Assembly: GCA_026413865.1 (NCBI GenBank)
Contig: JAOAKB010000012.1
Span: 1 to 37,339, forward strand
Direction: 5' to 3'
Length of the DNA: 37,339 nucleotides
Source: Nitrososphaeria archaeon
GTDB taxonomy: Archaea > Thermoproteota > Nitrososphaeria > JACIWG01
Positions 1 to 37,339 of this stretch are shown here, piece by piece. The notes under the pieces were generated by a model. That model was not told the DNA's origin. It ran no database searches and was given only the letters and a program-made list of their open reading frames with translations. The first letter of the stretch is position 1. The number at the start of each line of letters is the position of its first letter. A program made the translations under genes and the position numbers.

Positions 1-2
1 CA

Positions 3-347
3 TTTGACCCCTTTAACCTCGGGGACCTAACAAGGATACTGAAGGAAATAGAAGAAACAAAAGAAGGCTTAGACCCAGAAATTTTGGCCTCATGGTATAA
101 TGTGGTGGAATCTGAGGCAAAAGCTTTATGTCCAACACAAGAGCTTAGAGATAGCATTTCAATAGAACAAGACCCAATTTTCCCAATGAAATTTAAAGTC
201 AATATGTCACGTCGGGCAGTCCCATACTTCATGCAGGCTATCGATAAACATCTACCTGAAATGCCATTTGCTACAAGACTTTATTTTCAGAAGCTGCAAG
301 AAATCGTGATAAAAAAATTTGCTGAAGAAGCCAGTAAAGAATATTGA
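3..347 (+). CDS. C-terminal part of an unidentified protein (5' truncated by window edge)
   Basis: Frame is open from position 3 (FDPFNLGDLTRILKEIEETKEGLDPEILASWYN...) through the ORF at 84 to the stop at 347; no family recognised. Confidence 0.6.
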   Translation, partial: FDPFNLGDLTRILKEIEETKEGLDPEILASWYNVVESEAKALCPTQELRDSISIEQDPIFPMKFKVNMSRRAVPYFMQAIDKHLPEMPFATRLYFQKLQEIVIKKFAEEASKEY

Positions 348-508
348 CAAGTTTCAAACAATTACTAAACTATAAATTGAAAAGAAAAATGTAATAAGAT
401 TCCAATTTATTGGGACATACTACCATAAAAATTGAGAACAAGTACACAAAAAGCAGAAAATACACGAAAAAATCTTTGAGAAAAGTTGCTTTTATCAATC
501 CTTTCATT

Positions 509-1057
509 TTAAGGATAAATGTTTCGAAAATATTTTTCATAATATAATAGTGCAAGTAATGTTTTAGAGTCAGCCACATCTTCTTTCCTAATTAATTCAA
601 TTGCATCAGTTATAGATAAAATTAAAGTTTCGATAACCTCTGTTTCTTCTCTCTTAGGAATAGTCTTGCCCAGACCTCGAGCCACATAGACATGTATAAT
701 TTCTGTACAATAGCCAGGAGAGGGATAAATCTTAAATAATGCTTCAACCTTTTCAGCCCTATATCCTGTCTCCTCTTCTAATTCTCTTAATGCACATTCT
801 TTAGGATCCTCTCCTTCCTTATCTAATGTACCCGCAGGCAACTCGTACACCCAATTTTTTACAGATGGACGAAATTGTCTTAACAATATTACCTTATCAT
901 TTTCTAAAATCGGTAATATTACAACAGCACCAGGATGTTCTACAATTTCCTTTTTTACAAATTTACCATTGGGTAAAATAGTATCTACAATCTTCAAAGA
1001 AATACGTTTTCCTTTGTAAATATATGTTGTTCTTTCTGACCTACCATTAGAGACCAT
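509..1057 (-). CDS. NUDIX hydrolase, ADP-ribose pyrophosphatase-like
   Basis: Nudix box GTLDKEGEDPKECALRELEEETGY in a 182-aa protein. Confidence 0.92.
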   Translation of the reverse strand: MVSNGRSERTTYIYKGKRISLKIVDTILPNGKFVKKEIVEHPGAVVILPILENDKVILLRQFRPSVKNWVYELPAGTLDKEGEDPKECALRELEEETGYRAEKVEALFKIYPSPGYCTEIIHVYVARGLGKTIPKREETEVIETLILSITDAIELIRKEDVADSKTLLALLYYEKYFRNIYP

Positions 1058-1164
1058 ACCTCAAGCTAAAGGTTTTTAAAAAATAAAATTTTTTTGCATT
1101 ATTTAGACAATAATTCTCAGTATATGATATGACTTTTTTATGTCAAAATATGATATAAATATGC

Positions 1165-1581
1165 TTATAATTGATTATTTGACACATTCTTTTTAAACTT
1201 AATCAAAGTTCTCATGTTTATATAAGAGGGTAGTAGACCAGAATTTGAGAGCGCCAAAATTAGTGAATTATATTTTTTCATGATTTTAGTAAACACATTC
1301 CATGTTACTACAGACAAACCCAGATTTTTTTGTACATCATATATTAATATTCTATACCGTCTACAATATTTTGCCGGCTTAGGTAAGACTTCAACACGTC
1401 CATGCGAAGAAGTTTTAACTAGAAAATTATCCTTAACCTTTATTCGTGCCCGCGAGAGTATGACTGTATAAATTTTTGTGTCATCTAATTTCCAATACTT
1501 TTTAGCCTTTATTGCTTCACGTATGTTTTCTATATCTTTTTGAGAAATTCTCTTAAACAAACTTGAAGAACGTTTGGCCAT
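1165..1581 (-). CDS. Hypothetical basic protein (138 aa)
   Basis: Uninterrupted ORF with start, no overlap with a better ORF; no recognised motif. Confidence 0.55.
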   Translation of the reverse strand: MAKRSSSLFKRISQKDIENIREAIKAKKYWKLDDTKIYTVILSRARIKVKDNFLVKTSSHGRVEVLPKPAKYCRRYRILIYDVQKNLGLSVVTWNVFTKIMKKYNSLILALSNSGLLPSYINMRTLIKFKKNVSNNQL

Positions 1582-1623
1582 TTTTAAACACCTTATGCGG
1601 TTTTTAATACTTATTGATTCGGT

Positions 1624-2907
1624 TTATAGTAAACATTGTGCAATATTTACACTATATAGGCATTCTGAACACGAATCTTTATTACCCATACAATCTTTTT
1701 CTGAAGAAGAAGTGTAATAGCAGTTTAGCGTAGAATATACGCATTCGCCACACCATGGAAAATTTTTATTTAGATCTTTCCTTGACATCCTAAAATTTTT
1801 GAAGTCATCAGCTGACCATACCCTTTTTAAATCTTCTTTCTTAATATTACCAAATACGACTTCTTTAACCAATCTTTTATGTAAGTTGACATACTCATAA
1901 TATGCATACATGAATTCCATGCATGGTACAACACTGCCATCGGCTCTAATAACAGAAAAGTCTTTATCAACATATGGGCAAATTCTCTTTTTCCTGTCAG
2001 CAAATTGGTTTGGAAGTTGAAGTTCTATATCATAGGCTGATGCAAGTTTGGTCGATTCTTTAAACACGTGTAAAGCTCTCTTAACATTTTCTAAAACAGA
2101 CTTCATTTGTATTAACATGGGAAAATTTATCCAACAATCATATTCTTCAGCTTTTTTCCAGAACATTCTATACTTTTCTAAAGCACTATAAGCACTTTTA
2201 CCAGCATATATTAGTCCATGACTTTCCATTATTGCATCATGTATTATGTTCCAGCCCTCGTCTAAAAAGTCTTTAACAATATTGTATGATGTTTCGCTTA
2301 CAGTTAAAAAAAGCTGTTGCCCATTTAATACTTCAGTATATGGTATAACATTTGTTACTAGTATTCTATCCACATCATTTTGTGCAGCAAATTCTACTAA
2401 CTTAGGCAAATACTCCAACGTATCCTTCATTAACACTACTTCAATGGATAAAGTGAAAGGGAATTTTGAAAATTTTTTTAATCTAGATACTTCCTTAAGA
2501 TTTTCTAAGATCATGTGACTTTCAGCACCAACTCTTAACCTTTCTAGTGCCAAAGTTTCTATAGTATCAAACGAAAACGAGATCAAATTAACACCAATAT
2601 CTTTTATAAGCTTTTCAGCCAATTTTACATCTAAAAGTGAGCCGTTAGTGCTAAATGATATCACACCATCTTTTTTTATAGAACTTCTAGCTAATCGAAC
2701 CATTTCCACAAAGTCTGGATGAGTTAAGGGTTCACCTAACCCATATAAAACAACAGTCTCCATTTCACTAAATGAGTTACTAAGTTTCTTGAATAAGGCA
2801 AGTGGCATATCTTGTATTTTTATGTTCCAAAAGTTTCTCAAACAGTAAACGCACTTAAAATTGCATCTATTTGTTACCTCAACCTGTATACCTCTAGGAA
2901 GTTCCAT
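1624..2907 (-). CDS. Radical SAM/SPASM protein, probable tungsten-oxidoreductase maturase
   Basis: CNFKCVYC (CxxxCxxC) near the N-terminus, YGLGEPLTHPDF, Cys-rich C-terminus; follows MoaD-like gene and AOR on the same strand. Confidence 0.88.
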   Translation of the reverse strand: MELPRGIQVEVTNRCNFKCVYCLRNFWNIKIQDMPLALFKKLSNSFSEMETVVLYGLGEPLTHPDFVEMVRLARSSIKKDGVISFSTNGSLLDVKLAEKLIKDIGVNLISFSFDTIETLALERLRVGAESHMILENLKEVSRLKKFSKFPFTLSIEVVLMKDTLEYLPKLVEFAAQNDVDRILVTNVIPYTEVLNGQQLFLTVSETSYNIVKDFLDEGWNIIHDAIMESHGLIYAGKSAYSALEKYRMFWKKAEEYDCWINFPMLIQMKSVLENVKRALHVFKESTKLASAYDIELQLPNQFADRKKRICPYVDKDFSVIRADGSVVPCMEFMYAYYEYVNLHKRLVKEVVFGNIKKEDLKRVWSADDFKNFRMSRKDLNKNFPWCGECVYSTLNCYYTSSSEKDCMGNKDSCSECLYSVNIAQCLL

Positions 2908-2919
2908 AAAATTTACCTT

Positions 2920-3201
2920 TTAACCGCCTGCAACCGGTGGAAAGATTGCTACCGTATCACCATTATTAAATTTAAGTTCTCCTTTAATGTCCTTAACATT
3001 TCTACCATTAACCATAACTATGAGATTACTTTTGATATGTTTTGATTCCTGATCATATATGTCTTCTACAAGCTTTGGACTTATTTTTTCTCCAAGAGCC
3101 TTCAAGAAACCATTTAATGTCCCATCAAATTCTAGCTCTGTTTCTTTTATTCCATACTTTTCTCTAAATATAGCAAAAAGAAGTACTTTAACAGAAACCA
3201 T
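2920..3201 (-). CDS. MoaD/ThiS-like ubiquitin-fold sulfur carrier
   Basis: Ends in ...NNGDTVAIFPPVAGG (C-terminal GG); likely start MVSVKVLLFAIF at 3201, not the ORF-track start at 3282. Confidence 0.88.
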   Translation of the reverse strand: MVSVKVLLFAIFREKYGIKETELEFDGTLNGFLKALGEKISPKLVEDIYDQESKHIKSNLIVMVNGRNVKDIKGELKFNNGDTVAIFPPVAGG

Positions 3202-3303
3202 ATTTGCCCCACATAAACTTTCGATATCTTGGTAATATAAAAATATAATGTTAGAACCCTCTACATTAAGCACTTCTTGCACATAGAGAAGGAAATTCCA
3301 CCA

Positions 3304-3540
3304 TTATTTTATAAATTTAATTTTATACTCCTTCTCCAATTTCTCTTTAACCTTTTCAAAAGATAAGTTCTTAAATTCGTCATAATTAGAAATTATAATC
3401 TCTTTTGCAACTTTACCTAGTGGACCAAGATCTTTTAAACCATCTTCTATATAAGGTGGAAGCTTCCTTATTTTTCTAAAATTTTCAGGTCTTTCTACAA
3501 CACCCACAGATGATAGTATTACCGTACACTTATATAACAC
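3304..3540 (-). CDS. Small conserved-context protein (78 aa), unknown function
   Basis: ORF directly downstream of AOR, same strand, 39-bp gap; charged C-terminal half. Confidence 0.6.
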   Translation of the reverse strand: MLYKCTVILSSVGVVERPENFRKIRKLPPYIEDGLKDLGPLGKVAKEIIISNYDEFKNLSFEKVKEKLEKEYKIKFIK

Positions 3541-3579
3541 TATTGATAAAAAAAATTAAAATAAAAAAATAGAGGAAGA

Positions 3580-5436
3580 TTAGAGCTCTATTTCGAGTTC
3601 CTTTAACTTTTCTGGAGTTGGAATTCCGTTAACCCAGCCTCTAAGACGATAATATTCTTTCTTCATCTGTTCAAGTTCTACAACTTGCCCCTTTACAGGA
3701 CCCTCTGGCATAGGCTCAGATGTCAGGCGTGGTGGTAGAGTATCATCTTTATCCGTGAAACCGAATTTACTCATTATTAACCTTTCAAGATTGTATATTC
3801 TTTCTCCAATCCTCATTATTTCGTCTTCTGTAAAGGTCCAGCCTGTTACTGCAGAAAGTAGGTTAGCATAGTCAGCTGCGCCCAAGGCAAATGTTGTAAA
3901 TAGACAGTTTACAGCAGAGTTTACAACACATGTGAAGTCCTGGAATGCTTTTACCCATTGTGCTTTCCCTTCAATTGTAAGCGGATCTATTTTCGTTGGC
4001 AACCCCAAAATTTCTGGTGAAATTGTATAACCTGTGACATGACAGCCGCCTCTGTTTGATGTGGCATAGTTTAGACCTATACCTTTTGCACCACGTGGAT
4101 CGTAGGCTGGCATTTCCAACCCTTTTACACTCATTGAAAGTTCTGGGGCTCCAAATATTTCACATAATCTTTTTGAACCTAAAGCCATATATTTTCCGAA
4201 ACCATCTTTATGTGCAATACGCCATACAGATTCTACGAGTGTCGCAGCATTTCCAAAGCTCAAATCAATACCATGTAAGTATTCGTCTTTAATTAGACCA
4301 CGCTGTCTTAGTTCCATAGCCGCTGCAATTGTTGAACCTGTTGAAATAGGGTCAAGCCCAAATTCATCACATAAATGATTTGCCTTAATAACTGCTTCCA
4401 TGTCCATTACGCCTGTACTATTTCCAAGAGCCCATATACTCTCGTATTCCGGCCCTTCTGTGAGCAGTATCTGATATGGGCCAGTTTTTACTGAAGTGAC
4501 TCTACCGCAAGCTATGTTACAGCCCCAACAAGGCCTTCTTTTTATCAAATAATTCTTTGCAAGTGTTTCACCACTTATTTTATCTGCTTCAGGATTGTAT
4601 CCAAATTGCCAGTTTTTGAATGGAAGCATTCCAGCATTGTTGATTACATTAACTAATATTGCAGTACCATATGTTGGTAAACCTTCTGCTGTAACAGAGT
4701 TCTTTCTCTCCTTCTCTAAAGCCTCTCTTGAAGCTTCCCTAAATTTTTCCATATTAGCGACCGGCACACTTCCTGAGCCTGAAACAACTATAGCTTTTAG
4801 AAACTTTGAACCCATAACTGCACCCAATCCTGTTCGCCCAGCAGCACGGTGCTTATCATTTACAATATTGGCCATGGGTACAAGGTTTTCTCCAGCTGGA
4901 CCAATACATGCTACACTAACATTCTTTCCACAAACTTCTTTCTTTAAAAGGTCATCTGTATCAAATACATTCTTACCCCAATAATCTGAGGCATCACAAA
5001 TTTCAATGCAACCATCCACAACAGAAATGTAGACTGGAGAATCAGCTGCACCCTTTATAAAAAGCATGTCAAAGCCCGCAAACTTAAGAAATGGACCCCA
5101 TTCTCCACCCGAGTTTGCACTACCTATAGAACCAGTTAGCGGGGAACGTAGAGCCATAACATGATATCTTCCTGGTGATGGAAAACCTGGGACCCCTGTT
5201 GCTGGACCTGTTGCAAAAACTATTGCATTATCAGGCCCAAGTGGGTCTAAGTCACTTAATGCTTTTCCCTTTTCTTCAAGTTCCTTTGCATATTCATATA
5301 ATAATGCTAAGGCATATCCTTTTCCACCCAAATATTTTTTTCCAAGAACTTCACATGTTTCCTCTATTCTGATTGAGCCATCAGTTAAATCAATTATACC
5401 TATTTTGCCTACATATCCTCCTGGCATAAAGGTCAA
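3580..5436 (-). CDS. aor: Aldehyde ferredoxin oxidoreductase (tungsten/4Fe-4S)
   Basis: MPGGYVGKIGIIDLTDGSI start, GSIGSANSGGEWGPFLKFAGFD, cluster motif CWGCNIAC plus distal Cys in NCLFTT; 618 aa. Confidence 0.95.
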   Translation of the reverse strand: MTFMPGGYVGKIGIIDLTDGSIRIEETCEVLGKKYLGGKGYALALLYEYAKELEEKGKALSDLDPLGPDNAIVFATGPATGVPGFPSPGRYHVMALRSPLTGSIGSANSGGEWGPFLKFAGFDMLFIKGAADSPVYISVVDGCIEICDASDYWGKNVFDTDDLLKKEVCGKNVSVACIGPAGENLVPMANIVNDKHRAAGRTGLGAVMGSKFLKAIVVSGSGSVPVANMEKFREASREALEKERKNSVTAEGLPTYGTAILVNVINNAGMLPFKNWQFGYNPEADKISGETLAKNYLIKRRPCWGCNIACGRVTSVKTGPYQILLTEGPEYESIWALGNSTGVMDMEAVIKANHLCDEFGLDPISTGSTIAAAMELRQRGLIKDEYLHGIDLSFGNAATLVESVWRIAHKDGFGKYMALGSKRLCEIFGAPELSMSVKGLEMPAYDPRGAKGIGLNYATSNRGGCHVTGYTISPEILGLPTKIDPLTIEGKAQWVKAFQDFTCVVNSAVNCLFTTFALGAADYANLLSAVTGWTFTEDEIMRIGERIYNLERLIMSKFGFTDKDDTLPPRLTSEPMPEGPVKGQVVELEQMKKEYYRLRGWVNGIPTPEKLKELEIEL

Positions 5437-5547
5437 GATACCTTATCTAAGTTATACTATATAAATATTTAAACCTAAAATATTTTTAATTTTATAGAGA
5501 AAAAATTAAAATAAGAAATAAATAAATGGTATAATATTATTCCCTTT

Positions 5548-7482
5548 TTATCCTAGATGACCTCCCATTTCCTCTAAAGCTTTCTTTACCTCTTCCACTG
5601 ATGCACCGTCTTCTAATGTTGAAATGTCCCCTAATGTTGCACCACTAACTATGGCCTTTAGTAAACGACGCATTATTTTACCACTTCGAGTCTTTGGAAG
5701 CTTATTTACAAATATTATGTCTGCTGGTACTGCTATTGGCCCAACTGTTGCTCTAACATGCTTAGAAAGTTCGGCCTTTAGCTCATCTGATGGAGTAAAA
5801 CCACTTCTTAAGACAACAAAGGCTACTGGAACCTCACCTTTTATTTCATCTGCTTTTCCTATTACCGCTGCTTCTGCCACAGACTTATGTGAAACTAGAG
5901 CACTTTCTATTTCAACAGTACCTATTCTATGCCCTGCTACTTTTAGAACTTCATCAGCTCGACCAAGGAACCATATGTAGCCATCTTGGTCTCTTATAGC
6001 ATAATCGCTTGTATAATATATTCCCTCGAAACGTCCAAAGTATACCATCTTATATCTCTCTGGGTCACGCCATAGTGTTTGTAGCATTCCAGGCCAAGGT
6101 GTTTTTATAACAAGATATCCTCTTTCCCCAACTGGAGCAGGTTGTCCATTATCATTATAGACTTCTGCAACTATACTTGGGAGAGGATATGTTGCCGAAC
6201 CTGGCTTAAGAGGGACCAATTCAATACCTAATGTTGGTGAAATCATGAATCCTCCTGTCTCCGTTTGCCACCATGTGTCAATAATTGGGCATCTTTCTTT
6301 ACCCACAACTTTATAATACCATAGCCATGCTTCTGGATTAATTGGCTCGCCAACGCTTCCCAATGCTCTTAATGTGGAAAGGTCATGCTTTAAGACCCAT
6401 TCGTCACCGAATCTCATAAACATTCTGATTGCTGTTGGAGAAGTATAGAATATTGTTACACCATGCCTTTCTATTGCATCCCACCATCTATCTGGCTGAG
6501 GATAGTCTGGGGCACCATCATACATAAAAGATGTTATACCATGTAAAAGTGGACCGTATACAACGTAACTATGTCCTGTTATCCATCCGATGTCTGCTGT
6601 ACACCACCATATGTCTTTATCATTAACGTCAAAAGCCCACTTTAGGGTCCAGTATACCCAAACAAGATAACCGCCAGTGCCATGCTGTACACCCTTAGGT
6701 TTACCAGTGGTTCCCGAAGTATAGAGAAGGAATATCGGGTCTGTTGAATCCACAGGCTCTGGTGGAACATAAGTGTTTGATGGCACTTTACTCATTAGTT
6801 CATGATACCATAGGTCCCTTCCCTCCTTCATTTGAACCTGTTGACCAGAATATTTTACAACGATAACCTTCTCTATTGTCGGACATTTTTCTACTGCAAC
6901 GTCAGAAGTTTTCTTTAATTCTACTATTTTTCCCCTCCTAAAGCTTCCATCTGCTGTAATTAGAATTTTAGCGCCAGCATCATTTATCCTATCAGCTAAA
7001 GCATCTGCACTAAAACCTGAAAACACCATAACATGTATTGCGCCTATTCTTGTTGCCGCAAGCATTGCGGTAGGAAGTTCAGGTATCATAGGCAAATATA
7101 GTGCAATCCTATCGCCTTTTTTTACACCCAAATCCTGTAATACTTTAGCAAATCTGTTGACTTCCTTATATAGTTGATAGTATGTTACAGTCTTTACTTC
7201 TCCACTTTCGCCTTCCCAAATGTATGCCACCTTATTCTTTTTTTCTGTGACAACATGCCTGTCTAGACAATTATAGCTTGCATTTATTTTTCCTCCTACA
7301 AACCATTTGTAAAAGGGCTTATTAGAGTCATCAAGCACTTTGTCCCAAGTTCTAAACCATGAAAGAGCTCTAGCCTTCTCATCCCAGTATTTTTCGGGAT
7401 CCTTTATTGACTTAGACCATTCTTCACTCCTAATTTTTCCCGGTTCAAATTTTACATGAAATGGTAGTGACATTTCAGACAT
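5548..7482 (-). CDS. acs: Acetyl-CoA synthetase, AMP-forming
   Basis: [38 protein letters not shown]. Start [12 protein letters not shown] at 7482 preferred to 7569: it leaves a divergent promoter region and avoids overlap with the ORF at 7551. Confidence 0.95.
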
Positions 7483-7550
7483 TTTATTATCACGCTTAAG
7501 GGATGTATAAAGGTTTTTAAAAATATTTATAATTGGGTTTGAGATAAAAT

Positions 7551-8285
7551 TTGAATAAGTTGGCTTCAAAAGACGAGATTAGAAAATTAATTTGGAAAAA
7601 GATGATGGAGTTAAATTTGAGCAAATTTCCACCACCATTTGGAAGAATTCCTAACTTTATTGGAGCAGAAGATGCTGCAAAAAGATTGTTTACCACAAAC
7701 TTATGGAGAAATGCTAAAACTGTTAAAGTGAACCCTGATAGTCCACAAGCTCCTGTAAGACAACAAGCTCTTGAAGATGGGAAGACGCTCATTATGCCAA
7801 CACCTAGAATTAGACATGGATTCCTAGTACTCGAACCAAAGTTTATATCCAGGGAGAAATACGCCTTTGCTTCAACTATTAAAGGCGCATTCGTGTTTGG
7901 AAAAGAGGTTAATGTTGTGGATTTACCAAAAATAGAATTAGTGGTTGTAGGCAGTGTGGCTGTTAATATTTTTGGGGAAAGAATTGGTAAAGGTGAAGGT
8001 TACTCAGAAATAGAGTGGGCTCTTGTTCGTGAGGAAGGTAAAGTTGTTGATAATACGCCAGTTGTTACCACAGTTCACGATGTACAAGTTGTAGAAGAAA
8101 GATTTGAGACTAAAGATTATGATTTGCCTGTTGACTGGATAATAACACCAAGTAAGATAATTAAAACCAGTCCTATTTTAGATAAACCAAAACAGATATA
8201 TTGGAACATGCTTACAGAGAAGAAAATTAAAGAAATACCGATTCTATACGAAAAATGGAAAAGAAGATATAGAATTAATAGCTAG
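7551..8285 (+). CDS. 5-formyltetrahydrofolate cyclo-ligase family protein
   Basis: [73 protein letters not shown] start. Confidence 0.82.
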
Positions 8286-8893
8286 GGTGCATTTATGAAG
8301 GTTAAGAAATCATCCATGCCTTTTTGCTTAAGGGCAGGATTAAAGCTTTTTTCTAAACCAATTGTAGAAGAAGGAGAAGACCCATAATCATGACCAGGAT
8401 ATATTTCTATACTATCATCTAATTTTAGTATTTTATTGTATAAACTTTGGTAAAGTTTTTCAGCATTTCCCCCGGGTAAATCAGTCCTACCACATCCACC
8501 TACAAATAAAGTATCACCAGTTAAAAGTTTGTTATCAAACAATAGACATATACTGTCTTCTGTATGGCCTGGCGTATGAATAACATTTATTTTTATTGAC
8601 CCCACTTCAACAATACTTCCATCTTCTACTCCAATATCTTTATCGATATCAGAAACTTTGTGTGCTACAATCTTTGCACCAAATCGTGTTTTTAAAAAAT
8701 CAACTTCCGCTGTATGATCAAAATGGTGATGGGTACAGATGATGTATTTTAGTCTTAGTCTATTTTCTTCTAATATTTTGATTATAGGTTTAATGTTGAA
8801 ACTTGGGTCAACAACAGCAGCTTCTCTTGCACTTGTATCGGCAATAACATAGGTAAAGTTATCGCCAACTGCCTTAATCTGCTTAAATAACAT
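8282..8893 (-). CDS. Metallo-beta-lactamase fold hydrolase (glyoxalase II / persulfide dioxygenase-like)
   Basis: THHHFDHTAE, HTPGHTEDSICLLF, GDTLFVGGCGRTDLPGG. Confidence 0.93.
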   Translation of the reverse strand: MLFKQIKAVGDNFTYVIADTSAREAAVVDPSFNIKPIIKILEENRLRLKYIICTHHHFDHTAEVDFLKTRFGAKIVAHKVSDIDKDIGVEDGSIVEVGSIKINVIHTPGHTEDSICLLFDNKLLTGDTLFVGGCGRTDLPGGNAEKLYQSLYNKILKLDDSIEIYPGHDYGSSPSSTIGLEKSFNPALKQKGMDDFLTFINAP

Positions 8894-8970
8894 AGCATTT
8901 GAGGAAAAAGTTGGGAATATAAACTTTTAAAATAAAGTTTAAAAATGTACCGAATTAGAATTAAATAAGA

Positions 8971-9726
8971 ATGGGCCGCTGGCGACTTCTAGTAAGTGAA
9001 GGTACAGCCCAATATAATATGGCGTTAGATGAAGCAATTCTAACTTTAAATGAAGTTAAAGAAAAGTTGAATGTTCTAAGACTCTACATTTTTAAGCCGA
9101 GTGCTATAACAATAGGATACTTTCAAAAAGTATATGAAACAGTTAATGTCGATTACGCCTACAAAAATGGTGTACCCATTGTAAGAAGAATAACTGGTGG
9201 GGGAGCAGTTTTTCATGACGAAAATGGTGAGATAACATATAGTGTTATCGCAAAAATTGGCGACATCGCATTTGATATACAAGAAAGTTATAGGAAAATT
9301 TGTAATGGAATATTGTTTGCTCTAAACCATTTTGGATTAGAGGGGAAATTTGAGCCAGTAAATGACGTTATAGTTAATGGTAAAAAGGTTTCAGGAAGCG
9401 CACAAACACGTAAAGTAAAAACTCTACTACAGCATGGGACATTAATGTACAATACTGATTTATCAAAAATTGAACAACTTTTAATTGTACCAAAGGACAA
9501 ACTTGCCTCCCACAGTGCAAAGACAATATATGATAGAGTTACAACTCTGTCAAGGGAAAAAGGTGTAGCAATTTCAAGAGAAAATGCTATAAAGGCACTT
9601 AAAGAAGGATTTGAGAAAGCATTTAGCATTAATTTAGTAGAAGACGACCTTGATGAGGAGGAAAAAGATCTTGCCGAAAGGCTAGTTAAAAAATATAGTC
9701 AAAGAGAATGGAATTTCAGGTGGTAA
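8971..9726 (+). CDS. lplA: Lipoate-protein ligase, catalytic (LplA) subunit
   Basis: NMALDEAIL, RRITGGGAVFHDENGEITYSV, NDVIVNGKKVSGSAQ; lacks C-terminal accessory domain. Confidence 0.9.
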   Translation: MGRWRLLVSEGTAQYNMALDEAILTLNEVKEKLNVLRLYIFKPSAITIGYFQKVYETVNVDYAYKNGVPIVRRITGGGAVFHDENGEITYSVIAKIGDIAFDIQESYRKICNGILFALNHFGLEGKFEPVNDVIVNGKKVSGSAQTRKVKTLLQHGTLMYNTDLSKIEQLLIVPKDKLASHSAKTIYDRVTTLSREKGVAISRENAIKALKEGFEKAFSINLVEDDLDEEEKDLAERLVKKYSQREWNFRW

Positions 9727-9732
9727 GATATT

Positions 9733-10011
9733 ATGAGACATTTAGAAATGAGCAAGAAGATTGTAGGAGGAAAGTATGTTAAAATTGAGCTAGATTTAGA
9801 TAATGATATCATTAAAAAGGTGCTTATAAGTGGAGATTTTTTTGCATATCCCATTGAAGAATTTGAAAATTTTTTGAACACCTTAAGAGAAATCAAATTT
9901 ACTGTTAAAGAAGTTGAAACTGTTTTTAAAGAATATGAGGAGAAAATAGTTTTTTCTGGCATAGGAATAAATGATTTAAAGGAAATGTTTTTTCAATTGT
10001 TTAAAGAATAG
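9733..10011 (+). CDS. lplB: Lipoate-protein ligase accessory subunit (LplB/CTD)
   Basis: GGKYVKIELDLDNDIIKKVLISGDFFAYPIEEFENFLN; starts 6 bp after lplA. Confidence 0.82.
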   Translation: MRHLEMSKKIVGGKYVKIELDLDNDIIKKVLISGDFFAYPIEEFENFLNTLREIKFTVKEVETVFKEYEEKIVFSGIGINDLKEMFFQLFKE

Positions 10012-10098
10012 GTTACTAAAAAACTAGTATTATTTAAAAGATTTTCAAAATGTTAATAAAAAAATTTTTATAATCGTGATATTAAAAATATTTATTGT

Positions 10099-11586
10099 AT
10101 GACTTTCCCAAGAAACTTTTTATGGGGTGTATCATCAAGCGGTTTCCAATTTGAAATGGGTAATCCTGCAGGAGAAGGTATAGACAGAAATACCGACTGG
10201 TTTTTATGGGTTCATGATAGATATAATATTGAAAAGAAGATTGTTAGTGGCGATTTACCTGAAAATGGACCAGATTATTGGCACTTATACGAAAAAGACC
10301 ATCAACTTGCAAAAGATATGGGACTGAACTCTTATAGGCTAGGTATTGAATGGAGCAGAATTTTTCCAACTCCAACTAAGGAAATCAAGGTTGATGTTGA
10401 GAAAAACGAATTTAAAAGAATATCAAATATATCAGCTAAAGAAAATTTTCTTGAAAAGATGGATGAGATTGCTGACAAAGCAGCATTAAATCATTACAAA
10501 AAAATGATATTAGATATAATAGATAAGGGTATGAAGCCAATTATATGCTTAAACCACTTCACACTACCATTATGGGTACATCAGCCAATTAATGTTAGAA
10601 ACTCTAAAGGACGGTTTGGACCAAAGGGTTGGATTGATGAAGAAACTATTGTAGAGTTTTGGAAGTATACTGCTTATATAGCATGGAAACTTGGGGATAT
10701 AATTGACTTTTTGGTTACATTTAATGAACCAAACATTGTCGCTGAAACAGGATACCTATTCCCAGAAATGGGGTTTCCTCCAGGATTAAACAATTTTAGA
10801 CTTTTCAGAAAATGCTTATGCAATTTAGTTATTGCACATGCTAGAGCTTATGATGTAATTAAGCAATTTAATAAGGTTTCTAAAGTTGGCATCATACTAA
10901 ATATTGTACCAATGGAACCATATAATAAAGAAAAGGACCTAAATGCATGCAACGTTTCAAGCCATATACATAACTTATTTTTTATTGAGGCAGTTTTAAA
11001 TGGATGGATTGACGAAAACTTAAATTGTAAAATAGATAGGGGAGAAAAAGATTCGTCTGTAGGAAATAAGGTTGACTGGATAGGTATCAACTATTACACA
11101 CGAAACGTAATAAAAGGTAGAAGGTCTATACTAGCTAAACTTTTTGCCGGAATACCTACTATTCCTGAAATAGTTAGGGGATATGGTAACAATTGTAAAC
11201 CTAATGATTTTTCTAATGATGGGAAACCGACATCAGATTTTGGATGGGAAATTTATCCTACCGGCCTTCTACACGCTTTGGAACTTATGAAAAAATATGA
11301 TAAACCCTTGTATATTACCGAAAATGGTATTGCTGATTTCGAGGATAAGTTAAGACCAAATTTTATTGTAGAACACTTGAAGGTTTTGGAAGATGCTATC
11401 GCAAAAGAGAAAATAGATGTAAGAGGCTATTTTCATTGGTCGCTCACAGATAATTATGAATGGGCACAAGGATTTAGAATGAGATTTGGTCTCTATTATG
11501 TAGATTTTAAAACTAAGGAGAGAAAGGCTAGAAAAAGTTGTGAAGTTTATAAGAAAATTGTTTCAGCTAACACCACCTTTGATTAG
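10099..11586 (+). CDS. Glycoside hydrolase family 1 beta-glycosidase (LacS-like)
   Basis: FLWGVSSSGFQFEMG, TFNEPN acid/base, YITENGIAD nucleophile. Confidence 0.94.
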   Translation: MTFPRNFLWGVSSSGFQFEMGNPAGEGIDRNTDWFLWVHDRYNIEKKIVSGDLPENGPDYWHLYEKDHQLAKDMGLNSYRLGIEWSRIFPTPTKEIKVDVEKNEFKRISNISAKENFLEKMDEIADKAALNHYKKMILDIIDKGMKPIICLNHFTLPLWVHQPINVRNSKGRFGPKGWIDEETIVEFWKYTAYIAWKLGDIIDFLVTFNEPNIVAETGYLFPEMGFPPGLNNFRLFRKCLCNLVIAHARAYDVIKQFNKVSKVGIILNIVPMEPYNKEKDLNACNVSSHIHNLFFIEAVLNGWIDENLNCKIDRGEKDSSVGNKVDWIGINYYTRNVIKGRRSILAKLFAGIPTIPEIVRGYGNNCKPNDFSNDGKPTSDFGWEIYPTGLLHALELMKKYDKPLYITENGIADFEDKLRPNFIVEHLKVLEDAIAKEKIDVRGYFHWSLTDNYEWAQGFRMRFGLYYVDFKTKERKARKSCEVYKKIVSANTTFD

Positions 11587-12870
11587 CTCAGCCATGCGCC
11601 TTATCTTATTTCTTGTAGCAATGATATCTTTAGGTATCACATAAGCTAATACAATAAATAATATTCCACATACAATCCAAGTGGACACTGAGACATAAAG
11701 GATACTTAATCCTAAGCCTAGCGAATCAGCCAAGTAGCCTGCGATTAATGGGGAAGCTGAAGAACCAGCAAATTCAAATATTCTAAGTAATGAGTCCGCA
11801 GAACTTCTTATCTCTGGTTCTGTGACATCTGTTACAGCTGCAGACACGTTTGGACCTGCCATTGGCAGAATAAACGATGCAATTGCACCTAATATTGTGA
11901 AACCCATAATGTCTTCTATTGGCCACATTAACGTTATATACAAAGTTAACGCTGAAAGAAACACATCTATTGCACCAACTATTGCACGGCCACTGTATAT
12001 TTTAGAAAAAAGTAGGTCGCCGATTGCACCACCCACAAGATTTCCGATTACCATAACAATAAGCCACACAAGCATCACAATCATAGCCTCTGTTTCATCA
12101 AACAATCTTTCCTTGAGCATGTAAGTGAAAATCCAGGCTTGAAGACATTGCCACGGAAAAACACCAAAAAAACCTTGCAGGTTAAGAAATAGTAGCGACG
12201 GTCTTTTTACTAAACTAATCATTTCTCTAAATTTTATTCTATAAAGTCCTTCTTTTAAAGCTAAGCCTGAAAGTTCAGGTTCTGAGCTGCCTCTTGGAAT
12301 ATCTTTTACATAAAAATATACGATAATAGCCATTAGTATACCTATACCTCCGGTTATAAGGAAGAGATATCGCCAACCATAAACATAACCTAGCATAACT
12401 CCAATAATAGTACCGATTAGTGCACCAAAGGCACCTGTTGCATTTATCAACCCCAAAGGTTTGCCTCTACTTTTTGGAGGAAAATAGTCACTTATCAGAC
12501 TATTAATTCCTGATGGGGGTGTATCATCAATGCCCGTCAATGTTCTAGTTACAAAAAAGCCTGTAAAATTTCTTGGAAGAGTATTTAACCAAGTTGTTAT
12601 ACCCCACAATATTCCAGATACACTAATTAGAAGCCTTCTTGAATACTTATCAAAAAGGTAACCCCAAATAGGGTAAAGTAACACTGAAAAGGCGAATGTA
12701 GCAGTAAATATTGCACCGCCACTAACATAGGTGATCTGAAATTCTTCTAAAATTTGTGGAAGGACTACTGAAATCACATAAATGTCAGCTGTATGAAGGG
12801 ACCTAAATATGAATAAGATTATTGCTATAGTCCAAGCATATTTTAGAGAAGATAGATGCATAAAAGTCAC
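11563..12870 (-). CDS. MFS transporter
   Basis: Multi-TM protein, GYLFDKYSRR loop motif, 435 aa; overlaps start of GH4 gene by 4 bp. Confidence 0.9.
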   Translation of the reverse strand: MTFMHLSSLKYAWTIAIILFIFRSLHTADIYVISVVLPQILEEFQITYVSGGAIFTATFAFSVLLYPIWGYLFDKYSRRLLISVSGILWGITTWLNTLPRNFTGFFVTRTLTGIDDTPPSGINSLISDYFPPKSRGKPLGLINATGAFGALIGTIIGVMLGYVYGWRYLFLITGGIGILMAIIVYFYVKDIPRGSSEPELSGLALKEGLYRIKFREMISLVKRPSLLFLNLQGFFGVFPWQCLQAWIFTYMLKERLFDETEAMIVMLVWLIVMVIGNLVGGAIGDLLFSKIYSGRAIVGAIDVFLSALTLYITLMWPIEDIMGFTILGAIASFILPMAGPNVSAAVTDVTEPEIRSSADSLLRIFEFAGSSASPLIAGYLADSLGLGLSILYVSVSTWIVCGILFIVLAYVIPKDIIATRNKIRRMAELIKGGVS

Positions 12871-14231
12871 TTATAATGTTTAAAGGCTTCACTATTCCAC
12901 GGTTGTCTAAGCTGCTCTTCAATAACTCTTTTCGCATCATCAAATGATCTTGTTCTAGAATCTTCTGCTACCATAAGTATTAGACTTGTCCTATCACCTT
13001 CAAGGAATGCTTGAAGAATCTGCTCCATTTTAAGCATTCTAGGAATCATGTTAAATAGCATAATCCTCTTAGGTAATGAACCAACATGCATGCCTTTAAT
13101 ACCCGTCCCATCAACTAATACTGGAACTTCAACTACAACATTATCAGGTATTCCAGAAATTAGGCCATTGTTTGGAATGTTCAATTGTAAAATCGTTTGC
13201 TTGTCATTTAGGATTGCATCAATTAAAGGAACATGTTGCTCACCACTAAATTTTGGAGGATAAAAGTCGGTCAGTTTGAGTTCAGGATTATTTGCAAGAT
13301 AATAGAGTTTTTCAAGATTTTCCTTTAAAAGCTTCAGATAAAGTGTCCAGCCAATTTCTGAATCAAAACCGCCAGTTGGACCAAACCACTTTTTCTTGCT
13401 TTCTAAATCCTTATGAAACCACCAAGGCGAAGTACTTCTTACTGTATCACCTATTGGAAATAGCCCATATAGTCTATACATTTCAACAGCGGCCTTGGAA
13501 AGCTGTTCGCATTCCCATGGGAGCGCCTTTAAATATTCTTCACTCGTCCAATACTCTTCAGCTTCCTCTTCAATCCATTTATCTAAAATTGGGTAGGCAT
13601 TTTCACCTTTATAGAGAAAATCTTTAAGCCATATGTTATGATTAAAGCCTGCTATTGTAACCCTAACATGCTCCTCGCTCAAGCCAAGTTTTCTAACAAT
13701 ATCCTTATAACCTAAGTGACCATGACAAACGCCAACAACCTTAATCTTTGTTTGCCTGCTAATTAGAGTAACCCCTTCAAACACAGGGTTTGCGGCTTGA
13801 ATTAGCCAGGCTTCTGGACAATATTTTTCCATATCAATTGCAAGTTCTAGAAAGAACTTTAGTTGATGGTATGCGCCAACACCACCATAATAGTCACTAA
13901 CTCTTTCACCGACACCCCTATAATATCCGTATTTCTCAGCAATCTTCCGCTCTTCCTCCATTGGCTCATATCCTCCAACCTTAACTGTATTAACAACAAA
14001 ATCTGAACCTTCTAAAGCATCTTTTCTACTTAGAGTTTTTTCTATAGAAAGATTTGCCTTGGTTTCCTTTGAATACCTTATAGCCAATTGATACATCACA
14101 TTTAAGCGTTCCTCATTAATGTCCATCAAAACAACTTTACAACCATGTAAACTTTTTGTGAGACATAAGTCAACCATAAGTCTTCCAGTAAAGACTACAC
14201 TTCCTGCACCTATTATAGAAATTTTTACCAT
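12867..14231 (-). CDS. Glycoside hydrolase family 4 (NAD- and metal-dependent alpha-glycosidase type)
   Basis: KISIIGAGSVVFTGRLMVDL Rossmann start, NTVKVGGYEPMEEERKI, QAANPVFEG, GVCHGHLG metal-ligand Cys region, AGFNHNIWL. Confidence 0.92.
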   Translation of the reverse strand: MVKISIIGAGSVVFTGRLMVDLCLTKSLHGCKVVLMDINEERLNVMYQLAIRYSKETKANLSIEKTLSRKDALEGSDFVVNTVKVGGYEPMEEERKIAEKYGYYRGVGERVSDYYGGVGAYHQLKFFLELAIDMEKYCPEAWLIQAANPVFEGVTLISRQTKIKVVGVCHGHLGYKDIVRKLGLSEEHVRVTIAGFNHNIWLKDFLYKGENAYPILDKWIEEEAEEYWTSEEYLKALPWECEQLSKAAVEMYRLYGLFPIGDTVRSTSPWWFHKDLESKKKWFGPTGGFDSEIGWTLYLKLLKENLEKLYYLANNPELKLTDFYPPKFSGEQHVPLIDAILNDKQTILQLNIPNNGLISGIPDNVVVEVPVLVDGTGIKGMHVGSLPKRIMLFNMIPRMLKMEQILQAFLEGDRTSLILMVAEDSRTRSFDDAKRVIEEQLRQPWNSEAFKHYK

Positions 14232-14301
14232 AAATTATACTTTTGCTCTTATTCTTAAAAACCTTTTTCAAAGAATAAATAGTCGTATAATGTAAAATTT
14301 T

Positions 14302-15222
14302 GTGGCTATGGATCCCCCAATTGTGAAAGGTTTACTTTACTATATTATCAGTGCTTATCTTCTAGCATTCCTAGTTGACATTCTTGCCTTACATATTATA
14401 ACAAACTATCCTTTAACCTCAATGACGACAATCCTAATTTGGGGCTTAATTAGAATGTATACGCCTACGTTAGCATCAATAATAGGATTAAAAGTTTTAG
14501 GAAAAAACGTTGTTTATGAGATAAAAGGATTTTTAGGTCAAATTAAAAATGTTCTAACACTAAAATGGTATTTCCTTTCACCACTAATAACTTTTGCAAG
14601 CTTAGGAATTTACATACTATTTTCAATGATTTTTGGATTCTTTAACTTGACAACACTTATTGAACAAACAGAAGCCTTACAAAATATTTTATCACCAGAA
14701 ACCAATCAAACAACATTACTTATTATAATTATTTTATCCATGATATTATCATCATACATTGCAGCCATAACTCTGAACGCTATTTTTGCTCTAGGAGAAG
14801 AAATTGGCTGGAGAGGATTTCTTGTAAATTTACTTTTAGAAAAAATTGGATTCCTGAAAACAAGCATTATTGTGGGCATACTTTGGGGCTTATGGCATGC
14901 TACCGCGATATTATTTCTTGGACACAATTATCAAGTACATAGGATTGAAGGAGTCATACTTTTTACAATAATAACAATCCTTTTTACCTTCCCACACATT
15001 TTTGTCAGAAATTCTTCCAAGAGCGTGCTACCAGCTGCTTCATTGCATGGCTCAATAAATGCATTATGGGGCTTCACCCTATTAATAACCAAATCAGCTG
15101 ACAATGAAATATTTGGAGGATTAGGATTCTTGGGCATTTTTACTTGGCTTATTACAAGCCTTTTATTGACATATGTTTATAAAAGGAAAAATTCTAAAGC
15201 CAATTTTATGAAAAGTTTATAA
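14302..15222 (+). CDS. CPBP-family (Abi/CAAX) intramembrane metalloprotease
   Basis: GEEIGWRGFLVN, LWGLWHATAILF, SLHGSINALWGF in a multi-TM protein; GTG start. Confidence 0.9.
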   Translation: MAMDPPIVKGLLYYIISAYLLAFLVDILALHIITNYPLTSMTTILIWGLIRMYTPTLASIIGLKVLGKNVVYEIKGFLGQIKNVLTLKWYFLSPLITFASLGIYILFSMIFGFFNLTTLIEQTEALQNILSPETNQTTLLIIIILSMILSSYIAAITLNAIFALGEEIGWRGFLVNLLLEKIGFLKTSIIVGILWGLWHATAILFLGHNYQVHRIEGVILFTIITILFTFPHIFVRNSSKSVLPAASLHGSINALWGFTLLITKSADNEIFGGLGFLGIFTWLITSLLLTYVYKRKNSKANFMKSL

Positions 15223-15253
15223 CTTTAAAATATAGTAAAAAATTTGATAGTAG

Positions 15254-16513
15254 ATGAGCGAAGTCAACAATTTAAGAGTTATAATCCCTGTTGGCGGAGA
15301 AGCTAAGAGACTTAAACCATTAACTTGTGAAGTTTCTAAGGCGCTTGTAAGATTATTAAATAGACCATTAGTTGAGATAGCTATAGTAAAATTGGCAAGA
15401 CAAGGTGTTAGACATTTTATTTTTGGAGTTAAAGGTTATGTAAATTATCGAGCACTCTATGACTATTTTCAGGACGGTGTTGGATTATCTGCAAAATACG
15501 GTATAAATCCCCGAATTCACATCAAGTATCAGCCTAATAGAGAAGATTTGGGTAGTGCTGATTCAGTAAGAATAAATATGGAATATTATGAGATAGATTC
15601 TCCTGTAGTTGGAGTTCAAGGTGATAATATATTTGACATAGATGTTACTGATTTCCTAAAGTTTCATAAGGAAAGAAATGCTTTAATGACAATAGGCCTA
15701 GTTCATGTAGAAAATGTGGAGGATTATGGGGTAGTTGAAATGGATAAAGATTATAGGATACAAAGATTTATCGAAAAACCCAAAAAAGAAGAGGCGCCAT
15801 CAAACCTTGCTAACACCGGAATATATCTTTTGAGCCCAGAGATTAAAAAAGTGTTTAAGGAGCCTAAGATAAAGGAAATGCTTGAGAAGAATAGAAGACT
15901 AGATTTTGGTTTAGACCTAATACCATATCTAGTAAATTCCAAAGCACCAATTTATGGCTACATTCTTAAAGGAGAATGGCATGATATTGGAACACCACAA
16001 AGATACTTAAATGCAATGCTTCGAATATTACATAGTGGTGCAAGAGGATTAGATATCGAAGGTAAAATATCAGATGAATCAAATGTTTGGATACAAGGAC
16101 AAAGTCCAGAAGCGTTAAAGAGAAGAGAAGAAATCTTAGAAAAGATAAGAAGTGGCAGGATAACTGTAGAAGGTTCAGCTCTGATTGGTAGACATTGTAG
16201 CATTGGAGAAGGAACAGTTATTAAGGATTCATGTATTGATAATTATTGTATTATTGGCAAAAATGTGGTTATAGAACGTTCAGCAATAATGGACAGGGCT
16301 ATGATAGAGGATGGAGCAGAAATAAGGGACAGTATAATAGGCAGGCACGTCAGAATAAAATCTTCAGTAAATAATCCTACGAAAATAGTCGGAGTTAGTG
16401 TAATAGCTGACGACAATATATTAGGCGAAGGATGCGAAATAATTTCTACAAAAATATATCCGCATAAGGTTATTCCTTCAGGAAGAAGAATGATAAACGA
16501 AACATTAGAATAA
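15254..16513 (+). CDS. Sugar-phosphate nucleotidyltransferase with left-handed beta-helix domain
   Basis: RVIIPVGGEAKRLKPLTCEVSKALVRLLNRPLVE, GVQGDNIFD, hexapeptide-type repeats at C-terminus. Confidence 0.9.
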   Translation: MSEVNNLRVIIPVGGEAKRLKPLTCEVSKALVRLLNRPLVEIAIVKLARQGVRHFIFGVKGYVNYRALYDYFQDGVGLSAKYGINPRIHIKYQPNREDLGSADSVRINMEYYEIDSPVVGVQGDNIFDIDVTDFLKFHKERNALMTIGLVHVENVEDYGVVEMDKDYRIQRFIEKPKKEEAPSNLANTGIYLLSPEIKKVFKEPKIKEMLEKNRRLDFGLDLIPYLVNSKAPIYGYILKGEWHDIGTPQRYLNAMLRILHSGARGLDIEGKISDESNVWIQGQSPEALKRREEILEKIRSGRITVEGSALIGRHCSIGEGTVIKDSCIDNYCIIGKNVVIERSAIMDRAMIEDGAEIRDSIIGRHVRIKSSVNNPTKIVGVSVIADDNILGEGCEIISTKIYPHKVIPSGRRMINETLE

Positions 16514-16579
16514 GTGATAAAAGATTAACTTAATTAAGCAAAGTTTATTAACATAAAATTAAATCAAATTTATGAGAGT

Positions 16580-17674
16580 ATGGCTTCAAAATTTGTTGGT
16601 ATAATAATAGTGGCTTTACTTGTGATAACGGGTATAGCCATATTAGTGCCAATGATATTGGGGTACGCAGCATACTTACAATCAGGCTTATCATTAATTG
16701 AAACAAAAACCACTACAGTCACATACACAAATCCAGCATATACAAAAACAGTGACAGTGACTTACGTTGTTGGTAATGCAAGCTATGACGCATCAATAAT
16801 ATTCCAGCTTACATCACCAAGTGTTGTACAAGTAACGGTATACGATAAAAATTATCAACAACTAAGCTTAGGCTCTGGATTCATATATGATAGTAACGGA
16901 CATGTTATAACAAATGAACATGTAGTTGAAGGAGGCACATACTTTATTGTCATGACATACGATAATGAAATGTTTGAAGCTAGACTTGTTGGAAAAGATT
17001 CATATGCGGATTTAGCAGTATTGGAGGCAGAATTACCTGAAAAGTATCCTCCATTAAAGCTTGCTGAAGTGATAACAATTGGGGAGCCAGTATATGCAAT
17101 AGGAAGCCCATTTGGATTAACAGGAAGTATAACATCTGGGATTGTGAGCCAAGTTAACAGAACGGGGATAACATATGTTCCAATGCTTCAGACAGATGCT
17201 GCAATAAATCCAGGAAACTCTGGAGGACCATTAATAAATTCAAGAGGGGAAGTTGTTGGTGTTGCAACAGCTGGAATAGAAAAGTCTGTTGCAGAAGGAG
17301 TTGGTTTTGCTGTCCCATCAACAATAGTTAAGAGAATTGTACCAGAACTTATCAAAAATGGAGTATACAAACACCCGTACATTGGAATATATGGAGAATA
17401 TTTAGACCCAATAGTTGCATCATCGTATGGCTTACCAAAGAGTATAACCTCCGGATTTATAATAACACAGATAGTTAGCAATTCTCCAGCAGCAAAAAGT
17501 GGTTTAAAAGTAAAAGACGTCATTATAGCTATTGATGATTACCCAATTAAAAAAGATCCTGACCTCAATTATCTTATGGCTTACAAATATTCTCCAGGAG
17601 ATACAGTAATTATAACTGTTATCAGAGACGGAAGAACGGTCAATATTCAATTAACATTAGGTGAAAGACCATAA
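16580..17674 (+). CDS. HtrA/DegP-like serine protease with PDZ domain, membrane anchored
   Basis: N-terminal TM, TNEHVVEGG (His), DSYADLAVLE (Asp), NPGNSGGPL (Ser), C-terminal PDZ. Confidence 0.94.
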   Translation: MASKFVGIIIVALLVITGIAILVPMILGYAAYLQSGLSLIETKTTTVTYTNPAYTKTVTVTYVVGNASYDASIIFQLTSPSVVQVTVYDKNYQQLSLGSGFIYDSNGHVITNEHVVEGGTYFIVMTYDNEMFEARLVGKDSYADLAVLEAELPEKYPPLKLAEVITIGEPVYAIGSPFGLTGSITSGIVSQVNRTGITYVPMLQTDAAINPGNSGGPLINSRGEVVGVATAGIEKSVAEGVGFAVPSTIVKRIVPELIKNGVYKHPYIGIYGEYLDPIVASSYGLPKSITSGFIITQIVSNSPAAKSGLKVKDVIIAIDDYPIKKDPDLNYLMAYKYSPGDTVIITVIRDGRTVNIQLTLGERP

Positions 17675-17779
17675 CTTTGAAAATTTTAGAAAAGAACTAG
17701 ATTATAAATTGCCCTAATTTTTCAAAAAACTTTTTATACAAAATTGTAAAGTATTAAAATTGAGTTTATCATATAGTTT

Positions 17780-17850
17780 GTTTACGGTAAACTTATTTTT
17801 AATCAACATAATCAATATATGTTTATGATAAACTTAGTATATCTTAAACT
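17780..17850. repeat. GTTTA-N3-TAAAC palindrome cluster, copy 1
   Basis: GTTTACGGTAAAC (17780-17792), GTTTATGATAAAC (17821-17833), then 4 nt and TATATCTTAAACT (17838-17850). Confidence 0.75.
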
Positions 17851-17944
17851 ATAAACGATAGTCTTCTACTCTTAAATTTTCGCAAGATTCCACAGTATTA
17901 CTTTTTGGAGGGACTCTAAAATTAATATTTTCTTCATTAATGAT

Positions 17945-18616
17945 TTAACTTGTATTGGAGAACAACTTCTTCTTCAGGAGGACTTGTGAGATAACAGTTC
18001 CACATGGTATCAAGATTTCAGCTGAGCCATCTAATGAGTCTAGCACTAGATGCATTAGCCTTATCTCCTTCACAACACCAGTCTGACCAGAAATGGTTAC
18101 AATATCACCAAAAGTAAATGGTCTAGTAATTAAAATAAAGACTCCAGCAATTAGATGAGATAAAACTGTCTGTGTTGCAAAACCAACAACCAATCCACCA
18201 AATGAACCTATTGTTAATGCAGTTGCTGGATTAACATTTAATATTGATGCAACAATTGTTAGAAGAATACCTATTCCAAAAATTTTTGTCAAAGTCTTAA
18301 ACGTTGATGCTGTGGGATGGTCAGTTATCTTTATAAAATAACGGTATACGATACCACTTAAAGTATTTGTAATAAGATATCCAAAAATAAAAACCAGTAA
18401 GGCATGAACATATGGAATGTATGGATTAATAAACAGTATTATTGTACTATACTGCTTTAAATGTTCAGGTATTTCTTCGTAAGTAGTCCACCTAAAAAGG
18501 TAGTTTAAGATTATCAAAATTATTATAAGAATAACTATATATGATACTATTTTTACGCTACCATACTTAAAATTTTGCATTCTACTTTTGACAGCACTAT
18601 TTCTTTTGCTACCCAT
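17945..18616 (-). CDS. MscS-type mechanosensitive channel family protein
   Basis: GSFGGLVVGFATQTVLSHLIAGVFILITRPFTFGDIV, GVVKEIRLMHLVL; short C-terminus. Confidence 0.88.
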   Translation of the reverse strand: MGSKRNSAVKSRMQNFKYGSVKIVSYIVILIIILIILNYLFRWTTYEEIPEHLKQYSTIILFINPYIPYVHALLVFIFGYLITNTLSGIVYRYFIKITDHPTASTFKTLTKIFGIGILLTIVASILNVNPATALTIGSFGGLVVGFATQTVLSHLIAGVFILITRPFTFGDIVTISGQTGVVKEIRLMHLVLDSLDGSAEILIPCGTVISQVLLKKKLFSNTS

Positions 18617-18653
18617 TTGTTCCTCTATTATTCATACTAAAATAAATATTTTA

Positions 18654-19418
18654 TTAAAGATATTTTTCGGCACAGTCTTCCGGAATGTACCCGAGCTTTG
18701 CTTTAGTTTCACTTAAGTCGAAAACAGGATGCCTATTATTTGATATACCATAAAATATTCCAAATTTAATATCGGATTCGAGACTTTTATGTATAAGCTG
18801 AGCCATATCATGAGCACTTATCCATAACCCAAGAATCTTTTCAGGAGAATATGTGGGATGCACTTTTTGTCCTGTAATATACTCTCTAAAGAATTGTGAA
18901 GGATCGTCCAAATCCCTGCAAATACCAATTCTTAAACATATAATGCTTAACCCATATTTTTTAAAATAATAGTGTGCAAGTGCTTCACCAAAAACTTTAC
19001 TAACACCATAAAGACTGTCAGGTGCGATTGGAGCATCAGGACCAACGATATCTTTTTCATTTATAAGTGTACCACATGCATGATTTGAACTTGCATAAAC
19101 AACTTTCTTAACATTACATAAACGGGCTGCCTCAAAAACGTTATATGTGCCAATAATATTTGTATTCAAAACAGAGTTCCACTCAGCTTCAACACGAGCG
19201 TCTGCGGCCAAATGAACTATGGCGTCTACACCTTTAACCGCATTTAATACACTATTAAAATCGGCAATATCACCATAAACAACTTCAACATCAAATGTGT
19301 CTAGAGATTTCTTATGTAGCATAAGACGAAAAGTGTAGTAGTTTTTGTATTCTCTAATAAAAGCACGTCCTATCCTACCACTGGCACCTGTTACAAGAAC
19401 CTTCATATTCTTAGCCAT
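18654..19418 (-). CDS. NAD-dependent epimerase/dehydratase (extended SDR), uronate dehydrogenase-like
   Basis: VLVTGASGRIGRAF, VYASSNHACG, PDSLYGVSKVFGEALAHYY. Confidence 0.85.
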   Translation of the reverse strand: MAKNMKVLVTGASGRIGRAFIREYKNYYTFRLMLHKKSLDTFDVEVVYGDIADFNSVLNAVKGVDAIVHLAADARVEAEWNSVLNTNIIGTYNVFEAARLCNVKKVVYASSNHACGTLINEKDIVGPDAPIAPDSLYGVSKVFGEALAHYYFKKYGLSIICLRIGICRDLDDPSQFFREYITGQKVHPTYSPEKILGLWISAHDMAQLIHKSLESDIKFGIFYGISNNRHPVFDLSETKAKLGYIPEDCAEKYL

Positions 19419-19547
19419 TGTCTTATTTTAAAGTCATTTTATTGATTATAAACTTTTTCTAAAAAATTCCTTATCTAAAAAATTAAGAATTTATTATAGA
19501 AACGTATATGGTTATAATTTGTCTTTTTAGTCCTTTTAATAATTTTG

Positions 19548-19885
19548 TTGGTACAATATTTGGATACCACTATTATTTTGTTAGAGAAAATGCATAGAGG
19601 ACAAGAATTATAAGTAATCTTACTTTTTTGGGAGCACTATAATTGAGTATACTTCGCTTGAAAATTTTTGAGAAACATATGAAACATATACTATAACTAT
19701 TATTATAATACTTGGATAATATTAGGTTGGAGGTTACGATTTTGAGCTATATCGTTAAATTCGGGAGCGTTCACTGACCTGATCCAATAATATATTAAAA
19801 TAAAAGATTATTTGTGGTATACAATACCAAAATAAGGTTAATCGATAAAATGATAGTGAACCATTTATACAAGAATTTTGATTAA
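19548..19885 (+). pseudogene. Degraded VapC/PIN-domain toxin gene
   Basis: Fragments in shifting frames: QYLDTTIILLEKMHRGQEL*, FELYR*IRERSL, PDPIIY*NKRLFVVYNTKIRLIDKM. Confidence 0.55.
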
Positions 19886-19938
19886 CTAAATTTGCTTTTA
19901 AAAATTTTTATAATCTGTTTATGCTTTACTCTTGACGA

Positions 19939-20742
19939 GTGAATATGTATAAGAGGAATTGGAGAGAAATTGAACCAATTTTAGAAGATGAGGGAAATTC
20001 TTTTGCTAGATACTATTTTAGAAGAAAAGACCATTTAGACCATGTGGGTGGAATAAAGGTTACAAAATACTGGGAATGGGTAAAATATGTTACTATACCA
20101 TGGGAAAAGAAACCATTATATAAAAGACAGAATTTGGAAAAAATACTATTTATTTTGCAAGGAGAGGGAGAAATTCAGTCTAACCAGACTTTATTAACGA
20201 TTAAAGCCCATGACACAATATATGTTCCCCCTAAAACACATTACATTGTATATTCTACATTAGAACAACAACCTATAATATTTATGGAATATTGTATACG
20301 AACCCCTCCTGAATCTAAAGAAATAGAAGTTATAGAAACTGGTTCACAAGATTTTGTTAACAAGATTTTAGTTGAGCGTTGGACTTCCAAAAAGCCAAAG
20401 ATGGGACATGAGGGAACATGCTACTCTTACAGCATCTTTACAAGAGAACAGATGAAGTATTTTCTCTTTGCAAGCATGATGTCTGTACCAAAAGTTCTAG
20501 GATATCATTCACATAATTCTGAAGCAATATATTTTATTGTTTCTGGTAAGGGCAAAGTTAAGGTTGCTGGTGAAGAAACTGAAGTAAGTGAGGGTGACGC
20601 AATTTATATACCTCCTGGAATGGCGCATAGATGCTATAATCTTTTACAAGATCAGCCACTTAACGTGTTCTGCCAAGGTATTGCGGATCCGTATGATGCT
20701 AAAGTTATAACATTAGAGAATTTGCCTGACTTACCTGTATAA
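19939..20742 (+). CDS. Bicupin protein
   Basis: Two cupin modules: GEGEIQSNQTLLTIKAHDTIYVPPKTHY and GKGKVKVAGEETEVSEGDAIYIPPGMAH. Confidence 0.88.
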   Translation: MNMYKRNWREIEPILEDEGNSFARYYFRRKDHLDHVGGIKVTKYWEWVKYVTIPWEKKPLYKRQNLEKILFILQGEGEIQSNQTLLTIKAHDTIYVPPKTHYIVYSTLEQQPIIFMEYCIRTPPESKEIEVIETGSQDFVNKILVERWTSKKPKMGHEGTCYSYSIFTREQMKYFLFASMMSVPKVLGYHSHNSEAIYFIVSGKGKVKVAGEETEVSEGDAIYIPPGMAHRCYNLLQDQPLNVFCQGIADPYDAKVITLENLPDLPV

Positions 20743-20749
20743 TTTTAAC

Positions 20750-21433
20750 GTGGTACTGATGTTGATTAAGGTGGATAGTGAATTAGAGAAAAGGTTTCCT
20801 GGCTTAAGGGCACATGCTCTTGTAATAAATAATGTAGATGTTAATAGAAATGATGAGAAAACATACAATGACTTTAATGCTCTTTTAAAAGAGGTAGTAG
20901 GATATGTTAAGTCCAGATATACATTAGATGGATTAAAAAATGAGACACTATTTAGAGCTTACAGAGACTTTTTCTGGAAGATAGGAATAGATCCTACAAA
21001 GGTTAGACCTGCATCTGAAGCCCTTATACGAAGAATATTACTTGAAAAACCTTTCCCACACATAAACATGCTAGTTGATGCCTATAACCTTGCCTCTGTT
21101 ATTAGTGGAGTACCTATTGCTGCATTCGACAAAAACAAAATTCTAGGAGAACTTTTTATGAGAAATGCTATTAATGGAGAAAAATTTCTTGGAATTGGAA
21201 TGGAAAAACCAATATTATTAAATGGTACTGAAATAGTCATATCCGATAATGAAAAGCTTGTGGCAATATATCCTTACAGGGATGCAGAGGCAACAAAAAT
21301 TTCTGATGAGACAAGAAATGTGGTATTTTTAGTATGTGGTGTTCCTGGAATAAGTGATGAGGTACTTGAAAATGCAGTGAATAAGGTTATAGAGTACGTG
21401 AGCCGTTTTTGCGGGGGGAATGTGGTAAAGTAA
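20750..21433 (+). CDS. Stand-alone B3/B4 (PheRS-beta editing-like) domain protein
   Basis: FRAYRDFFWKIGIDPTKVRPASEALIRRIL, DAYNLASVISGVPIAAFD; 7 bp after the cupin gene. Confidence 0.85.
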   Translation: MVLMLIKVDSELEKRFPGLRAHALVINNVDVNRNDEKTYNDFNALLKEVVGYVKSRYTLDGLKNETLFRAYRDFFWKIGIDPTKVRPASEALIRRILLEKPFPHINMLVDAYNLASVISGVPIAAFDKNKILGELFMRNAINGEKFLGIGMEKPILLNGTEIVISDNEKLVAIYPYRDAEATKISDETRNVVFLVCGVPGISDEVLENAVNKVIEYVSRFCGGNVVK

Positions 21434-21451
21434 ATATTATAAGAAAAATAT

Positions 21452-21538
21452 GTTTATCTTAAACTTACTTTATGATAAAGTTATCCTTTTGTTTTTAGAA
21501 AAAGATTAGTTTAAGTTAAACATAATATATCTTAAACT
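21452..21538. repeat. GTTTA-N3-TAAAC palindrome cluster, copy 2
   Basis: GTTTATCTTAAAC (21452-21464), ACTTTATGATAAAGT (21467-21481), GTTTAAGTTAAAC (21509-21521), then 4 nt and TATATCTTAAACT (21526-21538). Confidence 0.75.
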
Positions 21539-21602
21539 TATTTTTACTTTTCTAAAAGTCCGCATAAAAAAGGAAAAAGAGTGATAATTAAGTAAATGTA
21601 TG

Positions 21603-22793
21603 TTAAACTTCTCCTTCATACATCCATTCGAGAATCCTTAAAACATTCTCTTTATTTAACTCTATTGGACTATTGGGTCTAGGAAAATTTGTTATAGAAT
21701 CTTCTGCAAGTTTGGGTAAAATTTCCTTTGGCACACCATAACTTTTTAATGCATGAGGTATATTTAATTCTTCAAGCAATCTTTTAACTGCAATAGCTGA
21801 CATTAGGGCTGCTTCTTTTAATTGCATATTTGTGACATCTTCTCCACTTTCTATGGCAACCTGTGCCAGTTTTTCACTTACTACGGGTACATAAAATTTC
21901 ATAATATAGGGAAGTGTAATTGCACACGAGATACCATGTGAAATTTTGTACATTGGACCAATTGTTTGTGAAATTGAATGTCCTACAACCATTCTTGCAT
22001 TACATAAGGGTATCCCTGCAATTGTTGCAGCCATAGACATGTAGTATCTTGCCTCAACATCATTTGGTTTATAGTATGCCCTTTTCAGGTAATTGAATAT
22101 TAATCTTATTGCTAGATAGGCTAGCTCATCTGTTATTGGCGTTGCTTCTGTTGAAATTAATGATTCGATAGCATGGCTTAAGGCGTCCAATCCACAGCCT
22201 GCGGTCACCTTAGACGGTAATGACAGTGTTAGCAGTGGATCGACTAGTGCAACGTCAGGTATAATGTATGGACTAGCACATGTCTTCTTTTTTCCCTCTA
22301 TGGTGAAAACTGCATATTGTGTAACTTCACTACCCGTTCCAGCTGTAGTCGGAATACAGATTATTGGTTTACCTCTTCTCTTTAAAAGATTTGGGCCCAC
22401 ATACTCTCTTAATTTACCCGTATGTGTAAATGATGCAGCTACAAGTTTAGCAGAATCCATTACGCTTCCGCCACCTATTCCAACAATAACGTCAGGGTCA
22501 AAGTCTTTTGCAAAGTTCGCAGCATCTTCTACAACTTCTATTCTAGGTTCTGGTTCCAGATTGTCATATATTTTAACTTCAAAACCATCTTTCTTTAGAA
22601 TTTCTGAAGCTTTTTCCGGAGACCCTGTTGATAATACAGGCTTGTCTGTCATTACAAGTACCTTAGAATTTCCACCAAGAAAACGAACTTCCTTCGAAAG
22701 CCTTTCGAGAGAATTTAATCCGAACACCATCTTTCCGGGCATATAAAGGTCAGTTGTCCTATAAAATAATGGAAATAGAGGAGTAGAACTCAT
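21603..22793 (-). CDS. Iron-containing alcohol dehydrogenase
   Basis: IVGIGGGSVMDSAKLVA, PTTAGTGSEVTQYAVF, GLDALSHAIES, GHSISQTIGPMYKISHG. Confidence 0.94.
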   Translation of the reverse strand: MSSTPLFPLFYRTTDLYMPGKMVFGLNSLERLSKEVRFLGGNSKVLVMTDKPVLSTGSPEKASEILKKDGFEVKIYDNLEPEPRIEVVEDAANFAKDFDPDVIVGIGGGSVMDSAKLVAASFTHTGKLREYVGPNLLKRRGKPIICIPTTAGTGSEVTQYAVFTIEGKKKTCASPYIIPDVALVDPLLTLSLPSKVTAGCGLDALSHAIESLISTEATPITDELAYLAIRLIFNYLKRAYYKPNDVEARYYMSMAATIAGIPLCNARMVVGHSISQTIGPMYKISHGISCAITLPYIMKFYVPVVSEKLAQVAIESGEDVTNMQLKEAALMSAIAVKRLLEELNIPHALKSYGVPKEILPKLAEDSITNFPRPNSPIELNKENVLRILEWMYEGEV

Positions 22794-22851
22794 GACATAA
22801 TAATTTGAAAATATTTTATATAAAGATTACTACAACTTATTTGATGGAATA

Positions 22852-24327
22852 ATGGTTGATATTACAAAAAGATTTTATAGATTTCCTCCAAGATTTGCAC
22901 CGGAATGGGGTTCAGGAGGAATTTTTGGTTTAAAATATTATAGGGACACATTATTCTTTAATTTAGCTTTTGAAGCCAAAGCCCACTTTATAGATGAGGA
23001 AAAAGAGAACGTATACGAGTATAATCTTGTTGGACCTAAGCCTGTTTCTGGAGGGGACACATATAATGCTGTTGATGTAGTCGATGATTTTATATATTTT
23101 GGAGGATGGGTTCATGCACCAGCGTTATATCGTAGAGAAGGTGATAGAAGAACCATTTCTTTTGTTAACAAATATAGTCATGTTCACGAATATAATGTTA
23201 AAGAAAAAAAGGTTAGGTTAGTTTGGAAGGAAAGTATAAACCATCCTACCGACTGGACTGGAGAAGTTTCTGAAATAGTATATGATCCAGTTAGTGATAC
23301 ACTTCTTATAGCTAGGGCGGATGGACATAAAAATTTAGGTGTATTTTCACTTGAAAGAAAGAATGGAAAAATTGTTCAATTAACAGGTGAACCTGCACTT
23401 AAGGGAACAATATTTTTAGATAGTGCATTCTTTGATATTTCCCATATAGGCTATTTTAAGGGATTACAGTTTATTGATCTTTTTGATAAAAGATGGTCTA
23501 AAATATATGTGGAAGATTTTTCTAAAATATCAGTAGATGGAGGTAATGTGATTAGACCCTTTGTTGGAAGCATGATTTCAGCTTATGCTAGACTATTTAC
23601 TTTTGTTAAGGGGGGAACATTTGTTGCTGAACCATCGTTGTTTGATAAAGATTCTATAAAATTTGTTAGACTTTTTGATTTTGGATATTCAGGATATGCG
23701 CCGAGTAGGACCATGGCAATAACATTTGGTGGAGGAATAATAACAGCCTTCAACAGTTTTACTCACGGTTTAGTCTTTCCACAGAATGAATTAGAGAAGA
23801 AGGTGATGGAGGAACAGAATACGATTATTGGGCCCTCACTTCTAATATACATTACTCCACCTATGGCTCGTATAGTTGGAGCATTTGGTGCAAGAATAAC
23901 TTCGATAGAAACAGTAGGAGACAAGATCTTGCTAGGAACTTCAACCGTAGCCAACCTTGCAAGGTTTGATGCAATGCCAATCGATGTAGGGTATAGAGAA
24001 ATAGTAGTACTGGATAATAGAATAATATTCGAAAAACCGCCGCCTGTGTACTTTATGTTACCAACTAGACTTGTTTCTACACTAAACTGGGGTGGAATAC
24101 CATTGTATGGGTATAAAGAGACAACATTGAACATAGATTCTAGTAGCGATAATAGATTATATGTTTATGAATACGATTTAAGTCTGCCCGTAGATGATGC
24201 TGAAAAAGTAGTTTATGAAATAAAGAAGGGTAAGAATATTTTAAGTTTAAAGGATTTTAAAAAGATTGTTTCCTTTAAACTAGAAAAGGAAGATGTATTT
24301 GGGACAATTAATATAGACTTAAACTAA
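22852..24327 (+). CDS. Archaeal beta-propeller-like protein, DUF2139-like
   Basis: RFPPRFAPEWGSGGIFGLKYY and repeated beta-strand-rich segments; assignment from memory of the family. Confidence 0.6.
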   Translation: MVDITKRFYRFPPRFAPEWGSGGIFGLKYYRDTLFFNLAFEAKAHFIDEEKENVYEYNLVGPKPVSGGDTYNAVDVVDDFIYFGGWVHAPALYRREGDRRTISFVNKYSHVHEYNVKEKKVRLVWKESINHPTDWTGEVSEIVYDPVSDTLLIARADGHKNLGVFSLERKNGKIVQLTGEPALKGTIFLDSAFFDISHIGYFKGLQFIDLFDKRWSKIYVEDFSKISVDGGNVIRPFVGSMISAYARLFTFVKGGTFVAEPSLFDKDSIKFVRLFDFGYSGYAPSRTMAITFGGGIITAFNSFTHGLVFPQNELEKKVMEEQNTIIGPSLLIYITPPMARIVGAFGARITSIETVGDKILLGTSTVANLARFDAMPIDVGYREIVVLDNRIIFEKPPPVYFMLPTRLVSTLNWGGIPLYGYKETTLNIDSSSDNRLYVYEYDLSLPVDDAEKVVYEIKKGKNILSLKDFKKIVSFKLEKEDVFGTINIDLN

Positions 24328-24364
24328 AAGATGATAGCATCAATAACAAATGTTGTGAAAGCGT

Positions 24365-25060
24365 ATGGAAATTTTTGTTGGAACCTCAGGCTGGTCATAT
24401 GATTGGAATATTGAGGGAACTCTATCTTGGTATGTTAAAAATTCTGGACTTAATTGTATAGAATTGAATGCAAGCTTCTACAGATTCCCATTTCCTAATC
24501 AGGTGAAATCTTGGACTTTAAAAGGCAAGAGTTTAAGATGGATTGTTAAAGTTAATCAGCTTATTACACATAAGTTTAAGTTTAATGAAAAGGCTTTTAC
24601 TCTATGGAAAAAGTTCGAGAATCTGTTTGAACCATTGGATGATGTTATCGACTTCTATCTTTTCCAACTACCTCCAATGCTTTCACCACAATATTCTAAA
24701 AAGTTGGAAGATTTTATTAAAAAATGTAAGTTAGGTACAAGATTCGCTTTAGAAGTTAGAAATATTAAATGGTTTAATGAAGAATGGGTTAAATGGGCTT
24801 CTGGATTAGGCATTACTTGGGTTAGTGTTGATTCACCAGAACACCCAAGAAAAATATTTTCGTCAAATGGAATAGTTTATGTCAGAATGCATGGTAGACA
24901 ATTCTGGTATTCACACTATTATGAGGATGAAGAACTTGAAGAAATCGGTAAAAATATTTTGAAGATTAAACCTTTGAAAGCCTATGTTTTATTTAATAAT
25001 AATACTAATATGCTTGAAAATGGGAGGAGAATGTTTGGTTTGTTAAAAAGGCTACTTTAG
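24365..25060 (+). CDS. DUF72 (YecE-like) protein
   Basis: FVGTSGWSYDWN, LNCIELNASFYRFP, RFALEVRNIKWFNEEW, YVRMHGR. Confidence 0.9.
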   Translation: MEIFVGTSGWSYDWNIEGTLSWYVKNSGLNCIELNASFYRFPFPNQVKSWTLKGKSLRWIVKVNQLITHKFKFNEKAFTLWKKFENLFEPLDDVIDFYLFQLPPMLSPQYSKKLEDFIKKCKLGTRFALEVRNIKWFNEEWVKWASGLGITWVSVDSPEHPRKIFSSNGIVYVRMHGRQFWYSHYYEDEELEEIGKNILKIKPLKAYVLFNNNTNMLENGRRMFGLLKRLL

Positions 25061-25516
25061 CATATCTAGTGGTAAGTTAACATCCTTTTGTATAAATGAG
25101 ATATGCTTCAATTTGCCATTTATTTGTATCATATGTTTTGTGGTTTTTGGAGGAAATCTCTTACCTTCAAGCGCATACAATATCACGGTTCTTTTGTCCA
25201 ACTGTACACTTTTCCAAGAATCTAAGATTATCATTGGACTATTATAGTCAACTAATAATGTTGGTACAAGCTTGCATCCAAGACTCTTAAGCACACTCAC
25301 ACGATGATGTCCATCTAAAATAGTGTAAGTATTTATGTCTGCTACAATGGGCTTTTTTATGACCCTATCTGCCTCAATAATCTTTCTCAGTTCTTCACAA
25401 TATTTTGTGTCTACGTCTTCATGGGCTTTAAGCAAGTCTATATTTACTAGTATTGGTTTTAATAATAAAAATGTGCTAGGTTCTGATATTTTATTAGAGA
25501 CCTTCTTATATGACAC
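25052..25516 (-). CDS. ParB/SerK-like protein, candidate free-serine kinase
   Basis: VADINTYTILDGHHRVSVLKSLGCKLVPTLLVDY: DGHHR motif of ParB/SerK family; 5 bp downstream of trpB2. Confidence 0.7.
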   Translation of the reverse strand: MSYKKVSNKISEPSTFLLLKPILVNIDLLKAHEDVDTKYCEELRKIIEADRVIKKPIVADINTYTILDGHHRVSVLKSLGCKLVPTLLVDYNSPMIILDSWKSVQLDKRTVILYALEGKRFPPKTTKHMIQINGKLKHISFIQKDVNLPLDMLK

Positions 25517-25521
25517 AATAT

Positions 25522-26892
25522 TTATTCCACCCTCGGAATAAGGGAAACATACTGTGATATAAGTTCTTCTGATGGTTCATAGTCTTTTAGGTTATTATAA
25601 ATCAAGTCTTCATACGCTTTCAAATCAAGGAGGCCATGCCCACTAAAATTAAATAATATTATTTTTTTCTCATTCTTCTTTTTTGCATCAAGCGCTAAGT
25701 CTATTACAGCCTTTATTGCATGCGAAGTTTCAGGTGCAGGAATAACCCCCTCTAATCTAGCAAAAAGTGCACCAGCTTGCATCACTTCAGTCTGATGATA
25801 TGCTCTATTTTCAATAAACCCGTTTTTTATGAGTAGACATAGTGATGGTGCCTTACCATGATATCTTAAACCTGCTGCATGAATAGGCGATATCGGAAAT
25901 TTACTTCCAACTGTGTACATTTTAAGCATAGGCGTCAAACCACCTGAATCACCAAAATCATATGTATATTTTCCTCTTGTAGTAGATGGAACAGCCTTAG
26001 GTTCTACAGCTATAAACTTTGTTTCGCTAGCACGCTTTAATTTATCTCTTAAAAATGGATAAGCTATACCCGAAAAATTGCTTCCACCACCAATACATCC
26101 TACAACATAATCAGGTGTTCTGTCTATGAGTTCCATCTGTTTTTTAGCTTCTAAACCTATTATTGTCTGATGGAGAAGCACATGATTTAGTACACTCCCA
26201 AGAGAATATTTTGCATCATCTTGCCCAAGTGCTACCTCAAGGGCTTCACTTATTGCAATGCCAAGACTTCCTGGATGTGATGGATCAGATGAAAGATAAC
26301 TTCTTCCAACGTTTGTTTTATCACTTGGGGAAGGATAGACTTTGGCACCAAAAAGCTCCATTATAACACGTCTATATGGTTTCTGTAGATATGAACTTCT
26401 TGTCATAAAAACAATCGTTTCAAGTGAGAAAAATGCTGAGGCTAGAGAAAGTGCTGAACCCCATTGTCCTGCACCAGTTTCTGTTGTAACCTTCTTAACA
26501 CCTTCTTTACAAAGATAATATGCTTGCGCTACAGCAGTATTTGTTTTATGACTTCCAGTTGGGCTAAGATCTTCACGTTTAAAATATATTTCTGCTGGTG
26601 TATCTAAGTATCTTTCTAGTCTTTTTGCTCTAAAAATCGGTGTAGGCCTTCCAAGAACATGGTATATTTCTTGAATTTCTTCTGGAATTTGTATATAATT
26701 TTCCATAGAAACCTCTTGTCTAATGCATTCTTTTGCAAATATTCTTTCTAAAACAGCTGGATTAACCGGATTTCCAGTTGATGGGTCAACTGGTGGAGGA
26801 AGAGGTTCAGGCAAATCTGGAATTATATTATACCAATATTTTGGCATCTCCTCTATGGGCAATATTATTTTATTATTCGAAATTTTATCCAT
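25522..26892 (-). CDS. trpB2: Tryptophan synthase beta chain, TrpB2 type
   Basis: [67 protein letters not shown]. Start at 26892 (MDKISNN) preferred; TATA-like TTTATATG lies about 25 nt upstream. Confidence 0.94.
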
Positions 26893-26928
26893 AGGTAAAC
26901 GTATTAAAATGCACATATAAATTCATTT

Positions 26929-26946
26929 ATGTACTTTTTAGTACAT
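26929..26946. promoter_or_regulatory. Palindrome ATGTAC-N6-GTACAT, candidate TRP-box-like operator
   Basis: Exact inverted repeat in the trpB2/regulator divergent intergenic region, just upstream of the trpB2 TATA-like element. Confidence 0.65.
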
Positions 26947-26954
26947 TTTTAGAA

Positions 26955-26976
26955 ATGTATAAGTATAACTATACAT
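26955..26976. promoter_or_regulatory. Palindrome ATGTATA-N8-TATACAT, candidate operator over the regulator promoter
   Basis: Exact 7-bp arms; contains AAGTATAACT about 25 nt before the ATG at 26991. Confidence 0.6.
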
Positions 26977-26990
26977 GAACATACTTGAAC

Positions 26991-27518
26991 ATGATAACAT
27001 GGCCCTTTAAAGGACTGGGAACAATTCTTGAAGAAGCTTCTAAAAGAAAAAAGGCTAGAGCGCTTCTTTTGAAAAAGATGCTTGAAACTGGATTAAGAGT
27101 GGATAAAAATGGAAGATTCTATTTTGATGACATTGAAGTCAGCGATACTGCTATAGCAAAATCTTTAGGAATAGATAGAAGAGTTGTTAAACAGACTGCA
27201 AACTATATACTTTCTGACCCAAACCTAGAGTACATTTTTACTCGTTTAAAGCCTGTTGCATTTTTTAAAGATGTCGCACACTATCTTGGTTTTACAGTGA
27301 TTGTGATAACGTCTTATCCAGAAAAGCCTGGAATAATTTCAGAAGTAACATCCATTATAGCTAAACATAAGCTTGTCATAAGAGAAGTTTTTGCAGAAGA
27401 CCCTGAACTTTTTGATGAACCAAAATTGACACTCATAATTGAAGGTGAAGTTCCATCAGAGGTTATTAGTGAGTTGCAGAGTATTAAAGTGGTTAAGAGT
27501 TTAACAATAATAAAGTAG
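26991..27518 (+). CDS. HTH + ACT-domain transcription regulator (TrpY-like)
   Basis: VSDTAIAKSLGIDRRVVKQTANYIL (HTH) and GFTVIVITSYPEKPGIISEVTSIIAKHKLVIREVFAEDP (ACT). Alternative TTG start at 26985. Confidence 0.82.
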   Translation: MITWPFKGLGTILEEASKRKKARALLLKKMLETGLRVDKNGRFYFDDIEVSDTAIAKSLGIDRRVVKQTANYILSDPNLEYIFTRLKPVAFFKDVAHYLGFTVIVITSYPEKPGIISEVTSIIAKHKLVIREVFAEDPELFDEPKLTLIIEGEVPSEVISELQSIKVVKSLTIIK

Positions 27519-27538
27519 AAGATTTGAACCTATTTTAT

Positions 27539-27720
27539 TTAGCCAAATTGTATTAGTTTCTCGAAATATATATCATTTGATATTAGATCAAATTTTTTGA
27601 AATTGTAGTTGCTGCTATTAGTAAATCAGCATTAGAAACTATTTCATATTTCTTTTTGGGTTCTTGGTAAATTATAGTTTAATAAGAAACTCACCACTTC
27701 TCTGCATATTTAACATTCTC
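27539..27720 (-). pseudogene. Degraded VapC/PIN-domain toxin gene (C-terminal part)
   Basis: Minus strand reads YEIVSNADLLIAATTISKNLI, then 1-nt frameshift, then ISNDIYFEKLIQFG*; upstream in-frame stops. Confidence 0.65.
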
Positions 27721-27808
27721 TAAAAAATTTTTTTAACCTCCACTTGAGCGGAGATATTTGCACATAATTTTCTATTATATCATTATATATGAACTTATAA
27801 AAAATAAT

Positions 27809-28207
27809 CTAAGAATATGCGAATGCTGAGATGTATCTGTGGACTATTGAAAACATTATCCCAAAAATAAATCCTGAAAAAGCATATACCATAATATGGG
27901 TTAATGTGATACTAGTATATGGATACAAAAGTAAAAGTGATATTATATTATTGTGGATATACTTTATTGGCACTAATGAAATCAGCCAGAAAAAACCTGA
28001 ATATAATGCAAATTTTTTAAAAACAATAAACTTTTTCTTAAACAATTTAAGGGAAAAATCGTAAATTATACCCACAATAAAAAAAATAAAACACATTATT
28101 ACGAAAACGGCTATTGAATTTAGGAGGTTTGATTTAACAAAAAATGTAGGAGTTAGAAGTGGAAATGAAAGGATTATAGCCACAATTGGTCCGATATAGT
28201 ATTTCAA
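27809..28207 (-). CDS. Hypothetical membrane protein (132 aa, about 4 TM)
   Basis: Hydrophobic segments throughout; intact ORF. Confidence 0.55.
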   Translation of the reverse strand: MKYYIGPIVAIILSFPLLTPTFFVKSNLLNSIAVFVIMCFIFFIVGIIYDFSLKLFKKKFIVFKKFALYSGFFWLISLVPIKYIHNNIISLLLLYPYTSITLTHIMVYAFSGFIFGIMFSIVHRYISAFAYS

Positions 28208-28251
28208 GTTGTCTCCTAAAAAAGTTTGTCAGATGGGCTTATAAAGTTTGA

Positions 28252-28770
28252 CTACTGCTTAAGGGCTTTTATTATTTCTTGGCAAAAATATGGTAGATCA
28301 GCAGGTATCCTTGAGGTTACAATGTTTTCGTACCTAACAACAGGTTTGTCCACGTAATTTGCGCCAGCATTTATCACATCATCCTTTATTGCTGAAACGC
28401 AGGTCACAGTTTTTCCTTTTAATATATTAGCTGAAATAAGCACATGTGGACCATGACATATTGCTGCCACAACCTTCTTTAATTCAAACATTTTTCTCAC
28501 AAAGTTTAGTACTTCAGGATATCTTCTTAATCTATCTGGAGCCCAGCCTCCTGGAACTATTACACAGTCAAAATTTTCAGGTTTTGCTTCAGCAAAAGTC
28601 AAATCGGGTAGTATTGAGAGACCATGCTTTCCCACTACAGTCTGCTTTTCCATTGCAATAACCTTGACTTCAGCCCCTTCTTCAATCAGCCTTAGATATG
28701 GATAGTGCAGTTCAAGATCTTCATAATCTGGGCCTGCGAGAATTGCAACTTTTTTACCCTTTAAACTCAT
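28252..28770 (-). CDS. DJ-1/PfpI family protein
   Basis: KKVAILAGPDYEDLELHYPYLRL, VIVPGGWAPDRLR, VAAICHGPHVLISA. Confidence 0.94.
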   Translation of the reverse strand: MSLKGKKVAILAGPDYEDLELHYPYLRLIEEGAEVKVIAMEKQTVVGKHGLSILPDLTFAEAKPENFDCVIVPGGWAPDRLRRYPEVLNFVRKMFELKKVVAAICHGPHVLISANILKGKTVTCVSAIKDDVINAGANYVDKPVVRYENIVTSRIPADLPYFCQEIIKALKQ

Positions 28771-28881
28771 CTTTTATCACATGCCAAAAATTTTTTAGAC
28801 CTTATATAAATTTTACTTATTTCGAACCCTTTTTCACAAATATGGAATTGCTTAAATAGTACAAATTTAACATATTTTCAT

Positions 28882-30054
28882 ATGATGACACCAAGAGAGA
28901 GGATAAAGGCGGTAATGGATTTTAAGAAAACTGACATATTACCATGGTGTGAAAGATTTTATGATGAAACTCTAGTTAAATGGTTAAATGAAGGGCTTCC
29001 AGCAGATAAAGTATTGGTTATAGATTGGGAGGTTAGAGTCGGAGGCGTTTCACTCTTAAACTGGCCAATTATCAAAGGCTTCAATCCATACAAATATTTT
29101 GGATGCTATAATTTTTTGAGTCTCACAGTCCCATTAGACCTTGGTCCTCTTCCAAGATATAGGCAAAGAGTTTTAAGAGAAAATGAAAGGTATGTTGATG
29201 TATTAACACAGACTGGTGCAATTGCAAGAAGATTCAAGGAGGCAGAGCATATTTGGTACAGTATGCCTATGTTTCTAGAGTTTCCTGTAAAAGATAGGAA
29301 AAGTTGGGAAGAATATAAAACGCGTTTGAACCCCAAAGACCCTTGTAGACAGCCAAAGGACTGGAATAAGGAAGCATATATTAGAGTTTTTGAAGAACAT
29401 CAGGATGGCCCCACAGCAATATGCTTAAATGGTTTCTATGGTTTTGGAGCTGAACTAATGGGTATCCCAACATTTTTAACCACATTTTACAAAGATCCGG
29501 AACTTATAAAAGATATGCTAGAACATTGGGAATATTTTACTATCGAGACAATCAGAAATTCTGTTGAAACTTTAAAAGATAAAATTGATTTAGTTTTTTG
29601 GTGGGAAGATTTAGCTGAAAAGAATGGCCCATGTATTTCTCCAAAACTTTATAGAGAGTTCTTACTTCCACACTACAAAAACGTTATAGGTTTCTTGAAT
29701 AAGAATAAAATCCATAGAATTTTGATGGATAGTGATGGTAACCTTTACCCTATTTTAGACCTTATTATTGAAGCGGGAATAACTGGTTTATGGCCTCTTG
29801 AGGTAAATGCTGGAATGGATGCAATAACTGTGAAAAAGAAGTATGGCAATAAACTTTTCCTGATGGGGAATTTGGATAAGAGAGAAATTTCTTTAGGAGG
29901 AGAAAGGATGCGGAAAGAGATTGATGCTAAAGTGCCAATATTAAAAGAGATGGGAGGATACATTCCAGGATCAGATCATTTGATTCATGTTGAATTTTCT
30001 TACAAAAGGTTCATGGAATACGCTAGTTACATAAAACAGATTTTATTGTCTTAG
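28882..30054 (+). CDS. Uroporphyrinogen decarboxylase-fold protein (URO-D / MtaA-CmuA superfamily)
   Basis: MTPRERIKAVMDFKKTDILPW, WWEDLAEKNGPCISPKLYREFLLPHYKNV, LFLMGNLDKREI, GGYIPGSDHLI. Confidence 0.9.
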   Translation: MMTPRERIKAVMDFKKTDILPWCERFYDETLVKWLNEGLPADKVLVIDWEVRVGGVSLLNWPIIKGFNPYKYFGCYNFLSLTVPLDLGPLPRYRQRVLRENERYVDVLTQTGAIARRFKEAEHIWYSMPMFLEFPVKDRKSWEEYKTRLNPKDPCRQPKDWNKEAYIRVFEEHQDGPTAICLNGFYGFGAELMGIPTFLTTFYKDPELIKDMLEHWEYFTIETIRNSVETLKDKIDLVFWWEDLAEKNGPCISPKLYREFLLPHYKNVIGFLNKNKIHRILMDSDGNLYPILDLIIEAGITGLWPLEVNAGMDAITVKKKYGNKLFLMGNLDKREISLGGERMRKEIDAKVPILKEMGGYIPGSDHLIHVEFSYKRFMEYASYIKQILLS

Positions 30055-30061
30055 AATTGAT

Positions 30062-30601
30062 TTACTTAATGATGGTAGATATTTGGTCTACTGGAAGTTT
30101 TGGCGGAGCATCTGGAATTTCTTTAGGATAGCCCACAGGGATTATTGATATAGGTTCACTTCCTTTTGGAAGATTTAAAACCTTTGATAATTCCTCAGGT
30201 CTGAATCCTGAGACCCAACATGCACCAAGACCCATATTAACTGCAGATAAGAGAAGATTTTCTATTGCTGCACCAAGGCCAAGCAAGCCTGGAACACGAC
30301 CCTCATCACCATATCTTGCAGAAACCGGACGAGGGAGGTAACAAACAACTATCACCGCTGACGCAGACTTTATCCATGCTTGTGGAGATGAAGTTTTCAC
30401 GTTCCCCGAATATGTGGTTGAAACTATTTTTTCAATCAACTCTTTATTCTTAACTATAATGAACTCCCAAGGTTGAAGATTTCCAGGCGAAGGCGCAAGA
30501 GATGCATGTTCTACCAATTTTAATAAGATATCATCTGGAACCACCCTTTCTTCAAACAAACGAACACTACGCCTATTTTTGACAACCACCTCAAATTCCA
30601 T
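30062..30601 (-). CDS. Nitroreductase family protein
   Basis: NRRSVRLFEERVVPDDILLKLVEHASLAPSPGNLQPWEFIIV, GLGACWVSGF. Confidence 0.93.
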   Translation of the reverse strand: MEFEVVVKNRRSVRLFEERVVPDDILLKLVEHASLAPSPGNLQPWEFIIVKNKELIEKIVSTTYSGNVKTSSPQAWIKSASAVIVVCYLPRPVSARYGDEGRVPGLLGLGAAIENLLLSAVNMGLGACWVSGFRPEELSKVLNLPKGSEPISIIPVGYPKEIPDAPPKLPVDQISTIIK

Positions 30602-30953
30602 TTTAATCTTTGATAATCCTCAATTTACTTTATTTAAATTTTATTCTTAATATTATTCTGGGCTAAATAATTTTAGTCAAAAATTTTCATGCCAAATCAA
30701 TTATACCAATTTACCACTCTTTTTAGATATTTACTCCAAAAATTGCTTAAAAAACATTTTAATGCCTATAATTGAGATTATTTCAATAAAATATCTTATT
30801 ATAAGGATAATAATATTATTTAATTAGAATTAATTGATTAATAAATTATCCATTGAGAAAAAATGGTATAAAGATTATTATAATCGGTTTTTGAAGTATA
30901 AAATTAAAATTTGACAAAAAAATTTAAATTAAATAAAATATAAGGTCTATTGG

Positions 30954-31331
30954 GTGAACTTTATGACAGAAGGACTAGGTTACCACATAATAGCAGACTT
31001 TTACGGCTGTGAACAAAGTTTATTGGATAATGTTAAACTAATTAGAAAAGTTTTGAGAGAAGCAGCCCTAAATGCTAATATGAAGGCTATAGGTGAAATT
31101 TTTAAGAAATTTACACCCTATGGAGTTACAGGTATTATAGGTCTTGAAGAATCGCATATATCAATTCATACTTGGCCAGAATATGGTTTCGCTAGTGTAG
31201 ACATCTTTACTTGTGGGGAAAAGTCAAAGCCGCATGTTGCCCTAGAGTTGATTAAACTTGTTCTGAAACCAGCAAAAATAAGAGTTAGAGAAATTGAGAG
31301 GGGTGTTTTAACAAAAGTTATCAAGCTTTAA
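30954..31331 (+). CDS. speD: S-adenosylmethionine decarboxylase family proenzyme (AdoMetDC or crenarchaeal arginine decarboxylase)
   Basis: LEESHISIHTWPEYGFASVDIFTCGE with ES processing site. Confidence 0.92.
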   Translation: MNFMTEGLGYHIIADFYGCEQSLLDNVKLIRKVLREAALNANMKAIGEIFKKFTPYGVTGIIGLEESHISIHTWPEYGFASVDIFTCGEKSKPHVALELIKLVLKPAKIRVREIERGVLTKVIKL

Positions 31332-31338
31332 ATAATAT

Positions 31339-33213
31339 TTAAGATAATATTTTATAATATTTTAAAGATTCTTGGGAAAGCTCTTCAACATTTCTGACAA
31401 TTTTATAACTTTTTGAAACAAAATCTGGAAGTAGATTAAGATATCTCTTATATCTTTTATCTCCAAGCACGAAAACAGCCTTATCTTCTTTAGACCTTAA
31501 GGCACGGCCTAAAGCTTGTGAAGCTCTCTTTAAAGCCGGAAGAATGTACGCATAATATTTGCCTTCCTTTTCACCATATAGTTTCTGAAAATATTGGATG
31601 TACAGTTTTGTCTTAACTGTTAACCTTTCGAAAGGAACTCCAACAAGGAACACTCCTTCAAGCTCCTTCCCTGGAAAGTCTACACCTTCAGAAAAACGTC
31701 CAAACATTGTAGCACATAAAACCCCTTTTTGCTCTGATTTCGAACACTCTTTAAAGCTATCTAAGATTTCCCTACCTTTTTTACCACTCATCCCTTCTTC
31801 TTCAAGAAAAAATCTTCTTCCATTTTCAACCACAACCTTTTCTAGACCAGAATCTAAAAGATTCTCTAATATTCTATAGCTTGAAGCATATATTGCTATA
31901 TTTTCTTTGATAACCTTAATGAATATATTAATAGAATTTATGAACGATTTTGCCATTTCCTTCTCAAGTTCTTCACCCTTTGTGGTAAGATACGATGTTA
32001 TAATTGTATGCACATTTTTTTCATCAAATATTGATGGAAATGATCGCCCAACATAGTTTCCTAAGCCTATAACTCTAGTGAATTCATCTATAGGATTTAG
32101 AGTTCCTGAACAAAAAATACATCTATACGAAAGATTCCAAATGTTTGAAAGAGTTTCACTTACTCTCATATCAAACATTTCAAGTCTAACCTTACCCTTT
32201 CTATCCTTGCTTAATATGAAAGCAACGCCTTCAACATCAAAATTTTTTATCGAATTCTCGAAAAACAAACTTAAATGATAAAGGCTTGACCTTGGCACCA
32301 AATTTTTTCTAAACCGCTCCATCCTGACAATAAGACCTACTCTATGCAGTCTTTTTATCATGTTAACAAATTCTGCCTGACCAAATTTTTGTACAAAACC
32401 TTTGAAGTCAAACTCCTTTTCTTCCTCTACATCCTCGCATTCAGACTTTAGAAATTTAAGAAAATTTTTTAGGAAATCTACTAGTTCTCCACCTTTCGGG
32501 TAAAAGCTTTTAGCCTCCCTTACCGCCTTCAAGATCCCAGTCTCCGAAATAGAATCAGAATTTAGACTCATGCATGCATTTTGGAGATTATGTGCTTCAT
32601 CAACTACAAGAAAGGCATTTTTTAATTTTAAACCGTAATTTACAACCCATCTTACATTTTCATTAAGTATATAGTTGTAGCTCATTGATATAACGGTCGC
32701 TTCAGGTAAAAGCTTTAACTGAAAATAATACGGACAAATATTTAAACGCTTACATTCTGAAAGAATTTGAGAATATAGCATGGGATCTCTGAATCTGTAA
32801 AACACTCTTTCAGGGAGATTCTGATAATATATGCAATCATTCTTATGCAAATCACAAATATACTTAGCATCTTCATGATCAATTTTTCCCTTAATTTTCA
32901 TATCCTTAATAAGTAAACACATATCGCGTTTCCCACGAAAAGAAAAACCAAAAAATTTAAAGCCACCTTTTTCCACTATACGCTTAAGTTCCTCAATAGG
33001 TCTATCTATTTCGTTACCTGTTCTCACAACCCAAACAATTTTACGTCCTTCATGAAAAGCTTTAGGAAGCAATGCGGCTAGAATAAGTGGAGTTTTACCG
33101 AAGCCAGTAACTGCATTTATGACTAAATTTTTATCATCCACATTATATTTAATAAACTCTAGAAACTCTTTTTGATATTCCCTGAATGAATATGGAAAAA
33201 TTTCTTTATGCAC
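31339..33213 (-). CDS. XPD/Rad3-like superfamily 2 helicase
   Basis: VTGFGKTPLIL (Walker A), VDEAHN, inter-motif cysteines (MCLL, YICDL/NDCIYY, SECKRL, NICPYY), RASQALGRALRS. Confidence 0.9.
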   Translation of the reverse strand: MHKEIFPYSFREYQKEFLEFIKYNVDDKNLVINAVTGFGKTPLILAALLPKAFHEGRKIVWVVRTGNEIDRPIEELKRIVEKGGFKFFGFSFRGKRDMCLLIKDMKIKGKIDHEDAKYICDLHKNDCIYYQNLPERVFYRFRDPMLYSQILSECKRLNICPYYFQLKLLPEATVISMSYNYILNENVRWVVNYGLKLKNAFLVVDEAHNLQNACMSLNSDSISETGILKAVREAKSFYPKGGELVDFLKNFLKFLKSECEDVEEEKEFDFKGFVQKFGQAEFVNMIKRLHRVGLIVRMERFRKNLVPRSSLYHLSLFFENSIKNFDVEGVAFILSKDRKGKVRLEMFDMRVSETLSNIWNLSYRCIFCSGTLNPIDEFTRVIGLGNYVGRSFPSIFDEKNVHTIITSYLTTKGEELEKEMAKSFINSINIFIKVIKENIAIYASSYRILENLLDSGLEKVVVENGRRFFLEEEGMSGKKGREILDSFKECSKSEQKGVLCATMFGRFSEGVDFPGKELEGVFLVGVPFERLTVKTKLYIQYFQKLYGEKEGKYYAYILPALKRASQALGRALRSKEDKAVFVLGDKRYKRYLNLLPDFVSKSYKIVRNVEELSQESLKYYKILS

Positions 33214-33310
33214 TACAAACTGCTACAGTTTTGAACCAATATAAAAATTTTCCAGCAGACTGATGCCTTAAATAAAGATAAAGAATATAAACACATAAAA
33301 AGATGGTTGG

Positions 33311-33577
33311 TTGATAATGATAATACATACGAGAATCAAGGACAACAAGATAACTATACCTGATCAGCTTATTGAAAAATATGGTATTACAGAAGACAAA
33401 CTGGTGATTTTAATGGATGTGGGGAACGGTATACTAATAAAACCCACATCTTATAAAGTGCCAAAAGAAGTTATTGTAAAGGAAAAGTCTTCCGTTGAAA
33501 ATGATATAGAAGCTATAATTTCAGAAATAATAAAACAACAGCAAGAAGAAAAAGTTAAAGAAACGATAGTCAAGTAA
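33311..33577 (+). CDS. AbrB/SpoVT-like DNA-binding protein
   Basis: IHTRIKDNKITIPDQLIEKYGITEDKLVILMDVGNGILIKP. Confidence 0.75.
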   Translation: MIMIIHTRIKDNKITIPDQLIEKYGITEDKLVILMDVGNGILIKPTSYKVPKEVIVKEKSSVENDIEAIISEIIKQQQEEKVKETIVK

Positions 33578-33624
33578 TAGGATAGAAAAATATTTATTTC
33601 CAGAAATCAAATCTGATTGTTGAA

Positions 33625-33696
33625 GGTGGGGTGTCGGAGCGGCTACGAGTCCGCCTGCAGAGCGGATATACAGGGGTTCAAATCCCCTCCCCACCT
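33625..33696 (+). tRNA. tRNA-Cys(GCA)
   Basis: 7-bp acceptor GGTGGGG/CCCCACC, anticodon arm TCCGC-CTGCAGA-GCGGA, T arm AGGGG-TTCAAAT-CCCCT, discriminator T; no intron, no encoded CCA. Confidence 0.95.
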
Positions 33697-33769
33697 CATT
33701 AACAAAATTCACAGCAGAAATAATTTTAGAAATATAAAGCCTTTTAAGGTATTAAGGAACACACATGCT

Positions 33770-34444
33770 ATGATGAATAAAAAAGATGTTGATAATAAAA
33801 GTATTCGCGCACGTTTTGAAAACTATCCTAAGATAGTTAAGGAAATCATTAATTCATCAGATAATCTAGAGTTTTCCATACTTAATGTATTACATTTGTT
33901 ATCAAAAGAAAATCCTGATGAAGTGTATAGAGCTTGCAAAATTTTTTTGAACGCTTTAGGCGACTACTATATTGTAAATAGTGGGCACCTTGGATTATGT
34001 GACATGTGGTTAAAAGATACAGCATTTCCAGGTGACATTATAATCTACTCTGTACCCTCAAGATTAAAAACAAACGATCTAATCCAATATTTGGCAGTAA
34101 ATTTAGAAAATAATAGGACAATCATTGTGCATGCTAGAATAATTTCATTGTTAGAAAATAATTTAGTAAAGGTTAAAGACATATTCACACAGGAAGAGAA
34201 GATAATACCACAACTTCATATAATAGGAAAGGTTGTAAAGATAATTCCCTTTGGAAGTAATGAATGGAATGAACTCTATCCTAGGATAGGTTATGAAAGC
34301 AACGATATACACATAAGGCAAGTGATAGACGCTTATATTGGGAGCATAAGTGATCCAAAAAACAAGTATTACTCAAAAATGAGCAAAGAAGAAAAAGAGA
34401 GATTGCTTGATGAACTAAATTTACGCAAGGCACATTTTACCTAA
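33770..34444 (+). CDS. Hypothetical protein with S24/S26 signal-peptidase-like beta fold (tentative)
   Basis: FPGDIIIYSV...IVHARIISL...LHIIGKVVKIIPFG. ORF-track start at 33617 rejected because it runs through the tRNA. Confidence 0.6.
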   Translation: MMNKKDVDNKSIRARFENYPKIVKEIINSSDNLEFSILNVLHLLSKENPDEVYRACKIFLNALGDYYIVNSGHLGLCDMWLKDTAFPGDIIIYSVPSRLKTNDLIQYLAVNLENNRTIIVHARIISLLENNLVKVKDIFTQEEKIIPQLHIIGKVVKIIPFGSNEWNELYPRIGYESNDIHIRQVIDAYIGSISDPKNKYYSKMSKEEKERLLDELNLRKAHFT

Positions 34445-34531
34445 TAAAAATAGCTGTTGGTTAAAGTTAATTTAAGTTAAATTTATCTTTTTTAGAAAAA
34501 TTTAAAATGACTTTTGCATAAACTAAGTTCA

Positions 34532-35371
34532 ATGAGTGCTAGGACACAGAAACTACAGAAAATTGCTACTGAAAGCATAATTTTAGATATATTAAGTAAG
34601 CAACCACGAATAAGATGGAAGGAATTGAAACAGAAAAGTGGGCTAAGTTCCAGAACCTTAAGCGACCGTTTGAAAAGTTTAATGGACAAAAATTTAGTTA
34701 AAAGGAAAGTTGATCCTTCAACATATCCTCCAGCAACATACTATGAAGTAAATCTTGCAGTGGATTTGAGCACTATAACTGATGGCGAAATATATCTGGT
34801 TTTTAAAAGCTTTTTTGATAAGAAAAACAGGTCTGCTGGATTGTTTGCTATTATCGAGAAGGATAATCCTAGAAGCATTTTAGAGAATGTTTTAAAAAGC
34901 ATTTGGCATGATTTTCTTTTCACATTAAATTTTTGCTTAGAAAATTACCAATATTCTAAACATATTGCTGTACTTTATCAGACCATATTTAACATTCAAA
35001 TGGAACAAATAATGGGATATACGTTAAAAAATTTTAAGTTTGCTGAACAAATAAAACAAATTTTTAATGAATATTTAGAAAGTCAGAAAAAGATACTGGA
35101 AAGCACGCTTTCTGATGTATTACTTGGTTTCAAGGATAAAGAATTGGCAAAAGCAGTTCTCATATTATACTATAAAGAAGCATTTCTGCTTGATATGGAA
35201 CTATATATATTTCTTGCCCAACTTTCACAGTCGCTAGAATTACGGAAAAAACTTGAAAAAGAATTCGGCCAACCAGTAGATGAAGAGAGACTAAATAATC
35301 TAATTGCCGAAGAAGGTTGGAAAGATATAGAAAGTTTTAGTACAGCAGTTAAGAGGGCTACAAGTTCATAA
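34532..35371 (+). CDS. Winged-helix transcriptional regulator
   Basis: ILDILSKQPRIRWKELKQKSGLSSRTLSDRLKSLMDKNLVKRKV. Confidence 0.8.
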   Translation: MSARTQKLQKIATESIILDILSKQPRIRWKELKQKSGLSSRTLSDRLKSLMDKNLVKRKVDPSTYPPATYYEVNLAVDLSTITDGEIYLVFKSFFDKKNRSAGLFAIIEKDNPRSILENVLKSIWHDFLFTLNFCLENYQYSKHIAVLYQTIFNIQMEQIMGYTLKNFKFAEQIKQIFNEYLESQKKILESTLSDVLLGFKDKELAKAVLILYYKEAFLLDMELYIFLAQLSQSLELRKKLEKEFGQPVDEERLNNLIAEEGWKDIESFSTAVKRATSS

Positions 35372-35496
35372 ATTATCCTAAAATATTGTAAATTTTATAA
35401 ATTTTTACTTTATCTAAATTTTAAATCCTTTTTGATAAAAATTTTTTTATTCTATTTTATTTTAAATAGAGAAAAGATAGGAAAGACTGATAATGC

Positions 35497-35771
35497 ATGA
35501 CCATAACGACCAAAATTAGAAATGAGTATGTGGACATTCCTGTATCTTTATAAAAAGATATAGAATGTGAAATAGAACAATGTTAGAAATTGTTCCATTG
35601 GGGGAAGGCTTATTACTTAAACCTATGATTGTAACTAAAAAGAAGAACGATTTAATTGATAAATATATTTCAAGGATAAAGCAGATTAAAGATAGTGATA
35701 TAATAGCTATTGTCTCTGAAATATCTCGTCAAAGCTCAAAAGTTCTAGTTCAAGAAAATACGACAAAATAA
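35497..35771 (+). pseudogene. Frameshifted AbrB-like paralogue
   Basis: MTITTKIRNEYVDIPVSL* in one frame, then LEIVPLGEGLLLKP...IIAIVSEISRQ in another; parallels the intact gene at 33311-33577. Confidence 0.6.
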
Positions 35772-35806
35772 AAAAGGGGTAGGAGTAACTAAATCTTTAC
35801 TTGTGA

Positions 35807-35992
35807 TCACTCTAACGTTATTGCACCTACTGGGCAACCGTCCGCTGCAGCTTGACAATCACACTTATCACATGCGTTAGGATTTTTCACATGGGATTTA
35901 CCATCATCGCCTAACTCGAATACATCTGGACAGATTGCCACACAGGCTCCGCAGCCAATACATGCGTCTTGGTCTACTTTTGGTTTTGGCAT
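35807..35992 (-). CDS. Ferredoxin, 4Fe-4S
   Basis: MPKPKVDQDACIGCGACVAICPDVFELGDDGK...CDKCDCQAAADGCPVGAITLE. Confidence 0.93.
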   Translation of the reverse strand: MPKPKVDQDACIGCGACVAICPDVFELGDDGKSHVKNPNACDKCDCQAAADGCPVGAITLE

Positions 35993-36100
35993 ACAGTAGG
36001 ATAATTTTTTTATAAATAAAAATGTTTTCAAGAATATGAATTATAATTTTTACTTTAGTTAAATTTATATAGGCAATTCCTATGAGTGAATAGGAATCTG

Positions 36101-36841
36101 ATGGCTGCCTCCAGGAAGTATAGGATTGGGTATGTGATTCCGGGAATAGGACTTACACTTGAAGAAGCAGAGAGGAGGAAGAAAATAGCAAACAAAATTG
36201 TTGAACATTCTAGTGTTGATATAGTTTGTGTTGATAGTGGACCGCTTACAATAGAAAATTGTGTAGAAGAAGCATATGCTGCATCTTCATATCTTTCAAA
36301 GATTTATAGTTTGCAGGATTTATATGATGCATTTGTTGTTGGATGCTTTGGAGACCCTGGACTGCGTGCTGCTAGAGAGCTTGTAAATAAACTTGTGGTT
36401 GGGCCTGCGGAATCAACGTTACATCTTACATCACAGTTGGCGGACGCGTTTATAGTTATCTCACCTTTAACAAATACGGTTATACTTACAAAACATATGA
36501 TACATTCGTATGGTTTTGGTGAAAAGGTTACAGCGATAGTTCCTGCAAATATTCCTGTTATAGAATTTATAGAAAATAGGGAGGAAGCTTCTAAGAAACT
36601 TGCTGGACTTATTCTTAATACTGTTAAAGAAAAGGGTGGAGATGCTGTAATTTTAGGCTGTATGTCAATGGGATATGCCCTTGTTGATGAACTTCTAATG
36701 GATAAGACCAATTTGCCTATAATAAATCCTGTTAAAGTTTCTTTAAAAACAGCTGAAATGCTACTTTCACTTAACCTTAAACAGAGTATTAAAAGTTTTC
36801 CAAAACCAGACTATAATAAATTAAAACATCTGTTGGATTAG
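36101..36841 (+). CDS. Asp/Glu/hydantoin racemase family protein
   Basis: RIGYVIPGIGLTLEEAERRKK, VGCFGDPGLRAARE and VILGCMSMGY (two catalytic-type Cys). GTG at 36086 is an alternative start. Confidence 0.88.
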   Translation: MAASRKYRIGYVIPGIGLTLEEAERRKKIANKIVEHSSVDIVCVDSGPLTIENCVEEAYAASSYLSKIYSLQDLYDAFVVGCFGDPGLRAARELVNKLVVGPAESTLHLTSQLADAFIVISPLTNTVILTKHMIHSYGFGEKVTAIVPANIPVIEFIENREEASKKLAGLILNTVKEKGGDAVILGCMSMGYALVDELLMDKTNLPIINPVKVSLKTAEMLLSLNLKQSIKSFPKPDYNKLKHLLD

Positions 36842-36843
36842 TT

Positions 36844-37339
36844 ATGCCAAGTGGGACAAAAGAATATCTTTTAAAGAGGGTTCTGATCGGGCTTGCAATG
36901 GTTCCGGCTGTAATTATATTTACATTCCTTTTACTAAAACTTGCACCTGGGGACCCTGCTGTACTTATGGCAGGAGAGACTGCTACAAAAGATTATATTG
37001 AGATGATTAGAGAAACATATGGACTGAATAAGCCTTTACATGAGCAGCTTATAATATATTTAAGCAAACTCTTTACTGGAGATTTTGGATATTCATTTAC
37101 TTTTAAAAGGCCAGTACTTAACGTTATCTTGGAGAGAGTACCAACAACACTCCTTTTAGCTGGTACGGGTGTACTTATTGCAATATTTTTTGGTATAGTT
37201 TTAGGTGTTGTTGCTGCAATAAGGAAAGATACTGCGATAGATAATATAATATCATCTCTAACTCTAATTTTTTATTCTATACCCATTTTTGCCCTTGCAC
37301 AATTTTTAATTTTATTCCTCGTTATCCAGTACAGGCTCT
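36844..37339 (+). CDS. Dipeptide/oligopeptide ABC transporter permease (DppB type), 3' truncated by window edge
   Basis: Open to window end, absent from ORF track: MPSGTKEYLLKRVLIGLAMVPAVIIFTFLLLKLAPGDPAVLMAGETATKDYIEMIRETYGLNKPLHEQLIIYLSKLFTGDFGYS. Confidence 0.9.
   Translation, partial: MPSGTKEYLLKRVLIGLAMVPAVIIFTFLLLKLAPGDPAVLMAGETATKDYIEMIRETYGLNKPLHEQLIIYLSKLFTGDFGYSFTFKRPVLNVILERVPTTLLLAGTGVLIAIFFGIVLGVVAAIRKDTAIDNIISSLTLIFYSIPIFALAQFLILFLVIQYRL

Follow-up and report, generated by a model that had tools for sequence, protein, structure and literature searches.

A palindromic box between the back-to-back promoters of trpY and trpB2 in a Nitrososphaeria archaeon recurs at the same arm spacing beside trpB2 in other genera. 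We propose that TrpY represses trpB2, the serK-like gene behind it and its own gene through this box (box B), probably with tryptophan as co-repressor, and that it governs indole salvage in this way; we put the probability of this reading at about 0.7. Within it, TrpY very likely binds box B and very probably switches trpB2 on and off. The analysis started from a stretch of 37,339 nucleotides (contig JAOAKB010000012.1), referred to here as the window, which belongs to a 1.45-Mb draft genome that is 77% complete.

The original prediction had described a TrpY-like HTH-ACT regulator divergent from trpB2, with two stacked palindromes on the promoters. The divergent arrangement is present, as are both palindromes (ATGTACTTTTTAGTACAT and ATGTATAAGTATAACTATACAT), with centres 28 bp apart, and their positions relative to both promoters hold (table 1). 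We moved the start of trpB2 from 26916 to 26892, because an in-frame TAA separates the two positions in the congener G003. The SerK-like gene shares the strand of trpB2, begins five bases after it and is probably co-transcribed with it. Elsewhere in the window, a 275-aa ORF without a Pfam match (33617-34444) overlaps a tRNA-Cys gene on the same strand (33625-33697); its true start probably lies further downstream.

Table 1. Features of the trpY-trpB2 locus, in window coordinates.
Feature	Positions	Strand	Remarks
trpY, HTH-ACT regulator	26985..27518	+	175-177 aa; start is ATG 26991 or in-frame TTG 26985
trpB2, TrpB-like PLP enzyme	25522..26892	-	TIGR01415 672 bits; revised start
Short SerK-like gene	25052..25516	-	154 aa; matches NF053625 and PDB 5x0b
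Operator box B (palindrome 1), ATGTAC-N6-GTACAT	26929..26946		GTAC cores at 26931-26934 and 26941-26944
Candidate second operator box C, ATGAAC-N6-GAACAT	26975..26992		at trpY start; 10/12 to box consensus
Weak candidate box A, ATGCAC-N6-ATTCAT	26909..26926		over trpB2 TATA element; 9/12; in 10-bp phase with box B
Palindrome 2, ATGTATA-N8-TATACAT	26955..26976		over trpY TATA element; probably incidental
TATA-like element of trpB2	26914..26921	-	by inspection; ~26 bp before start 26892
TATA-like element of trpY	26957..26964	+	by inspection; ~25-30 bp before start

The regulator matches NF053754 with 166 bits (E 7e-49; strict cut-off 180), and in the TrpY tree it falls among homologues from Thermoproteota. 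Its Pfam ACT match (E 1.5e-5) falls slightly under the cut-off, and the AlphaFold model (pLDDT 91) contains an HTH, with the recognition helix at residues 63-75, and an ACT domain. These results support the proposed protein family. A TrpY alignment was matched in 160 of the 398 genomes of the phylum that were sampled, some of them weakly, which contrasts with the statement in PMC6737238 that TrpY homologues are almost absent from Crenarchaeota genomes. A single origin of the trpB2-linked TrpYs was rejected, as the linkage is scattered on the TrpY tree.

The exact motif TGTAC-N6-GTACA occurs once in the host's draft genome, inside palindrome 1. The sole exact copies in the genomes G007, G020 and G026 are likewise located at trpB2 or in the region separating it from trpY, and exact boxes at other places in relatives' genomes are mostly intragenic. 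With no further exact box in the host genome, a wide TrpY regulon there was rejected. A 12/12 box match arises in shuffles of the region with P = 0.0004. In G003, box B differs at five of its six spacer bases and at one of its twelve arm bases.

The motif was fixed from the window first and then sought in other genomes. Boxes scoring 10 or 11 of 12 were found in six other genera of the class (Fisher p = 3e-10). A survey of the phylum and 40 further regions gave 44 divergent trpY-trpB2 pairs in all, out of 93 TrpY loci examined, and from these pairs we took 31 representatives outside the host genus, chosen to avoid near-copies. The contigs of named relatives include, among the matches listed, Geothermarchaeota, Thaumarchaeota, Bathyarchaeota, Brockarchaeota and Thermofilaceae MAGs, from which we would assign the host to the Thermoproteota of GTDB. 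TGTAC-N6-GTACA was present at a score of at least 8/10 in 22 of the 31 representatives, compared with 2.0 ± 1.2 in shuffles, and at a score of at least 9/10 in 11, compared with 0.1. Other arm spacings from 0 to 14 reached at most 10 of the 31, none of them near the count for N6; nine of the 31 pairs had no box at the threshold used. TrpY genes that are not divergent from trpB2 had a box upstream in 4 of 49 cases (these 49 include a few duplicate loci). Among bacterial trpB2 loci, 4 of 50 had the box, and we rejected them as its carriers.

The intergenic sequences that share the box at this fixed spacing are otherwise unlike each other. Such recurrence excludes, for palindrome 1, a chance origin in AT-rich promoter DNA, an account that does hold for palindrome 2 (below) and that we regard as extremely unlikely for the locus as a whole. 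Box B thus appears to be a conserved operator of trpB2, about as firmly as sequence can establish this, and the idea of a TRP-box-type operator kept together with the trpY-trpB2 pair was borne out by its recurrence in other genera.

The box is also found at trpB2 where TrpY is encoded elsewhere, in G007, G019 and G046, whose TrpY adjoins a gene resembling a thermosome subunit, and in Methanobrevibacter, with the same N6 spacing. This, together with repeated changes of the TrpY-trpB2 linkage on the TrpY tree, would be expected if another regulator, encoded elsewhere, acted on the box and the position of TrpY beside trpB2 had other reasons. We consider this highly improbable, since the genomes with a box at a remote trpB2, Methanobrevibacter included, still encode a TrpY, boxes often lie at the trpY start too, as autoregulation would predict, and the cores match TGTACA, which we take to be the TRP box consensus of Methanothermobacter. 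TrpY itself is the more probable reader of box B. A Methanobacteriaceae MAG has trpY divergent from a trpE-like gene (named by eye), with a 9/10 box in the region between them.

Exact GTAC cores were found 10 bp apart twelve times, compared with 0.07 expected. Degenerate cores showed spacing peaks at 10, 20, 30, 40 and 50 bp, and several promoters carry three or more phased cores. In the window, the two strong GTAC cores sit between the two TATA-like elements. This phasing would suit a dimer, or several dimers in a row, contacting a single face of the helix.

Second sites were less clear-cut. Box A is within chance when taken alone (P ~0.24). Box C has P ~0.04 alone and its arms are unchanged in G003; in many other genera, too, a box lies close to the start of trpY. 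It is probably a better second operator than palindrome 2, as a candidate weaker than box B. Palindrome 2 had been put forward as an equivalent operator, and this was not sustained: a perfect repeat with 7-bp arms arises in 25% of shuffles, one of its arm bases is altered in G003, the sister genus (G004) shows no counterpart and the spacing is not that of the family. Missing conservation and missing family spacing ruled it out as an equal operator, and it is probably incidental. The check suggested with the original prediction, conservation of the palindromes upstream of orthologous pairs, supported the first (22/31 pairs) and spoke against the second.

Of 97 TrpYs, 87 keep the pair R63-R64, with which the recognition helix begins. 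Six TrpYs carry Q63, all from family f6, in which trpB2 promoters have TGTAA-N6-ATACA-like sites or none. At the f6 loci L034, L037, L065 and L068, Q63 replaces R63 and the promoters have TGTAA/TGCAA-N6-ATACA-like repeats, not TGTAC-N6-GTACA. Regulator and operator may have changed together here; one lineage is too few for covariation.

Several other TrpY genes have different neighbours. At L143 (1842-3098 and the region upstream of its trpY), phased boxes separate trpY from a divergent gene for a periplasmic binding protein (PF13458), and the protein is a possible amino-acid uptake target of TrpY. L258, from a Methanomethylophilaceae MAG, has two phased 8/10 boxes and a trpY divergent from an ORF that by eye resembles an archaeal shikimate kinase. 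Other TrpY genes adjoin further conserved genes: a thermosome-like ORF (by eye) is the neighbour in families f4 and f8 (among L004, L005, L007, L008; L091, L094, L095, L099, L100), and an FKBP-type isomerase gene (PF00254 in L091) adjoins other TrpY genes of that locus set.

The trpB2 product exceeds the cut-off of 519 bits for TIGR01415 (TrpB2-type) and reaches 168 bits against 392 for TIGR00263 (trpB), so that by profile match it falls in the TrpB2 rather than the TrpB1 subgroup. In five genomes of the host family (f1), three of them 94-95% complete, TrpA and a chorismate-binding TrpE-type protein were not found and IGPS gave no match above cut-off; most f2 genomes likewise have no detected TrpA, IGPS or TrpE. 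Because of these absences, trpB2 most likely encodes an indole-salvage enzyme, and with the rest of the pathway apparently missing, the switch would control tryptophan salvage. Two congeners have neither trpY nor trpB2.

The protein encoded behind trpB2 matches NF053625 (244 positions) with 59 bits against 380, over 84 residues, and we call it SerK-like only, because it does not reach a full-length match. Its HE and DGHHR motifs, presumably the catalytic motifs of the SerK region, align with PDB 5x0b and are invariant in three f1 sequences; the structure model (pLDDT 38) was unusable. The trpB2-serK tandem is kept in G003 and G004, and the same order, a serK-like gene directly after trpB2, recurs in Bathyarchaeota and related genomes as well as in one MAG each of Pyrodictiaceae and Anaerolineales. 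The original prediction had included this gene in the trpB2 unit, and its recurrence beside trpB2 in several lineages agrees with that. SerK makes O-phosphoserine (PMC5120207) and TrpB2 enzymes use it (Busch et al. 2014, cited in PMC11917138), which the tandem would fit. The passages searched in two SerK papers, PMC5120207 among them, do not mention a tryptophan synthase or trpB2 context. Short SerK-like proteins of about 144-165 aa, without a Pfam match, form a subfamily distinct from the full-length type (window 25052-25516; G003:C22, G001:C298, G011:C25, G023:C157, G042:C43).

In the switch that we propose, a TrpY dimer or short oligomer would bind the two GTAC cores of box B, one helical turn apart and centrally placed between the TATA elements of the two divergent genes; box C at the trpY start is a probable weaker site. 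From there, TrpY would stand in the way of TBP/TFB both at the promoter of trpB2-serK and at that of trpY, most likely once its ACT domain has taken up tryptophan. TrpB2 would join scavenged indole to O-phosphoserine, and the SerK-like enzyme could provide the latter by acting on serine. We infer repression, and tryptophan as co-repressor, from one characterised relative, while TkTrpY (TK1227) of Thermococcus kodakarensis neither binds nor regulates its trp operon (PMC6737238); family membership consequently does not settle function. Three further points weigh against the proposed reading: the regulator's score under the strict family cut-off, the nine divergent pairs in which no box passed the threshold, and the incompleteness of the host genome.

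TrpY might instead bind the box and respond to a ligand other than tryptophan (phenylalanine, tyrosine, indole, serine or O-phosphoserine), or activate trpB2 from upstream of BRE/TATA. ACT domains bind various amino acids, the nearest solved folds to the regulator are ACT proteins binding serine or other amino acids, and among relatives one TrpY gene is divergent from the shikimate-kinase-like gene and another from the periplasmic binding protein gene. The position of the box upstream of the trpB2 TATA element is also compatible with activation. Yet the link between TrpY and trpB2 recurs across many lineages, and the one characterised TrpY noted above represses in response to tryptophan (PMC6737238), and so we consider these variants unlikely. 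Repression in response to tryptophan is the reading that we prefer.

More tentatively, and at somewhat below even odds, trpY-trpB2-serK may be a self-contained tryptophan-salvage module of archaea that have lost the biosynthetic pathway. SerK would make O-phosphoserine, TrpB2 would join it to scavenged indole, and TrpY would gate both through a 10-bp code of GTAC cores read partly by arginine 63, whose change to glutamine in f6 accompanies loss of the C of TGTAC. The tandem offers a testable physiological reason for the use of O-phosphoserine by TrpB2, a regulated trpB2 retained without the pathway lends concrete support to the idea of indole salvage, and TrpY targets can be predicted directly from sequence by the N6 spacing rule.

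The components have characterised counterparts. SerK (TK0378) is an ADP-dependent free serine kinase (PMC5120207). The window protein shares its ParB/SerK-type N-terminal region, the HE and DGHHR motifs and a C-terminal PKTTxH; unlike TK0378, it has 154 aa rather than about 242, its middle region is missing and its gene lies downstream of trpB2. The window trpB2 resembles the TrpB2 enzymes described by Busch et al. 2014 and Hettwer and Sterner 2002 (as cited in PMC11917138) in its match to TIGR01415, and differs from those systems in having no detected TrpA, IGPS or TrpE in the host family. TkTrpY belongs to the same protein family as the window regulator, and the Thermococcus genome examined has no box upstream of its TrpY genes.

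The closest counterpart is TrpY of Methanothermobacter thermautotrophicus, whose TRP boxes lie between trpY and trpEGCFBAD and for which repression is established (Xie and Reeve 2005, as related in PMC6737238). The trpY/trpE-like pair of the Methanobacteriaceae MAG has this same arrangement. The window regulator is of the same HTH-ACT family, with divergent promoters and GTAC-type boxes in the common promoter region. The target trpB2 is also shared: in Methanothermobacter, TrpY reportedly controls trpB2 (Karr et al. 2008). Differences from Methanothermobacter are that the divergent partner here is trpB2 and not the trp operon, that no other part of the pathway was detected in the host family, that a serK-like gene is attached, that the host belongs to another phylum, and that binding and ligand are predictions here. 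The kind of switch is already known from Methanothermobacter; what is new is its spread in Thermoproteota, its phased operator grammar and its stripped-down salvage setting.
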